DNA of 64,000 bases from the NCBI GenBank assembly GCA_026391075.1, contig JAPLES010000021.1:1-64000 (forward strand), read 5' to 3'. This DNA is from Bacteroidota bacterium. Its GTDB lineage: Bacteria; Bacteroidota; Bacteroidia; Chitinophagales; LD1. The notes below the pieces were generated by a model. The model ran no database searches. It was not told the origin of the DNA and saw only the letters and a program-made list of their open reading frames with translations. A program made the translations under genes and the position numbers. Position 1 is the stretch's first letter. Every line of letters begins with the position of its first letter. Positions 1 through 64,000 of the stretch are shown piece after piece.

Positions 1-29
1 ACATGTTATCTGCAATGAAGTCTGTGTAA
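1..29 (+). CDS. gldL: C-terminal end of a probable GldL (partial)
   Basis: The window opens inside a reading frame (codons in register with base 3) that reads MLSAMKSV and stops with TAA at 27-29, 47 bases before gldM. GldL, a membrane component of the T9SS motor, normally precedes gldM in the gldKLMN cluster, and GldL proteins tend to end in a similar short hydrophobic-polar tail. Only eight or nine residues are visible, so the call rests mainly on gene order. Confidence 0.5.
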
Positions 30-76
30 TTAGTGGAGTAAAAATAAATTATAACCCCAAAAACAGAAACTAACAA

Positions 77-1702
77 ATGGCAGGTGGTAAATTATCTCCG
101 CGGCAGAAAATGATTAACATGATGTACCTCGTGTTAACAGCCCTTCTCGCTTTGAACGTATCCCAAGAAGTATTAAATGCATTCCACTTGGTTAACGAGG
201 GATTGCAAACTTCGAACGGTTCGTTAGGCGAAAAAAACAACGGTATATATAAGGCTTTTGATAAGCAAATGGAAAACGATAAGACAAAGACGCAACAGTT
301 TTTCGACAAAGCGCAAAAAGCTAAAAAAATCGGATCAGATTTAAATAGTTTGGTCGAAAGCTACAAATCCGAAATCATTAAGCAGGCTGGTGGTATTGAT
401 CCTGAGACAGATGATATTGAGCAACGCGATAATATTGATGTGGCTACACGTATGTTTGTTGAAGAAGGAGCGGGGGTAAAGAGAGGGAGAGAACTTCAGC
501 AAAAGATATTTGACGCGCGCAAAAATTTGTTGGATTTAGTTGACGAGAAAGACAGAGCTAATTTCAAAATGTCGCTTGATGCTAAAACTCCAAAGAAAAA
601 AGGAGAGGAGGGCGCAAAATGGGAATATCTCACTTTTAGTCACGTGCCTGCAACTGCAGCTGTTACCATCCTTTCTAAATTTCAGAATGACGTTGTGAGT
701 TCAGAAGGAGCGGTTATCGAGTATTTGATCAAAAAAATTGGAGAAACAGATTTCAAATTCACTGATCTTACTGCAAAAATTATTGCACCTACTAGTTATA
801 TCTTAACGGGTCAGCAATACAAGGCCGATGTGTTCTTAGCAGCATTTAACTCAACGCAACAACCCGAAATTTTCTTGGGTTCAGTTGGAGGGTTCAAGAA
901 AAATCCGGATGGATCTTACGATCCCAAAGATTCAAACGACCCACTTCCAGGAGGCTACGGAAATAATATGTTGAAAGCTGAAGGTGGTTTTGGAAAATAC
1001 ACAGCAACTGGTGCTGGCGTTGGAGAAAAAACCTATACAGGTATTATTCGCGTAAAGAATCCAACCGGTGGGTATAAATTCTATCCATTTGAAGGTAAAT
1101 ATCAAACAGCTCCTAAGGCAGTTGTAGTATCGCCAACTAAGATGAACGTGCTATACATTGGAGTAGATAACCCAATGGAAATTTCAGTTCCAGGAGTTGG
1201 ACAAGGAGATGTTTCAGCAACTTTAGAAGGTGCTGGTACCTTAAAGAAAGACCCTGCTAATCCGGCTAGCTATATTGCTAATGTTACAGCAATTGGAAAG
1301 TGTAAAATCAACGTATCTGCTAAAATTGATGGTAAGGTTCAGCCTATGGATGGCAAAGAATTCCGTATCAAGCGTATTCCAGATCCTGTTCCAATGACTA
1401 GCGGTAAACTAAGAGGAGGAAACGTTCAGGCAGGAACAATGAAGGCACAATCTGGTATTCTAGCCTTGTTAGAAAATTTCGATTTTGATGCTCGTTTCAA
1501 TGTGGTGAGTTTCCAAATGGTATTTTCTTCAAAAGGCGAAATTTTTAAAGCTGAATCACCGGGTCCCGGCTTTACTCCACAAATGCAGGCATTTAAAGAT
1601 AGAGCTAAGCCGAAAGATATTCTCTTCATTGATGAGATAAAAGTTGTAGGTCCTGATAAACAGCCGAGAAAACTTGGTCAGATTGCATTCACTATTATCT
1701 AA
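77..1702 (+). CDS. gldM: Gliding motility / T9SS motor protein GldM
   Basis: 541 aa. GldM (PorM) is an inner-membrane protein with a single N-terminal helix and a long periplasmic part. With GldL it forms the proton-driven motor that energises type IX secretion and gliding. The start MAGGKLSPRQKMINMMYLVL is characteristic of the family: a short cytoplasmic stretch, then one membrane helix at about residues 14-33. A coiled, charged region follows (about 40-200), then beta-rich periplasmic domains; the C-terminal part with RIPDPVP and KLRGGNVQAG is typical. Length is close to the usual 510-550 aa. It lies 11 bases before gldN in the same direction and follows the apparent gldL end, so the three form one operon. 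Start ATG 77 is supported by the conserved N terminus. Confidence 0.96.
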   Translation: MAGGKLSPRQKMINMMYLVLTALLALNVSQEVLNAFHLVNEGLQTSNGSLGEKNNGIYKAFDKQMENDKTKTQQFFDKAQKAKKIGSDLNSLVESYKSEIIKQAGGIDPETDDIEQRDNIDVATRMFVEEGAGVKRGRELQQKIFDARKNLLDLVDEKDRANFKMSLDAKTPKKKGEEGAKWEYLTFSHVPATAAVTILSKFQNDVVSSEGAVIEYLIKKIGETDFKFTDLTAKIIAPTSYILTGQQYKADVFLAAFNSTQQPEIFLGSVGGFKKNPDGSYDPKDSNDPLPGGYGNNMLKAEGGFGKYTATGAGVGEKTYTGIIRVKNPTGGYKFYPFEGKYQTAPKAVVVSPTKMNVLYIGVDNPMEISVPGVGQGDVSATLEGAGTLKKDPANPASYIANVTAIGKCKINVSAKIDGKVQPMDGKEFRIKRIPDPVPMTSGKLRGGNVQAGTMKAQSGILALLENFDFDARFNVVSFQMVFSSKGEIFKAESPGPGFTPQMQAFKDRAKPKDILFIDEIKVVGPDKQPRKLGQIAFTII

Positions 1703-1713
1703 AAACAGAAATC

Positions 1714-2538
1714 ATGTATAACAAAGGAAAATTTGTAATTGCCGCTGCTCTGCTCATGTTTGCAGGTTCAGTGTTTGCTCAGGAGCCATTGGATGGTGCA
1801 TGGGTAAAGACTACTACCAAAGAAAAGGAAGTAATTCCTTACGACTACATTCGCGAAGCGGATGTGTTTTGGGCAAAGCGTATTTGGAGAATGATTGACG
1901 TTCGCGAAAAAATGAACTTGCCATTCAAGTATCCTCAGCAACCGCTAATCGAAATCGTTCACACTGCTGCAAAGAATGGTGAGTTGACCGTTTATGATAA
2001 TAATGTAACAGACGCTGATCAGTTTAAACAAGTTCTTAGCGTGGAAGACGTAAAGAAACTTGGAACGCGAATCGACACCGTAATGCAGATTAACCCAATT
2101 ACTTTGGAAGAAGAGCAGGTAATTCAAAAGAATGACTTGACTTGGGAGAAAATTGTAAAGTACCGTGTTAAAGAGGACTGGTTCTTTGATGAAGAGACTT
2201 CAACTATGATGTGCCGTATTATAGGTATTGCACCTGTAATGGAGGATTTCGATGCTTCGGGTAATTATCGGGGAGATATGACTATGTATTGGGTTTATTA
2301 CCCAGATTTACGTCCTATCTTGGGTAAATACGAAGTTTACAATCCAAAGAACGATGCTGTGAGAATGAGCTGGGAGGATTTATTCGAAGCACGTTATTTC
2401 GAAAGCTACATATATAAGGAGAGCAACGTTCATGACAGAAATATTCAAGAGTATGCTACGGGTATGGATGCTTTGTTAGAAAGCGATCGTGCTAAGAATG
2501 ACAATTTTGTTTTCGAACACGATTTGTGGAACTACTAA
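1714..2538 (+). CDS. gldN: T9SS periplasmic component GldN
   Basis: 274 aa. GldN (PorN) is a periplasmic protein that partners with the outer-membrane-associated lipoprotein GldK (PorK) in the T9SS ring. A signal peptide occupies about residues 1-22, with cleavage after FAQ. The mature protein has the family pattern of an early READVFWAKRIWRMIDVREK segment and a later MTMYWVYYPDLRPIL segment. It is the last gene of the gldLMN unit and is followed by a strong hairpin terminator. Length matches the family (270-300 aa). Confidence 0.95.
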   Translation: MYNKGKFVIAAALLMFAGSVFAQEPLDGAWVKTTTKEKEVIPYDYIREADVFWAKRIWRMIDVREKMNLPFKYPQQPLIEIVHTAAKNGELTVYDNNVTDADQFKQVLSVEDVKKLGTRIDTVMQINPITLEEEQVIQKNDLTWEKIVKYRVKEDWFFDEETSTMMCRIIGIAPVMEDFDASGNYRGDMTMYWVYYPDLRPILGKYEVYNPKNDAVRMSWEDLFEARYFESYIYKESNVHDRNIQEYATGMDALLESDRAKNDNFVFEHDLWNY

Positions 2539-2557
2539 AAACCGAGGAATAGTCTAA

Positions 2558-2597
2558 ATAAAAAAGGATGTCTGGTTTCAGACATCCTTTTTTATTT
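2558..2597. terminator. Bidirectional intrinsic terminator between gldN and gyrB
   Basis: A perfect stem GGATGTCTG / CAGACATCC is flanked by an A run on the left and a T run on the right, with loop GTTT (between convergent gldN and gyrB). The symmetry of the A and T tracts lets it end transcription from both sides. Confidence 0.85.
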
Positions 2598-2615
2598 AGT
2601 TCTTTTCTTAAGAGA

Positions 2616-4598
<1,983 letters not shown>

Positions 4599-4696
4599 TT
4601 ACTGTTTAAATTTGTTGGGCGAATGTAAGAAACCAGCGTGGGTTTAGTTCGTTTACAACTGCTTTTTTATCCCCAAAAGGTCATAATAATTCACAT

Positions 4697-4729
4697 AAAA
4701 AAACCGCCTCGAAATGAGGCGGTTTTTGA
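4697..4729 (-). terminator. Intrinsic terminator after the YugP-type protease gene
   Basis: Stem ACCGCCTC / GAGGCGGT with loop GAAAT, flanked by A7 on the left and T5 on the right. It lies downstream of the minus-strand protease gene and upstream of gyrB, so it should separate the two. Confidence 0.8.
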
Positions 4730-4751
4730 ATAGGATGAGACTTTGTTTTGG

Positions 4752-5429
4752 TTACCTTCTGCGCAGAAAAATGCTGATGTAGTAAACTAAAGTGGCTAGT
4801 GAAGAAAGTGCAGCAACTACATAAGTCATTGCAGCCCATTTCAAAGCATCTTTTGCCATTTCATGTTCTTGTGATGAGGTTGCTCCGGAACTATCTAACC
4901 AAGCAAGGGCACGGTTAGAAGCATCGAACTCAACAGGCAACGTGATGAAACTGAAAATAGTAGTAGCGGTAAACATTACGATTCCAAACAAAAGCAGATA
5001 AGGTAACACAGTAATGGTAAGCACACCTGCCAGCAAAATCCATTGCATATAGCGCGAAGCAAAACTTACAGCCGGAACTAATTTAGAACGCATACCCAAC
5101 CACATATAGGCATGAGCATGTTGAACAGCATGACCACATTCGTGTGCGGAAACAGCAGCAGCGGCTACGCTTCTTCCGTTAAAAACTTCAGGAGAAAGAT
5201 TTACTGTTTTGTCAATCGGATTGTAATGGTCGGTAAGTTGACCTTCTACCGAAACAATTTTTACATCTGTGATATTGTTATCGCCTAACATTTTTGCGGC
5301 TACCTGAGCGCCAGTCATGTTTCCGCGAAACGCGATTTCTGAATATTGTTTGAATTTGCTTTTAAGGCGCATGCTTACGAGCCAACTAATAAGCATGAAC
5401 ACAATGAGAATTCCATAAATTCCTAACAT
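4752..5429 (-). CDS. YugP-family zinc-dependent membrane protease
   Basis: 225 aa. It belongs to the YugP / neutral zinc metallopeptidase family (Zn_peptidase_2), membrane proteins with a presumed cytoplasm-facing HExxH active site. The motif HECGH is at 96-100. A hydrophobic helix lies at about 3-20, and three further hydrophobic segments lie in the C-terminal half (about 120-165 and 200-220). Length (220-240 aa) is normal. The substrate is unknown for the family. It is monocistronic, with a terminator immediately downstream. Confidence 0.85.
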   Translation of the reverse strand: MLGIYGILIVFMLISWLVSMRLKSKFKQYSEIAFRGNMTGAQVAAKMLGDNNITDVKIVSVEGQLTDHYNPIDKTVNLSPEVFNGRSVAAAAVSAHECGHAVQHAHAYMWLGMRSKLVPAVSFASRYMQWILLAGVLTITVLPYLLLFGIVMFTATTIFSFITLPVEFDASNRALAWLDSSGATSSQEHEMAKDALKWAAMTYVVAALSSLATLVYYISIFLRRR

Positions 5430-5621
5430 AGTTTTTGGTTTTAGTGATGCAATGGTAATAACAATTTGTATGCTAAAACATATTGCGAAACTGTTTTGTC
5501 AAAGATTAAGACGAAGTGGCAGGAGAATTATTTGAAAGCAGAAGATGAGATTGCATTTCTGTCAACCTGATACCAACCTGTGTTCGATAAAGAACTTGTT
5601 CATTTACTTCAAATTAAAATC

Positions 5622-6152
5622 ATGAACGCCCAACTTGAAAAACAATTCCTTCAGTTAGAGGAAGAACGCAAAACTCTTTTCAGTGACTTAAAGAATTACA
5701 CCGATGATATCATCAACAAAAAGCCTTCATCCGAAAAGTGGAGTGTGGCAGAAGTAATTGTGCATTTAATTACTGCCGAAGAAATGTCGCTGAAATATTT
5801 GTCGAAAAAAATTCAGGATACTTCGAAAGAAAGCGAAGAAAGTTTCAAGAATAAATATCGTTGGTTGTTGGTGAAACTTGTTTTCGCTTTCAACATCAAA
5901 TTTAAAGCACCTGAAATTGTAGAGCCAAAGATGGGTTATCAATCGTTAGCAGATTTAGAAACTAAGTGGAGTAATGTTAGAAATCAAACTTTAAGTGTGC
6001 TACAAAAACTTAGTGACGAAGAGACAAATAAAACTTTATGGAAGCATGCTCTAGCAGGCAAAATGAATTTGCATCACATGGTGCAGTTTTTTGGAGTGCA
6101 TTATAACCGACATAAAAAACAGATAGAGCGAACGGTGGTTGCAGTGAAGTAG
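5622..6152 (+). CDS. DinB-like superfamily protein
   Basis: 176 aa from ATG 5622. The frame is open back to a GTG at 5580, but the first 14 codons look unlike coding sequence of this family, so the ATG (MNAQLEKQFLQLEEE) is preferred. The four-helix-bundle DinB/YfiT-type fold is suggested by KWSVAEVIVHLITAEEMS near the N terminus and HMVQFFGVHYNRHKKQIER at the end, with histidines placed as in the metal site of this superfamily. Members include thiol transferases and many of unknown role; no substrate can be assigned. Its stop codon abuts that of the convergent marR gene. Confidence 0.75.
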   Translation: MNAQLEKQFLQLEEERKTLFSDLKNYTDDIINKKPSSEKWSVAEVIVHLITAEEMSLKYLSKKIQDTSKESEESFKNKYRWLLVKLVFAFNIKFKAPEIVEPKMGYQSLADLETKWSNVRNQTLSVLQKLSDEETNKTLWKHALAGKMNLHHMVQFFGVHYNRHKKQIERTVVAVK

Positions 6153-6650
6153 TTATTTTTTCTCGTGCTCCTTTTTCTCTAAGTCCAAAATTCCATGGCT
6201 TAATTCTGAAAGTATACTGATGAGTTGCTGCGTTTTTTTTACGCCAATAATTTTTTCGAATTTCTCATCTACCAGTTTTGCACAGCCAACAAAGTATTCC
6301 ATAAAATGAACACCCTCTTTAGTAATGGAAATAATTTTGGAGCGGGAATCTTTCGGGTCAGTCTCAAATTCAATGAATCCTTTTGTAATTAAATCATTTA
6401 CCATTTTGCTCATAGCTTGTTTGCTCACACGGGCCCGCTTAGAAAGCTCGATGATATTTACATCCTCTAAACTTATAATAGTAATCAGGCGCAAGTGGTC
6501 GGGGCGAATGTTTTCCCAGCCGTCTGCTTTCCATTTGCTTTGTGCCCATTCATTTACATAGCGATGTGTAATGTAAATGCCACGCATAATATTTCGCCCA
6601 CGGGCGGCCATGTGGCTTTCTAATTTTGCTCTGGTTCGTTTGTCAAGCAT
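6153..6650 (-). CDS. MarR-family transcriptional regulator
   Basis: 165 aa. It has a winged-helix MarR fold: the recognition region LSKRARVSKQAMSKMVNDLI (about 82-101) is followed by the wing DPKDSRSKIISITKEG. MarR proteins usually bind palindromic operators as dimers and are released by phenolic or drug ligands. It is divergent from the emrA-emrB-tolC efflux operon. The intervening 121 bases hold a perfect inverted repeat lying on both promoters (see 6686-6751). Repression of both the efflux operon and itself is therefore the likely role (inference). Confidence 0.9.
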   Translation of the reverse strand: MLDKRTRAKLESHMAARGRNIMRGIYITHRYVNEWAQSKWKADGWENIRPDHLRLITIISLEDVNIIELSKRARVSKQAMSKMVNDLITKGFIEFETDPKDSRSKIISITKEGVHFMEYFVGCAKLVDEKFEKIIGVKKTQQLISILSELSHGILDLEKKEHEKK

Positions 6651-6685
6651 GGCGCTTAAAATTTAATTAGGTGTATTTCGAAATG

Positions 6686-6751
6686 CAAATATAATCGCTC
6701 AAAATAAATAGACAACCCTCTTGTCTATTTAGTCAACTTGGTTTACTATTG
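6686..6751. promoter_or_regulatory. Divergent marR / emrA promoters with a shared MarR operator
   Basis: An inverted repeat with 10-base arms AAATAGACAA (6706-6715) and TTGTCTATTT (6721-6730) is separated by CCCTC. On the plus strand, TTG (6721-6723) is 20 bases upstream of TACTATTG (6744-6751), one mismatch from the Bacteroidota -7 consensus TAnnTTTG. On the minus strand, TTG (6715-6713) is 19 bases upstream of a perfect TATATTTG (6693-6686). Both -33 TTG elements are therefore inside the operator arms, one in each arm. A dimer bound here would block both promoters. Confidence 0.75.
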
Positions 6752-6771
6752 CCGCTTCAAAATAAAAAACC

Positions 6772-7815
6772 ATGTCAGAAACAGTCACCAAAACAAGTCC
6801 TAAAACAATTGTTGTAAGAGTGCTTTTAATCACGCTGCTTCTCGTAGCCGCTTTCTTCGGGTATAAAAAAATAAACTACGAAATGCACCACGAAACCACG
6901 GACAATGCGCAGGTAGAGGCGCGCTTTGTTCCTATTCTTCCTCGTGTAGCTGGTTATATCAAGACTTTACTTGTAGAAGATTATGCTCTAGTAAAGAAGG
7001 ACTCGCTGCTTGCAGAAATTGATGACAGCGAACTCGCGCTTCAGTTAGAAGAAATGGAAGCTGATTTAGCGCAGGCGCAAACGGATATTGAAAATGCTCA
7101 CGCTTCAATTACCAACACGAATGCTTCGGTTAGTTCTGCTAAATCAAATTTAGATGTAGCACAAAGCAGAAAAGAAAAAGCGCAGCATGATTTTGGCCGC
7201 GACCAAAATTTATTTAAAGATGGAGCCATCACTCAAAAACAATTTGACGACAGCAAAGCAAACCTTGATATTGCTAACAAACAATATGAAGTAACGAAGA
7301 ATGATGTAGCGGTTGCGCAATCAAAAACAGGCGTAAGTAATGCTACACTTAAAAAAGCTGAAGCGCAAATTGCTGTGAAGAAAGCTCGCATTGAACAGCA
7401 GAAATTAAAATTGAGCTACACAAAAATTTATTCTACCAGTGATGGCAAAATTGGTAAACGCAATATTGATGCAGGACAATTTGTTCAGGCAGGAACTCCA
7501 CTCTTTACTATTATAAATGATAAAGATTTTTGGGTAGTAGCGAATTTTAAAGAGACACAATTGCAGCATGTGAAGCTTGGTGGTGAAGTAGAAGTAAAAA
7601 TGGACGCTTATAAAAACGAACCGATAAAAGGAAAGATAGTTTCCATCAGCGATGCTACCGGTGCAAAGTTCTCGCTTCTTCCACCGGATAATGCAACCGG
7701 CAATTTTGTGAAAGTAACTCAGCGCGTTCCGGTAAAAATTGAAATTGAAAATGCAGAGAAGTATAAAGACATTCTTCGTGCGGGTATGAGTGTAGAAGTT
7801 TCTATAGCATATTAA
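6772..7815 (+). CDS. emrA: HlyD/EmrA-type periplasmic adaptor of a drug efflux pump
   Basis: 347 aa. This is a membrane fusion protein linking the inner-membrane transporter to the outer-membrane channel. A short cytoplasmic N terminus is followed by one helix (about 13-29), then the split biotinyl-lipoyl domain (TTDNAQVEARFVPILPRVAG and KLSYTKIYSTSDGKIGKRNID). Between these is a long alpha-helical hairpin (about 95-215). The beta-barrel region FWVVANFKETQL and a C-terminal domain follow. It is the first gene of emrA-emrB-tolC, 15 bases before emrB. Start ATG 6772 follows the mapped promoter by about 15-20 bases. Confidence 0.92.
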   Translation: MSETVTKTSPKTIVVRVLLITLLLVAAFFGYKKINYEMHHETTDNAQVEARFVPILPRVAGYIKTLLVEDYALVKKDSLLAEIDDSELALQLEEMEADLAQAQTDIENAHASITNTNASVSSAKSNLDVAQSRKEKAQHDFGRDQNLFKDGAITQKQFDDSKANLDIANKQYEVTKNDVAVAQSKTGVSNATLKKAEAQIAVKKARIEQQKLKLSYTKIYSTSDGKIGKRNIDAGQFVQAGTPLFTIINDKDFWVVANFKETQLQHVKLGGEVEVKMDAYKNEPIKGKIVSISDATGAKFSLLPPDNATGNFVKVTQRVPVKIEIENAEKYKDILRAGMSVEVSIAY

Positions 7816-7830
7816 AAGAGCAGAACAGTA

Positions 7831-9390
7831 ATGAAAAGTTTCGCCAAAATAATTATTGTTTTCACCACCATCTCGGCAGCTATCATGGAATTGATAGATG
7901 CTTCGATAGTGAATGTGGCGCTGTCAAACGTTGCCGGAAACCTCGGTGCAACGATTGAAGATGTTAGTTGGGTTATCACAGCCTATGCAATCGCGAATGT
8001 TATTATCATTCCAATGACCGGTTTCCTGGCGCAATACTTCGGCAGAAAAAATTATTACTTGTATTCTATTGTGCTATTCACGCTCGCATCTATTATGTGC
8101 GGCAACTCCACTTCGCTATGGGAATTAGTGTTCTGGAGATTTATTCAAGGTATTGGCGGTGGAGCTTTGCTCTCTACTTCACAAGCAATTTTGTTCGATA
8201 CTTTTTCTATTGAGCAAAGAGGAATTGCTTCAGCCATGTTTGGTGTAGGTATTGTAATGGGACCAACTCTCGGACCAACAGTGGGCGGTTTAATCATCGA
8301 CCATTATGCATGGCCACTCATCTTCAACATCAATATTCCTTTCGGAATTCTCGCGACAACTCTCACTTATTTCTTTGTGGAAGATTCCGTACATCACACT
8401 TCCAAGCCGAGCATTGACTGGACAGGAATTTTACTGCTGATGGTCGGTGTTGGTTCGCTGCAATTTGTTTTAGAAAGAGGTGAAGCACACGATTGGTTTG
8501 CTGATGAAAGTATTCGCATTGCAACTATTGCCGCCATATTTTCTGTTGTTGGTTTTATTTGGTGGGAGTTGAATACCGAAGAACCGGTGGTGAACATTCG
8601 CTTGTTCAAAGATCCGAATCTCACAATTACCACACTACTCACATTTGTTTCGGGCTTTGCACTTTTTACCTCGGTATTTGTGTATCCACTTTTATTGCAG
8701 CGTGTGTTGGGTTACACGCCAACAATGGTTGGCATGTCGTTGCTGCCGAGCGCGCTTGCCTCTATTGTAGTAATGCCTATAGTTGGAAAAAGATTGCAAG
8801 CCGGTGATTCGCCCAAAATTTTTATCACTGCAGGTTTTATGATTGTGATGGTTTACGGATGGATGCTTTATAGACGTTGCGATTTAAATGCAGGCATGGG
8901 AGATTTCTTTTTGCCTTTGATGGTGCGTACAATGGGAATTTCGATGATGGCAGTTACACTTACCAACCAAGCAGTGGTTGGTCTTTCTCCGAAAGATATA
9001 CCTCAAGGTGTTGCGTTGAACAATATGATGCGTCAACTCGGTGGTGCCTTCGGCATTGCGATTATGAATACCTACATCGCGCAGCGATTTGCGATTCACA
9101 AAAATGATTTGATTACAAACATCACTGCCGGTTCGCAACTTTTTATTGAGCGAAATACTGCGCTGATGCAAGGCGTGGGTTCCAAACTTGCGGTTACTGC
9201 AAATGCACAACAGCAGGCATATCAATTGATGGATTTAACTATTACCAAACAAGCATATCTGCTTACCTACATGGACGGATTTTTGTTTGCGACTGTTGCT
9301 GTGTTGGCTGTCTTTCCATTGATAGCGGGATTGAGAAATAAAAAGCTGAGTGCAGATGAAATGAAAATTGCGAATGAATCAGCGCACTAA
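7831..9390 (+). CDS. emrB: DHA2-family MFS drug transporter (EmrB type)
   Basis: 519 aa with about 14 hydrophobic helices, the DHA2 (drug:H+ antiporter, 14-TM) layout. Diagnostic features are LIDASIVNVALSNVAGNLGA in helix 1, WVITAYAIANVIIIPMTGFL in helix 2 and the motif C region GIVMGPTLGPTVGGLI in helix 5. It exchanges protons for hydrophobic compounds and works with the EmrA-like adaptor and the TolC-like channel encoded on either side. The substrate is not predictable from sequence. Confidence 0.93.
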   Translation: MKSFAKIIIVFTTISAAIMELIDASIVNVALSNVAGNLGATIEDVSWVITAYAIANVIIIPMTGFLAQYFGRKNYYLYSIVLFTLASIMCGNSTSLWELVFWRFIQGIGGGALLSTSQAILFDTFSIEQRGIASAMFGVGIVMGPTLGPTVGGLIIDHYAWPLIFNINIPFGILATTLTYFFVEDSVHHTSKPSIDWTGILLLMVGVGSLQFVLERGEAHDWFADESIRIATIAAIFSVVGFIWWELNTEEPVVNIRLFKDPNLTITTLLTFVSGFALFTSVFVYPLLLQRVLGYTPTMVGMSLLPSALASIVVMPIVGKRLQAGDSPKIFITAGFMIVMVYGWMLYRRCDLNAGMGDFFLPLMVRTMGISMMAVTLTNQAVVGLSPKDIPQGVALNNMMRQLGGAFGIAIMNTYIAQRFAIHKNDLITNITAGSQLFIERNTALMQGVGSKLAVTANAQQQAYQLMDLTITKQAYLLTYMDGFLFATVAVLAVFPLIAGLRNKKLSADEMKIANESAH

Positions 9391-9449
9391 AAGGCAAGTG
9401 TGAGAATTAGCGTATTAGCGAATGAAATACAAAACGAAAATTTAGAATT

Positions 9450-10736
9450 ATGAAGACAAGATTTTTCTTCCTTATGATGTTGACAGTGCAAATGGTCAGT
9501 GCTCAAACAACTGCTCCTGCTCAACTCACAGAGTTAATTAATAAGGCCATTGATAATTATCCAAAGCTGAAAGAAGCAAGTGAATATGTGAGCCTGAGCG
9601 AAGCGAAAAAAGATTTGGCCTATGGTGCTTATATGCCCGTAATAAGTGGCGATGCAAGTTATCGTTATGGCAAACCAACACCTAGCATTAAGTTTCCTGT
9701 TGGCGGTGGAGTTTTTCAGGAAGTGAGTTTTCTACCTGCGAATAATTTCGATATGGGTTTGAAACTGCAGCAACCTATTTGGGATTTTGGAAGAACCGGA
9801 GCAAACATACAGAAATCGAAAAGTGACATTGTTACTTCGAAAGACAATTTAGAAAGCGCGAAGAATACATTGGCTTATCAGGTAGCGCAGGTTTATTTCG
9901 GAATTGTGTTTTTGAATAAGAGTGTAGATGTTCAGAACGAACAAATCAAATTGCTGGAAGCCAACGAAAAATTAATCAGCGATAAAATCAAGAATGGCGA
10001 TGCGCTGAAATTCGATTTGCTTTCTACACAGGTAAAAAAGAACAGCGCACAAAACCGGTTGATTGATTTGCAAACTCAGGTACGCAAACAATACGATATG
10101 CTGAATATGGTAACGGCTAATTCAACTTACGATTACATCACCGCAAAAGATGCTGATGGAAATTTGTTTAGTGCCGATGCTGTTTCTGCGGACAACAACT
10201 TCGACATAAAAGTATTGAATGACAAACTCGCTACGTCTAACTGGGATGTAAAAATTGCGAAGCGCGGATGGTTGCCTCAATTAGTTGCGAGTGCAAGTGC
10301 CGGTTATAAAAACGGCTTTGTGCCCGACATCAACAAATTACTTTTCAATTATAATGTAGGTGTGGGTTTAAGTGTTCCAATTTTTTCTTCTGCTCGACCT
10401 AACTATCAAACCAAGATTGCGAAAATTAATTTACAGGCAAGTACTTACGCTCTTGAGGCGCAGAAACTTTCGCTGAACAAAGACATTGCTCAGGCGAAGA
10501 ATGATGTGGATGCTACACAGCGCAAACTCAAAAATTATGAATTGCAAATTGACCAGGCGAACGAAGCAGTATCTTTAGCAAACACGCGCTACAAAGGCGG
10601 AGTAATAACTAATCTCGAATTGCTTACCGCACAAACAAATTTGCAGGATGCGCAATTCGGAAAAATTCAATTGGAATACAATCTGCTTTTATCGAAACTA
10701 GATTTGAATCGTATAGGCGGAATAAAGTTTTGGTAG
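9450..10736 (+). CDS. TolC-family outer-membrane efflux channel
   Basis: 428 aa. The signal peptide covers about residues 1-18 (cleavage after VSAQ). Two related halves each contain long alpha-helical segments and beta strands (SYRYGKPTP, LPQLVASASAGYKNGF), the OEP/TolC pattern. The C-terminal motif RYKGGVITNLELLTAQTNLQ is typical. It is the third gene of the efflux operon, 59 bases after emrB, and completes a tripartite pump crossing both membranes. Confidence 0.92.
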   Translation: MKTRFFFLMMLTVQMVSAQTTAPAQLTELINKAIDNYPKLKEASEYVSLSEAKKDLAYGAYMPVISGDASYRYGKPTPSIKFPVGGGVFQEVSFLPANNFDMGLKLQQPIWDFGRTGANIQKSKSDIVTSKDNLESAKNTLAYQVAQVYFGIVFLNKSVDVQNEQIKLLEANEKLISDKIKNGDALKFDLLSTQVKKNSAQNRLIDLQTQVRKQYDMLNMVTANSTYDYITAKDADGNLFSADAVSADNNFDIKVLNDKLATSNWDVKIAKRGWLPQLVASASAGYKNGFVPDINKLLFNYNVGVGLSVPIFSSARPNYQTKIAKINLQASTYALEAQKLSLNKDIAQAKNDVDATQRKLKNYELQIDQANEAVSLANTRYKGGVITNLELLTAQTNLQDAQFGKIQLEYNLLLSKLDLNRIGGIKFW

Positions 10737-10791
10737 TCCATAATTTTCAAAATCTCTGTTCGTTATAAAAGGGAACTTAAAACGAAACGCC

Positions 10792-10860
10792 ATGAGAAAT
10801 TTCATCATTGCCATTGGACTGATAGCGATTGTATCGCTTATCATTACGGTATTAGTTTAA
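10792..10860 (+). CDS. Possible 22-residue membrane peptide
   Basis: An ATG-initiated frame of 22 codons plus TAA encodes a peptide that is almost entirely one hydrophobic helix (starting MRNFIIAIGLIAIVSLIITV). It lies 55 bases after the tolC-like gene and 20 bases before the next gene, in the same direction. Short single-helix proteins sometimes associate with efflux pumps, but no such role is shown here. It could equally be a chance frame; there is no ribosome-binding site to help decide. Confidence 0.4.
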   Translation: MRNFIIAIGLIAIVSLIITVLV

Positions 10861-10880
10861 TACCTTAGCCAAAAATTACT

Positions 10881-11183
10881 GTGAAAACTTTCGAAACACT
10901 CACCGAAGCTATCAACGATTTAAAGGCACGTGGCTACGACCGCGATTTTAATTTGCGCGAAACCTGTATTGAATGTTCGCAATCACGCACGCAACTTTCA
11001 GCTGCTGATTTTGAAATAACTGAAACCTATCACTTTGACGGCAGCACCGATGTAGATGATGAAGTGGTGCTTTATGCTATTGAATCGAAAACCGGATTGA
11101 AAGGAACTTTAGTGAATGCGTATGGTGCATACTCCGATTCGGTTTCGGATGAGCTTATAGCCAAACTGCGCTTTCACAAATAA
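10881..11183 (+). CDS. Small conserved protein, often mislabelled phosphoribosylpyrophosphate synthetase
   Basis: 100 aa from a GTG start (GTGAAAACTTTC). Soluble and acidic, with the pattern LTEAINDLKARGYDRDFNL at the N terminus and YAIESKTGLKGTLVNAYGAY in the middle. Similar ~100-residue Bacteroidota proteins carry the name phosphoribosylpyrophosphate synthetase in databases, but this one has no PRPP-binding loop and is far too short, so that name should not be trusted. Two cysteines are close together (CIEC, about 31-34). Function unknown. Confidence 0.7.
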   Translation: MKTFETLTEAINDLKARGYDRDFNLRETCIECSQSRTQLSAADFEITETYHFDGSTDVDDEVVLYAIESKTGLKGTLVNAYGAYSDSVSDELIAKLRFHK

Positions 11184-11201
11184 TTCTATGTTTGGTTCAC
11201 G

Positions 11202-12143
11202 ATGACTCCACCGTTTAAACATTACCCATTAGCCATTCGCATTCTTTTATTGTTCAGCATGTTTTTGTTCAACATGGGCGTGGTGTCGTTCATTGCGCTC
11301 TTCTTTGCACAAAAGATTTTCAACCTCGAAAATGCGCAACAGGTTCTGGAAGGAACACTCACCAACAGCAATGAAATAAACGCCTTTCTTTTTATTCAGG
11401 GCTTAAGTTCATTAGGTGGATTTGTGTTGACAGCTATGATGTTTGCAGTTTTAGAATCGGGTGAGTTCAAACATTATTTGCGCATAAAAAATTTGCCTTC
11501 GGTAAAAATGATTGTGCTGGCAGTAGCTTCTATTTTGGTTGCGCAATTCTTTATTGAATATTTAGTGGAGCTGAATCAGAAAATTCCTCTGCCTTCCGCT
11601 TTGAGTTTTCTAAACGACTATCAAAAGAAAGCCGAAGAAATTATTAATGCGATGATGAATTTCAAAGACATCGGGCATTTGATTTTTGTTTCCATTGTTG
11701 TTGCGCTGATTCCGGCTATTGGCGAAGAGTTTTTTTTTCGCGGAATTTTATTGGGCGATTTACTGAAAGGTAAAATTCGTCCGGCCATTGCTATTCCGGT
11801 TACGGGTTTAATATTCGCAGTGTCGCACATGGAGTATGACAACACGATTGCCATTTGGGCACTCGGAAGTTTTTTGGGTTACCTCTATTATGTAAGCGGA
11901 AGTTTGTGGTTGCCTATTGCAGCACACTTTACCAATAATTTTTTGGCGGTACTGATGAAATACTTTTTCAATTTAGGAATGATAAGTGAAGATGTGGCCA
12001 ACGCAAAAACTCCTTTGTATGCCACTATTGTTTCGTTGCTGATTTTTGCGGTGTTTATATCGCTGTTTAATAAATGGAAGAATCCTGCGACATTTGTTGA
12101 AGTAGAAGAAACCGAACCACTCAACGAAAACCCCTCTATATGA
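11202..12143 (+). CDS. CPBP-family intramembrane glutamic endopeptidase
   Basis: 313 aa, with about seven to eight hydrophobic segments. The CPBP/Rce1/Abi signature is present: EEFFFRG (175-181, catalytic glutamates), SHMEYDN in a later helix and AHFTNN. Relatives include the eukaryotic CaaX prenyl protease Rce1 and bacterial immunity or signal-peptide-processing proteins; the substrate here is unknown. Its last codons overlap the start of cdsA by four bases (ATGA), so translation is probably coupled. Confidence 0.88.
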   Translation: MTPPFKHYPLAIRILLLFSMFLFNMGVVSFIALFFAQKIFNLENAQQVLEGTLTNSNEINAFLFIQGLSSLGGFVLTAMMFAVLESGEFKHYLRIKNLPSVKMIVLAVASILVAQFFIEYLVELNQKIPLPSALSFLNDYQKKAEEIINAMMNFKDIGHLIFVSIVVALIPAIGEEFFFRGILLGDLLKGKIRPAIAIPVTGLIFAVSHMEYDNTIAIWALGSFLGYLYYVSGSLWLPIAAHFTNNFLAVLMKYFFNLGMISEDVANAKTPLYATIVSLLIFAVFISLFNKWKNPATFVEVEETEPLNENPSI

Positions 12144-13072
12144 AAACATTCTTCATTCGCCTTTCGTCAGGATTAGTCGTAGCGGCTCTTGCTATTACAG
12201 CCATGCTCTACAATCAGTATACTTTTTTTGTGCTGATGAGTATTATGCTTGTGGGCAGTTTGAATGAGTATTTCAACGTTACACAGCCAAGACGCGAAAC
12301 CACTACCGGGTTTTTCCAGAGCAAGTGGTTTGTGATTTTATTGTGTTACAGTGCATTTGTAAAGTCGTTTATTTTTTCATCGCCACCGGCACAGGGTATT
12401 CCTGATTTTGGCAACTACGTTAAACTTTTGTTTGATGTGCTTACCCGTTTCCGCGATTCATCGTTGACGTTGAGTACCGCCATTCCTATTCTGGTTTTCA
12501 TTTTGTTCATTACTGAACTTTATTCCAAATCGGAAAATTCGTTTGAGAATTTAGGATGGAAAACCGTTGCCATTTTTTGGATTCTGGTGCCTATGGTGTT
12601 GACTACTAAAATTTATTTTGAGCAAGGCAGCGCGTTTATCCTTGCTATGTTCTTCATCATTTGGGTTTACGATTCGTTCTGTTACATTTTTGGTTCACTG
12701 CTTGGGAAGCGAAAACTGTTTGAAAGAATTTCGCCAAAGAAAACATGGGAAGGAGCAATTGGAGGGGGAGTAGTTACACTCGTTGTGTTTTATTTCGCCA
12801 ATAAAATTCCAGCTTTGCAAATGTTGAGTTCGGTAGAGTGGGTGATACTTGCTTTCGTTACAATTATCGCTGCCACTTATGGCGACCTGGTGGAGTCTAT
12901 GCTCAAAAGAAATTTGGGAATAAAAGATTCAGGAAACTTAATGCCGGGGCATGGAGGTTTTTTAGATCGTCTCGATTCGTTCTATTTAGTAATTCCTTTT
13001 GTGGCTATGACCTTGTGGATGTTTGCGCAGGTGAAGAACCTGTTGCTGGTTTATGAATATCTGAATGGTTGA
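12140..13072 (+). CDS. cdsA: Phosphatidate cytidylyltransferase
   Basis: 310 aa. CdsA makes CDP-diacylglycerol from phosphatidate and CTP, the branch-point donor for phospholipids. Several membrane helices are followed by RISPKKTWEGAIGGG and the family signature around MLKRNLGIKDSGNLMPGHGG, ending in FLDRLDS, which holds the metal-binding acidic residues. It overlaps the CPBP protease gene by four bases and is followed about 100 bases later by psd. This places two steps of phosphatidylethanolamine synthesis side by side; the intermediate PssA step is not in the window. Confidence 0.93.
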   Translation: MKTFFIRLSSGLVVAALAITAMLYNQYTFFVLMSIMLVGSLNEYFNVTQPRRETTTGFFQSKWFVILLCYSAFVKSFIFSSPPAQGIPDFGNYVKLLFDVLTRFRDSSLTLSTAIPILVFILFITELYSKSENSFENLGWKTVAIFWILVPMVLTTKIYFEQGSAFILAMFFIIWVYDSFCYIFGSLLGKRKLFERISPKKTWEGAIGGGVVTLVVFYFANKIPALQMLSSVEWVILAFVTIIAATYGDLVESMLKRNLGIKDSGNLMPGHGGFLDRLDSFYLVIPFVAMTLWMFAQVKNLLLVYEYLNG

Positions 13073-13114
13073 TGCTTGTCTTACTGAAAGCCCCATACGA
13101 AAGCGGACTATGGC

Positions 13115-13144
13115 TTGCAACTGTGAACTGTTTAAGTAGGTTTG
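13115..13144 (+). promoter_or_regulatory. Promoter of psd
   Basis: TTG (13115-13117), 19 bases, then TAGGTTTG (13137-13144) is a perfect match to the Bacteroidota primary sigma consensus. Transcription would start near 13149, about 20 bases before the psd ATG at 13169. Confidence 0.7.
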
Positions 13145-13168
13145 CGCCCTTGTTTTTTAAAACAAACT

Positions 13169-13849
13169 ATGAAGAAGAAATTCAAGATTCATAAAGAAGG
13201 ACATAAGATTCTTCTGGCAACAGTTATCGTTTTGCTGTTGGTTAATCTTACCATAGCACTGGTTTTCCGCAGCATATTGGTTTACTATATCACAGGCGCG
13301 GTGTCGCTGGTGGTGCTCGCAGCGTTTGCTTCTTTCTTCCGCATTCCAAGCCGTATATTTTTTGAAAGCGATAATCAGATTATTGCCCCTGCCGATGGCC
13401 GCGTGGTGGTGATTGAAGAAGTGCACGAAGGCGAATACTTTAAAGATAAGCGCATTCAGGTTTCTATTTTTATGAGCCCTGCCAATGTGCATGTGAACCG
13501 CAATCCTATCAGCGGCCTCGTGAAATATCAGAAGTATCACCCGGGAAAATACTTAGTGGCGTGGCATCCGAAATCGAGTGAGAAGAACGAACGCAACACG
13601 GTGGTGATTGAGCACGATGAATTAGACGTGGAAATTTTGGTGCGTCAGATTGCCGGAAAACTTGCCCGCAAAATTCGCTGGTATTTAAATGAAGGCGATG
13701 AAGTGGAGCAGAACGGTGAACTCGGGTTTATCAAATTCGGCTCGCGCGTTGATTTGTTTTTACCTATAGGAACAAAAATTGACGTTAACCTGAAACAGAA
13801 AGTAAAAGGCGGCATTACCGTTATAGGAACTTTGCCTGAAGACGAATAG
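13169..13849 (+). CDS. psd: Phosphatidylserine decarboxylase proenzyme
   Basis: 226 aa from ATG 13169. The frame is open upstream to a TTG at 13142, but the promoter -7 box reaches 13144, so that start is excluded. Psd converts phosphatidylserine to phosphatidylethanolamine. Two N-terminal hydrophobic helices (about 13-55) anchor it. The short-type Psd signature follows: IAPADGRVV, FMSPANVHVNRNPISG and the self-cleavage site KFGSRVD. Cleavage between Gly191 and Ser192 yields a pyruvoyl alpha chain of about 35 residues. Confidence 0.93.
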   Translation: MKKKFKIHKEGHKILLATVIVLLLVNLTIALVFRSILVYYITGAVSLVVLAAFASFFRIPSRIFFESDNQIIAPADGRVVVIEEVHEGEYFKDKRIQVSIFMSPANVHVNRNPISGLVKYQKYHPGKYLVAWHPKSSEKNERNTVVIEHDELDVEILVRQIAGKLARKIRWYLNEGDEVEQNGELGFIKFGSRVDLFLPIGTKIDVNLKQKVKGGITVIGTLPEDE

Positions 13850-13878
13850 TCTTTTTCATCTTCCCTAAAAATTTAATT

Positions 13879-14457
13879 ATGAGTGTAGAAAATGCTTTGC
13901 GTGCGCGCAGCAATAACCAATGCGAATTGTGTAAGAGTGAAAATAAACTTTCGGTTTACGATTTGCCGCCACATGCCGAGCAACGCGAAGAAGACAGTTT
14001 GCTCGTTTGCGAAAAATGCAATTTGCAACTCACAAAAAAAGAAGAGCTCGACAGCGCGCACTGGGCTTGCCTGAGCGAAACCATGTGGAGCGAAGTGGTG
14101 CCTGTGCAGGTGGTAACCTGGCGCATGCTCAGCCGACTGCGCGATGAAAGCTGGGCGGCTGATGCCATTGACCAAATGTTTTTGGATGAACCAACTTTAG
14201 CCTGGGCTAAAGCCACGGGGGACCACGAAAACAGCAGTGCGGTTGAACTGCACCGCGACTGCAACGGAAATATTTTGAACGATGGTGATAATGTGGTGCT
14301 CACTAAAACGCTTGATGTAAAAGGCTCTTCGCTCAACGCCAAATTGGGCACGGTGGTAAAAGGAATAAAATTAGTGCCCGATAATGTGGAGCAGATTGAA
14401 GGCAAAATTGAAGGGCAAACGATTGTTATCTTAACGAAGTATTTGAGGAAGGGGTGA
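13879..14457 (+). CDS. PhnA (YjdM)-type zinc-ribbon protein
   Basis: 192 aa. The N-terminal treble-clef/zinc-ribbon region has two cysteine pairs (CELC at about 15-18 and CEKC). The middle segment AHWACLSETMWSEVVPVQV is typical of Bacteroidota PhnA proteins. The C-terminal PhnA domain contains RDCNGNILNDGDNVVLTKTLDVKGSS and ends with KYLRKG. Despite the name, this family is not part of the C-P lyase and its function is uncertain. It follows psd by 29 bases and ends two bases before the convergent exonuclease gene. Confidence 0.85.
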   Translation: MSVENALRARSNNQCELCKSENKLSVYDLPPHAEQREEDSLLVCEKCNLQLTKKEELDSAHWACLSETMWSEVVPVQVVTWRMLSRLRDESWAADAIDQMFLDEPTLAWAKATGDHENSSAVELHRDCNGNILNDGDNVVLTKTLDVKGSSLNAKLGTVVKGIKLVPDNVEQIEGKIEGQTIVILTKYLRKG

Positions 14458-14459
14458 AA

Positions 14460-15602
14460 CTACTTTTCACTCACCAACACCAAATCATCCAGCGCCTTTT
14501 TTACCTTACGATTATAAGCGCTCACACTTCGCTTATTTGTTTTGCCACACACACAATTAGTTTCTATACAATGCTCGCGGCTTTTAGAAATGCCCGCCAG
14601 GCGCAAACACAATTCATGTTCCGCCACTAAACTGCGCAGCAATTCGTGCCCTTCTAAAATACTTCTTACTAAAACAGGCGCTTCGCGTTTGCTCTTCAGC
14701 TTCTTTAAACCCAGGCGGCTGAAACCGTTTTGGTCTTCATAATGCACTATGCCAAAGAGCGGCACATAACCTTTTTGCGCTTTGTTGAACTGGGGCCAAA
14801 GTTTTTTTATTTCTTCCGTTTCGAGGGCAAGGGCTTCCTGCTCGTTTTCGCACACGGTAAACCGCAGGTGAAAAATCTCGCGCATAAAATCCTGCTTTTG
14901 TTTGGCGGGCGAGTTATTGGTAAAGTGAATGCTCACGCGCTTTTTCAAATTAACCGCTTTGCCCACATAAACCACCTTGCCTTTTTTATTCAGGAAATAA
15001 TAAACACCGGGGGTATCGGGCAGCTTTTCAAATTCTGCTTTGGGTAAATTAGGCGGCAGTGCCTGTTCTTTCGAACCTCGTTTCAAAAACTTAAAAATGC
15101 TTTCGCTGTCGGCCTGCAATAATTTTTCAAACAGAATAACTGTAGCGGCTGCATCGCCACCCGCACGGTGGCGGTTGTTCAAAGGAATTTCCAAAGAGCC
15201 GCAAAGATTTCCCAAACTATAAGAAGAAAAACCCGGAAATATTTTTCGGCTCAGTCGAACGGTGCAAAGCTTCTTGCAGTTCAATTCATACTCGTGTTGC
15301 TTCAAAGCATTTTTAAGAAACGAATAATCGAAGTTGACGGAGTGTGCCACAAACACACGGTTGTTGAGCAGTTCAAAAATTTCTTTTGCCACATCCGAAA
15401 AAGGCGGAGCGTTCTTCACCATCTCGTTGGTAATGCCCGTTAACCCCGTTATATAATAAGGAATATGCGCCTGCGGATTGATAAGCGTTTCGTATTGCTT
15501 AAAAACTTTTTCGCCATCGTGTAGGTGAATGCAAACTTCGGTAGTGCCATTTCCCGAAGCATGACCGCCCGTGGTTTCGATATCTACAATAGCGTATTCC
15601 AT
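14460..15602 (-). CDS. DnaQ-like 3'-5' exonuclease fused to a GIY-YIG nuclease
   Basis: 380 aa from ATG 15602; a longer open frame exists upstream, but MEYAIVDIETTGG is the usual N terminus. Residues 1-165 are a DEDDh exonuclease: Asp7 and Glu9, Asp92, and HRAGGD with His145 and Asp150. Residues 195-275 are a GIY-YIG nuclease domain (GVYYF, VVYVGKA, Arg222) like the N terminus of UvrC. The C-terminal third holds a cysteine cluster (C-x-L-RLAGISKS, then CIETNCVCGK). Such fusions occur in many bacteria and resemble Cho/UvrC-type nucleases; a role in DNA repair is inferred. It is divergent from the S15-type hydrolase gene. Confidence 0.85.
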   Translation of the reverse strand: MEYAIVDIETTGGHASGNGTTEVCIHLHDGEKVFKQYETLINPQAHIPYYITGLTGITNEMVKNAPPFSDVAKEIFELLNNRVFVAHSVNFDYSFLKNALKQHEYELNCKKLCTVRLSRKIFPGFSSYSLGNLCGSLEIPLNNRHRAGGDAAATVILFEKLLQADSESIFKFLKRGSKEQALPPNLPKAEFEKLPDTPGVYYFLNKKGKVVYVGKAVNLKKRVSIHFTNNSPAKQKQDFMREIFHLRFTVCENEQEALALETEEIKKLWPQFNKAQKGYVPLFGIVHYEDQNGFSRLGLKKLKSKREAPVLVRSILEGHELLRSLVAEHELCLRLAGISKSREHCIETNCVCGKTNKRSVSAYNRKVKKALDDLVLVSEK

Positions 15603-15793
15603 ACGGCAAATATGAATATACAGAACGCAATGGATGTGCGTGCTAAAAAATAATTTCCAGCACACCAAAAAACAAGTGCATTAACTCTCTAATATTCTTT
15701 CGTTAATCTTTTTTTGGATACTAAAAAAAATCACTATCATTACTCAACGAATTTTTCGGAATTCGTCTTTACACTAAACCCCAAAATTGTAAC

Positions 15794-18700
15794 ATGAAAA
15801 ACATTTACATTCTTTTCCTCGCAATGTTCCTGTTCGTTTTTACTTCGCAGGCGCAAGTCATGAACGGTCAATTAGATGACATTAAAGAGTTCAGCACAAA
15901 AGTTACTGTGCCTTTCGTAATGCCCGATGGCGTAAAACTTTTTACCGATGTGTATCTGCCACGCGTGCGCGATTCACTCGTGGTAAATTTGGGAACTATT
16001 GATTTGTTGGGTACACCGCTCGTAACAAATCCTATTACTTTTATTCCGCTAGGTTCTCAATTGCTTATTTACGATTCTATCAACGGTCAACCTAATCCAG
16101 ACCCATATCAGTTGCCCACTATTTTTACTCGTACGCCTTACGACAAAGGTGACTTTGATGAGTTAGGCGGAATACTTCCAATTCTTGGATACAACTATAT
16201 GTTGCAAGATATGCGAGGCCGTTATTCATCAGAAGGGGTTTATTTCCCTATGTATTCAGATAGCTGGAACAAAAATGCGTACCATCCTTTTGGTCACGTC
16301 TTAGATTATTTAGATCCTTCTGATCCTAAATATTCAAACAAACACGAAGACGGTTATAACTCTGTAAAAATTATTCAGGATATTACAATTCCGGGTTTGT
16401 ATGACGGCCTGCCGCATACCAACGAAAGAATCAACAACGGTTCGATAGGTATGTTTGGCGCATCGGCTTTGGGTAACACCCAATTGCAATTAGGTTTGGC
16501 ACACCACTGTTCAGATTCGTTACCGCACTTAAAATGTTTAATGCCAATTGTAGCTACTACCGAGCATTACATTTCTACAGGTTATAACAACGGAGTTTTT
16601 CGCGATAGAATTGTAACAGGTTGGTTGAAAGGTCAAATTTTTAGTGGTACAGAAGACGATCAAATTCCACAAGATAACGACCGTCAAAATACTATTCATA
16701 CTTCGTACGATTACAAACTGCCACAAACGATTACGCTTAATGGTTTAACAAGAACCTACGAGCAAAATAAATTTGAAGCGGCAAATCTTTCTATCGACCA
16801 CTTTACAGCCATGCGCTATCTTAAGTTAGATGGCACATTAGGTAACGCAGGTTTTTATCCAAACTCCACCGGTCGTCCAGATATGGACGGAAGTTCAGCT
16901 CCAGTAAATATCAATGGCGAATCAGTTGACCCTGTTACACAGCAACGATTACCCGATTTAAATTACAGTCGTTATAGAAACATTGATGTTCCGGTGTTAC
17001 ACATCACCGGCTGGTGGGATATTTTCACCGAAGGACAAATCAATAACTCAAATTTTAGCCGCGATAACCTCACAGGCCCTTCAAAACTTTTGCAAAAAAC
17101 TGTGATTGGACCATGGGCTCACCAAACTATTGCTAGTCGTATTTCGGGCGACCGTTACTATCCTAAAAATGTAACTGACCTTACGAAGATTGACCTTTCT
17201 AACTTCAACATCAACGATGTGCCTATTAACGACATCGTGAAGTCGGATTTGATTACTTGGTTTCGTTACAATTTGAATAACAACAGTGAGTTCAAAGTTG
17301 GCGAGCCTAAATTCATTATCAAGGAAAGTCAGGTTTGGCAAAAACTCGGAACTACTGTCTTAGGCGATGCCTTCATTCGCGTTCCAGCAAAAGATTTTGT
17401 TGTTCCGTTTACAAAAATGTTGAACTTCTTAGGAGGCAACGGAACTTTATCGGGCTTGCAGGTAGAACTGAAAGTAGCAGGTATTGTAATTCCTACTACA
17501 CAAGATGTTCCTGCACTTAGCGGAGGACTCAGCCAGTTTGCAGGTCACCCATTAGATAGTATTCCCGGTAGAGATTTCTTAAACGAATGCGCTAACTACC
17601 GTTTCTATGTTCCTGGTCCCGATTCTGCGGCTGATGCCATAGCAGGATTCCCGAACAATTATCAAATGGGTAACTATTGGTTTTCGAGCGATGTGTTTCC
17701 TCCAAGTGAACATATAAAATGGGAGAAGAAATTTTTGCACCAAGATGGTTCATTCAATGATAACGTACCAACAGGTGACGAAGGTTACAGAACATATATT
17801 ACTGACCCGGATGATCCAATTCTTACTGTGGGTGGAAGCAATATGATTGTTCGCTCGCCTGATGGAACTAGAAATTCTCAAAGTCAAATGGAATTGACTG
17901 ACCCTACAAACGCACCATACAGTATGGATAGAGAAGGTGTTATTCAGTTCAACACAGAACCATTTACCGATTCGTTTACTATTGCCGGATTACCTGTTTG
18001 CACCTTATATGCAAAATCAAATCCTGGTGGTGTTACCAGCGGCCCAACCGACTGTGATTGGAATTTCCGTATTTGCGATGTATGGCCAGATGGTAGAGTT
18101 TATTTTGTGCAGGAAGGAGTTGTAGGTGCACGTGGAAGAGACTGGGCTCGTGCTCTAGTTGACCAAATGGGCACCGAAGGCGCAGCGACTTACGTAAATG
18201 GAGTAGAAGATGTTGGTGATAAGGATTTGCCATATAGCAACATCAACATTGGTCAAATTTACGAGTATGTATTTAAAATGATGCCTATAGCGTATACATT
18301 CGCAACAGGTCATCGTATCAGAGTATTGATCAACTCTTCTAACTACACACGTTATCAGGCAAACGCTAATCTCCCATTAAATGATGGAGAATTTTTCCGC
18401 AGAAAACCAGGAGATGGTCAAGGCTATGTGTATAATGGTAATTTGTTGTACCCTCGTGTAGCTGTTCAGCGGGTTCACTTTTCACCGGAACATCCTACAA
18501 GTATAAACTTCCCTGTTTATGACCAAAATCATCACTACAACGCCATAAAGCCATTGAGTGCTACTTCTAAATTTGATATAACTGTGTTCCCTAATCCGGC
18601 ATCGGATAAGATTCAGGTTTTTGCAAACATGCAGGGCGAACATGAACTGGTTATTACTGATATTACGGGAAGAAAGGTTTTCACTACCACTTTTGATGAC

Positions 18701-18808
18701 AACATTATTCTGAGCACCGAAACTTTAGGCAAAGGAATTTACTTTGCTTCTGTAACTGACATTCGGAATACCGGAAATAAAGCCACTAAGAAATTTATAG
18801 TTCAATAA
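15794..18808 (+). CDS. Secreted CocE/NonD (X-Pro peptidase S15-type) hydrolase with T9SS sorting domain
   Basis: 1004 aa. Signal peptide about 1-20 (FTSQAQ). The alpha/beta hydrolase core has FTRTPYDKGDF and LQDMRGRYSSEG near the oxyanion region. The nucleophile is in SIGMFGASALGN, an aspartate region is in HITGWWDIFTEGQ and the histidine is in GPWAHQT. A beta-sandwich C-terminal X-Pro/CocE domain with HRIRVLINSSNY follows. The final 80 residues are a T9SS type A sorting domain (VFPNPASDKIQVFA, ITDITGRKVF, LGKGIYFASV). It is therefore exported through the Gld/Por system and attached to or released from the surface. Substrates of the family include acyl esters and N-terminal X-Pro dipeptides; which applies here is unknown. 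Confidence 0.87.
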   Translation: MKNIYILFLAMFLFVFTSQAQVMNGQLDDIKEFSTKVTVPFVMPDGVKLFTDVYLPRVRDSLVVNLGTIDLLGTPLVTNPITFIPLGSQLLIYDSINGQPNPDPYQLPTIFTRTPYDKGDFDELGGILPILGYNYMLQDMRGRYSSEGVYFPMYSDSWNKNAYHPFGHVLDYLDPSDPKYSNKHEDGYNSVKIIQDITIPGLYDGLPHTNERINNGSIGMFGASALGNTQLQLGLAHHCSDSLPHLKCLMPIVATTEHYISTGYNNGVFRDRIVTGWLKGQIFSGTEDDQIPQDNDRQNTIHTSYDYKLPQTITLNGLTRTYEQNKFEAANLSIDHFTAMRYLKLDGTLGNAGFYPNSTGRPDMDGSSAPVNINGESVDPVTQQRLPDLNYSRYRNIDVPVLHITGWWDIFTEGQINNSNFSRDNLTGPSKLLQKTVIGPWAHQTIASRISGDRYYPKNVTDLTKIDLSNFNINDVPINDIVKSDLITWFRYNLNNNSEFKVGEPKFIIKESQVWQKLGTTVLGDAFIRVPAKDFVVPFTKMLNFLGGNGTLSGLQVELKVAGIVIPTTQDVPALSGGLSQFAGHPLDSIPGRDFLNECANYRFYVPGPDSAADAIAGFPNNYQMGNYWFSSDVFPPSEHIKWEKKFLHQDGSFNDNVPTGDEGYRTYITDPDDPILTVGGSNMIVRSPDGTRNSQSQMELTDPTNAPYSMDREGVIQFNTEPFTDSFTIAGLPVCTLYAKSNPGGVTSGPTDCDWNFRICDVWPDGRVYFVQEGVVGARGRDWARALVDQMGTEGAATYVNGVEDVGDKDLPYSNINIGQIYEYVFKMMPIAYTFATGHRIRVLINSSNYTRYQANANLPLNDGEFFRRKPGDGQGYVYNGNLLYPRVAVQRVHFSPEHPTSINFPVYDQNHHYNAIKPLSATSKFDITVFPNPASDKIQVFANMQGEHELVITDITGRKVFTTTFDDNIILSTETLGKGIYFASVTDIRNTGNKATKKFIVQ

Positions 18809-18821
18809 TTTTTTGAAGTAG

Positions 18822-18868
18822 AAAAAAACAAAAGCGTCCCTGATTTATTGGGGGCGCTTTTTTGTTTT
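18822..18868 (+). terminator. Intrinsic terminator after the S15-type hydrolase
   Basis: An imperfect stem (AAAACAAAAGCGTCCC paired with GGGGGCGCTTTTTTGTTTT) is followed by T-rich sequence. The A and T flanks make it potentially bidirectional. Confidence 0.75.
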
Positions 18869-18939
18869 ACCGAAATAGTGATTTCATCTACCACAACGCT
18901 TAGCTTTTGCCTGTCGGTTTTTTATATTCGCGCCCTCTT

Positions 18940-20862
18940 ATGATAGCTGTATCCAATATTGAACTTCATTTCAGCGGACGGGTAATGTTCGGTGGAATTT
19001 CTTTTTTGATTAATGACAATGACAAAATTGGTTTAACCGGTCGCAATGGCGCGGGCAAATCTACTTTGCTAAAAGTGTTGAAAGGGATTCAACCAATTGA
19101 CGGAGGCGATATCATGTATCCAAAAGGAACGGTAATTGGTTATTTGCCACAGGAATTGCACTCGCAATCGAATCTTACAGTAATGGAAGAAACCAAGAAG
19201 GCGTTTGAACTGGTGATGCAATACAATACTGAGAAGGAGCAAATCATGCACGATATGGAAACGCGCACTGATTATGAAAGTGATAGTTACATGCAGCTAA
19301 TAGAGCGATTGGGAGAAGTAGAACATCAAATAGAAATTCATGGTGGTTATGGAGTGGAAGAACAAACGGAGCGAGTGTTGAAAGGACTTGGCTTTGACCC
19401 GGTCGATTTTGACAAGGAAATGAAAACATTGAGCGGAGGCTGGCAGATGCGAGTGGAATTGGCAAAAATACTTTTAGCAAAACCCGATTTAGTTTTGTTG
19501 GATGAGCCTACGAATCACTTGGACATTGAATCGGTTTTGTGGCTCGAAAAATTTTTGAAAGATTACCCTGGAGCCATCATTATGGTAAGTCACGATAGAA
19601 GTTTTCTGGATAACATTACCACTCGCACTGTAGAAGTTGGGAATGGCGACATTGACGATTATAATGCACCTTATACGAAGTATGTTGAACTTAGAAAAGA
19701 AAGGCGCGAGCAATTGATGGGTGCTAAGAAAAATCAGGATAGGGAAATTGCACAAATAGAACGGAACATCGACCGCTTTCGAGCGAAGGCAAGCAAGGCA
19801 ACCTTTGCCCAATCGTTGATTAAGAAACTCGACAAGATGGAACGCGTAGAGGTGGAAGAAGAAGATGCATCAGCTATGAATCTTCGTTTTCCTCATTCGC
19901 AAGCAAGTGGTAAAGTGGTGGTGGAAGCAAAAAATATTTCAAAAAGTTTTGGTGAGAAATTGGTAATAGACAAACAAAGTTTTCACATCAACCGCGGTGA
20001 AAAAATTGCTTTTGTTGGAAAAAATGGAATGGGCAAAACCACGCTCACGAGAATTTTGGTGGATGGATTGGAGCATGAAGGTACTTTCACGCTTGGTCAT
20101 AACGTAACAGTAGGTTACTACGCACAGCACGCTGCCGATTCTATGGATGGAAGTGATCAAGTGTTGGATGTAGTTGACCGTGTAGCTACTGGAGATATAC
20201 GCACGAAGCTGCGCGATATGCTCGGCTGTTTCTTGTTTAAAGGCGATGATGTTTTCAAAAAAGTAAAAGTATTGAGTGGAGGAGAGAAGGGTCGTTTGGC
20301 ACTTTGTAAAATGATTCTGGAGCCAAGAAATTTTTTGGTGATGGATGAGCCAACGAATCACTTGGACATGATGAGTAAAGAAATTTTGAAAAATGCTATC
20401 AATCAGTTTGAAGGAACAGTTGTTATTGTTTCGCACGATAGAGATTTTTTACACGGGCTAACTACCAAAACTTTTGAATTTACTAAACAGGGAATTAAAG
20501 AGCACATTGGTGATATCAATGAATTTTTGGAGAAGAAGCAGCTGGAAGATATGCGCATGCTCGCCAAAAAAGATGAAGTGAAGAAGCCCGAAGTGAAAGT
20601 GCAAAAGCAGGAAGTGAAAACGCAAGATGTAAGCAAGGAGCGCGAGAAAGAAATAAAAAAACTGAAAGGCGAAATAGAAAAAAGTGAACAGAAAATTTCA
20701 GACTTAGAAACAAAGATTGCTGAAACAGATAAAATGCTTGCCGACCAATCGCAATTTCATGAGCTTACTAAGGACCCTAATTTTTTTTCCAATTACGAAA
20801 CCTTGAAAAAGCAATTGGGAAACGAAATGACGAATTGGGAAAAATTAAGCGGGCAACTTTAA
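18940..20862 (+). CDS. ABC-F family ATPase (Uup/EttA-like)
   Basis: 640 aa from ATG 18940. A TTG start at 18907 is possible but lies upstream of a -7-like box (18923-18930). Two ABC domains lie in tandem without membrane helices: first Walker A GRNGAGKST and LSGGWQMRVELAKILL with DEPTNHLD; second GKNGMGKTT and LSGGEKGRLALCKM with DEPTNHLD. A linker of about 80 residues rich in charged residues separates them. The C terminus is a lysine/glutamate-rich coiled coil (about 545-640), as in Uup. ABC-F proteins act on ribosomes; housekeeping translation or branched-DNA roles are more likely than antibiotic resistance here. Its stop codon overlaps that of the convergent Rieske gene. Confidence 0.9.
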   Translation: MIAVSNIELHFSGRVMFGGISFLINDNDKIGLTGRNGAGKSTLLKVLKGIQPIDGGDIMYPKGTVIGYLPQELHSQSNLTVMEETKKAFELVMQYNTEKEQIMHDMETRTDYESDSYMQLIERLGEVEHQIEIHGGYGVEEQTERVLKGLGFDPVDFDKEMKTLSGGWQMRVELAKILLAKPDLVLLDEPTNHLDIESVLWLEKFLKDYPGAIIMVSHDRSFLDNITTRTVEVGNGDIDDYNAPYTKYVELRKERREQLMGAKKNQDREIAQIERNIDRFRAKASKATFAQSLIKKLDKMERVEVEEEDASAMNLRFPHSQASGKVVVEAKNISKSFGEKLVIDKQSFHINRGEKIAFVGKNGMGKTTLTRILVDGLEHEGTFTLGHNVTVGYYAQHAADSMDGSDQVLDVVDRVATGDIRTKLRDMLGCFLFKGDDVFKKVKVLSGGEKGRLALCKMILEPRNFLVMDEPTNHLDMMSKEILKNAINQFEGTVVIVSHDRDFLHGLTTKTFEFTKQGIKEHIGDINEFLEKKQLEDMRMLAKKDEVKKPEVKVQKQEVKTQDVSKEREKEIKKLKGEIEKSEQKISDLETKIAETDKMLADQSQFHELTKDPNFFSNYETLKKQLGNEMTNWEKLSGQL

Positions 20863-22052
20863 GCAAACACTTCTGAGGTTTTTAGAACTTCGGAAGTCTC
20901 ATTTTCGGTAATAGCTACCATTTTATTTTCTACCCCCATTGAAGTTGGCTCGCTGTAAAACTGACTATACCAATTTCGCATTTTCATAATCGGTCCATCG
21001 CCTTTTACCAGCAATGGTTTTTGCGCAAATTTTTTGCGCTCCCAAATGGCTATGTCATCATGAAATTGTGTGGTGGCTTCTCCCAATAAATATTTAATCG
21101 AAAGTCCGAAAGTTCCTTTTGGTGCATATACATAATCATCCATACGCACTTTTAATTGTGCAATGGGGGTGAAGGTTTTTACCAGTGTCATATCACCAAT
21201 TTCGGTGTAAAATTTAAATACTAAAAAACCGGGGCCAAAAAAGGTAACTTCTGCTTTGCCACCGGCACGCTCAATCTTTTTTCCGCTCTTTCGCCAATGC
21301 AAATCGGCTTGGTCGGTAAACCAAGCTAAATTTTTTTTGTCGCCTTCGCCATATTGCAAATCAAGTTGGTGTTTCACAGTAACCCACCGGTTAGCAAATG
21401 GAATAGTAAGTAAGTCGTGCACATACGCAAAGTGTGCGTGGTCGGCACCGTTCTCATTAAAATCCTGCAAGTGAATTCGCAACACTTCCGAAGTTCTGCA
21501 ATGAAATTTTAATTGCGGTATTTCGGTGTAATGCCCTTCTGTATTCCAGGTAGGCAATTCGTTGTTGGCATGATACCACACCATGATGATGCCCCAGTTT
21601 TCGTCCACTATCCATTTTTTTACTGCGGCACCTTGCGGCACTTTATCGCAGTAAGGAATATGCTCGCATGTTCCATCGGTATTAAATTCCCATGCATGAA
21701 ACGGACAAACGAGATTATTTCCTTTCACTTTTCCGTACGCTAAATTTGCATTCAAGTGCGGACAATAAACATCCAGCACACCTACCTTTCCATCTTCGCC
21801 TCTAAACACCGCAAGCTTTTGACCCAGCACTGTGGTTTCAACTACTTGCCCTTTTTTTACCATGTCCGATGCACCCAAACTAAACCAGCCGTTAGGGAAC
21901 GGTGGCGGATAAGATTTTGCGCGTTCTTTTTCATATTCCTCGTCAAACGCCAGTTTGTGTCTCTTTTTACCAAGCACAAAAATTTGTAAATACAAAACGC
22001 CAAATGCAGTTACGATTAGAAATAGAATAACAAGAGCAATTTTTATAAGCAT
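20859..22052 (-). CDS. Membrane-anchored Rieske oxygenase (DAF-36/Neverland/KshA-like)
   Basis: 397 aa. An N-terminal membrane helix (about 4-27) precedes a Rieske [2Fe-2S] domain with C97-P-H99 and C116-P-F-H119. The catalytic domain carries the mononuclear iron motif ENGADHAHFAYVH, with Asp204, His207 and His212 as likely site residues. This arrangement (anchor, Rieske, then DxxHxxxxH) is that of DAF-36/Neverland cholesterol 7-desaturases and the related bacterial KshA steroid hydroxylases. The substrate could be a sterol, hopanoid or other lipid; that is inference. A reductase partner is not encoded nearby. The C terminus ends with a repeated TSEV word. Confidence 0.8.
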   Translation of the reverse strand: MLIKIALVILFLIVTAFGVLYLQIFVLGKKRHKLAFDEEYEKERAKSYPPPFPNGWFSLGASDMVKKGQVVETTVLGQKLAVFRGEDGKVGVLDVYCPHLNANLAYGKVKGNNLVCPFHAWEFNTDGTCEHIPYCDKVPQGAAVKKWIVDENWGIIMVWYHANNELPTWNTEGHYTEIPQLKFHCRTSEVLRIHLQDFNENGADHAHFAYVHDLLTIPFANRWVTVKHQLDLQYGEGDKKNLAWFTDQADLHWRKSGKKIERAGGKAEVTFFGPGFLVFKFYTEIGDMTLVKTFTPIAQLKVRMDDYVYAPKGTFGLSIKYLLGEATTQFHDDIAIWERKKFAQKPLLVKGDGPIMKMRNWYSQFYSEPTSMGVENKMVAITENETSEVLKTSEVFA

Positions 22053-22370
22053 AGTAGCGGTGATTGTAATTTTCTTGGAAATGGTGAATAAAAAGAAAAG
22101 AATTGTGTAGAGCAGAAAAATATTGATTGCCTATAACGAAATAAACCAAACAATATTCTCTGCTTTAATAAATACGAAGGTAATCCGATTCCAGTTCGTG
22201 CAATGGCAAAGGATTATTCGCGTGGGTTATGGCTTTGGAAGATATACAACTGTAACTGCTTTAATTGATCTTCCTTGCCATTACATAGTTTACTGAGCCA
22301 TTGTAATCATTGTCTATGATTTTTTTTGGTAAAACTGAAAACAACAAGGTGAGTATGCGGAATCAATCTC
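22053..22370. other. Intergenic stretch without a recognised gene
   Basis: 318 bases between two minus-strand genes. It must hold the promoter of the Rieske gene, but no clear TTG-N19-TAnnTTTG pair is seen. A 21-codon frame (ATG at 22202) is present on the plus strand but has no supporting feature. No hairpin terminator is evident. Confidence 0.5.
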
Positions 22371-23255
22371 TTACGGATTGGGAATAATTGAAATCTCTTC
22401 TTGTAATTTTCCATCTCTGAACATTCTGAGATAATGTTTCTTGCTATCCATTTCATCGCTGCCTATTTGATAGTTGTAAGCGTATTCGCCTTCGTGTTGT
22501 GTTTCGTTTACATATACCTTTTTCATGTGGTTGTCTTCGTCAAACAAAGCGACAAGTATTTTTGAAGTTCTTGAAAAACTATAACTCAAACTTCCCGAGT
22601 AAACGGTGCGCGTGGTAATGGTGCGTTGTGGTGGTGAATAAGATTCACCCGATGCTGCTTCATAAATCTGTGTTTCCAAAATGCCTTTTGCTTTAGCTAC
22701 AAACCTTCGCAGGTCGTACATCATTACGGTGTCTTCGCTGTAAATGGAAGAGAGCGCATAATCATTCGTAAAACACCAGACTGCATTTTGCGCGGCATCG
22801 GTTTGATATTTTTTTCGGTTCAAGAGTTCGGTAAGTCCGAGTAAGTTTCCGGTGGCGCGATTGCGCAAAACAAATTTAGCATCAGCAGACGGTGCGCCAT
22901 CATGCGCTTCGGTACACATGGCGTAAATGTGGTAGTTCTTTTTCTGTTTGGATGTAAGTTTTACGATTAGCGTTTGCGTAACAATCATAGTTTGTAACGA
23001 AGAATCATCGGGCACTAATCTGTAACCGTATTCTAAATTCAGATTCAGATTTTCATTTGAAGCATTGCTTAATTCCATAGCCATACAGGGACCGTGATGC
23101 GAAGACGATGCCCCGTGAAACGAAGTGTCGGGCTTTGCTCCACTCATGTTTATATGCACTAATTTTTTCTGAACGGCTTCTGAAAGTTTGTAGGAAGTTT
23201 CAGCAGATGTTTTGAGAATGCAAAACAAGGTAAAGAGAAGGTATGTAGCTTTCAT
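22371..23255 (-). CDS. Hypothetical exported protein
   Basis: 294 aa from ATG 23255. The open frame extends 20 codons upstream, but MKATYLLFTLFCILKTSA gives a proper signal peptide of about 18 residues. The mature part is beta-rich and soluble, with no recognised domain. It contains HGASSSHHGPC, a histidine/cysteine-containing stretch shortly after the signal, and four cysteines in all are visible. It is divergent from udk across a repeat-bearing gap. Function unknown. Confidence 0.7.
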   Translation of the reverse strand: MKATYLLFTLFCILKTSAETSYKLSEAVQKKLVHINMSGAKPDTSFHGASSSHHGPCMAMELSNASNENLNLNLEYGYRLVPDDSSLQTMIVTQTLIVKLTSKQKKNYHIYAMCTEAHDGAPSADAKFVLRNRATGNLLGLTELLNRKKYQTDAAQNAVWCFTNDYALSSIYSEDTVMMYDLRRFVAKAKGILETQIYEAASGESYSPPQRTITTRTVYSGSLSYSFSRTSKILVALFDEDNHMKKVYVNETQHEGEYAYNYQIGSDEMDSKKHYLRMFRDGKLQEEISIIPNP

Positions 23256-23274
23256 ACAGTTTCGGTTTAAGATA

Positions 23275-23355
23275 CTTACACAAAGGCGCAAAGACACAAA
23301 AGTTTGAAAAGTCAAAAGCCCGTAGCTCTTCGTGTCTTCGTGTCTTTGTGTAAAG
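23275..23355. repeat. Imperfect inverted repeat of CACAAAGACACGAAG type
   Basis: Left arm 23275-23302 (ACACAAAGGCGCAAAGACAC and flank) pairs imperfectly with right arm 23328-23355 (GTGTCTTCGTGTCTTTGTGT and flank). Each arm is itself built of repeated ACACRAAG words. It sits between divergent start codons, so it may also form a hairpin in one or both 5' leaders. Confidence 0.7.
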
Positions 23356-23418
23356 ATGCCTTTCAGAGTACTAACGCATCATACACCTCATTTATTATCT
23401 TGCGCAAAAAAATATTTC

Positions 23419-24039
23419 ATGCTGATTATAGGAATAGCGGGCGGCTCGGGCTCGGGTAAAACTACGGTGGTAAAAAAAGTGATGAGCTCGTTTTCAGTTC
23501 AGCAGGTAACCATTGTTTCGCAGGATAGTTACTACAAAGACAACAGCCATATTTCACTGGCGGAACGCGCTAATATCAACTTCGACCATCCCGAAAGCAT
23601 TGAGTTTGATTTACTGGTGGAGCACATGAAACTATTGCGCGCGGGCAAAGGCATTGAAGAACCCGTGTATGATTACATCACTTCTACCCGAATGAAAGAA
23701 ACCAATCGCGTAGAACCGAACCATGTGATTATTGTAGAAGGAATTTTACTTTTTACCGATAAGCGCGTGCGCGACCTTTGCGATATAAAAGTGTTTGTAG
23801 ATGCTGAGCCCGATGACCGCCTCATCAGAATCATTGAGCGCGATATGCGCGAGCGCGCCAGAACCGCGCAGCAGGTAATTGAACGTTACGCGCTGGTAAA
23901 AGAAATGCACGTGCAGTTTATAGAGCCCACCAAACGGTTTGTAGATATTATTATTCCGCAGGGCGGAGAAAACAAAGTGGCTATTGATATGCTGGTGGCT
24001 ACCATCAAACAAAAACTATTGCAGGAAAATGCACAATGA
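23419..24039 (+). CDS. udk: Uridine kinase
   Basis: 206 aa from ATG 23419. The frame is open upstream to 23332, but the conserved protein starts at MLIIGIAGGSGSGKTT. Udk phosphorylates uridine and cytidine in pyrimidine salvage. The P-loop is GGSGSGKTT (about 7-15). The family motifs SQDSYYKD, FDHPESIEFDLL, EPVYDY and IIVEGILLF follow. Length is usual for bacterial Udk. It is convergent with a glycosyltransferase gene across a structured palindrome. Confidence 0.93.
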   Translation: MLIIGIAGGSGSGKTTVVKKVMSSFSVQQVTIVSQDSYYKDNSHISLAERANINFDHPESIEFDLLVEHMKLLRAGKGIEEPVYDYITSTRMKETNRVEPNHVIIVEGILLFTDKRVRDLCDIKVFVDAEPDDRLIRIIERDMRERARTAQQVIERYALVKEMHVQFIEPTKRFVDIIIPQGGENKVAIDMLVATIKQKLLQENAQ

Positions 24040-24115
24040 ATTTTGCCGCAGATAAAATTTCGGAGACGGTTGGAATTATAATAGCCATTGTTGGTCTTCC
24101 CAACTAAAACAAGCC

Positions 24116-24234
24116 AAGCCGTTGTTGGTGTTTTAGTGTCGGCTTTGCGACACGCCACCAACAATTGAGTTATCTGCTTCTCTGTTGTTGGTGACGTCCG
24201 CAGAAACTGCGTGACTAAACACCAACAACGGCTT
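24116..24234. repeat. Nested, cloverleaf-like palindrome
   Basis: The outer arms AAGCCGTTGTTGGTGTTTTAGT... (24116-24137) and its near-exact complement (24214-24234, one base shorter) enclose three further inverted repeats. These are GTGTCG/CGACAC (24136-24141 and 24148-24153), CACCAACAA/TTGTTGGTG (24156-24164 and 24185-24193) and CGCAG/CTGCG with an AAA loop (24199-24211). The word TTGTTGGTG occurs in alternating orientations at least four times. It lies between convergent udk and the glycosyltransferase gene. Confidence 0.8.
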
Positions 24235-24243
24235 TCAAAATCT

Positions 24244-25368
24244 TTACTTGCAAACTTCCTTATAAACCCTCATCGTCTTTTCTGCAAAAACTTTATCGCT
24301 CATGGTTTGTGCGTGAGCGTAACCTCTTGCCTGCATTTGTGTGCGCAGGGTTTCGTTGGTCAATACTCTTAAAAGGGCATCGGCAATTTCTTCGGCATTG
24401 GTTGGGTTTACATACAAAGAATTTTTTCCGCCTGCTTCTTCAATAGCTCCGCCTTTGGTGGCTATCACAGGCACTTTACTAAACAGGGCTTCAAGCACTG
24501 GCGCGCCAAAACCTTCGAACAAACTCGGGAACACAAATGCACTCGCTTCGGTGTAAACCGCAGGCAGTTCATTGTTAGTAATGCCCGAAATAATTTTCAC
24601 GCGTTGTGTCAGCTTCTTTTGTGCAATCAATGCTTCTATTTCATTTCGTGTGGTTCCCACACCGCCTACGAGCACTAAATCTTCTTCTACTTTATTTTTA
24701 ATCAAATCAAATCCTTCAATCAGCGTGCGCTGATTCTTACGCGGAAAAAACGAACCAACGTTCAGGATGTATTTGGCAGGCAACTTGTATTTCTGAATTA
24801 CTTCGGACTTCGGACTGACTTCGGACTGAAACTCTGTATCAACGCTTGGATAAATCACCACTATCTTCTTTTCCTCAACTCCATATCGCTCCATCAAATC
24901 ATTCTTCGTTTCGTTGCTTACAGCAATAATTTTATCGGCATGTTTTGCTGCGTAGCGCGTTTTAAGTTCGTAAATTTTTCGGTCAACAAAAGGATATTGT
25001 TCGGTGTGTTTCAGGAAAATTAAATCGTGAATGGTGACGACAAAAGGGACGGGTGACGAGTGACGAGTGACGAAGGGAATTTCATTACTGAGTCCGTGAT
25101 AGAGATTGATGCGCTCGCGCTTCAAATCAGTTTTAATTCCAAATGAACGCCACAGCGGATGAAGTGTTTTTTGGAATTTAGTTTCAGGAAAAAAGATGTT
25201 GAACTTACCGTGGAGTTGCTCTAAGTATTCCTCTTTTGCCTTCGGAGAAAACAACAAATACTCATGTTCGGGAAAATCGCGCATGAGGGCATTCAGCAAA
25301 ATTCTTGCATGATTGCCGAGACCGGTAGAGTTATTCAAAGCGCGCTTGGCGTCAAATCCTATTTTCAT
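24244..25368 (-). CDS. GT4-type glycosyltransferase
   Basis: 374 aa, a soluble GT-B fold. The start MKIGFDAKRALNNSTGLGNH and the C-terminal donor site FPSLFEGFGAPVLEAL (containing the EGFGAPVLE acidic motif) are typical of GT4 enzymes using nucleotide-sugars. ILNVGSFFPRKN marks the start of the second Rossmann domain. Two variable loops are encoded by short DNA repeats: an 11-base unit CAGTCCGAAGT in tandem (24800-24828, giving SEVSPKSEV) and GTGACGA units (25051-25074, giving VTRHSSPV). The reading frame stays open. Sugar and acceptor are unknown. Confidence 0.88.
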   Translation of the reverse strand: MKIGFDAKRALNNSTGLGNHARILLNALMRDFPEHEYLLFSPKAKEEYLEQLHGKFNIFFPETKFQKTLHPLWRSFGIKTDLKRERINLYHGLSNEIPFVTRHSSPVPFVVTIHDLIFLKHTEQYPFVDRKIYELKTRYAAKHADKIIAVSNETKNDLMERYGVEEKKIVVIYPSVDTEFQSEVSPKSEVIQKYKLPAKYILNVGSFFPRKNQRTLIEGFDLIKNKVEEDLVLVGGVGTTRNEIEALIAQKKLTQRVKIISGITNNELPAVYTEASAFVFPSLFEGFGAPVLEALFSKVPVIATKGGAIEEAGGKNSLYVNPTNAEEIADALLRVLTNETLRTQMQARGYAHAQTMSDKVFAEKTMRVYKEVCK

Positions 25369-25423
25369 TTCCGCACAAGATTAATAACTAAATACATTGC
25401 TCATTGCGTTGGTTGAAAAAAAA

Positions 25424-25489
25424 TAATGCCACGAATGCACGAATATTTTTTTGTCAATCCCTGTATTTATTCGTGCATTCGTGGCATTA
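25424..25489. repeat. Perfect 22-base inverted repeat (CACGAATGCACGAAT type)
   Basis: Left arm 25424-25445 (TAATGCCACGAATGCACG and four more bases) and right arm 25468-25489 are exact reverse complements, with a 22-base T-rich loop. It lies between two minus-strand genes, upstream of the glycosyltransferase and downstream of the DUF5686 gene. Confidence 0.85.
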
Positions 25490-25498
25490 CAACAAGCA

Positions 25499-28093
25499 TT
25501 AGAATTGTATTTGCAAACCTGCGCGCACTCCAAAATTTCCATAGCGGAAACTAAATGCCGAGCCGCGTTTATCCAAATGCGTGGCGCGCCAAAACATATC
25601 TACGCGGAAAATTTTGAGAATATTTTCAATTCCGAAACTGAATTCCATTAACGGTATTTTATCAGCCACCTGCAATTGTATGATGCCGTTGTTAGCCGTA
25701 TTGTCTTTCATATTTGCATAATTCGCTGCGTAGTTGGCGCGCGATACATCGCCCCACCACATGCGCATGCTCCACACTTCGCGCCATTTTAATTTTCGAA
25801 TTCCCGGAATGCGGTTAAGCAAAACGCCACCGAGATGATGATTGATAATAACACTCACATAACGGTCGGCAATAAACTGGTAATCGCGAATGGTGTTGAA
25901 ACCGTTCCAATTGTAAATGTAGGTTTCCGATGCATCGGGCATACTCAAAAATAAAAACGGCAGCGTGCCCCATGTTTTTCCCACTTCTACCTGAAAATAA
26001 ATTCTTCCTATAGGTCCCAGCGGCTCGTTATCGCTAATGCCGCAGGCAATGCGCTGATAATTGAATTCGCCTTTCATAATGCGCTTGGCACCCACGCCAT
26101 ATTGCAGATACACAATCGGATATTTACTTCCCAAGCTCAAGCGTTTAAATTCTCCGCTTACAAATTTTTCTTGCCAGGCAAAGCGTTGTGTAAAAACAAA
26201 TTCACTGATGGTAGCAGAACTAATGTCGGTGTTCTTTCGCAAATCTTTTTCGGTGGTGTGATAGCTGAATTTAAAATCGCCAACGGGTTGCAGATAGCGA
26301 TTGACGAATGCGAATTTCATAGAGTAACCAAGCTTCCACTCTTTGTAAAAATCTGCTTTCAGTTCGCGAACCGCTACGAGTTTCATAGGAATATATTTCC
26401 CTTCTTCCACCCTGCGCACACCAAAGTTGGTGAGCAATCCGCCATTGCCGAAATAATTGTTGTAGTTGGAAATGGAAGAAAGGTCGCTGCGGTAAGTAGC
26501 TGCAATACTTATGCGTGGCGATTTTTTTAGCAGCCATAAAAACTCGGCACCGTATTTCACTTTTAAGTCGCGAAAACCAAAAGCTGCATAGCCGCCAAAC
26601 ATCACGGTTTTGCTGAATTTATTACTGGTGGTTATTCCGAATTTTAAACGCCAGCCTTCTACTTTATTATTGCTCACAAACGAAAAAATATTTCCGATAG
26701 AAACAGGCCCAAGGTCTTTGTAACCGAGATAAATTGTTTGAATCAAATCCAAATACGTTTTCATGATGGGCAGATTGCGCAGCGTATCAATCATGGTATA
26801 AATCTTTTGCTCGGTAAACGAAAGCGTATCGTGCCGAATTGAATTCCAGTAAGCCGTACTTCGAAGATTAGCAGAATCGTTGATGGTGATGTCGCTCTTT
26901 TCTTTTTTGAAAAGTGAGTCGAGCGTTTGCGCGGTTTCGTTCACTAAAAAATTTTTATAGCTCGCTGTTTTGCGACCAATAAATCCCGGAGCTTTCTGCG
27001 GCTTAATAAAATTGATAATTAGTTTTTCTTTTTTCAGCATCCACACCGAATCTTTCACGGGCACAAACTCATTGTATAAACTAATCTTCTTCACAAAATT
27101 CACATCGGCATCGCTGGTTACTTTCATGCTTATTTGCTTGAGCGCAAAAACAGAATCGGCAATCCACATATCGTCTTCAAAAGTTAAACCGCCTTTGCTT
27201 TTTGGCAAAAACTGAATTTTGTAACACCAGAAATTATCAATCATCTGGCTATCGATTAAATAATAATAGTAACTCACCATGCCCACTTGCGACACAGGTG
27301 AAACAAACTGCCGCTTCATCAGCTCAATCCAGTCGGCATACACATCGCTTTCTATGTACATGTTGCCTAAGAACTGTGTGATGCTCATGTCGTTAATACC
27401 CGAAACTTTCGATGCTTTTATAATTTCTCTTCGGTCAATGGGCGTTTTGCGGTAATGAAAATCAGAAACGGTTTCGCTCAGAAAAAAAGGCAGAAACGGT
27501 TTTTCTTCGCTGGTAGAATCAATGTTTTTGAAAACAAATTTGAACGGTTTAAAAATTTTGCGACTTTGAAATTTATCGCTCAAATCATCTAGGTCAATTT
27601 CAATTTTGTTGTAGGCTTCATAACCATATGAATCGAGTTTTTGTTTATTGTGCGAATGTTTTCGCGCAACGGTTTCTTTTACAATTCGAATGGCAGGATT
27701 CACACCGGGCACTATGATTACTTCCTGTAAATTGTAATCGGCTCGCTCTAATTGAAAGTTGATAGTTTGCTCTTTTGCTGAAGAAAATTTTCGAACCATT
27801 TTGTTATAACCGATAGAAGAAGCACATAATAAATCCGCAGGAAGTTTTATTTCAAATTTGTATTTGCCATCAAAATCGGTTTGTGTTCCAATGCTCGTTC
27901 CGCTAATGAAAACATTGGCAAATGAAATGGCTTCTTCAGTTTGTTTGTCCGTTACTTTGCCTGATAAAATTACTGTTTGCGCGTTGGCAATTAAGCTAAA
28001 CAATAAACAGGTAATCGTAAAAAAAGTAGGATGCCAACGTGTTAATTTCAAAATATAAATGTGAGTTGAAAATGTATTTTCGAACATTACCAA
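25499..28093 (-). CDS. DUF5686 / carboxypeptidase-regulatory-like outer-membrane protein
   Basis: 864 aa. After an N-terminal export signal ending in SLIANAQ, a CarboxypepD_reg-like beta-sandwich (about 43-125; SGKVTDKQTEEAISFANVFI, SIGYNKM) is followed by a long beta-rich region of the DUF5686 type. This ends in a probable outer-membrane barrel with terminal aromatic residues (RYGNFGVRAGLQIQF). The listed ATG makes a 39-residue signal and leaves only 11 bases to the divergent xth gene. A TTG at 28051 would give a neater signal peptide (MKLTRWHPTFFTITCLLFSL) and is a real alternative. Function is unknown; relatives are widespread in Bacteroidota. Confidence 0.82.
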   Translation of the reverse strand: MVMFENTFSTHIYILKLTRWHPTFFTITCLLFSLIANAQTVILSGKVTDKQTEEAISFANVFISGTSIGTQTDFDGKYKFEIKLPADLLCASSIGYNKMVRKFSSAKEQTINFQLERADYNLQEVIIVPGVNPAIRIVKETVARKHSHNKQKLDSYGYEAYNKIEIDLDDLSDKFQSRKIFKPFKFVFKNIDSTSEEKPFLPFFLSETVSDFHYRKTPIDRREIIKASKVSGINDMSITQFLGNMYIESDVYADWIELMKRQFVSPVSQVGMVSYYYYLIDSQMIDNFWCYKIQFLPKSKGGLTFEDDMWIADSVFALKQISMKVTSDADVNFVKKISLYNEFVPVKDSVWMLKKEKLIINFIKPQKAPGFIGRKTASYKNFLVNETAQTLDSLFKKEKSDITINDSANLRSTAYWNSIRHDTLSFTEQKIYTMIDTLRNLPIMKTYLDLIQTIYLGYKDLGPVSIGNIFSFVSNNKVEGWRLKFGITTSNKFSKTVMFGGYAAFGFRDLKVKYGAEFLWLLKKSPRISIAATYRSDLSSISNYNNYFGNGGLLTNFGVRRVEEGKYIPMKLVAVRELKADFYKEWKLGYSMKFAFVNRYLQPVGDFKFSYHTTEKDLRKNTDISSATISEFVFTQRFAWQEKFVSGEFKRLSLGSKYPIVYLQYGVGAKRIMKGEFNYQRIACGISDNEPLGPIGRIYFQVEVGKTWGTLPFLFLSMPDASETYIYNWNGFNTIRDYQFIADRYVSVIINHHLGGVLLNRIPGIRKLKWREVWSMRMWWGDVSRANYAANYANMKDNTANNGIIQLQVADKIPLMEFSFGIENILKIFRVDMFWRATHLDKRGSAFSFRYGNFGVRAGLQIQF

Positions 28094-28104
28094 AATAGAA
28101 CTTT

Positions 28105-28878
28105 ATGGGCGAATTAAAAATTATCTCTTATAACGTAAACGGAATTCGTGCCGCCTCAAAAAAAGGATTAGCCGATTGGCTCAAGCAAATAAATGCCGAT
28201 GTAGTATGTGTGCAGGAGATAAAAGTAGCACGCGAAGATTTTGATCCTTCTGCATTTGAAGCACTCGGTTATCACACGTATATTTTTCCTGCGGTAAAGA
28301 AAGGATACAGTGGTGTAGCGGTGTTTTCAAAACAAAAACCTGATAACGTTGTTGAGGGTTGCGGCATACAAAAGTATGATGATGAAGGAAGAAATCTGCG
28401 CATAGATTTAGGCGACCTCAGTATTATGAGTGCTTATTTCCCCAGTGGCACAACTGGTGATGAGCGGCAAGGGGTGAAGATGAATTACCTCGCAGATTTT
28501 GTCAAATCCATAACTGATTTACAAAAGAAGAGAACCAAACTGATTGTTTGTGGCGATTACAATATTTGTCATAAACCCATTGACATTCACAATCCTGTTT
28601 CGAATAAGGATACTTCAGGATTTAAACCCGAAGAGCGCGAATGGATGGAGCAATATTTCAATTCGGGATTCATTGACACGTTTCGTTATTTTAATCAGGA
28701 ACCGCATCAATATTCGTGGTGGAGCCAGCGATTTAACTCCCGCGCGCAAAACAAAGGATGGCGCATTGACTACATTGCTGTGACAAAAAACCTGGAAAAA
28801 AATTTAGTGGAAGCGCGCATGTTTCAGGATGCTGTGCATAGCGACCACTGCCCAGTCTATTGTAAATTGAAATTCTAA
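28105..28878 (+). CDS. xth: Exodeoxyribonuclease III
   Basis: 257 aa. It is an AP endonuclease/3'-5' exonuclease of base excision repair (ExoIII/ExoA). The endonuclease/exonuclease/phosphatase fold shows SYNVNGIRAASKKG (Asn metal ligand), CVQEIK (Glu), the region CGDYNICHKPIDIHNP (Asp, Asn), YSWWSQRFNSRAQNKGWRIDY and the C-terminal SDHCPV catalytic Asp-His. It is followed 9 bases later by the ceramidase-like gene. Confidence 0.93.
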   Translation: MGELKIISYNVNGIRAASKKGLADWLKQINADVVCVQEIKVAREDFDPSAFEALGYHTYIFPAVKKGYSGVAVFSKQKPDNVVEGCGIQKYDDEGRNLRIDLGDLSIMSAYFPSGTTGDERQGVKMNYLADFVKSITDLQKKRTKLIVCGDYNICHKPIDIHNPVSNKDTSGFKPEEREWMEQYFNSGFIDTFRYFNQEPHQYSWWSQRFNSRAQNKGWRIDYIAVTKNLEKNLVEARMFQDAVHSDHCPVYCKLKF

Positions 28879-28887
28879 TTCACCCAA

Positions 28888-29685
28888 ATGAAAAATCAAA
28901 AATCAGTTTTCCCTATTGCTGTTGGTGTAGCTATTTCGTTGCTCTCACTTTTTTTTCTTGCTGTAATCAATGGTTGGTTTGGACCATCGACCGATGTGGG
29001 CGGACAATTTTGTGAAGAGGCGCGAACCGGTTTAATCAAACAACCCGCTAACACCTGGAGCAATTTTGGTTTTGTGTTTGCCGGTTTATTAATGGCTTGG
29101 CAAATTGCACAAGGAACTTTTGGTCAAAACAAAAACCGTTTTACTCAAAGTTTTTTTACAGCGGTATTTTTTTCATCGCTCGTAATTTTTTTGGGACCCG
29201 GCAGCATGGCTATGCACGCCACCGAAACTCAAATAGGAGGTGAACTCGATATGCTCAGCATGTATCTGGTAGCTTCGTTTGCCGCGTCATATTCTCTACA
29301 GCGTTTCTATCAATGGAAGAATAGCACTTTCACTATTTCGTTTGTGCTCATGGTTATCATTTGCGAAGTGGTAGGGTTGTATCATGAACCTCTGCCTATT
29401 ATTGATTATGCGGGGAACGCCATCTTTGCTTTTTTTCTTACGGTCACTTGTGTTTTTGAAATGCTGAACGCGCATTACAGAAACATTTCGCTGGAGAAAA
29501 AATACGGTTATTACAGTTTAGGCTTTCTGCTTCTCGCTTTTTTTATCTGGAACATTTGGAAAGACACCAGCCCGCTTTGTGACCCGGGCTCACTCATACA
29601 AGGGCACGCCATGTGGCATTTGCTCGATGCTGTAGCGGCTTATTTTCTATTTCGTTTTTATGCAAGTGAACATTCTGAGGTTTAA
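28888..29685 (+). CDS. Ceramidase-family (CREST) membrane protein
   Basis: 265 aa with about seven membrane helices. Conserved residues of the alkaline ceramidase/CREST hydrolase superfamily are visible. FCEE (41-44) is followed by ANTWSNFGFVFAG (54-66). GPGSMAMHAT holds Ser106 and His110, Asp121 is in GELDML, and GHAMWHLLDAVAAY holds His240, His244 and Asp247. His110, His240 and His244 are placed as zinc ligands. Eukaryotic members hydrolyse ceramides; many Bacteroidota make sphingolipids, which fits, but the substrate here is inference. It is co-directional with and close to xth. Confidence 0.78.
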   Translation: MKNQKSVFPIAVGVAISLLSLFFLAVINGWFGPSTDVGGQFCEEARTGLIKQPANTWSNFGFVFAGLLMAWQIAQGTFGQNKNRFTQSFFTAVFFSSLVIFLGPGSMAMHATETQIGGELDMLSMYLVASFAASYSLQRFYQWKNSTFTISFVLMVIICEVVGLYHEPLPIIDYAGNAIFAFFLTVTCVFEMLNAHYRNISLEKKYGYYSLGFLLLAFFIWNIWKDTSPLCDPGSLIQGHAMWHLLDAVAAYFLFRFYASEHSEV

Positions 29686-29773
29686 TCCGTTGAATTATTT
29701 TGAACACTACACTAGCAGTTTAAAAGCAATTTTTTTAACGGAGCAAGTTTAAACTTGAATTAACTTTTTAGCG

Positions 29774-30202
29774 ATGAAGAAATTGAGCAGTATAATTCTT
29801 ATTGACGATGACTCCATTACCAATTTTTTGAATGAAACCATCATTCGCGATGCCGAATGCTCTGAGCATATTCACGTTTTTCAAACCGGTGTTAAGGCAT
29901 TAGATTTTGTTTCGCAGTCAATAATTTATGAAGGACGCGAAAAAGGCTTTGAAAAAAATAGTTTAATCCTACTTGACTTGCACATGCCTCCTCCCGCGAG
30001 TTGGGCATTTTTAAAAGACTATTTGTTATTGCCTGAAGTGAACCGAAAAAAATATACAATCGTTATGCTCAGTGCTTCCATTGATCCCATCGATTTGGAA
30101 CGTGCTAAAACAATTGCAGATGTTAGCGGATTCTGCCACAAACCGCTATCGCATGAAATGCTGATGGAAATTTTGCACAAGCATTTTGCCGACCACTTTT
30201 AG
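29774..30202 (+). CDS. Single-domain response regulator
   Basis: 142 aa, a CheY-like receiver without an output domain. The acidic pocket is Asp11-Asp13 (LIDDDS), the phospho-acceptor Asp68 (LLDLHMP), the switch Ser100 (LSAS) and Lys123 (HKP). No histidine kinase is adjacent; many Bacteroidota carry orphan receivers of this kind. A 14-base perfect palindrome CAAGTTTAAACTTG lies 17-30 bases upstream of the start. Confidence 0.88.
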   Translation: MKKLSSIILIDDDSITNFLNETIIRDAECSEHIHVFQTGVKALDFVSQSIIYEGREKGFEKNSLILLDLHMPPPASWAFLKDYLLLPEVNRKKYTIVMLSASIDPIDLERAKTIADVSGFCHKPLSHEMLMEILHKHFADHF

Positions 30203-30214
30203 TAATAACTACTT

Positions 30215-30262
30215 TGTCATGCTGAGCTTGTCGAAGCACTCTTCGACAAGCTCAGCATGACA
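30215..30262. repeat. REP-like perfect hairpin, GTCATGCTGAGC family
   Basis: Arms of 22 bases (30215-30236 and 30241-30262) are exact reverse complements around a four-base loop CACT; the core word is GTCATGCTGAGCTTGTCGAA. It follows the response regulator by 12 bases and could act as a transcript end. Related copies occur at 33024-33110. Confidence 0.85.
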
Positions 30263-30306
30263 GCGGGTTTATTTTTTGAAACATTAGTAAACGCGGTCAA
30301 CATCTA

Positions 30307-30314
30307 TAAATTCG
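30307..30314 (+). promoter_or_regulatory. Probable -7 box for the peptide-binding lipoprotein gene
   Basis: TAAATTCG is one base from TAnnTTTG, and TTA lies 20 bases upstream as a weak -33. It would give a start site about 14 bases before the ATG at 30333. Confidence 0.4.
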
Positions 30315-30332
30315 CGCCTCAACATCTATTTT

Positions 30333-32057
30333 ATGAGGCAGCTACTTTCTCTCGCAATTTTTTGTTCGTTCATCTTCCTTTCGTGCGGCAGCAACAATAA
30401 AAAAATTGATACACAACACCGCGATGCAAAAGGCGGTGTAAAGTATGGCGGCACATTTCGTTACAACGAAGTAGAATATCTCAAAAGCATTTATCCACTT
30501 TCGGTTACTGAAGTAACAGGTCACCGAATCATTACACAGATTTACGAAGGGCTCGTTCGCTTCAATCCAAAAGATTTAAGCATAGAACCTTTGCTGGCGA
30601 AAAGCTGGGAGGTAAACAGCGATGCTACGGTTTACACTTTTCATTTAGAACGCGGAGTTGCTTTTCATGACGACCCATGTTTTGCCGATGGCAAAGGTAG
30701 AGGTGTGAATGCGCAGGACTTTGTTTACTGCTTTGATTTACTCTGCACACCCGACCCGAAAAATCAGGGCTTCAGTTTTTTTCGTGATGTAATTAAAGGA
30801 GCGAACGAAGTTTATACTGCACGCGAAAAAAATAAAGGAGATAAATCTGTTGAACTTGGTGTAAAAGCGTTGGACGACTCAACGCTTCAAATTACCTTGA
30901 CCAAACCAACTACCGATTTGCTAAGTCGTTTAGCGCTTCCGTTTGTTTCGGTATTTCCGAAAGAGGCGGTGGAGAAATACAAAGGCGATATTCTTTTTCA
31001 TACAGTGGGCACGGGACCGTTTTTGCTGAAAGCATTAAAGCAGGATGAGGCGGTGATTCTTACCCGCAACGAAAAATACTGGGGCAAAGATGAATTCGGA
31101 AATCAGTTGCCTTACCTCGATGGAGTGAAGGTGAGTTTTATTAAAGAAGATAAAACTGAAATGCTGGAACTGGTAAAAGGAAATTTAGAAATGAAATATC
31201 GTTTGCCGTTTTCTATGATTGATGAAATTTTGGACAATAACAAACAGCTGAAAGGCGATTACAAAAAATTTGTTTTGCAAAGCATTCCAGAATTCAGTAA
31301 TCAGTTTTATGGTTTCCTGATTCCTGATAAAGTGACTGGAAATAAAAATGTTCGATTGGCTTTTAACTATGCTATTGACCGCCAAAAAATTGCTGACTAT
31401 ACAGCGAAAGGAGAAGGTGTTCCTGCATTAAATGGTTTTGTTCCGTTGGGAATGCCGGGTTATGATAACGCATTGGTAAAGGGTTACAAATTTGATGTGA
31501 CAAAGGCAAAAGAATATTTAGCTAAGGCAGGCTATCCAAACGGAAAAGGATTTCCGAAAATTACCTTGGAAACCAACAGTGGTGGTGGAAGAAATTTAGA
31601 TGTGGCAGAAGCTATCAAGAAAATGCTTACCGAAAACTTGAATATTGAAGTAGAACTTACACAAGTGGTTTGGGCGCAACACACCAACAATGTAGAAACA
31701 GGAAAAACATATTTCTGGCGTTTTGGTTGGGTAGCTGATTATCCTGACCCGAATAATTTTCTCAATCTTTTTTACGGAAAGAATGTTCCAAAGACGATGG
31801 AAGAAGCGGCTTACACTAATCCTACGCGCTACGTCAACAAAAATTTTGATGCGCTCTACGAAAAAGCATTAGTGACTATTAATTCGGAAGAGCGAAATAA
31901 AATTTATGCGCAACTCGACCAGATGATTGTGGACGATGCGCCCGTGTTGCTCATTTATTATTCCATGAACCGAAGATTGATTCAGCCTTACGTAAAAAAT
32001 TTCAACAACAACGGAATGGAGTATCGCAGCTTTAGGGAAGTTTGGTTCGATAAATAA
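30333..32057 (+). CDS. Peptide/nickel-type ABC transporter substrate-binding lipoprotein
   Basis: 574 aa. A lipoprotein signal has Cys18 in FLSC. The remainder is the SBP_bac_5 (OppA/DppA) fold: GGTFRYNEVEYLKSIYPL, then YEGLVRFNPKDLSIEPLLAKSWEV, YTFHLERGVAFHDDPCF and the late motif WVADYPDPNNFLNLFYG. It is about 25 bases before an alpha/beta hydrolase in the same direction. No permease or ATPase genes are adjacent, so the transporter it serves is encoded elsewhere or it acts as an orphan receptor. Confidence 0.9.
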   Translation: MRQLLSLAIFCSFIFLSCGSNNKKIDTQHRDAKGGVKYGGTFRYNEVEYLKSIYPLSVTEVTGHRIITQIYEGLVRFNPKDLSIEPLLAKSWEVNSDATVYTFHLERGVAFHDDPCFADGKGRGVNAQDFVYCFDLLCTPDPKNQGFSFFRDVIKGANEVYTAREKNKGDKSVELGVKALDDSTLQITLTKPTTDLLSRLALPFVSVFPKEAVEKYKGDILFHTVGTGPFLLKALKQDEAVILTRNEKYWGKDEFGNQLPYLDGVKVSFIKEDKTEMLELVKGNLEMKYRLPFSMIDEILDNNKQLKGDYKKFVLQSIPEFSNQFYGFLIPDKVTGNKNVRLAFNYAIDRQKIADYTAKGEGVPALNGFVPLGMPGYDNALVKGYKFDVTKAKEYLAKAGYPNGKGFPKITLETNSGGGRNLDVAEAIKKMLTENLNIEVELTQVVWAQHTNNVETGKTYFWRFGWVADYPDPNNFLNLFYGKNVPKTMEEAAYTNPTRYVNKNFDALYEKALVTINSEERNKIYAQLDQMIVDDAPVLLIYYSMNRRLIQPYVKNFNNNGMEYRSFREVWFDK

Positions 32058-32081
32058 TTTCCACTTCAAAAAAACATAAAA

Positions 32082-33017
32082 ATGAAAAACGTTTTTCGCG
32101 TCCTTCTAGTTCTCCTTCTTATTCTGTTTCTTATTCCTGTGGCGATTATTTTTTTACGTCCAAACAGAATTCTAGCTAAGGATAAAGCGAAAGCAGAACT
32201 GTCGAAACCTTATTCGCATTTTATTCACTGGCGCGATGCCGAGATTCACTACACCGATGAGGGAAGTGGTTTCCCGGTGCTGATGATTCACGGCTTTGGT
32301 GGCTCTTATGCTAATTTTCAGAAGCTCGCAGATTTAATGAAGAACGATTACCGCGTTATTCGTGTTGACTTGCCGGGCTTTGGTCTTTCCGATTTTCCTA
32401 CAGTGAAAGAAGATGAAAATTACATAGCTGATTACAAAGAATATCTCGGTTACATTCTCGATACACTTCATCTCGATTCGGTTTATGTAATTGGAAATTC
32501 AATGGGCGGAGGAATGACATGGCTCATGGCTGCCGACCATCCGGAAAAGGTGAAAAAAATTGTGTTGCTTGATGCAGCCGGTTACGACACCAAAGATGTG
32601 GCGGCTAAATTGGCAATGTTCAAATACAAGTCAGTAGCAAAAGTATTTGACCGTGGTATGCCCATGTTTATGAGTAAAAGCGGAGCAGAAAAAAGTTATT
32701 GCATGAAGGAAAAAATTGAACCTGCTGTTGTGCAATTGAATAATCATTTCACCAACCGCGAAGGAAACATCACTCACATGCTCAACCTTGCACGCTCACA
32801 ACAGTTTGCCGATAGCGCATGGATTCAAAACGTGCATTGTCCTACTTTAATTGTTTGGGGAAAGCAGGATGAAATAATTCCTTTGGAACATGCTTATCGC
32901 TTTCAGCGCGATATAAAAGGAAGTGAACTTGTTTTGCTCGATAGCTGCGGACATTGCCCTATGATGGAAATGCCGCTCGAAACTGAACAGGCAATTGTGA
33001 AGTTCTTTAAGGAATAA
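32082..33017 (+). CDS. Membrane-anchored alpha/beta hydrolase
   Basis: 311 aa. One N-terminal hydrophobic helix (about 4-26) precedes an alpha/beta hydrolase domain: oxyanion HGFGGS (70-75), nucleophile Ser140 in GNSMGG, acid in WGKQDEIIP and the histidine in DSCGHCPMMEMP. Esterase or lipase activity is likely; the substrate is unknown. It sits 24 bases after the peptide-binding lipoprotein, which suggests cotranscription. A pair of REP-like hairpins follows its stop. Confidence 0.87.
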   Translation: MKNVFRVLLVLLLILFLIPVAIIFLRPNRILAKDKAKAELSKPYSHFIHWRDAEIHYTDEGSGFPVLMIHGFGGSYANFQKLADLMKNDYRVIRVDLPGFGLSDFPTVKEDENYIADYKEYLGYILDTLHLDSVYVIGNSMGGGMTWLMAADHPEKVKKIVLLDAAGYDTKDVAAKLAMFKYKSVAKVFDRGMPMFMSKSGAEKSYCMKEKIEPAVVQLNNHFTNREGNITHMLNLARSQQFADSAWIQNVHCPTLIVWGKQDEIIPLEHAYRFQRDIKGSELVLLDSCGHCPMMEMPLETEQAIVKFFKE

Positions 33018-33023
33018 AAATTA

Positions 33024-33110
33024 TGTCACGCTGAGCCTGTCGACCTTTCGACAGGCTCTAGGTGACAGACTACTTTGTCATGCTGAGCATGTCGAAGCAT
33101 TAGGATGACA
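33024..33110. repeat. Two REP-like elements of the GTCATGCTGAGC family
   Basis: The first copy (33024-33067) has 20-base arms with a few mismatches around a CCTT loop. The second (33076-33110) keeps TGTCATGCTGAGCATGTCG and a terminal ATGACA but has lost most of its right arm. They lie in the 104-base gap between the convergent hydrolase and RluA genes. Confidence 0.8.
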
Positions 33111-33121
33111 GTTTTCTCTTT

Positions 33122-33814
33122 TTAGCTTAAGTAGTCTCTAAACGAATTCCACACTACACCATCGGGAACTTCAGCAATAATTTTCAATGCTTCATTTGTA
33201 AGCGGATGATTTAACTCCAAACTTCTTGCGTGCAAGCAAACTGCATTCTCTGCATACGCTTTTGTTGAACCATAATGTGCATCGCCAATAATCGGGCAAC
33301 CGATATGTGAAAGTTGCGCCCGTATCTGATGAAATTTTCCGGTGATGAGTTTTACCTGAAGCAACGAACCCAATTCATTTTGCGCTATAAATTTATACTG
33401 CAGCACTGCGCGCACCGAATCTCTTACTTGTGTTGGATGCAAAATTGCTTTTCGCAGAATAGTGTCTTTCACTAACCAGTTCATCAACTCATCTTCATCT
33501 TTTGGCGGACGGTTTTCTACAATGGCTAAATAGGTTTTATCCAATTGGCGTTTCGAAAATGTTTCGACCAGCATTTTTAAAACACTTTTCTTTTTTGCAA
33601 ACAGAACAACTCCGCTCACTGGTCTATCCAACCGGTGCGGCACTCCGATAAAACATTTCTGCGGATATTTTTCTTTAGCACGTATGAATTGCAGAGCCAA
33701 CGATTCTACCGAATATTTTAAATGTGGCTCGTGCTCCGTTACAATTCCGTGCGGTTTATTGACGGCAATAAGCTGTTTATCTTCATACAAAATTTTTAGT
33801 TCATTAAAATTCAT
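33122..33814 (-). CDS. RluA-family pseudouridine synthase
   Basis: 230 aa from ATG 33814 (MNFNELKILYEDKQLIAVNKP). A longer start at 33841 is possible, but its added codons are not family-like. RluA enzymes isomerise specific uridines in rRNA or tRNA. The catalytic motif HRLDRPVSGVVLFAK (Asp in RLDR) and the C-terminal GKFHQIRAQLSHIGCPIIGDAHYG are clear. No N-terminal S4 domain is present. The target RNA is not predictable. Confidence 0.9.
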   Translation of the reverse strand: MNFNELKILYEDKQLIAVNKPHGIVTEHEPHLKYSVESLALQFIRAKEKYPQKCFIGVPHRLDRPVSGVVLFAKKKSVLKMLVETFSKRQLDKTYLAIVENRPPKDEDELMNWLVKDTILRKAILHPTQVRDSVRAVLQYKFIAQNELGSLLQVKLITGKFHQIRAQLSHIGCPIIGDAHYGSTKAYAENAVCLHARSLELNHPLTNEALKIIAEVPDGVVWNSFRDYLS

Positions 33815-33834
33815 CGAAAAAACTTTGGGTGATA

Positions 33835-33865
33835 TTGGCAAAATTTCGAAAGAAATTTACATTTG
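33835..33865 (+). promoter_or_regulatory. Promoter of the tRNA-Asn transcript
   Basis: TTG (33835-33837), 20 bases, then a perfect TACATTTG (33858-33865). Transcription would start near 33870, giving a 5' leader of about 105 bases before the mature tRNA. Confidence 0.65.
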
Positions 33866-33975
33866 CCGTCCCTTAAAGTAAGGTTACAACTCCAAACGCA
33901 GTTGTTATAGTCAGAATGAGTGAGAAGAAAGGAAGTTTTCCGGCTGGTTGCCGAAAACAAACAGATGGAAAACAT

Positions 33976-34049
33976 TCCTCCTTAGCTCAGCTGGTTAGAG
34001 CACAAGACTGTTAATCTTGGGGTCCCTGGTTCGAGCCCAGGAGGGGGAG
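33976..34049 (+). tRNA. tRNA-Asn (anticodon GTT)
   Basis: The 74-base cloverleaf has acceptor TCCTCCT/AGGGGGA, a D arm with AGCTCAGCTGGTTAGAGC, and an anticodon stem CAAGA/TCTTG with loop CTGTTAA. The anticodon GTT is at 34010-34012. The T arm is CCTGG-TTCGAGC-CCAGG and the discriminator base is G. The 3' CCA is not encoded (the genome reads CAG). Confidence 0.95.
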
Positions 34050-34050
34050 C

Positions 34051-34088
34051 AGGAGCCGAAGTAATTTACTTCGGCTCCTTTATTTTTG
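34051..34088 (+). terminator. Intrinsic terminator after tRNA-Asn
   Basis: A strong stem AGGAGCCGAAGTAA / TTACTTCGGCTCCT begins two bases after the tRNA and is followed by TTATTTTTG. Confidence 0.85.
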
Positions 34089-34175
34089 ATTTAAGAACAA
34101 CGATTATCGATTTTAGAATTCAGAATTAAATTCGCGTCCGATTCACTATTAACTATTCACCATAACTTTTAAAAT

Positions 34176-35105
34176 ATGTCTCTTCTCACTGTAGGAACCG
34201 TTGCCTTTGATGCTATTGAAACCCCTTTTGGTAAAACCGATAAAATTGTAGGTGGTGCAGCTACCTACATTGCCTGGAGTGCTTCGTACTTCAGCAAGAA
34301 GGTAAATATTGTTTCGGTGATTGGTGATGATTTTGACATGAACGAACTCGAAAATTTGCGCAAACGCGGAGTAGATACCACAGGTATCGAAATTAAAGAA
34401 GGCAAGAAAAGTTTTTTCTGGAGCGGCAAATATCATTTGGATATGAACAGCCGCGATACTCTCGTTACTGATTTGAATGTGCTGTTAGAATTCAATCCGG
34501 TTATTCCTGAAAGTTATTACGACAGCGATATTCTTTTGCTGGGCAACATTGACCCTAATTTGCAAATGAAGGTGATTGAGCAATTGCCTAAGCGACCCAA
34601 ATTAGTAGTGTTGGATACCATGAATTTTTGGATGACTCCAGCTTTCATTGGTAAACTGCGCGAAGTAATGTTGAAGATTGATGTGCTGGCAATTAACGAT
34701 GCCGAAGCGCGTGAACTTTCGGGCGAATATTCTTTAGTGAAAGCAGCCAAGAAAATTTTGAAGTGGGGACCAAAATATCTCATCATTAAAAAAGGTGAAC
34801 ACGGGGCTTTGTTGTTTCATGAGAATGAAGTGTTTTTTGCTCCCGCGCTGCCGCTCGAAGAAGTGTTTGACCCTACCGGTGCAGGCGATACGTTTGCAGG
34901 AGGTTTCTGTGGTTACATTGATAAGAGCCGCGACATTAGTTTCGAGAATATGAAGCGTGCAATTATTTACGGCAGTGCTATGGCTTCTTTCTGTGTAGAA
35001 AAATTTGGTGCAGAAAGAATTCGCAACCTTACTCACCACGATATTGAAGAGCGCGTGAAAGATTTTATTGATTTAGTGCAGTTCGATATTGTGTTGGAAG
35101 ATTAG
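34176..35105 (+). CDS. PfkB-family sugar kinase
   Basis: 309 aa with a ribokinase-like fold. The N-terminal glycine pair is in KIVGGAATYIAWSAS. The C-terminal PfkB signature EVFDPTGAGDTFAGGFCGY holds the catalytic Asp and anion hole. Members phosphorylate sugars, nucleosides or related alcohols; the substrate is not evident, and no sugar-pathway gene adjoins. It is followed 26 bases later by hicB. Confidence 0.9.
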   Translation: MSLLTVGTVAFDAIETPFGKTDKIVGGAATYIAWSASYFSKKVNIVSVIGDDFDMNELENLRKRGVDTTGIEIKEGKKSFFWSGKYHLDMNSRDTLVTDLNVLLEFNPVIPESYYDSDILLLGNIDPNLQMKVIEQLPKRPKLVVLDTMNFWMTPAFIGKLREVMLKIDVLAINDAEARELSGEYSLVKAAKKILKWGPKYLIIKKGEHGALLFHENEVFFAPALPLEEVFDPTGAGDTFAGGFCGYIDKSRDISFENMKRAIIYGSAMASFCVEKFGAERIRNLTHHDIEERVKDFIDLVQFDIVLED

Positions 35106-35119
35106 AACCCCAAAAATTT

Positions 35120-35127
35120 TACTTTTG
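35120..35127 (+). promoter_or_regulatory. Perfect -7 box immediately upstream of hicB
   Basis: TACTTTTG fits TAnnTTTG exactly and ends four bases before the hicB ATG, so the transcript would start at or within a base or two of the start codon (leaderless or nearly so). The nearest TTG is 23 bases upstream, longer than the usual 19-21. Confidence 0.45.
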
Positions 35128-35131
35128 TAAA

Positions 35132-35338
35132 ATGAAAACAAGAACTTTTACTGCTACTATTCACAGGGAGGAAGATATTTATGTGGCTGAATGTGTAGAG
35201 ATTGGAACGGTTAGTCAAGGAAATTCAGTAGAAGATGCTTTGAAAAACTTGAAAGAAGCTACCGAATTATATCTCGAAGAATTTCCAACACAAGAAAGTT
35301 CGCAAGCATTTCTCACTACCTTTACCACAGCGGCATAA
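35132..35338 (+). CDS. hicB: HicB-like antitoxin
   Basis: 68 aa. The partial RNase H-like HicB fold is seen in TFTATIHREEDIYVAECVEIGTVSQGNSVEDALKNLKEATELYLEE. There is no added C-terminal DNA-binding domain, which some HicB proteins have, so autoregulation is uncertain. The stop overlaps the toxin start by one base (TAATG). The gene order antitoxin-toxin is common in this phylum although opposite to E. coli hicAB. Confidence 0.85.
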   Translation: MKTRTFTATIHREEDIYVAECVEIGTVSQGNSVEDALKNLKEATELYLEEFPTQESSQAFLTTFTTAA

Positions 35339-35571
35339 TGCCAAAGCTACCGCGCCTTTCGGGAAGGGAACTTATTAAAATTTTAGAGGTATTCGGCTTT
35401 GTGGTTATCAGGCAAAAGGGAAGTCACATTGTTTTGAAGAAGAAAACACCGACCGGAGAAATTGGGACTGTAGTGCCCGACCATAAAGAATTAGCAGAAG
35501 GAACCATGCGTGGAATTCTGAAACAGGCAGGCATTTCGATGGAAGATTTTTTAAAAGAATACAGCAAGTAA
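35338..35571 (+). CDS. hicA: HicA-type mRNA interferase toxin
   Basis: 77 aa. HicA is a dsRNA-binding-fold ribonuclease that cleaves mRNA. The typical features are LSGRELIKILEVFGF at the start, the catalytic histidine in RQKGSHIVLKK and the C-terminal LAEGTMRGILKQAGIS. It overlaps hicB by one base, so the pair is coupled. Both genes are intact and probably functional. Confidence 0.87.
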   Translation: MPKLPRLSGRELIKILEVFGFVVIRQKGSHIVLKKKTPTGEIGTVVPDHKELAEGTMRGILKQAGISMEDFLKEYSK

Positions 35572-35574
35572 AAA

Positions 35575-36455
35575 TCAGCGCACTATAACAAAACTCTTTG
35601 TTGTAGAGTTGAAATGTTCATCCGTAACTTTAAGGTAGTAGTAACCAACGGGAAGATGTTTCACTTTTATGTGAAACAAGTTATTAGAAAAGTTTTTAGG
35701 GGTGCTTACACAATTTCCCATTACATCATAAACAATCGCTGGTGGGGTTGGGGAAGAGGCGGAAAGTTGGATTTGTACTGATAACCTCATCAAATCCGGT
35801 AGGTAAACTTCCCCATGTAAGAGAATCTGAATGGTAGTAAATAAGTTGCATATTACAACTACCCGAAAAGTAATTTGGCCATATCACAATATAGCCATCG
35901 CCACCACTAGAACCGCTAAAGATTCCTACGCCTTGCAGGAATTTTATTGAGAGGCCACCTTCGAAAAAGCTAATTTGGTTAACAGCTGTAATGCGATTAA
36001 AAAATGAAGGCTCTGTCCCATTATAAGTCTGGCAATAAGTTGCATTTGTATCACAACCTTGCATAGTAGAAGCGAAAGTATTTAAGAAGCACCCCCCGTG
36101 AAATCCAAAAAAAACTATTTCGATTATAGGAACCAAAATCAGCATGCACATCTGTAGTAGAATCAAGATGTGTAAGTATTAAGTGTGCCACAAACCCCAC
36201 ACCCAAAATTTGATATGTAAAATCGATTGTGTCAGAAAATTCTAACCTATTTATAATTGTCATACCCCATGGTTGCTGGTAAACATTTTGGTTGCCAAAA
36301 AACTGTCCGTTTTCCCATCCTGTATAAACGAGCGTATCACCAACTTTCAAATCAAACGCCTGTCTAATTGTAAGCGTATCATTCACTGCCTTTGCATAAA
36401 AAGCAAAAAGTAAAATCAAAAACACAGTAAGAAATTTCCGGTAAAAGAATTTCAT
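35575..36455 (-). pseudogene. Broken T9SS-targeted secreted protein
   Basis: Three minus-strand frames together describe one protein. 36051-36455 has a signal peptide (MKFFYRKFLTVFLILLFAFY) and a beta-rich start. 35726-36166 continues with FLNTFASTMQGCDTNATYC and reaches a sorting-domain start FRLFPNPTSD. 35575-35793 carries the rest of the T9SS domain (IVYDVMGNCV, LPVGYYYLKV, SFVIVR). The first shift lies at a T8 or G6 homopolymer near 36090-36120. The second falls inside the sorting domain, where about 10-15 residues also seem missing between PNPTSD and IVYDVMG. A sequencing error could explain the first, but hardly the second. It follows hicA convergently by three bases. Confidence 0.75.
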
Positions 36456-36543
36456 GTTCTAAATGTAGGAATTAAAAGCAGGAAGCTATGGGTTATGTTT
36501 TTAGTTAACCCAAGGTGTCGAAATATTTTTATGTGGTGCGAAC

Positions 36544-36576
36544 AGACCTCATAGGTTTTTAAAACCTATGAGGTCT
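36544..36576. repeat. 33-base perfect palindrome (CCTCATAGGTTTT type)
   Basis: Arms AGACCTCATAGGTTTT and AAAACCTATGAGGTCT flank a single central T. It lies in the divergent gap between the broken T9SS gene and fumC, about 50 bases before the fumC -7 box. Confidence 0.85.
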
Positions 36577-36626
36577 AATGAAGATGTCAACTTACTTTTC
36601 TCATTTCTCAAATTGCCGCCAACCAT

Positions 36627-36634
36627 TACATTCG
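36627..36634 (+). promoter_or_regulatory. Probable -7 box of fumC
   Basis: TACATTCG, one base from TAnnTTTG, ends 22 bases before the fumC ATG; only a weak TTT is found 20 bases upstream. Confidence 0.4.
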
Positions 36635-36656
36635 CCCTCGCAAAAAAATAAAACAT

Positions 36657-38057
36657 ATGTCGGCATACAGAAAAGAAAAAGATACCATGGGAATTGTAGA
36701 AGTTCCCGCCAATGTTTATTGGGGCGCGCAAACACAACGCTCTATTGATAATTTCAAAATAGCAGAAGACATCAACAAAATGCCGAAAGAAATTATTCGC
36801 GCATTTGCCTATTTGAAAAAAGCCGCAGCTCTTACCAATCTCGATGCGGACATTTTAGATAAAGACAAAGCCGAAATCATAGGCAAAGTATGCGATGAAA
36901 TTTTGGAGGGCAAATTAGATGACCAGTTTCCTCTTGTAGTTTGGCAAACCGGCAGCGGCACTCAAAGCAATATGAACGTGAACGAAGTAATAGCTTACCG
37001 CGCACATGTGTTGCTCGGTGGTTCTTTGCTCGATGGAAAAAAACTATTGAATCCGAATGATGATGTAAATAAATCGCAAAGCAGTAACGATACTTTTCCT
37101 ACTGCCATGCACATTGCCGCTTTAAAAATATTGGTAGAAGTTACCTTGCCCGGCATTAAAAAACTGCGCGACACGCTTAACGAAAAATCGAAAGAGTTTA
37201 TGGGCATTGTGAAAATTGGTCGCACCCATTTAATGGATGCAACTCCACTTACACTCGGTCAGGAAATTTCAGGTTATGTTTCGCAACTCAGTCATGGAAT
37301 TAAAGCGATTGAACACACGCTGTCGCATTTGAGCGAGCTGGCGCTTGGTGGCACAGCTGTAGGTACAGGAATCAACACACCACCCGGTTACGATGCAAAC
37401 GTAGCGGAGCATATTGCAAAACTTACAGGTCTTCGTTTTGTTACAGCCGCCAATAAATTTGAAGCGCTTGCTGCACACGATGCCATTGTAGAAACACATG
37501 GTGCGCTCAAAACAGTAGCGTGTTCATTAATGAAAATTGCAAATGATATTCGCTTGCTTTCATCGGGTCCTCGTTGCGGCATTGGCGAACTTTTTATACC
37601 TGATAATGAACCCGGTTCATCTATTATGCCCGGCAAAGTTAATCCTACGCAGTGCGAAGCTATGACTATGGTAGCAGCGCAGGTTTTCGGTAACGATGTA
37701 GCCATTAACATTGGTGGCGCAAGCGGGCATTTTGAATTGAATGTTTTCAAACCTATGATGATTTACAACTTCCTTCACAGTGCACGTTTAATTGGTGATG
37801 TATGTGTTTCGTTCAACGATAAATGTGCGGTGGGTATAAAACCTATTGAAGAAAACATCAAAAACAATTTGAACAATTCACTCATGCTGGTGACTGCGCT
37901 CAATACAAAAATTGGTTATTACAAAGCTGCAGAAATTGCACAGACCGCGCACAAAACCGGCAAAACTCTAAAACAAACAGCTATTGATTTGAATTATGTA
38001 ACAGCCGAACAATTTGACGAGTGGGTTGACCCTAAAACTATGGTAGGCAAAATTTAA
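36657..38057 (+). CDS. fumC: Class II fumarate hydratase
   Basis: 466 aa. This is the iron-independent fumarase of the TCA cycle, interconverting fumarate and malate. It belongs to the aspartase/fumarase superfamily. Features are [14 protein letters not shown] near the N terminus, [15 protein letters not shown], the region [20 protein letters not shown] and the signature [15 protein letters not shown], whose first serine is the catalytic base region. Length is standard (460-470 aa). It has its own promoter-like box and no cotranscribed neighbour. Confidence 0.95.
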
Positions 38058-38146
38058 AAACGTTTCTTTTGTATTTACGGTTAACCGCGAACCATTAACT
38101 GTTAACCTTTTCAATATCTTCACCGCCTTTAAAACAAAAAAAGTAC

Positions 38147-38962
38147 ATGAACAAAATTTACTCCCTGTTTACCTTGCTTGCACTTAGCGTTACTATTACC
38201 TGTTCGGGCGTAGGTTGCACAATTGACTTATCCAATACTTTATTTTTTTCACCGGCACCCGATAGCTTACCCTGCATTGAGCGTAGTGTGGCGTTTCAAC
38301 AAGTAGTGCAAATTCACGTGCCTCAAACATTTGATGTTGGCCCCTTCATTGGTCTGCCTGCAGGCTTGATCATTCTTACTGTTGATTCCATGCGTATTAA
38401 TTCATTAAGCGGTTTGCCTACAGGTTTAGTGTATGACCTCACTCCTGCTAACGGTTTTTTTGTAGGGGGTGACAATGGTTGCGCTACAGTTAATGGTACA
38501 ACAAGCGACCCTATAGGTCATTATCCACTTACCACTAACGGTACTATTTCACTAAGCGGCATACCGGGAGGTTTCGGATTTCCTCCTGATACTACTTTTG
38601 ATTTAGCAACGGTGCAGGCGCAATCGGGCATGTTTCAATTGGCAGTGGATGTAATCAATCAGGGCGATCCTTGCCGTCCACAAACTTCTATTAATGATTT
38701 CAGCAGCCAACTTAATTCAATGTTGCAGATTTATCCAAACCCGAGCAACGGAGTTTTTGAATTGAAATTGAATACAGGTGGAAGAGTGAATGGAGAACTT
38801 GTTGTAGTGGACGTGACAGGAAGAAAAATTGTTGGGCGGCCACTCGATGCTATGGGCGCGTACAGCACTACAATTAATTTGAGCCAACAACCAAAAGGTC
38901 TTTACGTTTTGCAAATTCGAACTACCGAAGGAGTTGCTTCAAAAAATATTTCTATTGAATAG
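38147..38962 (+). CDS. T9SS-targeted secreted protein (tandem paralog 1)
   Basis: 271 aa. Signal peptide about 1-20. The central domain contains SMRINSLSGLPTGLVY and GCATVNGTTSDPIGHYPL, a pattern like putative Ig domains (SGLPxGL ... GTxxxxGxYPL). The last 75 residues are a T9SS type A sorting domain (IYPNPSNGVFELKL, LVVVDVTGRKIV, KGLYVLQIRT). Paired cysteines at the start (CTID, LPCIE) are shared with the next gene. Likely a surface or extracellular adhesin-like protein; no enzymatic motif is seen. Confidence 0.82.
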   Translation: MNKIYSLFTLLALSVTITCSGVGCTIDLSNTLFFSPAPDSLPCIERSVAFQQVVQIHVPQTFDVGPFIGLPAGLIILTVDSMRINSLSGLPTGLVYDLTPANGFFVGGDNGCATVNGTTSDPIGHYPLTTNGTISLSGIPGGFGFPPDTTFDLATVQAQSGMFQLAVDVINQGDPCRPQTSINDFSSQLNSMLQIYPNPSNGVFELKLNTGGRVNGELVVVDVTGRKIVGRPLDAMGAYSTTINLSQQPKGLYVLQIRTTEGVASKNISIE

Positions 38963-39016
38963 AACATCTTATTATTTTTACCCCATTATTATTTAAACCA
39001 AAACATAAAACCTAAA

Positions 39017-39823
39017 ATGAAAAAAATTTACTCTCTAGTTTTCGCCTTAGTAACTTCAATAGGATTTACCAATGCACAATGCACTATTAACCCGGGCGCA
39101 CAACCAACTCCGGGAGTTAGCCCTACAGCAGCAAACTTACCATGTGTTGAAAGAACTGTAGCTTACAGCCAAGACTTGCAAGTGAAGATTCAGGACGCTG
39201 GCGATACAACCCTTACAATTATTGTTCCTATCGCGGTTCATATTATTGTTGACTCTGTAAGAATTGACTCAGTTAGCGGTTTACCTAACGGACTTACCTT
39301 TAGCAAGAACCCGAACGTATTACTTGGAGGAGGAAACGGTTGCGGAACTATTTCTGGAACCACGAACGATCCTGCAGGAACTTACCCGCTCACTGCATGG
39401 GGAACGGCTTGGCTTCACGGTTCAGTTACTACACCAATAGCCTTTGATACTATGATTGCTATGAACGGAAACTTGAATCAATATTCACCCTTTGGTGGTT
39501 ACTATGTGGTGGTGGTTAATCAAGGTGCGCCTTGCACACACCCAGCAGGTATCAATGAGTTTAATGCTGATTTAAATGCTGCTCTTTCAGTTCTTCCAAA
39601 TCCTAACAACGGTCAATTTGCTGTAAATGTAAACGCAGGTAACCGTGTTAATGGCGAAATGGTTGTAGTGGATATGACTGGCAGAATTGTTTACTCACAA
39701 AAATTAGATGTAGTTGGTTTATACAATACAAGTCTTGATCTTACTAAATATTCAAAAGGACTTTATACCGTTCAGTTAAGAACTGCTGAAGGTGTTGCTT
39801 CGAAAAAGATTTCGATTCAATAA
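39017..39823 (+). CDS. T9SS-targeted secreted protein (tandem paralog 2)
   Basis: 268 aa, a tandem duplicate of the preceding gene with the same layout. It has a signal peptide (about 1-20), LPCVERTVAYSQD, an Ig-like repeat SVRIDSVSGLPNGLTF with NGCGTISGTTNDPAGTYPL, and a T9SS sorting domain (VLPNPNNGQFAVNV, MVVVDMTGRIVY, KGLYTVQLRT). The sorting domains are more alike than the N-terminal halves. A terminator follows. The pair is probably cotranscribed (54-base gap). Confidence 0.82.
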   Translation: MKKIYSLVFALVTSIGFTNAQCTINPGAQPTPGVSPTAANLPCVERTVAYSQDLQVKIQDAGDTTLTIIVPIAVHIIVDSVRIDSVSGLPNGLTFSKNPNVLLGGGNGCGTISGTTNDPAGTYPLTAWGTAWLHGSVTTPIAFDTMIAMNGNLNQYSPFGGYYVVVVNQGAPCTHPAGINEFNADLNAALSVLPNPNNGQFAVNVNAGNRVNGEMVVVDMTGRIVYSQKLDVVGLYNTSLDLTKYSKGLYTVQLRTAEGVASKKISIQ

Positions 39824-39844
39824 AAGCCAAACAAGTTTTAATGC

Positions 39845-39882
39845 AAAAATGCCTTTCGGTTTACCGAGAGGCATTTTTTTTG
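39845..39882 (+). terminator. Intrinsic terminator after the T9SS paralog pair
   Basis: Stem AAAAATGCCTTTCGGT / ACCGAGAGGCATTTTT with one G-T pair, followed by a run of T. Convergent with the GT-C gene, which also ends here. Confidence 0.8.
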
Positions 39883-39893
39883 CAGGTGACAGC

Positions 39894-41372
39894 TTAGTTC
39901 TGCAATGGAATAGAGCTGGGTGTAACACGGTAAATATGTAATGAACCGTACTGCGTAATTTCTTTACCAAAATATTTTTCGATAGCAGATTGATGAAGGT
40001 AGGAAGTATCGGTAAGCACCGCATAATCACAATTCTTGAGGGCTTCTATTTTGTACGAATCCCAAACTTTAGAAGGACAGTTCCATCCACGTTGGTTCAT
40101 GCAATAGAGTGAAATATTATAGCTGGCATCGTTGGCTGAAAAAACACGGTCGCTTTTTTTTATTCCGGCAGTTCGCAAAGTGTTTTCCAAAGTGTACCAA
40201 TCTTTATTTACAAAATCGGTTGCCGAAGAAATTTTGCCAAGTGTATTTGTATATAAAATAAAGGCAAACAAAGATGTAAGTCCTGCATAAACCGGAGCCG
40301 CTTTTATTTGCCATCTTTTTTCTTCAGCAATTTTTAAGGCAGCAACAAAAATGGCAAAAACCGAAAATTGAAAAGGAATATGATAGTAACCGTGGTAGCA
40401 GGCATTGCGCATCATCAAGCTGAAGAAGGTTAACCACATAAAAAAAGCAGTAAGCGCAAACACGTGGAAGAATTCCCCTGCTTTAAAATTTCGGAGAAGT
40501 AGTATCAGTGAACACAAAATCAGAATCAAAATAGGCAAGGGATAAACCTTTGGCAGGTTGTGCAACATTGTGTAACAGTAACTAACAGCCATAGCAAAGC
40601 TTTGCGGATAAGTAGCACTGAGTTTGAAAATATTGGAATGATAAACTTGCTGGCTATGCCGGGCAAATAATATCCAGAGTATACAACTGAAAAAGGGAAG
40701 CAAAAGCCACAGCACCTGAACCAGTGCAATTTTCAGTTGCTTCTTTTTATAAGCTGTTATTAAAAGTGAAACGAAAACAGCTGCTACTAAAAACAACACC
40801 GATGATTTAAGCAAAACCGCTACGCTCGACAAAACGCTAAATGCAAATAAATTTTTGCTACTCCTATTTTCTTGTTGCAGCAAAAAATAAAAGGCAAGAA
40901 TAAAAAAGGTAAGTGCCACGGTATCGGGCAAAAAACCTGTGGAGTAAAAAATAAGATTGGGTGAAAGCAGCCAAATGAAGGAAGCTATGAGTTGACTACT
41001 CAAAGATTTCAATTGTCTTTTTGCAATCATAAACGCTACCACAAAACCTACTAATGAAAACGCCAATGTGAAAATCCTAAATAGATATTCATGAAACCCG
41101 AAACACAGATACATTTTCGAAACCAGAAACGGTATTAACGGAAACTCGCCAGCGGCTATACCTGTAGGGTTGTAAGCCAGGTTGTGCGTGTTAGGAGCCA
41201 AAAGCGAATAGTGAAATTGAAAATAGTTTAAGGCCAATGAAGCGCGGTCGCATTGTGCCCAGGTATGGTCACCATGAGGTCGCGAAGAAAAATAATCAAT
41301 GGGATGAATGGGCAAATAAAGCAATGCCAGCGCTGCTGTGAAAAGCACAAGAGTTTGGAGAAAGCGTTTCAC
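39894..41372 (-). CDS. GT-C (ArnT/PMT-like) membrane glycosyltransferase
   Basis: 492 aa with about ten to twelve hydrophobic helices. The first periplasmic loop contains SSRPHGDHTWAQCDRAS, with acidic residues placed as in GT-C enzymes. Family members transfer a sugar from a polyprenyl-phosphate donor to lipid, protein or glycan on the periplasmic side. The C-terminal 100 residues form a soluble domain (KSDRVFSANDAS, YAVLTDTSYL). The start is GTG 41372, overlapping the stop of the HAD gene by four bases (GTGA). It is third in the UbiA-HAD-GT-C operon; the donor could be the product of the first two genes (inference). Confidence 0.8.
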   Translation of the reverse strand: MKRFLQTLVLFTAALALLYLPIHPIDYFSSRPHGDHTWAQCDRASLALNYFQFHYSLLAPNTHNLAYNPTGIAAGEFPLIPFLVSKMYLCFGFHEYLFRIFTLAFSLVGFVVAFMIAKRQLKSLSSQLIASFIWLLSPNLIFYSTGFLPDTVALTFFILAFYFLLQQENRSSKNLFAFSVLSSVAVLLKSSVLFLVAAVFVSLLITAYKKKQLKIALVQVLWLLLPFFSCILWILFARHSQQVYHSNIFKLSATYPQSFAMAVSYCYTMLHNLPKVYPLPILILILCSLILLLRNFKAGEFFHVFALTAFFMWLTFFSLMMRNACYHGYYHIPFQFSVFAIFVAALKIAEEKRWQIKAAPVYAGLTSLFAFILYTNTLGKISSATDFVNKDWYTLENTLRTAGIKKSDRVFSANDASYNISLYCMNQRGWNCPSKVWDSYKIEALKNCDYAVLTDTSYLHQSAIEKYFGKEITQYGSLHIYRVTPSSIPLQN

Positions 41373-41995
41373 AGCGCTGTAATTTTTTTGCCATTTACCA
41401 GATACGCTTCTCGTGCCAGTTTCATGTAATGCAAATCTGATGCATGATTGCCATAAGCTACTACTTCATTGATTTTGTCAATTTCATAAACTTCATACAA
41501 GCGTTTCAACTTCTCTTTGCCGTAACAATTTTGTCCTTTCAGTTTACCCGTGAAACAATTATTGGAAATTTCCAGTTCGCTGCATATCAATTGCAGGCAT
41601 TCTTTTTCGCACCAGCTTTTTAGCCAAACACTGCAAGATGCCGAGAGAATTAAAATTTCAAAACCTTGCGATTGCAGTTTTTTCATTTCGGAATAAACCG
41701 TAGGGTGCAGTATTTTGGGAATCTCATTTGCTCCATAACTATTTCCGCATTTTTGCACTTTGAAAATTGAGCAGCCACCAAAAATTATTTTAAAGAGTTT
41801 CTCTTTCACTGTCTGCATTTTCAATTGTCCTAAGCCGGCCAAAATCCAATAAGGAAGAATAGCCAATAGCGATACAATGGCTTTGGCTGTACCTGCGAAA
41901 TAAAATACAAACCCAAAGGTGGTATCGCGCAGGGTGAGCGTGCCGTCAAAATCAAAAATGGCAAGTTGAGCAGGTGTACGTTTCTCCATAAACAT
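41369..41995 (-). CDS. HAD-IB (SerB-like) phosphatase
   Basis: 208 aa from ATG 41995 (MFMEKRTPAQLAIFDFDG). This ATG overlaps the UbiA stop as TAATG and is preferred to an upstream start at 42034, which lies inside the upstream gene. The HAD catalytic DFDGTLT motif, the late motif GNHASDLHYMKLA with Asp, and a hydrophobic pair in the cap region (YFAGTAKAIVSLLAILPYWI) are seen. HAD-IB enzymes dephosphorylate small molecules or lipid-linked phosphates. In this coupled operon, removal of the phosphate from a UbiA product is plausible. Confidence 0.8.
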   Translation of the reverse strand: MFMEKRTPAQLAIFDFDGTLTLRDTTFGFVFYFAGTAKAIVSLLAILPYWILAGLGQLKMQTVKEKLFKIIFGGCSIFKVQKCGNSYGANEIPKILHPTVYSEMKKLQSQGFEILILSASCSVWLKSWCEKECLQLICSELEISNNCFTGKLKGQNCYGKEKLKRLYEVYEIDKINEVVAYGNHASDLHYMKLAREAYLVNGKKITAL

Positions 41996-42870
41996 TAACG
42001 GTAAATAAAATAAGCCATTAAGGTTAACCAACACAGCAACGATAATTGGATGGATGTGTTTTCCTTTAGTACCGTTTGTGGGGCTATACTTTTTTTACCT
42101 TCTGTTATTAAGCGAATGTAACTATACGCTCCCAACCACACCGGTAGGCAGGTAATAAACACAAAGGAAGAACCCAATCGAGCAATAGTATCGGGGTTTA
42201 ACGTGTAACAGGAATAACAACTAACGGCTATTAAGATGATGAGCACTATACCTTGCTGCACACTCACTTTAGAATAAAATTTTAAGGAAGGGCGAACTTC
42301 AGAAAATGGAATGCCGCGCAACACCAACAAATTGATTTCTTCCAGCCTCTTAGCTAAGCCAAACCCAAGAGCCAGCAATATAATCATGGCATATAACCAC
42401 CATGAAATTGGTGTATGGCTCACCACTGCGCCTGACTGTAAGCGAAGAAGAAAACCAATAGTGATTAGCAATAAATCAAGGAGTGGAATGTGTTTGCCAA
42501 AAGCTGAGTAAATTAAATTGATAGCCAGATAAAGCAAGCAGTAGCATAAGAGTGAAATGGAAGTGAAATACGCTCCAATAAAAGCAACAAATAGTAGTGC
42601 TATTACGATGAAAGCACAAGTGCCGGTTGAAATTTTTTGAGAAGCTAAAAGTTTGTGTTTTTTTTGCGGGTGCCGGGTGTCAAACTTGATGTCGAATAAA
42701 TCGTTGATGATATAAACTGCACTAGCAAGAAGACAAAAAACAAAAAATGAAGCGGTTAATAGATACAAATAATTACTCGCGATTATGCTCCCGCCAAAAA
42801 ATGCAGGAAAAAAAAGGAGAACGTTTTTTATGTAATCCTTTGTTCTAAAAAATTGCAACAACTGTTTCAT
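41995..42870 (-). CDS. UbiA-superfamily prenyltransferase, DPPR-synthase-like
   Basis: 291 aa with eight to nine hydrophobic helices. The first aspartate motif is NDLFDIKFDTRHPQKKHK, with the DxxxDxxHPxK pattern of decaprenyl-phosphate phosphoribosyltransferases (Rv3806c type) rather than of quinone-pathway UbiA. The N terminus YIKNVLLFFPAFFGG also matches that branch. It would couple PRPP to polyprenyl phosphate. It is the first gene of a tightly coupled operon with a HAD phosphatase and GT-C transferase. Arabinan-type or ribose-type glycan donors are one possibility; a specific sugar cannot be assigned. Confidence 0.82.
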   Translation of the reverse strand: MKQLLQFFRTKDYIKNVLLFFPAFFGGSIIASNYLYLLTASFFVFCLLASAVYIINDLFDIKFDTRHPQKKHKLLASQKISTGTCAFIVIALLFVAFIGAYFTSISLLCYCLLYLAINLIYSAFGKHIPLLDLLLITIGFLLRLQSGAVVSHTPISWWLYAMIILLALGFGLAKRLEEINLLVLRGIPFSEVRPSLKFYSKVSVQQGIVLIILIAVSCYSCYTLNPDTIARLGSSFVFITCLPVWLGAYSYIRLITEGKKSIAPQTVLKENTSIQLSLLCWLTLMAYFIYR

Positions 42871-43237
42871 TTAATATGATGCAAAATTATTTTTTTGAAA
42901 TGGCTGGATAGTTTATGAATTACAAAAGGTTCGCTACACATCCTAGAACTTAATTCTGCAATACGCAAAAGAATTTAGGATTTCGAATTCACCACAAACC
43001 CAACTCAACTTTCTCGTTTCATTTTTCGAAAAAGTGACAATTCTATGACATCAATAAGTTGGTTTTGTACGCTAGCAAAGGTCAATTTACATAGGAGAAA
43101 TCGCATCTCAATTGTTCAATTGTCATAATTGTGTCATTTTTTTGTTTCAGTATTACAACACTGCATTCCGCTCTTAACTTTGTTTCACAAAAAAAATTAC
43201 TTTTGACCGCTTTTGATAAACGCAACACATTTAGCGT
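42871..43237. promoter_or_regulatory. Divergent intergenic region with promoter boxes for the TonB receptor operon
   Basis: 367 bases with no gene. Two boxes fitting TAnnTTTG face the receptor gene: TAACTTTG (43175-43182) and TACTTTTG (43198-43205); the second would give a leader of about 28 bases. A clear -33 TTG at the usual distance is not seen for either. A promoter for the UbiA operon must also lie here but no clear box was found. The rest is AT-rich. Confidence 0.5.
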
Positions 43238-46200
43238 ATGAAAAAAATACTTACTCTCTTCAGTTTAGTAGCAGGTCTATTTGTAGCTCACGCTCAAAAC
43301 GGTGAAATTTCAGGAAAGGTCGTAGATGAGAACGGGGAGGGTGTTCCCGTGGCCAACGTTGTCTTGGTAGACAACAAAGGAGTATCTACCGGTCGTGGTA
43401 CCAATACCGACTTTGATGGAAATTATTCTATAAAGCCACTTACGCCCGGCAAATACAACGTGCAGGTTTCGTACCTGGGCTATGCTGCGCAAATTCAGCA
43501 GGGTGTTGTAGTAAGTTCAGATAAAGCAACCTTTATTGATGTAAAACTGAGACCTTCTTCTAAGGAATTGAATGCAGTGGAAATCATTTCATACAAAGTG
43601 CCTTTGATTGACCCGGGCAAAACGTCTTCGCAAAACACGGTAACTGCCGATGAAATTGCAAACATGTCCACCAAAAACATAAGTGACATTGCTGCTACAA
43701 CTGCCGGAGCATTTCAAAATGACCAAGGTGGAGGAATTAATATAAAAGGAGGTCGTGAAGACGGCACGCAGTACTATATAGATGGAGTAAAAGTTACCGG
43801 TGTGCCTACGCTTCCGGCTTCATCTATTGAGCAGTTGCAGGTAATTACAGGTGGCGTTCCCGCAAAGTATGGTGACTTGACCGGTGGTATTGTCAATATT
43901 ACTACCAAAGGACCTTCAGGCGAATTTAGAGGAGGCTTGGAGTTTCAAACCACACAGGGACTAGATGCATACGGCTATAATTTGGTAAATGCAAACATGA
44001 CTGGTCCTATTTGGAAACAAAAGAGCACACACAAAACCATTCTTGGATTTTTTCTCGCCTTTGAATACTTACGTCAGCAAGAACCTGATCCATCTGCTGT
44101 AGGAATTTGGCAGGTGAAACAAAATGTGTTGGATTCTATTCGTCAATACCCATTGATTAAAAATCCGGTAAACAACGCATTTGCACTACGTGCCGATAAC
44201 CTTACATATCAGGATATGTATAACACCAAGACTCGTCCAAACGTGGTGGAAAATAATTTCCGAGGTAATGGACGCTTCGATCTTCGTCCGGCCGATAATT
44301 TTACTTTGTCTTTCGGAGGTTCTGTTTCATACGAAAAAGCACATAACGCTATTGACCAGTACACTTTATTAAACTTCGATAATTTTCCTGAGCGCAGTGT
44401 TTTGAACTGGCGAGTATTTGGTCGTTTTACACACAGTATACAATCGAAACAAGCAGAAGAAGATGAAAAAGCAGGCAAAAAGAAAAAGTCTTCGGCTTTC
44501 CAAAATGCATTCTATTCGGTTCAGTTTGACTATGAAAAACTAGTTGCAAAAACACAGGATGATTCACACGGAGCAAACCTTTTTAATTATGGCTACATAG
44601 GTAAGTTTGATGTGTTAGAAGCGCCTTCATTTGTTCCGGGAAGTAATTTCCAAAAAGGAAGTGACCCTATTCTGGTTGGATGGTTACAAAAAGCATATCA
44701 GGATACAGCGGTATTATTTACTCCAGGAAACCTGAATCCATACGCAACAAGTTATACCCGCCAATATTATGAGCTATTGGATGCTACCGTTGATGGAAAT
44801 GGAAGATATCAGTTATTTGGCGATAACAACGCGAACTTTACAAGAACCCTTCGCGATATTGATGGAAACAAAGGATTGATTAACGGCCAACGCAGCTCAG
44901 ACTTTGCCAATAATATTTGGTATACCACAGGTCGCCAGTATCCACGCTTTGGTTATAGTTATTTCGATATTAATGACGCCAGCAACCCGCAAAATGGTGG
45001 AGGTAATAACGACCAATACCACGTTAGATTAGAAGGAGCATTTGATATTTTGAAGCCTGGTGCGCCAAGTCGCAATAAACACTCAATTGAATTCGGAATT
45101 GAATTTGAACAACGCATACAGAGAGAATATTTAGCGTTTCCTGTAGGCTTATGGGAAGGAGCACGTAACTTGGCTAATATGCAACTGGCAGAACTTGATA
45201 CTTTTAACCCAATCATAAGAATTGGAGGCCAGGATTATACCTATGCGGAATTTCAATCGCAACATTTGACTTTTCATACTTACGACACAGTAAGATTCGA
45301 AAGATATTACAAAGGCTCAGAACAATCTTTCTTTGATAAACAATTACGTAAATCTCTAGGAATTGCAGAAAATGGGATCGAAAAAATAAACATTGATGCG
45401 CTCAGCCCAGACCAACTTAACTTAAACATGTTTTCTCCGGAAGAGCTTTTGAATAACGGAGCATCTTATGTTAGTTACCGTGGCTACGACCCTTATGGCA
45501 ATGTGCTTTCTAAGCAACCTTCATTCAACGATTTCTTTACTAAAAAACGAGAAGATGGTGAATTAGAAAGAGCCATACCTGCTTTCCGACCAATTTATAC
45601 GGCTGCGTATATTTCAGATAGATTCTACTTTAAAGATCTGACATTTAACGTTGGTGTTCGTATTGATCGTTTTGATGCTAACCAAAAAGTATTGAAGGAT
45701 GAGTACTCGCTTTACCCAATCAAAACAACTGCTGAAGTAACCGAAATAAATGGAATTCCTATTTCGCACCCTACTAATATGGGGGGAGACTATGCAGTTT
45801 ATGTAGATGATGTAAAAAGTCCAACCGCTATTACAGGTTATAGACATGGCGATACTTGGTACGACCGTTATGGCAATGAGTTATCTAGTGGAAACACGGT
45901 GGCAACTGCAGCGGGAATTCAACCTTATTTAAAAGACCCGGAGGCGAATGTAAAGTTGCCGGAGAAGTTTGACCCTAATGGAAGCTTTACCGATTACAAA
46001 GCCAAGATAATTGTGATGCCGCGTCTTCAGTTTTCTTTCAATTTAACTGACCGTGCTTTGTTCTTTGCGCACTACGATATCCTTTCGCAGCGCCCGAACT
46101 CTCGTGTTATTATGGACCCTACACAATATTTATATTTCGGAGCTAATCGTATGAACAATCCGAACCTTAAACCGGAGCGCACCATTGACTTTGAATTAGG

Positions 46201-47074
46201 ATTTAAACAAAGAGTAAGTAACACAGCAGCGGTTACTATCTCTGCATTCTACAGAGAGTTTCGTGATCAAATTCAGTTGAAAAAGTATTACAACGCTTAT
46301 CCAAGAACATACACGACCTACGGCAATGTTGACTTTGGAACTACCAAAGGATTTGCGCTTGACTTTGATATGCGTAGAACAGCAAACTTTACTTTGAAAG
46401 CAAACTACACCATGACTTTTGCCGAAGGAACCGGTTCTGATGATCGTTCGCAATTAAATATTGTGAATGCTAACCAGCCGAATTTCAGAACCATTAGTCC
46501 ATTGAATTATGACTCTCGCCATGCCATCAATGTGAATGTTTCGTATAGCTATGGCGTTGGAAAAGACTACAATGGACCAACGGTTAAGAACAGTCAGATA
46601 TTAGCTGATGCGGGTATTTCCTTAGAGTTTAAAGCGCGCTCAGGAACACCTTATACGGCAGCAGCATTTTCATCGGCCGAAGGTTTAATTACCGGAAGCA
46701 CACGTGCTATTACCACCGGAGATTTGAACGGTTCGCGTAAGCCTTGGTATTTTAGAATGAACATGCGCGTTTGGAAAAACTTCAACTTCTTAGTTGGTAA
46801 AAAGGATAAGAAGAACGATGACAAACATGCCATGTCAGTTGAAATCTACCTGCAAATTCAAAACTTGTTGAACACGAAGAACGTGATAGGTGTTTACCGC
46901 TATACAGGAACTGCGAATGATAATGGTTACCTATCTGACCCTGCTAATACAGTGGCTATTGAATCATATCTTAATCCGCAGGCTTTCCGCGATCAATACT
47001 CGGCTTATATCAATTCACCAAATAATTACAGCGTACCGCGCAGAATTTATTTAGGACTAGTAGTTGGATTTTAA
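43238..47074 (+). CDS. TonB-dependent outer-membrane receptor with N-terminal CarboxypepD_reg domain
   Basis: 1278 aa. Signal peptide about 1-19. A carboxypeptidase-regulatory-like domain (about 22-108; GEISGKVVDENGEGVPVANV, LSYLGYAAQIQ pattern) precedes the plug domain (about 120-230; IKGGREDGTQYYIDGVKV, GGVPAKYGDLTGGIVNI). The 22-strand barrel follows, ending RRIYLGLVVGF with a terminal phenylalanine. It is larger than simple siderophore receptors and resembles the SusC/oar-type Bacteroidota receptors. No SusD lipoprotein follows; instead a 1405-aa surface protein and a PorV/PorQ-family barrel do. Confidence 0.9.
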   Translation: MKKILTLFSLVAGLFVAHAQNGEISGKVVDENGEGVPVANVVLVDNKGVSTGRGTNTDFDGNYSIKPLTPGKYNVQVSYLGYAAQIQQGVVVSSDKATFIDVKLRPSSKELNAVEIISYKVPLIDPGKTSSQNTVTADEIANMSTKNISDIAATTAGAFQNDQGGGINIKGGREDGTQYYIDGVKVTGVPTLPASSIEQLQVITGGVPAKYGDLTGGIVNITTKGPSGEFRGGLEFQTTQGLDAYGYNLVNANMTGPIWKQKSTHKTILGFFLAFEYLRQQEPDPSAVGIWQVKQNVLDSIRQYPLIKNPVNNAFALRADNLTYQDMYNTKTRPNVVENNFRGNGRFDLRPADNFTLSFGGSVSYEKAHNAIDQYTLLNFDNFPERSVLNWRVFGRFTHSIQSKQAEEDEKAGKKKKSSAFQNAFYSVQFDYEKLVAKTQDDSHGANLFNYGYIGKFDVLEAPSFVPGSNFQKGSDPILVGWLQKAYQDTAVLFTPGNLNPYATSYTRQYYELLDATVDGNGRYQLFGDNNANFTRTLRDIDGNKGLINGQRSSDFANNIWYTTGRQYPRFGYSYFDINDASNPQNGGGNNDQYHVRLEGAFDILKPGAPSRNKHSIEFGIEFEQRIQREYLAFPVGLWEGARNLANMQLAELDTFNPIIRIGGQDYTYAEFQSQHLTFHTYDTVRFERYYKGSEQSFFDKQLRKSLGIAENGIEKINIDALSPDQLNLNMFSPEELLNNGASYVSYRGYDPYGNVLSKQPSFNDFFTKKREDGELERAIPAFRPIYTAAYISDRFYFKDLTFNVGVRIDRFDANQKVLKDEYSLYPIKTTAEVTEINGIPISHPTNMGGDYAVYVDDVKSPTAITGYRHGDTWYDRYGNELSSGNTVATAAGIQPYLKDPEANVKLPEKFDPNGSFTDYKAKIIVMPRLQFSFNLTDRALFFAHYDILSQRPNSRVIMDPTQYLYFGANRMNNPNLKPERTIDFELGFKQRVSNTAAVTISAFYREFRDQIQLKKYYNAYPRTYTTYGNVDFGTTKGFALDFDMRRTANFTLKANYTMTFAEGTGSDDRSQLNIVNANQPNFRTISPLNYDSRHAINVNVSYSYGVGKDYNGPTVKNSQILADAGISLEFKARSGTPYTAAAFSSAEGLITGSTRAITTGDLNGSRKPWYFRMNMRVWKNFNFLVGKKDKKNDDKHAMSVEIYLQIQNLLNTKNVIGVYRYTGTANDNGYLSDPANTVAIESYLNPQAFRDQYSAYINSPNNYSVPRRIYLGLVVGF

Positions 47075-47137
47075 TTGAACCTATTAACTTATAAAAGAAC
47101 CTAACCGACAAACATTAAATAACCAAAACTTAAAACC

Positions 47138-50100
47138 ATGAAAAGGATTTTTTTAAGCTTCACTCTCTGTGCATTCATGATGCTGTCGGGTGTTTTGGCA
47201 AACGCAAAAGAATTGGTGCATCACGAGCACCGCAGTACTACAGGAGCACACAAAACCGAAGCCGGTGATTGTGTTTCTCCAACCGCTCAATTTGATTTGG
47301 ATATCAATAACGTTAGAGCTAAGCTCTTGACGGGAGGTGATATGTGGTGGAATTTTAACGACCCTAAGTATGAAGTGCCAAAAGGTGATGGAACTGCCCC
47401 ACCGGTTTGTGCAATTTTTGCAGGAGCTATTTGGATTTCGGGAAAAGATGCCGGAGGTAATTTGAAACTTGCAGGCCAGCTTTATCGCGAACAGGGAGAC
47501 GATTTTTGGCCAGGTCCTCTCACCGGGGGAACAGTAGATAAATCTACTTGTAATAAATACGACCGATTCTTTAATGTACTAGGTGCCGATATTAGTAAAG
47601 CTCAAACTGCATTTATTACTAAAGGTGCGGGAACAACCGTTTTAGATATTCCAAAAGGCTTGCTTTCATGGCCTGCAAAGGGCAATCAGTATTTAGCTGC
47701 CGATGCTTCTTTACTAGGTGAAACATTTAATGTAACAGAAAATCTTGCGCCATTTTACGATGCCGATGGCGATGGAAGTTACGACCCTGTGAACGGTGAC
47801 TATCCCATTATTCCTTGTATCAATGGCGATACAAAAGCTTATGCTGACCAAATGACTTTTTGGGTATTTAATGACCAAGGAAATTTACATACACAAACCA
47901 CAGGAACGGCTTTAGGAATTCAGGTTAATGCATTGGCGTTTGCTTTTCAAACTACCGATGACATCAACAACATGACTTTCTACAAATATGAAATCACGAA
48001 TAAATCTGCGAGCGATTACAAAGAAGCTTATATATCGCAGTGGATTGATCCTGATTTGGGTTGTTATAAAAATGACCGTGTAGGTTGCGATACTTCGCGT
48101 TCATTAGTGGTTTGTTATAACGGAACTACCCCTGACCCACTTTCAAATTGTAATGGTGAGTATGGCTATGGCTCTGAACTTCCATTGATTGGTATTGACT
48201 TTTTTGAAGGACCGCTTAGCGATAGCGGCAAGCAACTCGGTCTATCATCCTTTGCTTATTTTACAGGTATTGGTGCGGCTCAATGTTATAGCGACCCCGG
48301 TTCTGCCAGAGAATACAGAAATTATCAAGAAGGTAAATGGGCTTGTGGTGAAGATATTACCGAAGGAGGAACAGGACATGGTGGTAGTACGCCAACAAAA
48401 TTTTGTTTTCCGGGTGAACCGTGTGACCCAAATGCTTGGAGCGATTACAATAGCGGTCAGCCGGAAGGCGATAGAAGAACGGTGCAAACATCTGGTCCGT
48501 TTAATCTTAGATCTGGACAGCCTCAGTATGTAACCATAGGGGTAGTGTTTGTTCAACCACAAGGCGGAGTAGCAGTTAATCCTTGTTTCTCTACCACCAT
48601 TGGACCGGCAGATGATAAAGCGCAAAGCTTATTCAATACTTGTTTCAAAATTTTGGATGGTCCTGATGCTCCTACGCTTTCGCTTCGCGAGATGAACAAT
48701 CAAATCATTATCAATTTGGTCAACCTCAAAGGCTCTAATAATTTTGGAGAAGGATACGACCAATTAGATGGTAATGCGAAAGATGCCGTTGAGCATTTAC
48801 CTGGAACAAATGGGGACTCAACTTTTACTTTTGAAGGATATAGATTGTATCAGGTGGCGAGCCCAACCGTTTCGGCTACTGACCTAACCAATTTAGAAAA
48901 AGCACAACCAATTGCCATAGTTGATTTGAAAAATGGCATCAAGCAAATTATCAACTTTAAGAAAGATGGTGCTTTAGGAGGTTTGCTTGTACCTTATGTG
49001 GCCGTAGAATCGCAAGATGCCGGTATCACGAACTCGTTCGTAGTTACCAAAGACCTTTTTGCTACTGGAAATTCCACTGATTTAATCAATCATAAGACAT
49101 ACTACTTCACAGCGATAGCGTATGCTTATAATAACTATTTACCTTACGACCCTTCTAACCCAAGTGGAGGAGCGCAGTTGACGCCTTATATTCAAGGCAG
49201 AGGAAACTTTGCGGTTTACTCGGCTATACCGCATAATCCGGATCCACGCAACGAAGGTACTATTCTCAACGCTAAATTTGGAGAAGGAACGGATGTGTTT
49301 AGAATAGAAGGAAAAGGAAATGCGGGAAACAACCTTCGCCTTACACCTGAAACTATTGAAAAAATTCTTGCGTCATCCAGTTGGTTTGCCGATACCCTGC
49401 AATATGAAAAAGGATATGACCCTATTGGTTTTAAAGTAACCGATCCGGTTAGTTTAAAGGAAGGCGATTTTGAAGTTCAATTTGTTGATACTGTTACGAA
49501 CCGAATAGGCAAAACAACCCGTTGGTTTTTACATGACCTAACCAATAATGATACCATTTGGGGCGAAAGAAATATTGACCGCCCTTTTGAACAAAACATG
49601 GTTTTGACCAGAGGTAGTGAGTTGATCAATTATGGTTTTTCTATAAAGATAGGCTTGCCTACACCTATCTACAGCATTGATAAAACGTATTTGCCTACAT
49701 CGGTAGATTCGCCTACCAGATATGTGTATGACGTAGTTAGTACATACGATGCAACAAATAATACGAATAGCCAGGTTTCAGCAATTGAATTCCAAAATCC
49801 TACAGAGCAATGGCTTAGTTTTGTAAAAGATGAGGGGGTAAATTCAGTTACCAACTGGATTCGTTCAGGAACAAATGATAATGATCCAGCCAGCCAAAGT
49901 GTATCAGTTAAAGCTGCGGCAGATGTATTTGATGATAACTGGTGGTATACCGGATCAACGCCAACTACATTTGCGCATGGACCGTGGACCGACCAAGCCG
50001 AGTATTTTGAAAAAATGTGTAATGGCACCTGGGCTCCTTATTGCTTGACATGTAACTATGCTAAAAGAGCTTTAACCACTACCGATTTGAATAACGGAAA

Positions 50101-51355
50101 GCCACCATTTATTTTCCAACCCGGATTTAAGTGGAGAAATTATGCTACTTCTATTCCACCTCAAAACACGTTGGACAGATTGCAAAGTGTAGATATTATT
50201 CTTACTCCAGATAAAAGTAAATGGACACGTGCGGTAGTTTTTGAAACCGGTGAAGATGAAACCATCAACTATGGTGAGGATATTTCGCCTAACCACAAGA
50301 AACCACGCAAGGGACAAATCAGAATGGCTATTTCAAAAGTTTGGAACAACCCAAGTGTAAGAGATTACCTGGTAACTGACCCAAGCCGTTCAGATACCGG
50401 TCGTTCATGGTTCCCGGGGTATGCTATTAATGTAGAAACCGGAGAACGTTTAAATATTGCTTTTGGTGAGGCTACAGATTTCAGCAGCCCGAACGATATG
50501 AATAGTCAAAACGGAAATGATATGCTTTGGAACCCGACCGATAAGGTTTTCAGCCCTCAGTATTTCCCGGGTTTAATGGTTGAGAACCCGCCATATTTTG
50601 GTGGTAAGCATTTCGTTTATGTAATGGAAACGCATTACGATGAAGGAGAGGCAGCACAAAAAACTTTGTTGGCCAACTATACTAACCTTGGTGGTTTGCC
50701 ACTCTTCAATATTCCCGCTGCTTTGCCACCTTTGTATCGTCAATTGATGTGGTGCGCAATGCCTTACTTAACTCCGGGCTACAGCTTTCAGGATGATGGA
50801 GGTGGAAACAAAATTGTACCACCATCGGAAGCTAAAGTTCGCTTGCGTGTTGAAAAACCAATTGATCGTTTAGCTACAAACGCCAGCAATGGAGTTGATT
50901 CATTGCCGCGATATAGATTTAGCACAAAGGGATTGGGCGCTACAGAAAAGAACGCTGAGGTGGCGAAGAGTGCGCTCGATTTAATTCGCATTGTTCCAAA
51001 TCCATACCTGGCTTATTCTGCTTATGAAGTGGATCAAAACAGTAATCGCGTTAAGGTGACTAACTTGCCAAACAAATGCAACATCACCATTTTTGCTTTG
51101 GATGGAACTATTATTCGCAAGTTGAGCAGAGCTATAGATATTGATCCGGCAACCAATCGCAAAGTTGAGATTAGCGATGGCGAAACGGTGAGCAATGTAA
51201 ATATTGAAAACTCGATTGACTGGGATTTGAAAAACGACAAAGGTATCATTATTGCGAGCGGTGTTTATCTGTTCCATATTGAGGCACCCGGCATTGGGCA
51301 AAGAACATTGAAATGGTTTGGTGCTATTCGTCCGGCAGATGCATCGAATTTCTAA
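47138..51355 (+). CDS. Large exported protein with a T9SS-like C-terminal region
   Basis: 1405 aa. Signal peptide about 1-23 (LANAKE). The N-terminal region NNVRAKLLTGGDMWWNFNDPKY and CAIFAGAIWISGKD is conserved in similar giant Bacteroidota proteins. The middle is beta-rich with many aromatic and acidic residues (DADGDGSYDPVNGDYP resembles a calcium-binding loop). The last 120 residues (RIVPNPYLAYSAYE, TNLPNKCNITIFALDGTIIRKL, SGVYLFHIEAPGIGQ) look like a T9SS/FlgD-type C-terminal domain. It is between a TonB receptor and a PorV-like gene. Its role is unknown. Confidence 0.8.
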   Translation: MKRIFLSFTLCAFMMLSGVLANAKELVHHEHRSTTGAHKTEAGDCVSPTAQFDLDINNVRAKLLTGGDMWWNFNDPKYEVPKGDGTAPPVCAIFAGAIWISGKDAGGNLKLAGQLYREQGDDFWPGPLTGGTVDKSTCNKYDRFFNVLGADISKAQTAFITKGAGTTVLDIPKGLLSWPAKGNQYLAADASLLGETFNVTENLAPFYDADGDGSYDPVNGDYPIIPCINGDTKAYADQMTFWVFNDQGNLHTQTTGTALGIQVNALAFAFQTTDDINNMTFYKYEITNKSASDYKEAYISQWIDPDLGCYKNDRVGCDTSRSLVVCYNGTTPDPLSNCNGEYGYGSELPLIGIDFFEGPLSDSGKQLGLSSFAYFTGIGAAQCYSDPGSAREYRNYQEGKWACGEDITEGGTGHGGSTPTKFCFPGEPCDPNAWSDYNSGQPEGDRRTVQTSGPFNLRSGQPQYVTIGVVFVQPQGGVAVNPCFSTTIGPADDKAQSLFNTCFKILDGPDAPTLSLREMNNQIIINLVNLKGSNNFGEGYDQLDGNAKDAVEHLPGTNGDSTFTFEGYRLYQVASPTVSATDLTNLEKAQPIAIVDLKNGIKQIINFKKDGALGGLLVPYVAVESQDAGITNSFVVTKDLFATGNSTDLINHKTYYFTAIAYAYNNYLPYDPSNPSGGAQLTPYIQGRGNFAVYSAIPHNPDPRNEGTILNAKFGEGTDVFRIEGKGNAGNNLRLTPETIEKILASSSWFADTLQYEKGYDPIGFKVTDPVSLKEGDFEVQFVDTVTNRIGKTTRWFLHDLTNNDTIWGERNIDRPFEQNMVLTRGSELINYGFSIKIGLPTPIYSIDKTYLPTSVDSPTRYVYDVVSTYDATNNTNSQVSAIEFQNPTEQWLSFVKDEGVNSVTNWIRSGTNDNDPASQSVSVKAAADVFDDNWWYTGSTPTTFAHGPWTDQAEYFEKMCNGTWAPYCLTCNYAKRALTTTDLNNGKPPFIFQPGFKWRNYATSIPPQNTLDRLQSVDIILTPDKSKWTRAVVFETGEDETINYGEDISPNHKKPRKGQIRMAISKVWNNPSVRDYLVTDPSRSDTGRSWFPGYAINVETGERLNIAFGEATDFSSPNDMNSQNGNDMLWNPTDKVFSPQYFPGLMVENPPYFGGKHFVYVMETHYDEGEAAQKTLLANYTNLGGLPLFNIPAALPPLYRQLMWCAMPYLTPGYSFQDDGGGNKIVPPSEAKVRLRVEKPIDRLATNASNGVDSLPRYRFSTKGLGATEKNAEVAKSALDLIRIVPNPYLAYSAYEVDQNSNRVKVTNLPNKCNITIFALDGTIIRKLSRAIDIDPATNRKVEISDGETVSNVNIENSIDWDLKNDKGIIIASGVYLFHIEAPGIGQRTLKWFGAIRPADASNF

Positions 51356-51370
51356 AAAACAAATTTGAGA

Positions 51371-51398
51371 AATGAAGAGCAGGAAACTGCTCTTCATT
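51371..51398 (+). other. Intercistronic hairpin with GAAA tetraloop
   Basis: A perfect 12-base stem AATGAAGAGCAG / CTGCTCTTCATT closes a GAAA tetraloop. It is 15 bases after the stop of the 1405-aa gene and is not followed by a T run, so it is more likely an RNA-processing or stability element than a terminator. Confidence 0.65.
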
Positions 51399-51462
51399 CA
51401 CTCAACGAAAATTGATTGAAGAAAAAATTAGAAACGGTTTTTTTAAGTATAAAGCAAACGAT

Positions 51463-52536
51463 ATGAAGAAAATTCTAACAATAATTTTAGCAGTGCTTAC
51501 CTTTAGCAATTCTACTTTTGCGGGTAACCCCGATAGAAGAGGCGAAGCGGGAGCTTATGAATTACTCATGAACGGATGGGCACGCTCATCGGGTTTTTGG
51601 AGCATGAACTCGGCTAGCATTAAAGGATTGGAAAGCGAACGCATTAACGTGGCAGGTTTGGCTTTTACTAAGAAAACTGAAATTGCTGCTGCTTATACCT
51701 TGTGGATGCAAGGCTCGGGGGTGGGCATTGCTCATGCTGGAGTAGCGCAAAGTTTTAAGAAAACAAATGTGATCGCTTTAACCATTCAAGCACTTAACCT
51801 TGGAACGGTAGAAAGAACTACTACTCAAAATCCGGAAGGGGGAATTGGAACTTACCGACCTACGTTTTTGAATATTGGACTTTCTTATTCGAAATTATTT
51901 TCAAACAGTATTGCTGGCGGAGTAACTTTTAGAATGGTAAATGAAAGTTTAGGAAACCTAAATGCATTTGGATTTGCCATTGACGCAGGTTTGCAATATG
52001 TAACGGGACCAAAAGACAATGTTCACTTTGGAGTGTCACTACGCAATGTAGGCACACCGATGAAATTTAAAGGCGATGCATTATCTAATTCAGTAGAAGT
52101 AATATCAACCAGCACATACCAGTTAACTACTTCAAACCGTTCCAACAAATTTGAATTGCCCACACAGTTAAACATTGGTATAGCTTATGATTTTTGGGCG
52201 GGCAAGAAAAAAGAAGTTCAACCTAAAGTTTTCAAACAGGATTATCGGGTAACTGCTTTGGCCAATTTTAGTTCTAATGCATTTGGTTACGACCATTACG
52301 GTGTTGGTTTAGAATTTAGCTGGAAAGAAATGTTGATGTTACGCGCAGCTTACCGCTTCGAAACAGGACAATTTAAAAAGGACAGCCGCTTGAATGCCTT
52401 TACCGGATTATCAGCAGGACTTACTTTCGATGCGCCATTAAAAAAGGATGGACCGCGCTTGGGAATTGATTATTCGTTTCGCGCTACACAACCATTTGCC
52501 GGTACACACAGCATAGGTTTGCACTTTAGTCTGTAA
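51463..52536 (+). CDS. PorV/PorQ-family outer-membrane protein
   Basis: 357 aa from ATG 51463 (MKKILTIILAVLTFSNSTFA signal). An upstream TTG frame at 51412 would bury the signal and is rejected. The mature barrel-like protein has the N-terminal GEAGAYELLMNGWARSSGFWSM segment, alternating hydrophobic strands (VHFGVSLRNVGTPMKFKGDA) and a C-terminal strand ending FAGTHSIGLHFSL. The family includes PorV, which escorts T9SS cargo, and PorQ; this member could serve the large protein encoded just upstream (inference). Confidence 0.82.
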   Translation: MKKILTIILAVLTFSNSTFAGNPDRRGEAGAYELLMNGWARSSGFWSMNSASIKGLESERINVAGLAFTKKTEIAAAYTLWMQGSGVGIAHAGVAQSFKKTNVIALTIQALNLGTVERTTTQNPEGGIGTYRPTFLNIGLSYSKLFSNSIAGGVTFRMVNESLGNLNAFGFAIDAGLQYVTGPKDNVHFGVSLRNVGTPMKFKGDALSNSVEVISTSTYQLTTSNRSNKFELPTQLNIGIAYDFWAGKKKEVQPKVFKQDYRVTALANFSSNAFGYDHYGVGLEFSWKEMLMLRAAYRFETGQFKKDSRLNAFTGLSAGLTFDAPLKKDGPRLGIDYSFRATQPFAGTHSIGLHFSL

Positions 52537-52561
52537 TTCATACTTTTGTTTCTAAATTATT

Positions 52562-52597
52562 AAGACGCTTCTCACCGAGGGGCGTCTTTCATTTTTA
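52562..52597 (+). terminator. Intrinsic terminator after the PorV-like gene
   Basis: Stem AAGACGCTTCTC / GAGGGGCGTCTT (G-T pairs included) with a short ACC loop, followed by TCATTTTT. Confidence 0.7.
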
Positions 52598-52635
52598 ATC
52601 CTTGCACAAAGGAAATTCACCATCAATAAAACATT

Positions 52636-53109
52636 ATGTCGAACATATTTTACATGAGCAAAGAAGGTTTAGAAAAACTTCAAGAAGAAATAAAACATTT
52701 AAGAACGGTTAGAAGACCCGAAGTGGCTAAGGCTATTGCAGAGGCGCGCGAAAAAGGCGACTTGAGTGAAAATGCAGAGTATCACGCGGCTAAAGAAGAG
52801 CAGGGCCATTTAGAGGCGAAACTTTCTGAAATGGAAACTAAACTTGCCAATGCAAGATTGCTGGATGAAAGTCAACAGGATATTTCGAAAGCAAATATTC
52901 TTTGCACGGTAGAAGTGCTCAACAAAAAAATGAATAAGAAAATGAAATTCATTTTGGTGAATGAAGCCGAAGCAAATTTGAAAGAGAGCAAATTATCTGT
53001 TTCTTCCCCTATAGGAAAAGCATTGCTAGGAAAAGCAGTTGGAGATAAAGTAAAGGCTCATGCTCCGGGAGGAGAAATTGAGTTTGAGATTTTAAAGATT
53101 AGTTTATAA
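52636..53109 (+). CDS. greA: Transcription elongation factor GreA
   Basis: 157 aa. GreA rescues backtracked RNA polymerase by stimulating transcript cleavage. The N-terminal coiled coil carries the conserved acidic tip in AREKGDLSENAEYHAAKEEQ (about 35-54). The FKBP-like C-terminal domain has SPIGKALLGKAVGDKV. Length is standard. It is followed 18 bases later by the HIT gene, so likely in the same transcript. Confidence 0.95.
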   Translation: MSNIFYMSKEGLEKLQEEIKHLRTVRRPEVAKAIAEAREKGDLSENAEYHAAKEEQGHLEAKLSEMETKLANARLLDESQQDISKANILCTVEVLNKKMNKKMKFILVNEAEANLKESKLSVSSPIGKALLGKAVGDKVKAHAPGGEIEFEILKISL

Positions 53110-53127
53110 CCCTCCATCAAATTTCAG

Positions 53128-53523
53128 ATGGCTTCCATTTTTACACGAATTATCAATGGCGAAATTCCCTGTTATAAAATAGCGGAGGATGAAAACTATT
53201 TTGCCTTTCTGGATATTTCTCCGCTGGCAAAAGGGCATACACTCGTAGTTCCAAAACAGGAAACTGATTACATTTTCGACCTCGACAACGAAACGCTGTC
53301 GGGTATGATGTTGTTTGCAAAAAGAGTGGCGTGCGCTATTGATAAAGCGGTTGCATGCAAGCGCGTTGGTGTTGCGGTTATTGGTTTGGAAGTTCCTCAT
53401 GCACACATTCATTTGATTCCTCTACGTTCAGATACTATTAATTTCAGTAGCCCGAAATTGACTTTGCCAAAAGAGGAGCTGGCAGAAATTGCCAACGCTA
53501 TTGCTGCTGCTTTGGAAGATTAA
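53128..53523 (+). CDS. HIT-family (HinT-like) nucleotide hydrolase
   Basis: 131 aa. It has the HIT fold with the triad PHAHIHL (catalytic HxHxH) near residue 95 and the N-terminal IFTRIINGEIPCYKIAED. HinT proteins hydrolyse purine nucleoside phosphoramidates and acyl-AMP. It is between greA and the GNAT gene in one direction with short gaps. Confidence 0.92.
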   Translation: MASIFTRIINGEIPCYKIAEDENYFAFLDISPLAKGHTLVVPKQETDYIFDLDNETLSGMMLFAKRVACAIDKAVACKRVGVAVIGLEVPHAHIHLIPLRSDTINFSSPKLTLPKEELAEIANAIAAALED

Positions 53524-53535
53524 AATTTTTCCGTT

Positions 53536-54060
53536 ATGTCAAACTTCAACATACGCGCTGCAACAATTGTCGATGCAATGGCTATTGCATCGGTTCGGTA
53601 CCAAAGCTGGCAGGAAACCTATCGGGGCATTGTCGGTGATTCGTATTTAGATAAAATGAGTTTGGTAGAAGGAGAGGAGCGATGGAAGTCTATTCTTTCG
53701 CAACCAAGCCCAAATAAGTTTAATGTAGTTGTTACCAATGAAAGGGAAGAGGTAGTTGGATTTGTTTCGGGCGGAAGAACGCGCGATAACGAAACCAAAA
53801 CCGAAGGAGAAATTTATGCACTTTATCTATTGAAGAAATATCACAGCTTGGGTTTAGGCAAAAAACTGTTTCTATATGGAGTAAATGAAATGCGCAAACT
53901 CGGCTTTCAATCTTTTTCTGTTTTTGTGCTTAGTCAAAATCCAACCGTGCATTTCTATAGAAAGTTTAAACCCGATTTTGAAATAAACGAAGTGGTGGAA
54001 TTAGGTGACGAAGATTATGATGAAATAGGTTTGGCTTGGAATAGCATGAATATTAGTTAG
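53536..54060 (+). CDS. GNAT-family N-acetyltransferase
   Basis: 174 aa. The GNAT fold includes IASVRYQSWQETYRGIVGD at the N terminus, EIYALYLLKKYHSLGLGKKL (acetyl-CoA-binding motif A, consensus R/QxxGxG/A partly changed to HSLGLGKK) and FSVFVLSQNPTVHFYRKF. Acceptor unknown. It overlaps the convergent yjjG gene by four bases. Confidence 0.85.
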   Translation: MSNFNIRAATIVDAMAIASVRYQSWQETYRGIVGDSYLDKMSLVEGEERWKSILSQPSPNKFNVVVTNEREEVVGFVSGGRTRDNETKTEGEIYALYLLKKYHSLGLGKKLFLYGVNEMRKLGFQSFSVFVLSQNPTVHFYRKFKPDFEINEVVELGDEDYDEIGLAWNSMNIS

Positions 54061-54755
54061 AGAATCTCCTTCAATTCAACCAGAGAATTTATCTCGTGCG
54101 TAACTTCATTCCTGCGGCTGCGGTTCTTTTTCGGATTGAAAAATATTTGATTCATGCCGGCACTTTTTGCGCCTACTATGTCGGTGTTGTAGTTGTCGCC
54201 AATCATTACACATTCTGTTGCAGTTGTTTTTGCACGCTCCATAGCAATTTCAAAAATGGCTTTGTCGGGTTTTTGTGTGCCTACTTCTTCGCTTATGATA
54301 ATGTGTTCGAAAAAAGGTTTCAGCCCGCTGTGTTCTAGTTTAATCCACTGTACTTCGGCAAAACCATTGGTGATTAAATGGAGCGCATATTTTTTTTGCA
54401 AATAACCAAGCACTTCCATTGCATCGGGAAACAAAGCTGTTTTTCTCGGACTGATGTCAAGATAATTTTGCGCCATGGTTTCTGCTAATACGGTATCATC
54501 TATTCCGAATTCTTTCAACGCATCGTAAAACCTTCCGTGGCGCAATTTTTCTTTGGTCACCAAGTTATTGTGATAGCGCGCCCAGTAACGGTCGTTGATG
54601 GTTTTGTAACGCGCTAAGAAATTGTCGAACACAGGAATTCCTTTTTCACTCAGTTTCTGTTCGATAAAAATTTGTTGTAAGGCTAGTTTGGAATTGGTTT
54701 CAAAATCCCAGAGGGTATGGTCGAGGTCGAAGAAGATGTGTTTGTATTTGCTCAT
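54057..54755 (-). CDS. YjjG-family noncanonical pyrimidine nucleotidase (HAD)
   Basis: 232 aa from ATG 54755, which overlaps the upstream gene's stop as ATGA; the open frame extends five codons further, but this overlap favours the shorter form (MSKYKHIFFDLDHTLWDFE). HAD subfamily IA motifs: FFDLDHTLWD, LITNGF, a late lysine in GTQKPDKAIFE and IGDNYNTDIVGAKSAG. YjjG-type enzymes dephosphorylate damaged or modified pyrimidine nucleotides as a house-cleaning step. It is second in an operon with methylmalonyl-CoA epimerase. Confidence 0.88.
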   Translation of the reverse strand: MSKYKHIFFDLDHTLWDFETNSKLALQQIFIEQKLSEKGIPVFDNFLARYKTINDRYWARYHNNLVTKEKLRHGRFYDALKEFGIDDTVLAETMAQNYLDISPRKTALFPDAMEVLGYLQKKYALHLITNGFAEVQWIKLEHSGLKPFFEHIIISEEVGTQKPDKAIFEIAMERAKTTATECVMIGDNYNTDIVGAKSAGMNQIFFNPKKNRSRRNEVTHEINSLVELKEIL

Positions 54756-55156
54756 TTTATTTCCTGACAAAGCTCAATCAAAACTCCGTTCGTTGTTTTG
54801 GGGTGAAAAAAAATGACGAGTTTATTATCGGCTCCGCAAAAAGGTTTGCCTGAACCGGTAGGAACAAAACCTTCTGCTTTCAGGCGCTCGATTTCTTTTT
54901 CAATATCGTCTACCTCAAACGCAATGTGGTGCATACCTTCGCCTCGCTTTTCAATAAACATGGCTATTGCACTTTCAGGATTCCTGGCTTCTACTAATTC
55001 AATTTTGCTTGCGCCTGTTTTGAAGAAAGAGGTTTTCACCTTTTCGCTTTCAACTTCTTCAATTTTATAATGCGGTGTGCCCAGAAGTTTAGCAAAAAGT
55101 TCATTCGATTTTTCTAAATCCTTAACGGCAATTCCTATGTGGTCTATTTTATTCAT
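54752..55156 (-). CDS. mce: Methylmalonyl-CoA epimerase
   Basis: 134 aa from ATG 55156 (MNKIDHIGIAVKDLEK); a long upstream extension in the open frame is rejected because it is not family-like. The enzyme interconverts (R)- and (S)-methylmalonyl-CoA in propionate metabolism. Two VOC-fold repeats supply metal ligands: His in DHIGIAV, Glu in ELVEAR, His in GMHHIAFEVDD and the terminal Glu in VLIELCQE. It overlaps yjjG by four bases and is divergent from the IscA-type gene. Confidence 0.92.
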   Translation of the reverse strand: MNKIDHIGIAVKDLEKSNELFAKLLGTPHYKIEEVESEKVKTSFFKTGASKIELVEARNPESAIAMFIEKRGEGMHHIAFEVDDIEKEIERLKAEGFVPTGSGKPFCGADNKLVIFFHPKTTNGVLIELCQEIK

Positions 55157-55198
55157 GTGCCAAAATTTCTGATTCGCGGCAAAGGAATGATTATTGAC

Positions 55199-55206
55199 TA
55201 AATTCG
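55199..55206 (+). promoter_or_regulatory. Probable -7 box of the IscA-type gene
   Basis: TAAATTCG (one base from TAnnTTTG) ends 20 bases before ATG 55227. Its position inside the longest open frame argues against the upstream TTG start at 55194. Confidence 0.4.
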
Positions 55207-55226
55207 CATCATCAAAATATACAGCT

Positions 55227-55550
55227 ATGCTATTTGTATCTGAAACAGCCAAAAAGAAAATTGCAGAAATAATTTCAACCGAAAACAAAGAGGGATATTT
55301 CGTTCGCGTTACGGTTAACGGGGGCGGATGCTCAGGACTTTCTTACAAAATGGATTTCGACAATAAACTAAATGCCGATGACCAGGAGTTTGAAGACAAA
55401 GGGGTGAAATTAGTAACCGACCTTCGCTCGTTTCTTTACGTGTGCAATACAACGCTCGATTTTTCTGACGGCTTAAACGGAAAAGGATTTGAGTTTATAA
55501 ATCCGAACGCTACGCGCACTTGCGCCTGTGGTGAAAGTTTTGCGGTGTAA
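55227..55550 (+). CDS. IscA/SufA/ErpA-type iron-sulfur carrier
   Basis: 107 aa from ATG 55227. A-type carrier for Fe-S cluster delivery. The three conserved cysteines are present: one in NGGGCSGLSYKMDFD (about residue 37) and two in the C-terminal CACGESF. The N-terminal FVSETAKKKIAEIISTEN and the late FINPNATRTC are typical. No other isc/suf genes are beside it. Confidence 0.93.
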   Translation: MLFVSETAKKKIAEIISTENKEGYFVRVTVNGGGCSGLSYKMDFDNKLNADDQEFEDKGVKLVTDLRSFLYVCNTTLDFSDGLNGKGFEFINPNATRTCACGESFAV

Positions 55551-55612
55551 TAGCTCAATACTACTCAACAAACGAGAGCAATTTCCGTAAAACAGAAAAT
55601 AAAATCTTGGCT

Positions 55613-55816
55613 ATGCTTAAAAATATTTTAGTGCTTGCGTTTGTTGCTTTGGTAATTGTAGTGGCGCCATCGTGCAATTCAAATAAAATTGCTTGCCCTA
55701 CTTATGCCGATAGTTTCCCCGATAAAAAAGCCAAAGGTGGGAAACAAAAACCCAGTATGCCTAAAGCATCTAAACCCAGGAGCGGAGTTTTGCCTCCGGG
55801 TTATAAAGGGAAATAG
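55613..55816 (+). CDS. Small lipoprotein of unknown function
   Basis: 67 aa from ATG 55613. Hydrophobic signal MLKNILVLAFVALVIVVAPSC ending in a lipobox-like VAPSC, followed by a short tail rich in lysine, proline and serine (KQKPSMPKASKPRSGVLPPG). Similar short lipoproteins are frequent in this phylum. It ends five bases before the convergent recG stop. Confidence 0.65.
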   Translation: MLKNILVLAFVALVIVVAPSCNSNKIACPTYADSFPDKKAKGGKQKPSMPKASKPRSGVLPPGYKGK

Positions 55817-55821
55817 AAGAG

Positions 55822-57924
55822 TTAGCTAATTTTTCCCCAAACTTTTTCTTTCGTTTCTTCTTTTAAAAATTGAAGTAGTTGTTCATGTTCAGGTTTTGAC
55901 AGCGAAGGGTCGCTCTCTAATAAATTTTGTGCAGTGGTACGCGCAGCTTCTAACACATTAGCATCGTGAACTAAATCGGCTAAGCGAAGATTGACCACAC
56001 CACTTTGTTGTGTGCCCTGAATATCTCCGGGTCCGCGCAGTTTTAAATCTTCTTCGGCAATAAGGAAACCGTCATTGGTTTTACACATGATGGAGATGCG
56101 TTGCTTACTATCGTTCGATAATTTTTTTCCGGTCATTAAAATGCAGAATGATTGTTCGGCACCGCGACCAACTCTTCCGCGCAACTGATGCAGTTGCGAT
56201 AAACCAAAGCGCTCGGCATTTTCAATAATCATCACACTCGCGTTGGGCACGTTCACGCCTACTTCAATAACCGTTGTGGCAACCATAATTTGTGTTTCGC
56301 CTTTTACGAAACGCTGCATTTCATAATCTTTATCGGCACCGCGCATTCTGCCGTGCACAATACTGATTTGAAATTGCGGTTTAGGAAATGCCCGCGAAAT
56401 ACTTTCATAGCCATCCATCAAATGTTTTAAATCCATCGCTTCGCTTTCTTCAATCAGCGGATACACGATATAGATTTGCCTTCCCTTATTTATTTCTTCC
56501 TGCATAAAACCAAACACGCGCAAGCGCTCGGCATCACTGCGGTGAACGGTGCGTATAGGTTTGCGACCCGGAGGTAATTCGTCAATCACACTCACATCGA
56601 GGTCGCCATAAATAGTCATGGCGAGAGTTCTCGGAATAGGTGTAGCGGTCATCACTAAAATATGTGGCGGCTTTTCGTTCTTGGTCCAGAGAGCCGCACG
56701 CTGTGCCACACCAAAACGATGTTGCTCATCTATGACCACCATGCCTATGTTTTTAAAAACAACACTATCTTCAATGAGCGCATGAGTGCCTATGAGGATA
56801 TGGATTTTTCCTTCGGCTAAGTTTTCAAGAATGAACTTTCGAGCTTTGCCTTTTATGCTTCCCGTTAGCAACGCTACTTCTACATTCATTCCGCGTAGCG
56901 CTTCGGTAATGCTTTCGTAATGTTGATTGGCAAGAATTTCGGTAGGTGCCATTAAGCACGCTTGGAATCCATTGTCAATAGCCATGAGCATGGCGAGCAA
57001 TGCAACCACTGTTTTTCCGCTGCCTACATCGCCCTGCAAAAGACGATTCATTTGTTTGCCCGTGAGCGTATCGCGTCTTATTTCTTTGAGCACTCTTTTT
57101 TGCGCGCCTGTTAATTCAAATATTAATTGCTGGTGATAGAAGCGGTCGAAGAGGTTATCAATCTTTTCAAAAACAAAACCTTTCGAAATTTCGTTGCGAT
57201 TACTTTTTACTTTGAGGACTTGCAACTGAATAAGAAACAGTTCTTCAAATTTTAATCTGCGCTGTGCTTCGTGCAACAGGGCTTCGCTTTTTGGGAAATG
57301 AATTTGCACCATTGCCTCATAGCGCGAACACAAACGGTATTGCTGCACAATGGCTTTGGGTAAAAACTCGGGAACATCATTTTCTTTCAATTGACCTACG
57401 AGCACATGCGTGAGTCGGGCAATGCCTTTAGAGTCGAGATATTTTTTCTTTGCTTTTTCTGAAGAAGAATAAACGGGTTGCAAACCTTTGCCGCTCACTT
57501 TTAATTCATCGGTAAAAATTTCTACTTCGGGGTGCGCAATATTGAATTCGCCATTGAAAATGTTGGGCTTGCCAAACACGAGCAACTCCACATTTGGTTG
57601 AATAGTTTTTAAAATAAAGTCAACGCTCTGAAACCAAATTAGTTCTACAGTGCCGCTATCGTCTTTAAAAGTGGCGAGCAATCGTTTTTGTTTGCCGCTA
57701 TTCAACTGACGAAAGTTGGTGATTTTTCCTTTGAGTTGAATGTATTGAGTAAGCGGGTTGAGTTCTTTTATTTTATGAATGATACTGCGGTCAACGTAAC
57801 GAAATGGATAGTAATGCAACAACTCACCGAAGGTGTGCACTTGCAACTCTTTGCGCATGAGCTCGCCACGAGGTGGGCCAACTCCTTTTAAATATTCGAT
57901 AGGGGATTGAAGTAGCGTTGACAT
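55822..57924 (-). CDS. recG: ATP-dependent DNA helicase RecG
   Basis: 700 aa. RecG reverses stalled forks and branches. The N-terminal wedge/OB region (YPFRYVDRSIIHKIKEL, QLKGKITNFR) precedes helicase domains with Walker A GDVGSGKTVVA, DEQHRFG, TATPIPRTLAM and the C-terminal GRVGRGAEQSFCILMT segment containing the TRG-like region. The final GPGDIQGTQQSG motif is family-specific. Length is usual. Confidence 0.95.
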   Translation of the reverse strand: MSTLLQSPIEYLKGVGPPRGELMRKELQVHTFGELLHYYPFRYVDRSIIHKIKELNPLTQYIQLKGKITNFRQLNSGKQKRLLATFKDDSGTVELIWFQSVDFILKTIQPNVELLVFGKPNIFNGEFNIAHPEVEIFTDELKVSGKGLQPVYSSSEKAKKKYLDSKGIARLTHVLVGQLKENDVPEFLPKAIVQQYRLCSRYEAMVQIHFPKSEALLHEAQRRLKFEELFLIQLQVLKVKSNRNEISKGFVFEKIDNLFDRFYHQQLIFELTGAQKRVLKEIRRDTLTGKQMNRLLQGDVGSGKTVVALLAMLMAIDNGFQACLMAPTEILANQHYESITEALRGMNVEVALLTGSIKGKARKFILENLAEGKIHILIGTHALIEDSVVFKNIGMVVIDEQHRFGVAQRAALWTKNEKPPHILVMTATPIPRTLAMTIYGDLDVSVIDELPPGRKPIRTVHRSDAERLRVFGFMQEEINKGRQIYIVYPLIEESEAMDLKHLMDGYESISRAFPKPQFQISIVHGRMRGADKDYEMQRFVKGETQIMVATTVIEVGVNVPNASVMIIENAERFGLSQLHQLRGRVGRGAEQSFCILMTGKKLSNDSKQRISIMCKTNDGFLIAEEDLKLRGPGDIQGTQQSGVVNLRLADLVHDANVLEAARTTAQNLLESDPSLSKPEHEQLLQFLKEETKEKVWGKIS

Positions 57925-57999
57925 TTTCGAAACCGAAATAAAACTTTCGTTTTGAAAGTGTAAAGTAAAATTATTCAGTAGTGAGAAAGGCTAAAAGAA

Positions 58000-59757
58000 T
58001 TAAGACAGAATTTTTATTCCAACTTCCTTCAGCGCCTTTTCATCTACAGGAGTTGGAGCATCCATCATTAAATCTCTACCGCCACTGGTTTTAGGATAAG
58101 CAATTACATCGCGAATGGTTTCACCTCCTGTCATCAGCATCACAATTCTGTCCAAACCAAAAGCGCAACCACCGTGAGGAGGCGCACCGTATTTAAAAGC
58201 GTTAAGCATAAAGCCGAAACGATTATCGCGCTCTACGGGGTCGAAGCCGAGGTTGTTGAACACCTTCTCTTGAATATCTTTTTGGTGAATACGGATAGAG
58301 CCGGAAAGAATTTCGTTGCCGTTCATCACCATGTCATACGTTTGCGCGCGAACACGTGTAGGGTCGGTGTCGAAGTATTGCATATCCTCAGGATGCGGTG
58401 AGCAAAACGGATGATGCGCAAAAGTGATATCGCCACTCTCCTCATCTTTTTCGAAAAGAGGAAAATCAACAATCCACAACACACTCCAATCGCCTTCCTT
58501 AATCCAGTTATTCTTTTTGGCAAGTTCCAAACGCAAATCGCCTAACGATTTACGAACCTTCGAAGTTTTATCAGCGGCAATCAAAAGCAAATCGCCTTTC
58601 TGCGCATCGAAGGCGCGTCCTATTTCACGCAGTTGTTCTTCGGAAAAAAATTTATCTATCGAAGATTTTACGGTGCCGTCTTCGTTGAATTTTACTGTAA
58701 CTAAACCGTTCAATCCTCTATGCGATGCTTTTACAAACTCAGTGTACTCATCCGTTTGCTTGCGCGAATATGCCGCACAGCCTTTTGCATTTAAGCCCGC
58801 AACAATTCCACCAGCTGCAATAGCATTATTGAAAACCGCAAATTCATTTGTTGGCAGAACCGAATTGAGTTCAACAATCTTGCAATCGAAACGCAAATCG
58901 GGTTTATCGCTGCCGTAGATTTTCAATGCATCATCATAACGCAAACGTGTAAGCGCAGGCAAATCATAACTCAACACTTTTTTAAACACATGCTGAATCA
59001 AACCACCAAAGGTTTCAAAAATATCTTCCTGATGCACAAAGCTCATTTCGCAGTCCACCTGCGTAAACTCCGGTTGTCTATCACCACGAAAATCTTCATC
59101 ACGAAAACAACGAACAATTTGATAGTACCGGTCCATACCGGCTACCATTAAAAGCTGTTTTAAAATTTGTGGCGATTGCGGAAGCGCATAAAAGCTTCCA
59201 TGCTGCAAACGAGAAGGCACTAAGAAATCGCGCGCACCTTCGGGAGTTGATTTAATGAGGCATGGTGTTTCTATCTCCACAAATTCTTTCTCATCTAAAT
59301 ATTCGCGCACCGCTTTGTTGATGAGCGCGCGCGTCATCAGCGTATCGCGCATCTTCGGTCTGCGTATATCTAAGTAGCGATATTTCAAACGCAACTCTTC
59401 GTTGCCGTCTGTATCGTTTTCTATAATGAATGGTGGAGTTTCGCTTTCGCTGAGCACATTCATTTCGCTCACGGCAATTTCAATTTCACCGGTAGGTATG
59501 TTCAGATTCTTGCTGCTACGTTCAGTAACTTTTCCTTTCACCTGAATCACAAATTCACGACCCAATTTATTCGCACGGTCGCAAAGCGCAACATCTAAAT
59601 CATTATTGAAAACCAATTGGGTTAATCCATAACGGTCGCGCAAATCAACAAAAGTCATTCCACCCATAGCGCGAGATTTTTGCACCCAGCCACTAAGCGT
59701 TACTTCATTACCAACGTTTTTCAAATTCAATTCACCACAGGTGTGCGTTCTGTACAT
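58000..59757 (-). CDS. aspS: Aspartyl-tRNA synthetase
   Basis: 585 aa, the bacterial type. An N-terminal OB anticodon-binding domain (LSGWVQKSRAMGGMTFVDLRDRYG) precedes a class II catalytic core: motif 1 in the region LMTRALINKAVREYL, motif 2 FRDEDFRGDRQPEFTQVD and motif 3 GCAFGLDRIVML. The bacterial GAD insertion lies in the middle (about 290-410). The C-terminal IRDVIAYPKTSGGRDLMMDAP is typical. It may be discriminating or non-discriminating; this cannot be told by eye. Confidence 0.95.
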   Translation of the reverse strand: MYRTHTCGELNLKNVGNEVTLSGWVQKSRAMGGMTFVDLRDRYGLTQLVFNNDLDVALCDRANKLGREFVIQVKGKVTERSSKNLNIPTGEIEIAVSEMNVLSESETPPFIIENDTDGNEELRLKYRYLDIRRPKMRDTLMTRALINKAVREYLDEKEFVEIETPCLIKSTPEGARDFLVPSRLQHGSFYALPQSPQILKQLLMVAGMDRYYQIVRCFRDEDFRGDRQPEFTQVDCEMSFVHQEDIFETFGGLIQHVFKKVLSYDLPALTRLRYDDALKIYGSDKPDLRFDCKIVELNSVLPTNEFAVFNNAIAAGGIVAGLNAKGCAAYSRKQTDEYTEFVKASHRGLNGLVTVKFNEDGTVKSSIDKFFSEEQLREIGRAFDAQKGDLLLIAADKTSKVRKSLGDLRLELAKKNNWIKEGDWSVLWIVDFPLFEKDEESGDITFAHHPFCSPHPEDMQYFDTDPTRVRAQTYDMVMNGNEILSGSIRIHQKDIQEKVFNNLGFDPVERDNRFGFMLNAFKYGAPPHGGCAFGLDRIVMLMTGGETIRDVIAYPKTSGGRDLMMDAPTPVDEKALKEVGIKILS

Positions 59758-59814
59758 AATTCAAAATTTAGGCGGTGAAAATAGTTATTTGACTTACTTG
59801 TTTGTTGCTCATGG

Positions 59815-59865
59815 AGTGATGGCATGACTTGCCTCGCTCAACCCCGGCTTAGTCATGCCATCACT
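59815..59865. repeat. REP-like palindrome, TGATGGCATGACT family (copy 1)
   Basis: Perfect 15-base arms AGTGATGGCATGACT (59815-59829) and its complement (59851-59865) surround a 21-base GC-richer centre with GCC/GGC ends. Read in reverse it matches the element at 63787-63833 along its whole length, with a few changes confined mostly to the centre. The first three bases of the right arm as read on the minus strand form the TGA stop of the gene beginning at 60403. Confidence 0.85.
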
Positions 59866-60403
59866 TCTCACCTCCCGCACCTTTAAACTGGTCAATGGTG
59901 TTCTTGAAAAGAATATTGAAAGTAGTGAGTGAGCCATAAATACGCGTGATGTATTGCTGTAGGTCAACTTTATCTTCATCGGTCAACACTTTGTGCGAAT
60001 TGATATTTTGCTCCAGCACACGAAGCCGGTCGCGTAGCATTACAATTTTGTGAAAGAACGTTTCAATAGGAATTTCCTTCGGCTGAATACTTGCATCGCC
60101 CGATTTTATAATCAACGTTCCGCTGTTCCATCTATTTGCCAGCGGAATAATTTCCTGCAAATCGCTTTTCTCATCTACCACTTCGCGAATGGCGCGTTTG
60201 ATATCGTCAATGGTAATAGGCACTACATCGGCAGTAGATTTTTCCAACACGGTTATGCCATTATAATCGCGGGCAATGCCGCGCGTGTCGCCACCATCTT
60301 TAAACCAAACAGAATAAAATTCTGTGTCCATATCTACTACCACTCCCCTTCCGTATTTCGGATGTTCAATGCGTGAACCAATGCCTAAGTTATAATCGCC
60401 CAT
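59861..60403 (-). CDS. Conserved hypothetical protein with an SH3/Tudor-like N terminus
   Basis: 180 aa. The N-terminal 60 residues (GSRIEHPKYGRGVVVDMDTEF, YSVWFKDGGDTRGIARDY) resemble the small beta-barrel seen in CarD-type and UvrD C-terminal tudor modules. The rest is helical with a possible coiled-coil (KIVMLRDRLRVLEQNINSHKVL). Soluble, no membrane helix. The stop codon is supplied by a REP-like palindrome. Function unknown; nucleic-acid or RNA polymerase contact is only a fold-based guess. Confidence 0.7.
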   Translation of the reverse strand: MGDYNLGIGSRIEHPKYGRGVVVDMDTEFYSVWFKDGGDTRGIARDYNGITVLEKSTADVVPITIDDIKRAIREVVDEKSDLQEIIPLANRWNSGTLIIKSGDASIQPKEIPIETFFHKIVMLRDRLRVLEQNINSHKVLTDEDKVDLQQYITRIYGSLTTFNILFKNTIDQFKGAGGEK

Positions 60404-60427
60404 AGTATTTAAATTAGTGAATGTGCA

Positions 60428-60484
60428 AATTTGGAAATTCGGAAATGTAAAACAAGTATTAGCATTTTCGAATTTCCGAATTCT
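60428..60484. repeat. Imperfect inverted repeat (GGAAATTCGGAAATG type)
   Basis: 60428-60448 (AAATTTGGAAATTCGGAAAT) pairs with 60464-60484 (with three to four mismatches), both built of AATTTCCGAA-like words. It lies between two minus-strand genes and may serve as transcript-end hairpin for the DUF3089 gene's upstream neighbour or be a mobile repeat. Confidence 0.6.
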
Positions 60485-60495
60485 CGAATTGGCTT

Positions 60496-61479
60496 TTATT
60501 TTTTCATAAACGCTTCTATCCGCTTCGCTACATTTTGTCTTATATCGTACCAGAATAAATTATAGTCGGCAATGTGCAGGTTTCCCCATCCGCTTATTAC
60601 CGGCAAACTGTTTTCTACCCATAAATAATTGTCGTGAATTTCGGTACAAACGTTGTTCAAATATTTTTTATTAAAACTCAGCAAAATGGCTCCTTTGCTG
60701 CAAACTTTGGCTGCTGGATCAAGAGAGCAAGTCCATGTAAGCGGATTCACGCAAACGTTTCCATATAAAGCAATGCCCTCTGGTATATACCCTTTCTTGA
60801 AAGATGCCCAAGTGATATAACAACCTGTTCCTGTTTCATTGCGGCATGGCTGTAGCACTTTATACATAGCGGTGTCAATGGCGTATCCAATTACATAAGC
60901 GGCTACCATTCTGCTTTGAAGATTGGTGGAGTCGATCATTTCTTTCAATAATCTTCTTGCATGATAAGTGCCTTGGCTGTGCGAAGCAATGATGAATGGT
61001 CTTCCATGATTGTAATTGTCGAGATAATATTGAAAAGCATTCTTCACATCCTCGTAAGCAAAGGCCAATGATTTTGGTCCGTTCTCCTTATCGTAAAACG
61101 CTTTAATAATACTTTGGCGATAACGTGGCGCATACACCTGACAACTTGCATTAAACACACTTGCCTGATACTGCACGGGCTTCTCATCAATTTTTTTGTT
61201 GAGTGCTTTGTTATTCAAATCGGCATTCCATGTTTCACCGCTTTCATAAATGGTTGGATAGATATAAAATACGTCTACCGGTTTCAATGAATCGTTCACC
61301 CACTTTTCATCATTCGGAATTTTATCAGCCGCATCTTCGCGAAAAGGAAGCGCACTCCAGTTTTTCTCCAATGAATAATCAGGCGCTGCAGGTTGGTCGT
61401 TAGCATTGAACACTGCAGGAAGTTGCGCGGTTGCAAAAAGTGAGAAAGAAAAAAGAAAAAACAGCAGTAAGTTTTTCAT
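60496..61479 (-). CDS. DUF3089-family alpha/beta hydrolase (exported)
   Basis: 327 aa. Signal peptide about 1-18 (FATAQL). The DUF3089 pattern is visible: VDVFYIYPTIYESGETWNAD, YAPRYRQ, the nucleophile elbow ASHSQGTYHA (Ser-x-Ser-Gln-Gly) and GYAIDTAM. The terminal DNYLW...LHIADYNLFW segment supplies the putative histidine. Exported serine hydrolase of unknown substrate. It is divergent from the EGF-like lipoprotein. Confidence 0.82.
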   Translation of the reverse strand: MKNLLLFFLFSFSLFATAQLPAVFNANDQPAAPDYSLEKNWSALPFREDAADKIPNDEKWVNDSLKPVDVFYIYPTIYESGETWNADLNNKALNKKIDEKPVQYQASVFNASCQVYAPRYRQSIIKAFYDKENGPKSLAFAYEDVKNAFQYYLDNYNHGRPFIIASHSQGTYHARRLLKEMIDSTNLQSRMVAAYVIGYAIDTAMYKVLQPCRNETGTGCYITWASFKKGYIPEGIALYGNVCVNPLTWTCSLDPAAKVCSKGAILLSFNKKYLNNVCTEIHDNYLWVENSLPVISGWGNLHIADYNLFWYDIRQNVAKRIEAFMKK

Positions 61480-61526
61480 ACGGTTTGAATGCTTGTTTTA
61501 TTTTCGTTTTTGAAAATGATTTAAAA

Positions 61527-62054
61527 ATGAAAAAAGAGATGGCAAAAATATTTTTAGTTGCGGCATTGCTGGTAACTATTTCGGCTTGCGAAAGACAAAG
61601 TTGTAAAAATGTAAGTTGCCCGGTAGGTCAGGCTTGCAACAGCGGTAAATGTTTTTGTGCCGATGGGTACGAAGGAACAAATTGTGATGTAGAGAGTAAT
61701 ACCAAATATGTAACAGGGTACTTGGGCGGTTCGGGATATAAAGATTGGCAGGTTTATGAAACGTGTAATAGCTCATCATCTAATTTTCCGGGTTATAACT
61801 CTACCATCACGCATAATTCTTCGAATCCTAGCGAAATAGAAATCAATAATTTTTTTGGAAGAGGAACGGTCTATGCAAACATTAGAACCGACCAAAGTAA
61901 TCAAGGCAATATCGTAGAAATAAACACGCAGGATTGCGGAGGAGTTACCGTGAGCGGGCAGGGAACTTACGATGTAACGAATAGTCGAATTACTTTTCAA
62001 CTCAACTACACTTTGTTTGGTGCTAGCTATAACTGTACGCACACTTTTTATTGA
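61527..62054 (+). CDS. Lipoprotein with an EGF-like cysteine module
   Basis: 175 aa from ATG 61527; an upstream extension into the neighbour's leader is rejected. The signal ends in the lipobox ISAC, giving an N-terminal lipidated cysteine. Immediately after it a 30-residue EGF-like module has six cysteines (CKNVSC, CNSGKCFCADGYEGTNC). The remaining 110 residues are a beta-rich domain (YLGGSGYKDWQVYETCNSSSS, then TVSGQGTYDVTNSRITFQLNY) of unknown fold. Function unknown; surface attachment is likely. Confidence 0.78.
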   Translation: MKKEMAKIFLVAALLVTISACERQSCKNVSCPVGQACNSGKCFCADGYEGTNCDVESNTKYVTGYLGGSGYKDWQVYETCNSSSSNFPGYNSTITHNSSNPSEIEINNFFGRGTVYANIRTDQSNQGNIVEINTQDCGGVTVSGQGTYDVTNSRITFQLNYTLFGASYNCTHTFY

Positions 62055-62096
62055 AATTAAAAACGGTGCAACTTTTCTAACAATAGTTTAAGAAAA

Positions 62097-62639
62097 TTAT
62101 TTTCCTAAAAATCCTCCCAGCAAATCGCCAATTCCGCCTTTGTTTCCTCCAAGAAACTGGCCCGCTAATCCGGCTAAATCTACTCCACCACCATTTTGCA
62201 TTTGTTGAACTACATGACCAAAGTCAACACCTTTAGTTCCTCCTCCTCCCGAAAGATGACTCATAATATCGTTCACATTAAAACTTGAATCGTTAGGGTC
62301 ATTCGTTTTGCTGGATAGTTTTCCAAGCACTTGAGGAATAAGTTGCGAAGCAATATTTTGTGCATCGCCACCGCCTACTCCAAATTTACTCCCTAAACTT
62401 CCGGCTAACTGCGAAATAATATTTCCTACTAACGGGTTGCTCGTTAGATTTTGCGCATTACCAAAAAGGCCTAACACATCTTGCAAATTTCCATTGCTTA
62501 CTGCTTGCGAAAGTTGATCATGGATAGCATTTGTTGCTTCGCCAATGGCCGCATCGTTGTGTTGGTTTGGAATACTGTTGTTGTTTACAATTGTGTCTTG
62601 TGCGTTTTCTTTTACGAGGTTGATGAGTTGTTCGAGCAT
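62097..62639 (-). CDS. Small glycine-rich hypothetical protein (DUF937/YidB-like pattern)
   Basis: 180 aa. Soluble, without a signal peptide. The N-terminal helix MLEQLINLVKENAQDTIVNN is followed by helical, small-residue-rich segments and a glycine-rich C terminus (LAGLAGQFLGGNKGGIGDLLGGFLG). The pattern resembles DUF937/YidB-like proteins in composition, but no diagnostic residue is known to me. Function unknown. Confidence 0.65.
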   Translation of the reverse strand: MLEQLINLVKENAQDTIVNNNSIPNQHNDAAIGEATNAIHDQLSQAVSNGNLQDVLGLFGNAQNLTSNPLVGNIISQLAGSLGSKFGVGGGDAQNIASQLIPQVLGKLSSKTNDPNDSSFNVNDIMSHLSGGGGTKGVDFGHVVQQMQNGGGVDLAGLAGQFLGGNKGGIGDLLGGFLGK

Positions 62640-62650
62640 GATTAGATTTT

Positions 62651-62738
62651 TAGATGATAGACTAGGGATGTTAGACTGAAACCCAAGAATACAAATTCAA
62701 CAGATACATTTCAGTCTGTTGTCTAAAATCTATCGTCT
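62651..62738. repeat. Imperfect inverted repeat (AGACTGAAA / TTTCAGTCT)
   Basis: 62651-62681 (ending TTAGACTGAAA) and 62709-62738 (starting TTTCAGTCT) are imperfect complements made of AGAC/GATAGAC words. It fills most of the divergent gap before the ACMSD gene. Confidence 0.65.
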
Positions 62739-62739
62739 C

Positions 62740-62772
62740 TTGTCTGTTATTCTCTTTTCAATTCTATATTTG
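62740..62772 (+). promoter_or_regulatory. Promoter of the ACMSD gene
   Basis: A perfect -7 box TATATTTG (62765-62772) with TTG (62740-62742) 22 bases upstream. The box ends six bases before ATG 62779, so the leader would be only one or a few bases. Confidence 0.5.
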
Positions 62773-62778
62773 GCGAAG

Positions 62779-63783
62779 ATGAAGATTGACATCCACACCC
62801 ACATTATTCCCGAACATCTTCCGCGTTGGAGCGAAAAATTTGGCTATGGCGGCTTCATTCATCTCGACCACCACAAACCCTGCTGCGCGCGCATGATGAA
62901 GGACGATGAGTTCTTCCGCGAAATAGAAAACAACTGCTGGGATGCCGAGGCGCGATTGAAAGATTGCAAACACACGCATGTAGATGTGCAGGTGCTTTCT
63001 ACTATTCCTATCCTGTTTAATTATTGGGCCAAGCCGGAACACTGCTATGAAATTTCACGCTTCTTAAACGATCATATTGCTGAAGTGGTGGAACGCTATC
63101 CAAAAAAATTTATCGGCCTAGGAACAATCCCTATGCAGAATGCTGACATCGCGATTAAAGAGTTGGAGCGTTGCAAAAAAATAGGATTGGTAGGAATTGA
63201 AATTGGCAGCAATATCAACGATGTAAACTTAAATGAGCCGCAGTTCTTTCCCATTTATGAGGCGGCACAGGAATTAGATTTAGCGATGTTTGTTCATCCA
63301 TGGAATATGATGGGAACTAAACAAATGAGCAAATATTGGTTGCCGTGGTTAGTAGGAATGCCTGCTGAAACTTCTCGCGCTATTTGTTCTATGATTTTTG
63401 GCGGTGTGTTTGAAAAATTTCCAAAACTGCGAATTGCGTTTGCGCATGGTGGTGGTTCTTTCCCAAGCACCATTGGTAGAATTGAACAAGGATTTAAAGT
63501 GCGACCAGATTTAACTGCTCTCGACAACAACGTAAACCCGCGCGATTACCTCGGGCATTTTTACGTGGACTCGCTTATTCACGACACCAAATTTTTGCAG
63601 TACGTAATTGATTTAATAGGCGAAGACAAAATTTGCTGTGGCAGCGATTATCCTTTTCCATTAGGCGAAGCAATTCCCGGTGAAGAAATTGAAGCACTTG
63701 ATGTTTCGAAAAAAATAAAAGACAAATTGCTTTTTAAGAATGCGTTGAATTGGTTGAACCTCGATAAGAAAAAATTTGCATGA
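62779..63783 (+). CDS. 2-amino-3-carboxymuconate-6-semialdehyde decarboxylase (ACMSD)
   Basis: 334 aa from ATG 62779; the open frame extends upstream to 62719, but MKIDIHTHIIPEHLP is the family start and the promoter box lies inside the extension. ACMSD is a zinc amidohydrolase-superfamily decarboxylase of the kynurenine route of tryptophan degradation. Metal ligands are in place: His6 and His8, His173 (FVHPWNMMG), His223 (FAHGGG) and Asp290 (GSDYPFPLG). The family segment SKYWLPWLVGMPAETSRAICS is strongly conserved. No other kynurenine genes are in the window, so the pathway must be encoded elsewhere if complete. Confidence 0.93.
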   Translation: MKIDIHTHIIPEHLPRWSEKFGYGGFIHLDHHKPCCARMMKDDEFFREIENNCWDAEARLKDCKHTHVDVQVLSTIPILFNYWAKPEHCYEISRFLNDHIAEVVERYPKKFIGLGTIPMQNADIAIKELERCKKIGLVGIEIGSNINDVNLNEPQFFPIYEAAQELDLAMFVHPWNMMGTKQMSKYWLPWLVGMPAETSRAICSMIFGGVFEKFPKLRIAFAHGGGSFPSTIGRIEQGFKVRPDLTALDNNVNPRDYLGHFYVDSLIHDTKFLQYVIDLIGEDKICCGSDYPFPLGEAIPGEEIEALDVSKKIKDKLLFKNALNWLNLDKKKFA

Positions 63784-63786
63784 AGA

Positions 63787-63833
63787 TGATGGCATGACTA
63801 AGCACGGGTAGAGCCAAGCAAGTCATGCGATCA
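63787..63833. repeat. REP-like palindrome, TGATGGCATGACT family (copy 2)
   Basis: Arms TGATGGCATGACT (63787-63799) and AGTCATGCGATCA (63821-63833) with one mismatch. It begins three bases after the ACMSD stop and 60 bases before the start of a RAYT transposase. The other copy is at 59815-59865, inverted relative to this one. Confidence 0.85.
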
Positions 63834-63893
63834 TTAATAGGCTAACCTAAATTTTAAAAAAGGCGTTTAAAAAACTTTAAAGCTGCAGACCAA

Positions 63894-64000
63894 ATGGAGC
63901 TAACAGACGGCAACGTTTTTCATATCTACAACAGAGGAAACCAACGGCAACAAATATTTTTTACAGAAGCCAATTACCAATACTTTCTTCAAAAAATGGC
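63894..64000 (+). mobile_element. RAYT (REP-associated tyrosine transposase), 5' end
   Basis: An ATG at 63894 opens a frame to the window edge (35 complete codons and part of another). It reads MELTDGNVFHIYNRGNQRQQ followed by IFFTEANYQYFLQKM. VFHIYNRGNxRQxIFF is the characteristic N terminus of IS200/IS605-related Y1 transposases of the RAYT type in Bacteroidota. The HUH catalytic motif and tyrosine lie beyond the window. The adjacent palindrome at 63787-63833 is the expected kind of partner sequence. Confidence 0.85.

What the first reader, a model, noticed from the sequence alone, without database searches (positions are those of the whole stretch)
20859..22052. Neverland/DAF-36-like Rieske oxygenase in a Bacteroidota genome
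The N-terminal anchor, CxH/CxxH Rieske site and ADHAHFAYVH mononuclear iron site match animal cholesterol 7-desaturases and KshA more than aromatic-ring dioxygenases. Most Bacteroidota do not make sterols, so the substrate is open: hopanoid, host sterol or another lipid.
Basis: partly seen in the sequence, partly recalled or inferred. Interest (0 to 1): 0.5.

Follow-up and report, generated by a model that had tools for sequence, protein, structure and literature searches.

The report
Membrane-anchored sterol-type Rieske oxygenase, Bacteroidota
This gene encodes a membrane-anchored iron enzyme of the family that oxidises steroids, in a bacterium that seems unable to make sterols but keeps other sterol-modifying genes, so it may alter sterols taken from other organisms; its actual substrate is unproven.

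Summary
Window 20859-22052 (-) encodes a 397-aa Rieske oxygenase under purifying selection, with an N-terminal membrane helix, an intact Rieske site and an intact mononuclear iron site. By domain, sequence and predicted fold it belongs to the KshA_C (steroid 9alpha-hydroxylase-like) group, not with aromatic-ring, carnitine/betaine or SdmA enzymes.

It forms its own well-supported Bacteroidota clade. The metal ligands are kept, but five of eight listed KshA steroid contacts are changed, so it is probably not a 3-ketosteroid 9alpha-hydroxylase. No animal DAF-36/Neverland sequence was available, so the Neverland claim is untested; the cited motifs fit KshA equally.

Of 30 family genomes searched, 15 carry a full cyclase domain; the seven read there look like oxidosqualene cyclases (sterol synthesis). 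In the window genome I found no cyclase and no squalene synthase besides the carotenoid-cluster one, but two ERG4/ERG24-type sterol-reductase homologues (one cut short) and one KshB-like reductase.

My best reading is that it modifies sterols obtained from outside (about 0.5). Against this, no sterol gene was found linked to it and it shows no association with the cyclase. A non-sterol lipid substrate remains a strong rival.

The parts
20859..22052 (-). Rieske non-heme iron oxygenase, KshA_C group, 397 aa
   Evidence: ORF and translation; Pfam PF00355 + PF19298; KshA chains as best PDB hits, E 3.7e-36 to 1.9e-35
21972..22049 (-). N-terminal transmembrane helix, residues 2-27, followed by a basic stretch (catalytic domain predicted cytoplasmic by the positive-inside rule, an inference)
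   Evidence: hydropathy, AlphaFold2 helix 2-27
21636..21887 (-). Rieske [2Fe-2S] domain, residues 56-139
   Evidence: PF00355, 83.2 bits; same place
21696..21764 (-). [2Fe-2S] ligands C97, H99, C116, H119 (C-X-H-X16-C-X2-H)
20955..21578 (-). Catalytic KshA_C domain, residues 159-366
   Evidence: PF19298, 84.3 bits, positions 2-207 of 207
21417..21455 (-). Mononuclear iron motif E200-X3-D204-X2-H207-X4-H212
   Evidence: E200, D204, H207, H212 invariant in the 42 rows of A1
21054..21056 (-). D333, third iron ligand (KshA D304)
   Evidence: alignment to 2zyl; invariant in A1

Best explanation
A membrane-anchored Rieske monooxygenase or desaturase of the KshA/Neverland group that oxidises the ring system of a sterol lying in the membrane. 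NADH electrons would pass from the genome's KshB-like FAD/[2Fe-2S] reductase to the Rieske cluster and on to the mononuclear iron, which activates O2. The window species appears unable to make the sterol itself, so the sterol would come from outside (algae, protists, other bacteria) and be remodelled together with the two ERG4/ERG24-type reductase homologues, the logic reported for Tetrahymena and (recalled) for insects and nematodes. Shown by computation: family, anchor, metal sites, reductase candidate, missing cyclase, reductase homologues. Inferred: membrane orientation, electron path, sterol substrate, outside source. Not known: position and type of oxidation; 7-desaturation is one option among several.
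For: KshA_C match over the whole profile. KshA is first in sequence, profile and fold searches, Z 30-31 against 25 for the next enzyme. All metal ligands are kept. The best plasmid relative (Planktothrix agardhii p2, 33% identical over residues 51-368) lies in a run of genes that includes a protein annotated as prenyltransferase/squalene oxidase repeat, a squalene synthase-like protein, P450s, ERG4/ERG24, EBP and three KshA_C Rieske genes. The own genome has a 439-aa ERG4/ERG24 protein (E 2.5e-54 to the Delta14-sterol reductase 4QUV) and a second, truncated one. It has one protein with FAD, NAD and Fer2 domains. ERG4/ERG24 matches over the cut-off occur in 25 of 30 family genomes and in 3 of 30 others of the order. 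15 of 30 family genomes have a full cyclase domain; in the one locus scanned with profiles it stands beside squalene synthase and squalene epoxidase, and homologues of both lie in the same locus in 7 of 10 cyclase loci.
Against: No cyclase, squalene synthase, squalene epoxidase or ERG4/ERG24 homologue was found at E<=1e-8 in any of the 76 loci (flanks up to 6 kb), and neighbours are not conserved beyond close relatives. Orthologue presence is not associated with the cyclase: cyclase in 6 of 16 genomes with the orthologue against 9 of 14 without (p 0.27, 30 family genomes). Association with ERG4/ERG24 is weak: any match 14 of 16 against 11 of 14 (p 0.64); the larger type (over 200 bits) 11 of 16 against 6 of 14 (p 0.27), and 9 of 10 against 5 of 12 (p 0.03) only when limited to genomes at least 90% complete, uncorrected for relatedness and for the number of tests. 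Neither reductase homologue has a shown activity. No EBP was found in the own genome. Sterol uptake was not examined.
Confidence: 0.5

Rival explanations
1. The enzyme oxidises a non-sterol membrane lipid or isoprenoid (carotenoid, quinone, other terpenoid), and the family's sterol genes are unrelated to it.
For: No linkage to sterol genes in 76 loci; no association with the cyclase; KshA contact residues replaced by L277, F279 and K292 in 15 of 15 clade rows; this genome has a carotenoid cluster, and its other Rieske gene stands in it.
Against: Family membership is with steroid enzymes; relatives stand in a sterol-type cluster in Planktothrix; no carotenoid gene was recognised near the window gene (only five neighbouring proteins were scanned with Pfam).
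Confidence: 0.35
2. Neverland/DAF-36-type sterol 7-desaturase in the strict sense: converts a Delta5 sterol into a Delta5,7 sterol (a special case of the best explanation, counted inside it).
For: Both published motifs are met (motifs from passages of PMC7609953) and a membrane anchor is present; PMC4064121 reports that KshA clusters with Neverland (passages).
Against: The same motifs fit KshA, so they do not discriminate; no animal sequence could be placed; nothing here points to C7 rather than another carbon.
Confidence: 0.15
3. KshA proper: 3-ketosteroid 9alpha-hydroxylase of a steroid-degradation pathway.
For: Best sequence and structural match is KshA; a reductase with KshB-type domains exists.
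Against: Of the eight listed KshA substrate contacts V176, Y232, M238, N240 and N257 are changed in this protein; no 3-ketosteroid dehydrogenase over the cut-off (best 24.3 bits of 788); the tree sets KshA with two other rows (100/99) and not with this clade; KshA chains have only about 15 residues before the matched part, no room for this anchor.
Confidence: 0.05
4. SdmA-type C4-methylsterol oxygenase.
For: SdmA is the top NCBIfam hit (64.6 bits).
Against: Far below its cut-off of 600 bits, and only residues 54-212 match; another Rieske protein of the same genome, without the KshA_C domain, scores 108.8. No SdmA sequence was in the tree.
Confidence: 0.03

Closest known systems
KshA, 3-ketosteroid 9alpha-hydroxylase oxygenase (2ZYL, 4QDF, 4QDC)
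   Same: Domains, Rieske spacing X16, all metal ligands, fold (Z 30-31); 96 identical of 312 aligned residues with 2zyl
   Different: N-terminal membrane helix; V176, Y232, M238, N240 and N257 replaced; no KstD found in the genome; separate clade
Neverland / DAF-36 / Tetrahymena DES7, sterol C7-desaturases
   Same: Both published motifs, reported relationship to KshA; membrane anchor (recalled for the animal enzymes)
   Different: Bacterial; activity and substrate unknown; could not be placed on a tree together
Three KshA_C Rieske proteins of the Planktothrix agardhii p2 sterol-type cluster
   Same: Same two Pfam domains; the one compared residue by residue is 33% identical
   Different: No strong hydrophobic N-terminus (best 19-residue mean 1.28, 0.24 and 0.24); gene cluster context instead of a lone gene
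SdmA, bacterial C4-methylsterol oxygenase
   Same: Rieske half
   Different: No match beyond residue 212; score 64.6 of a 600-bit cut-off

Membership tests
KshA_C Rieske oxygenases (Pfam PF19298 + PF00355) | Both domains over the curated cut-offs | tested here: met
   84.3 bits (cut-off 23.3) and 83.2 bits (cut-off 20.3)
KshA_C Rieske oxygenases (Pfam PF19298 + PF00355) | Cys2His2 Rieske ligands and 2-His-1-Asp iron triad | tested here: met
   C97, H99, C116, H119, H207, H212, D333 align to the KshA ligands
KshA, 3-ketosteroid 9alpha-hydroxylase | Steroid-contact residues V176, Q204, Y232, M238, N240, N257, F301, W308 (listed as putative in PMC4064121, passages) | tested here: not met
   In this protein three are kept (Q233, F330, W337) and five changed (G202, F271, L277, F279, K292); Q at 233 is in only 4 of 15 clade rows. 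Rests on a sequence alignment of 31% identity
KshA, 3-ketosteroid 9alpha-hydroxylase | Two-component system with a KshB-type FAD/[2Fe-2S] reductase | tested here: inconclusive
   One protein with FAD, NAD and Fer2 domains exists, unlinked; its best NCBIfam model is PaaE, 337 bits of a 420.8 cut-off
KshA, 3-ketosteroid 9alpha-hydroxylase | 3-ketosteroid dehydrogenase in the same genome | tested here: not met
   Best 24.3 bits against a cut-off of 788 with one model; other degradation genes not tested
Neverland/DAF-36 sterol C7-desaturase | C-X-H-X16-17-C-X2-H and E/D-X3-D-X2-H-X4-H | tested here: met
   against the motifs in PMC7609953 (passages); not discriminating, since KshA meets them too
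Neverland/DAF-36 sterol C7-desaturase | Groups with animal and ciliate enzymes on a tree | not testable with these tools
   No animal sequence at hand; one viral-contig scan found no relative
Neverland/DAF-36 sterol C7-desaturase | 7,8-dehydrogenation of cholesterol | not testable with these tools
   Needs an assay
SdmA C4-methylsterol oxygenase (NF052579) | Score over the equivalog cut-off of 600 bits | tested here: not met
   64.6 bits, residues 54-212 only
Carnitine/betaine and aromatic-ring oxygenase alpha subunits | NCBIfam equivalog models or ring-hydroxylating Pfam domain | tested here: not met
   GbcA 23.3 of 670 bits, BenA 22.3 of 780.95, HcaE 26.3 of 830; only Rieske and KshA_C among the Pfam hits at E<=0.001

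The most novel reading that the evidence does not exclude
A Bacteroidota lineage whose ancestors made sterols has lost the cyclase in some members, which now live as sterol auxotrophs: they take up sterols from eukaryotes and remodel them with a Neverland-like membrane Rieske B-ring oxidase and ERG24-like reductases, a free-living bacterial parallel to the sterol economy of insects, nematodes and ciliates.
Probability: 0.15. Interest if true: 0.75.

Novelty: new variant of a known kind. Interest (0 to 1): 0.48.

Why it matters
If the substrate is a sterol, this would be a bacterium that modifies sterols without the genes to make them (Coxiella has sterol reductases of this kind, passages of PMC3554619), and a membrane-anchored bacterial branch of the group in which the animal hormone enzyme Neverland is reported to cluster. 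It would help test where that enzyme came from and whether sterol remodelling without synthesis occurs in other bacteria. The finding that half of the family's genomes searched carry a cyclase domain would also add to the Bacteroidota listed as having oxidosqualene cyclase in PMC4919349 (Fluviicola and Eudoraea; passages).

Tried and rejected
Hopanoid substrate: rejected for this genome, no SHC/OSC C-terminal domain found (the same model finds matches in 24 of 60 relatives at E<=0.001, 17 of them at E<1e-40). SdmA: rejected. Steroid catabolism: made unlikely by changed pocket residues and no KstD over the cut-off. Carnitine/betaine and aromatic-ring enzymes: rejected.

Animal relatives: a viral-contig scan gave 19 pattern matches, none a relative. 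The primary Neverland and DES7 papers are not held, nor is the KshA substrate-complex paper. An operon or conserved neighbourhood was sought and not found: among 14 orthologue loci L003 keeps the surrounding genes, L006 and L007 keep the ABC-F neighbour, L004 and L014 have beside it one gene that in the window lies elsewhere (13879-14457 and 62818-63777), and the other nine share nothing else at E<=1e-40. A DUF2147-type gene stands beside the orthologue in 3 of 7 loci taken (L126, L134, L136; Pfam seen for two of them), with no homologue in the window at E<=1e-3. The three P450s of the own genome could not be typed as sterol enzymes.

Tree: of 76 loci I used 41, chosen for single open frames and spread; 35 were left out (partial, frameshifted, near-duplicate or simply not chosen). 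The program warned that the long outgroup branches meet the window clade, so only the clade's unity (100/100) and the KshA group with L024 and L038 (100/99) are used, not the clade's sister group.
Full report
WHAT IS THERE. The window gene is an open frame of 397 codons at 20859-22052 on the minus strand. It lies end to end with a convergent ABC-F-type ATPase gene, the two ORFs overlapping by four bases, and 318 bases downstream (in its own reading direction) of an unnamed 314-aa ORF on the same strand (no Pfam family for the latter). Pfam gives a Rieske domain and a KshA_C domain over nearly the whole profile. The window genome (G000, 3.6 Mb, 98% complete) has two Rieske matches at E<=0.001; this is one of them.

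PURIFYING SELECTION AND SPREAD. A scan of genome contigs returned 76 loci; 14 (L003-L016) are 57-93% identical Bacteroidota orthologues and the other 62 are at most 45% identical over their best segment, those that match over most of the length at about 29-38%. Between the window gene and L003, L004 and L006 dN/dS is 0.07, 0.10 and 0.12. Among 60 relatives (own genome included), 17 have an orthologue at E<1e-100: 16 of 30 in the window's family and one elsewhere in the order. In a sample of 295 genomes of the class only the window genome itself reaches that level; 15 of 295 have any match at E<=1e-20.

ANATOMY. A hydrophobic helix at residues 2-27 is followed by a basic stretch; the model (mean pLDDT 86.1, pTM 0.80) shows that helix, the Rieske and catalytic parts, and a tail from 371 with pLDDT under 50. 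13 of the 14 named orthologues have a strongly hydrophobic N-terminus (best 19-residue mean 2.73-3.51); L015 does not (0.86), its N-terminus being different. All Rieske and iron ligands are present and invariant in the 42-row alignment.

FAMILY. KshA chains lead the PDB sequence search (E 3.7e-36 to 1.9e-35, next SxtT at 2.7e-17), the profile search (257-232 bits, next 126), Foldseek (ranks 1-6) and VIA-align 2 (Z 30.0-31.4, rmsd 2.8-3.7, 301-312 aligned; next dicamba monooxygenase at 25.2). SdmA, betaine and aromatic models score far below cut-off. In the tree of 60 rows the 15 Bacteroidota rows form one group (100/100) on a long stem; KshA groups with L024 and L038 (100/99), not with them; the sister group is unresolved.

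POCKET. PMC4064121 (passages) lists putative substrate-interacting residues of M. tuberculosis KshA. Mapped by the phmmer alignment, Q204, F301 and W308 are kept here, while V176, Y232, M238, N240 and N257 become G202, F271, L277, F279 and K292. G202, L277, F279 and K292 are the same in 15 of 15 clade rows; position 271 is F in 11 and Y in 4, and 233 varies. So the clade seems to have its own fixed pocket, different from KshA's. This rests on a sequence alignment of about 31% identity and could shift by a residue or so in the loop regions.

REDUCTASE. The genome has one NAD_binding_1 match, in a 361-aa ORF with FAD_binding_6, NAD_binding_1 and Fer2 domains, the components named for KshB in passages of PMC4064121. 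It is on another contig and its best model is PaaE, below cut-off, so it is a candidate only; it might also have to serve the second Rieske protein.

STEROL GENES IN THE FAMILY. The cyclase domain PF13243 was not found in the window genome, which has a single squalene/phytoene synthase-type match, in the carotenoid cluster. Of 60 relatives 17 have a full-domain match (E<1e-40), 15 of them in the 30-genome family. I read eight cyclase proteins, seven of them from the family: six have the DCTAE motif exactly, and the other two have DCTAD (L122) and DCTSE (L125, outside the family) at that place (motif meaning recalled). The one scanned with profiles (L145) scores 718 bits with the squalene/oxidosqualene cyclase model and 717 with the oxidosqualene cyclase model (whose cut-off is 851, so not reached), against 269 with the hopene cyclase model; its neighbours are squalene synthase (447 bits) and squalene epoxidase (303.6 bits). 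Homologues of both lie in the same locus in 7 of 10 cyclase loci, directly beside the cyclase in six and a few genes away in L135; the other three loci, two of which are cut near the cyclase by a contig end, show none. Bacteroidota cyclases are already in print for Fluviicola and Eudoraea (passages of PMC4919349).

STEROL-TYPE GENES IN THE WINDOW GENOME. It has two PF01222 (ERG4/ERG24) matches: a 439-aa ORF on C77 (228.5 bits; E 2.5e-54 to the Delta14-sterol reductase 4QUV) and one on C53 with a stop inside the match (158.4 bits), while G309 and G298 have ORFs of 359 aa there. It has three P450 matches, not typed, ten FA_hydroxylase matches at eight places, not typed, and no EBP match. PF01222 was over its cut-off in 25 of 30 family genomes and in 3 of 30 others. 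Sterol reductases in organisms that do not make sterols have precedents: Coxiella burnetii encodes two, one active in yeast, although no cholesterol was made from host sterols (passages of PMC3554619; that it lacks synthesis is recalled), and sterol-auxotrophic Phytophthora keeps a DHCR7 (start of the abstract of PMC8984297 in the listing). Tetrahymena assimilates and desaturates sterols at C5, C7 and C22, and its C7 enzyme is a Rieske oxygenase by the title of a cited paper (passages of PMC8079401, and its abstract start).

CO-OCCURRENCE. In the 30 family genomes the orthologue and the cyclase are not associated (6 of 16 against 9 of 14, p 0.27). Orthologue and any PF01222 match: 14 of 16 against 11 of 14 (p 0.64). 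Orthologue and the larger PF01222 type (over 200 bits): 11 of 16 against 6 of 14 (p 0.27); limited to 22 genomes at least 90% complete, 9 of 10 against 5 of 12 (p 0.03). Over all 60 genomes p for the larger type is 0.0002, but this is confounded by family. These are simple Fisher tests, uncorrected. So the enzyme does not seem to need a home-made sterol, and a link with sterol reductases is suggestive at best.

A CLUE FROM ELSEWHERE. The best-ranked plasmid relative, in Planktothrix agardhii p2, matches residues 51-368 at 33%. It sits in a run of genes for a protein annotated as prenyltransferase/squalene oxidase repeat, a squalene synthase-like protein (93.7 bits, below cut-off), an annotated FAD monooxygenase, four annotated P450s, a 3beta-HSD-like SDR, a KstD-like flavoprotein (618.8 bits of a 789 cut-off), three KshA_C Rieske proteins, ERG4/ERG24 (244.8 bits) and EBP (47.6 bits). 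This puts KshA_C proteins inside what looks like a steroid-making cluster, although the KstD-like gene would also suit steroid oxidation. Against this, none of the cyclase, squalene synthase, squalene epoxidase and ERG4/ERG24 queries matched in any of the 76 loci; the only matches there were P450s (17 loci) and one reductase (L018).

VERDICT. Ordinary in kind (a KshA_C Rieske oxygenase), unusual in setting. I put 0.5 on a sterol substrate taken from outside (including about 0.15 for strict C7-desaturation), 0.35 on a non-sterol lipid, and little on KshA or SdmA function. Searches of the held library for Rieske with Bacteroidota and sterol, Neverland/DAF-36 with bacteria, SdmA, cholesterol 7-desaturase, oxidosqualene cyclase with Bacteroidetes and Rieske C-7 desaturase (15 of 173 listed) showed no paper on such an enzyme in Bacteroidota, judged from titles and abstract starts; most subscription papers are not held.

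Noticed in passing
G000:C14, L116:5985-16432: The genome's second Rieske oxygenase heads a carotenoid cluster (CrtD, PF04240 carotenoid synthesis protein, CrtI-type, SQS_PSY, lycopene cyclase) that is followed by a bacteriorhodopsin-like gene: a candidate Rieske-type carotenoid oxygenase beside a rhodopsin.
   Followed up: partly
L118-L125, L127-L145: Cyclases that look like oxidosqualene cyclases (full domain in 15 of 30 genomes of the window's family), with squalene synthase and squalene epoxidase beside the one scanned with profiles.
   Followed up: partly
L182, L183 (Planktothrix agardhii p2): Plasmid-borne sterol-type gene cluster with three KshA_C Rieske proteins, EBP and ERG4/ERG24.
   Followed up: partly
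L031, L032, L039, L042, L045, L047, L052, L055, L056, L065, L066: A P450 match lies directly upstream of the KshA_C Rieske gene in 11 gammaproteobacterial loci.
   Followed up: no
G000:C53:5804-6853: Second ERG4/ERG24 homologue of the window genome has a stop codon inside the match, while G309 and G298 have longer frames: recent decay or an assembly error.
   Followed up: no
L126:8715-9233, L134:8895-9332, L136:10700-11239: A DUF2147-type gene stands next to the Rieske orthologue in three genomes.
   Followed up: partly
L014:27-992: Beside the orthologue in L014 stands a close homologue (85% identical) of the amidohydrolase-like gene at window 62818-63777, about 41 kb away in the window.
   Followed up: no
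G000 (C82, C57, C14, C18, C43, C73, C33): Many fatty-acid-hydroxylase/sterol-desaturase superfamily matches in one genome: ten matches at eight places, not typed.
   Followed up: no
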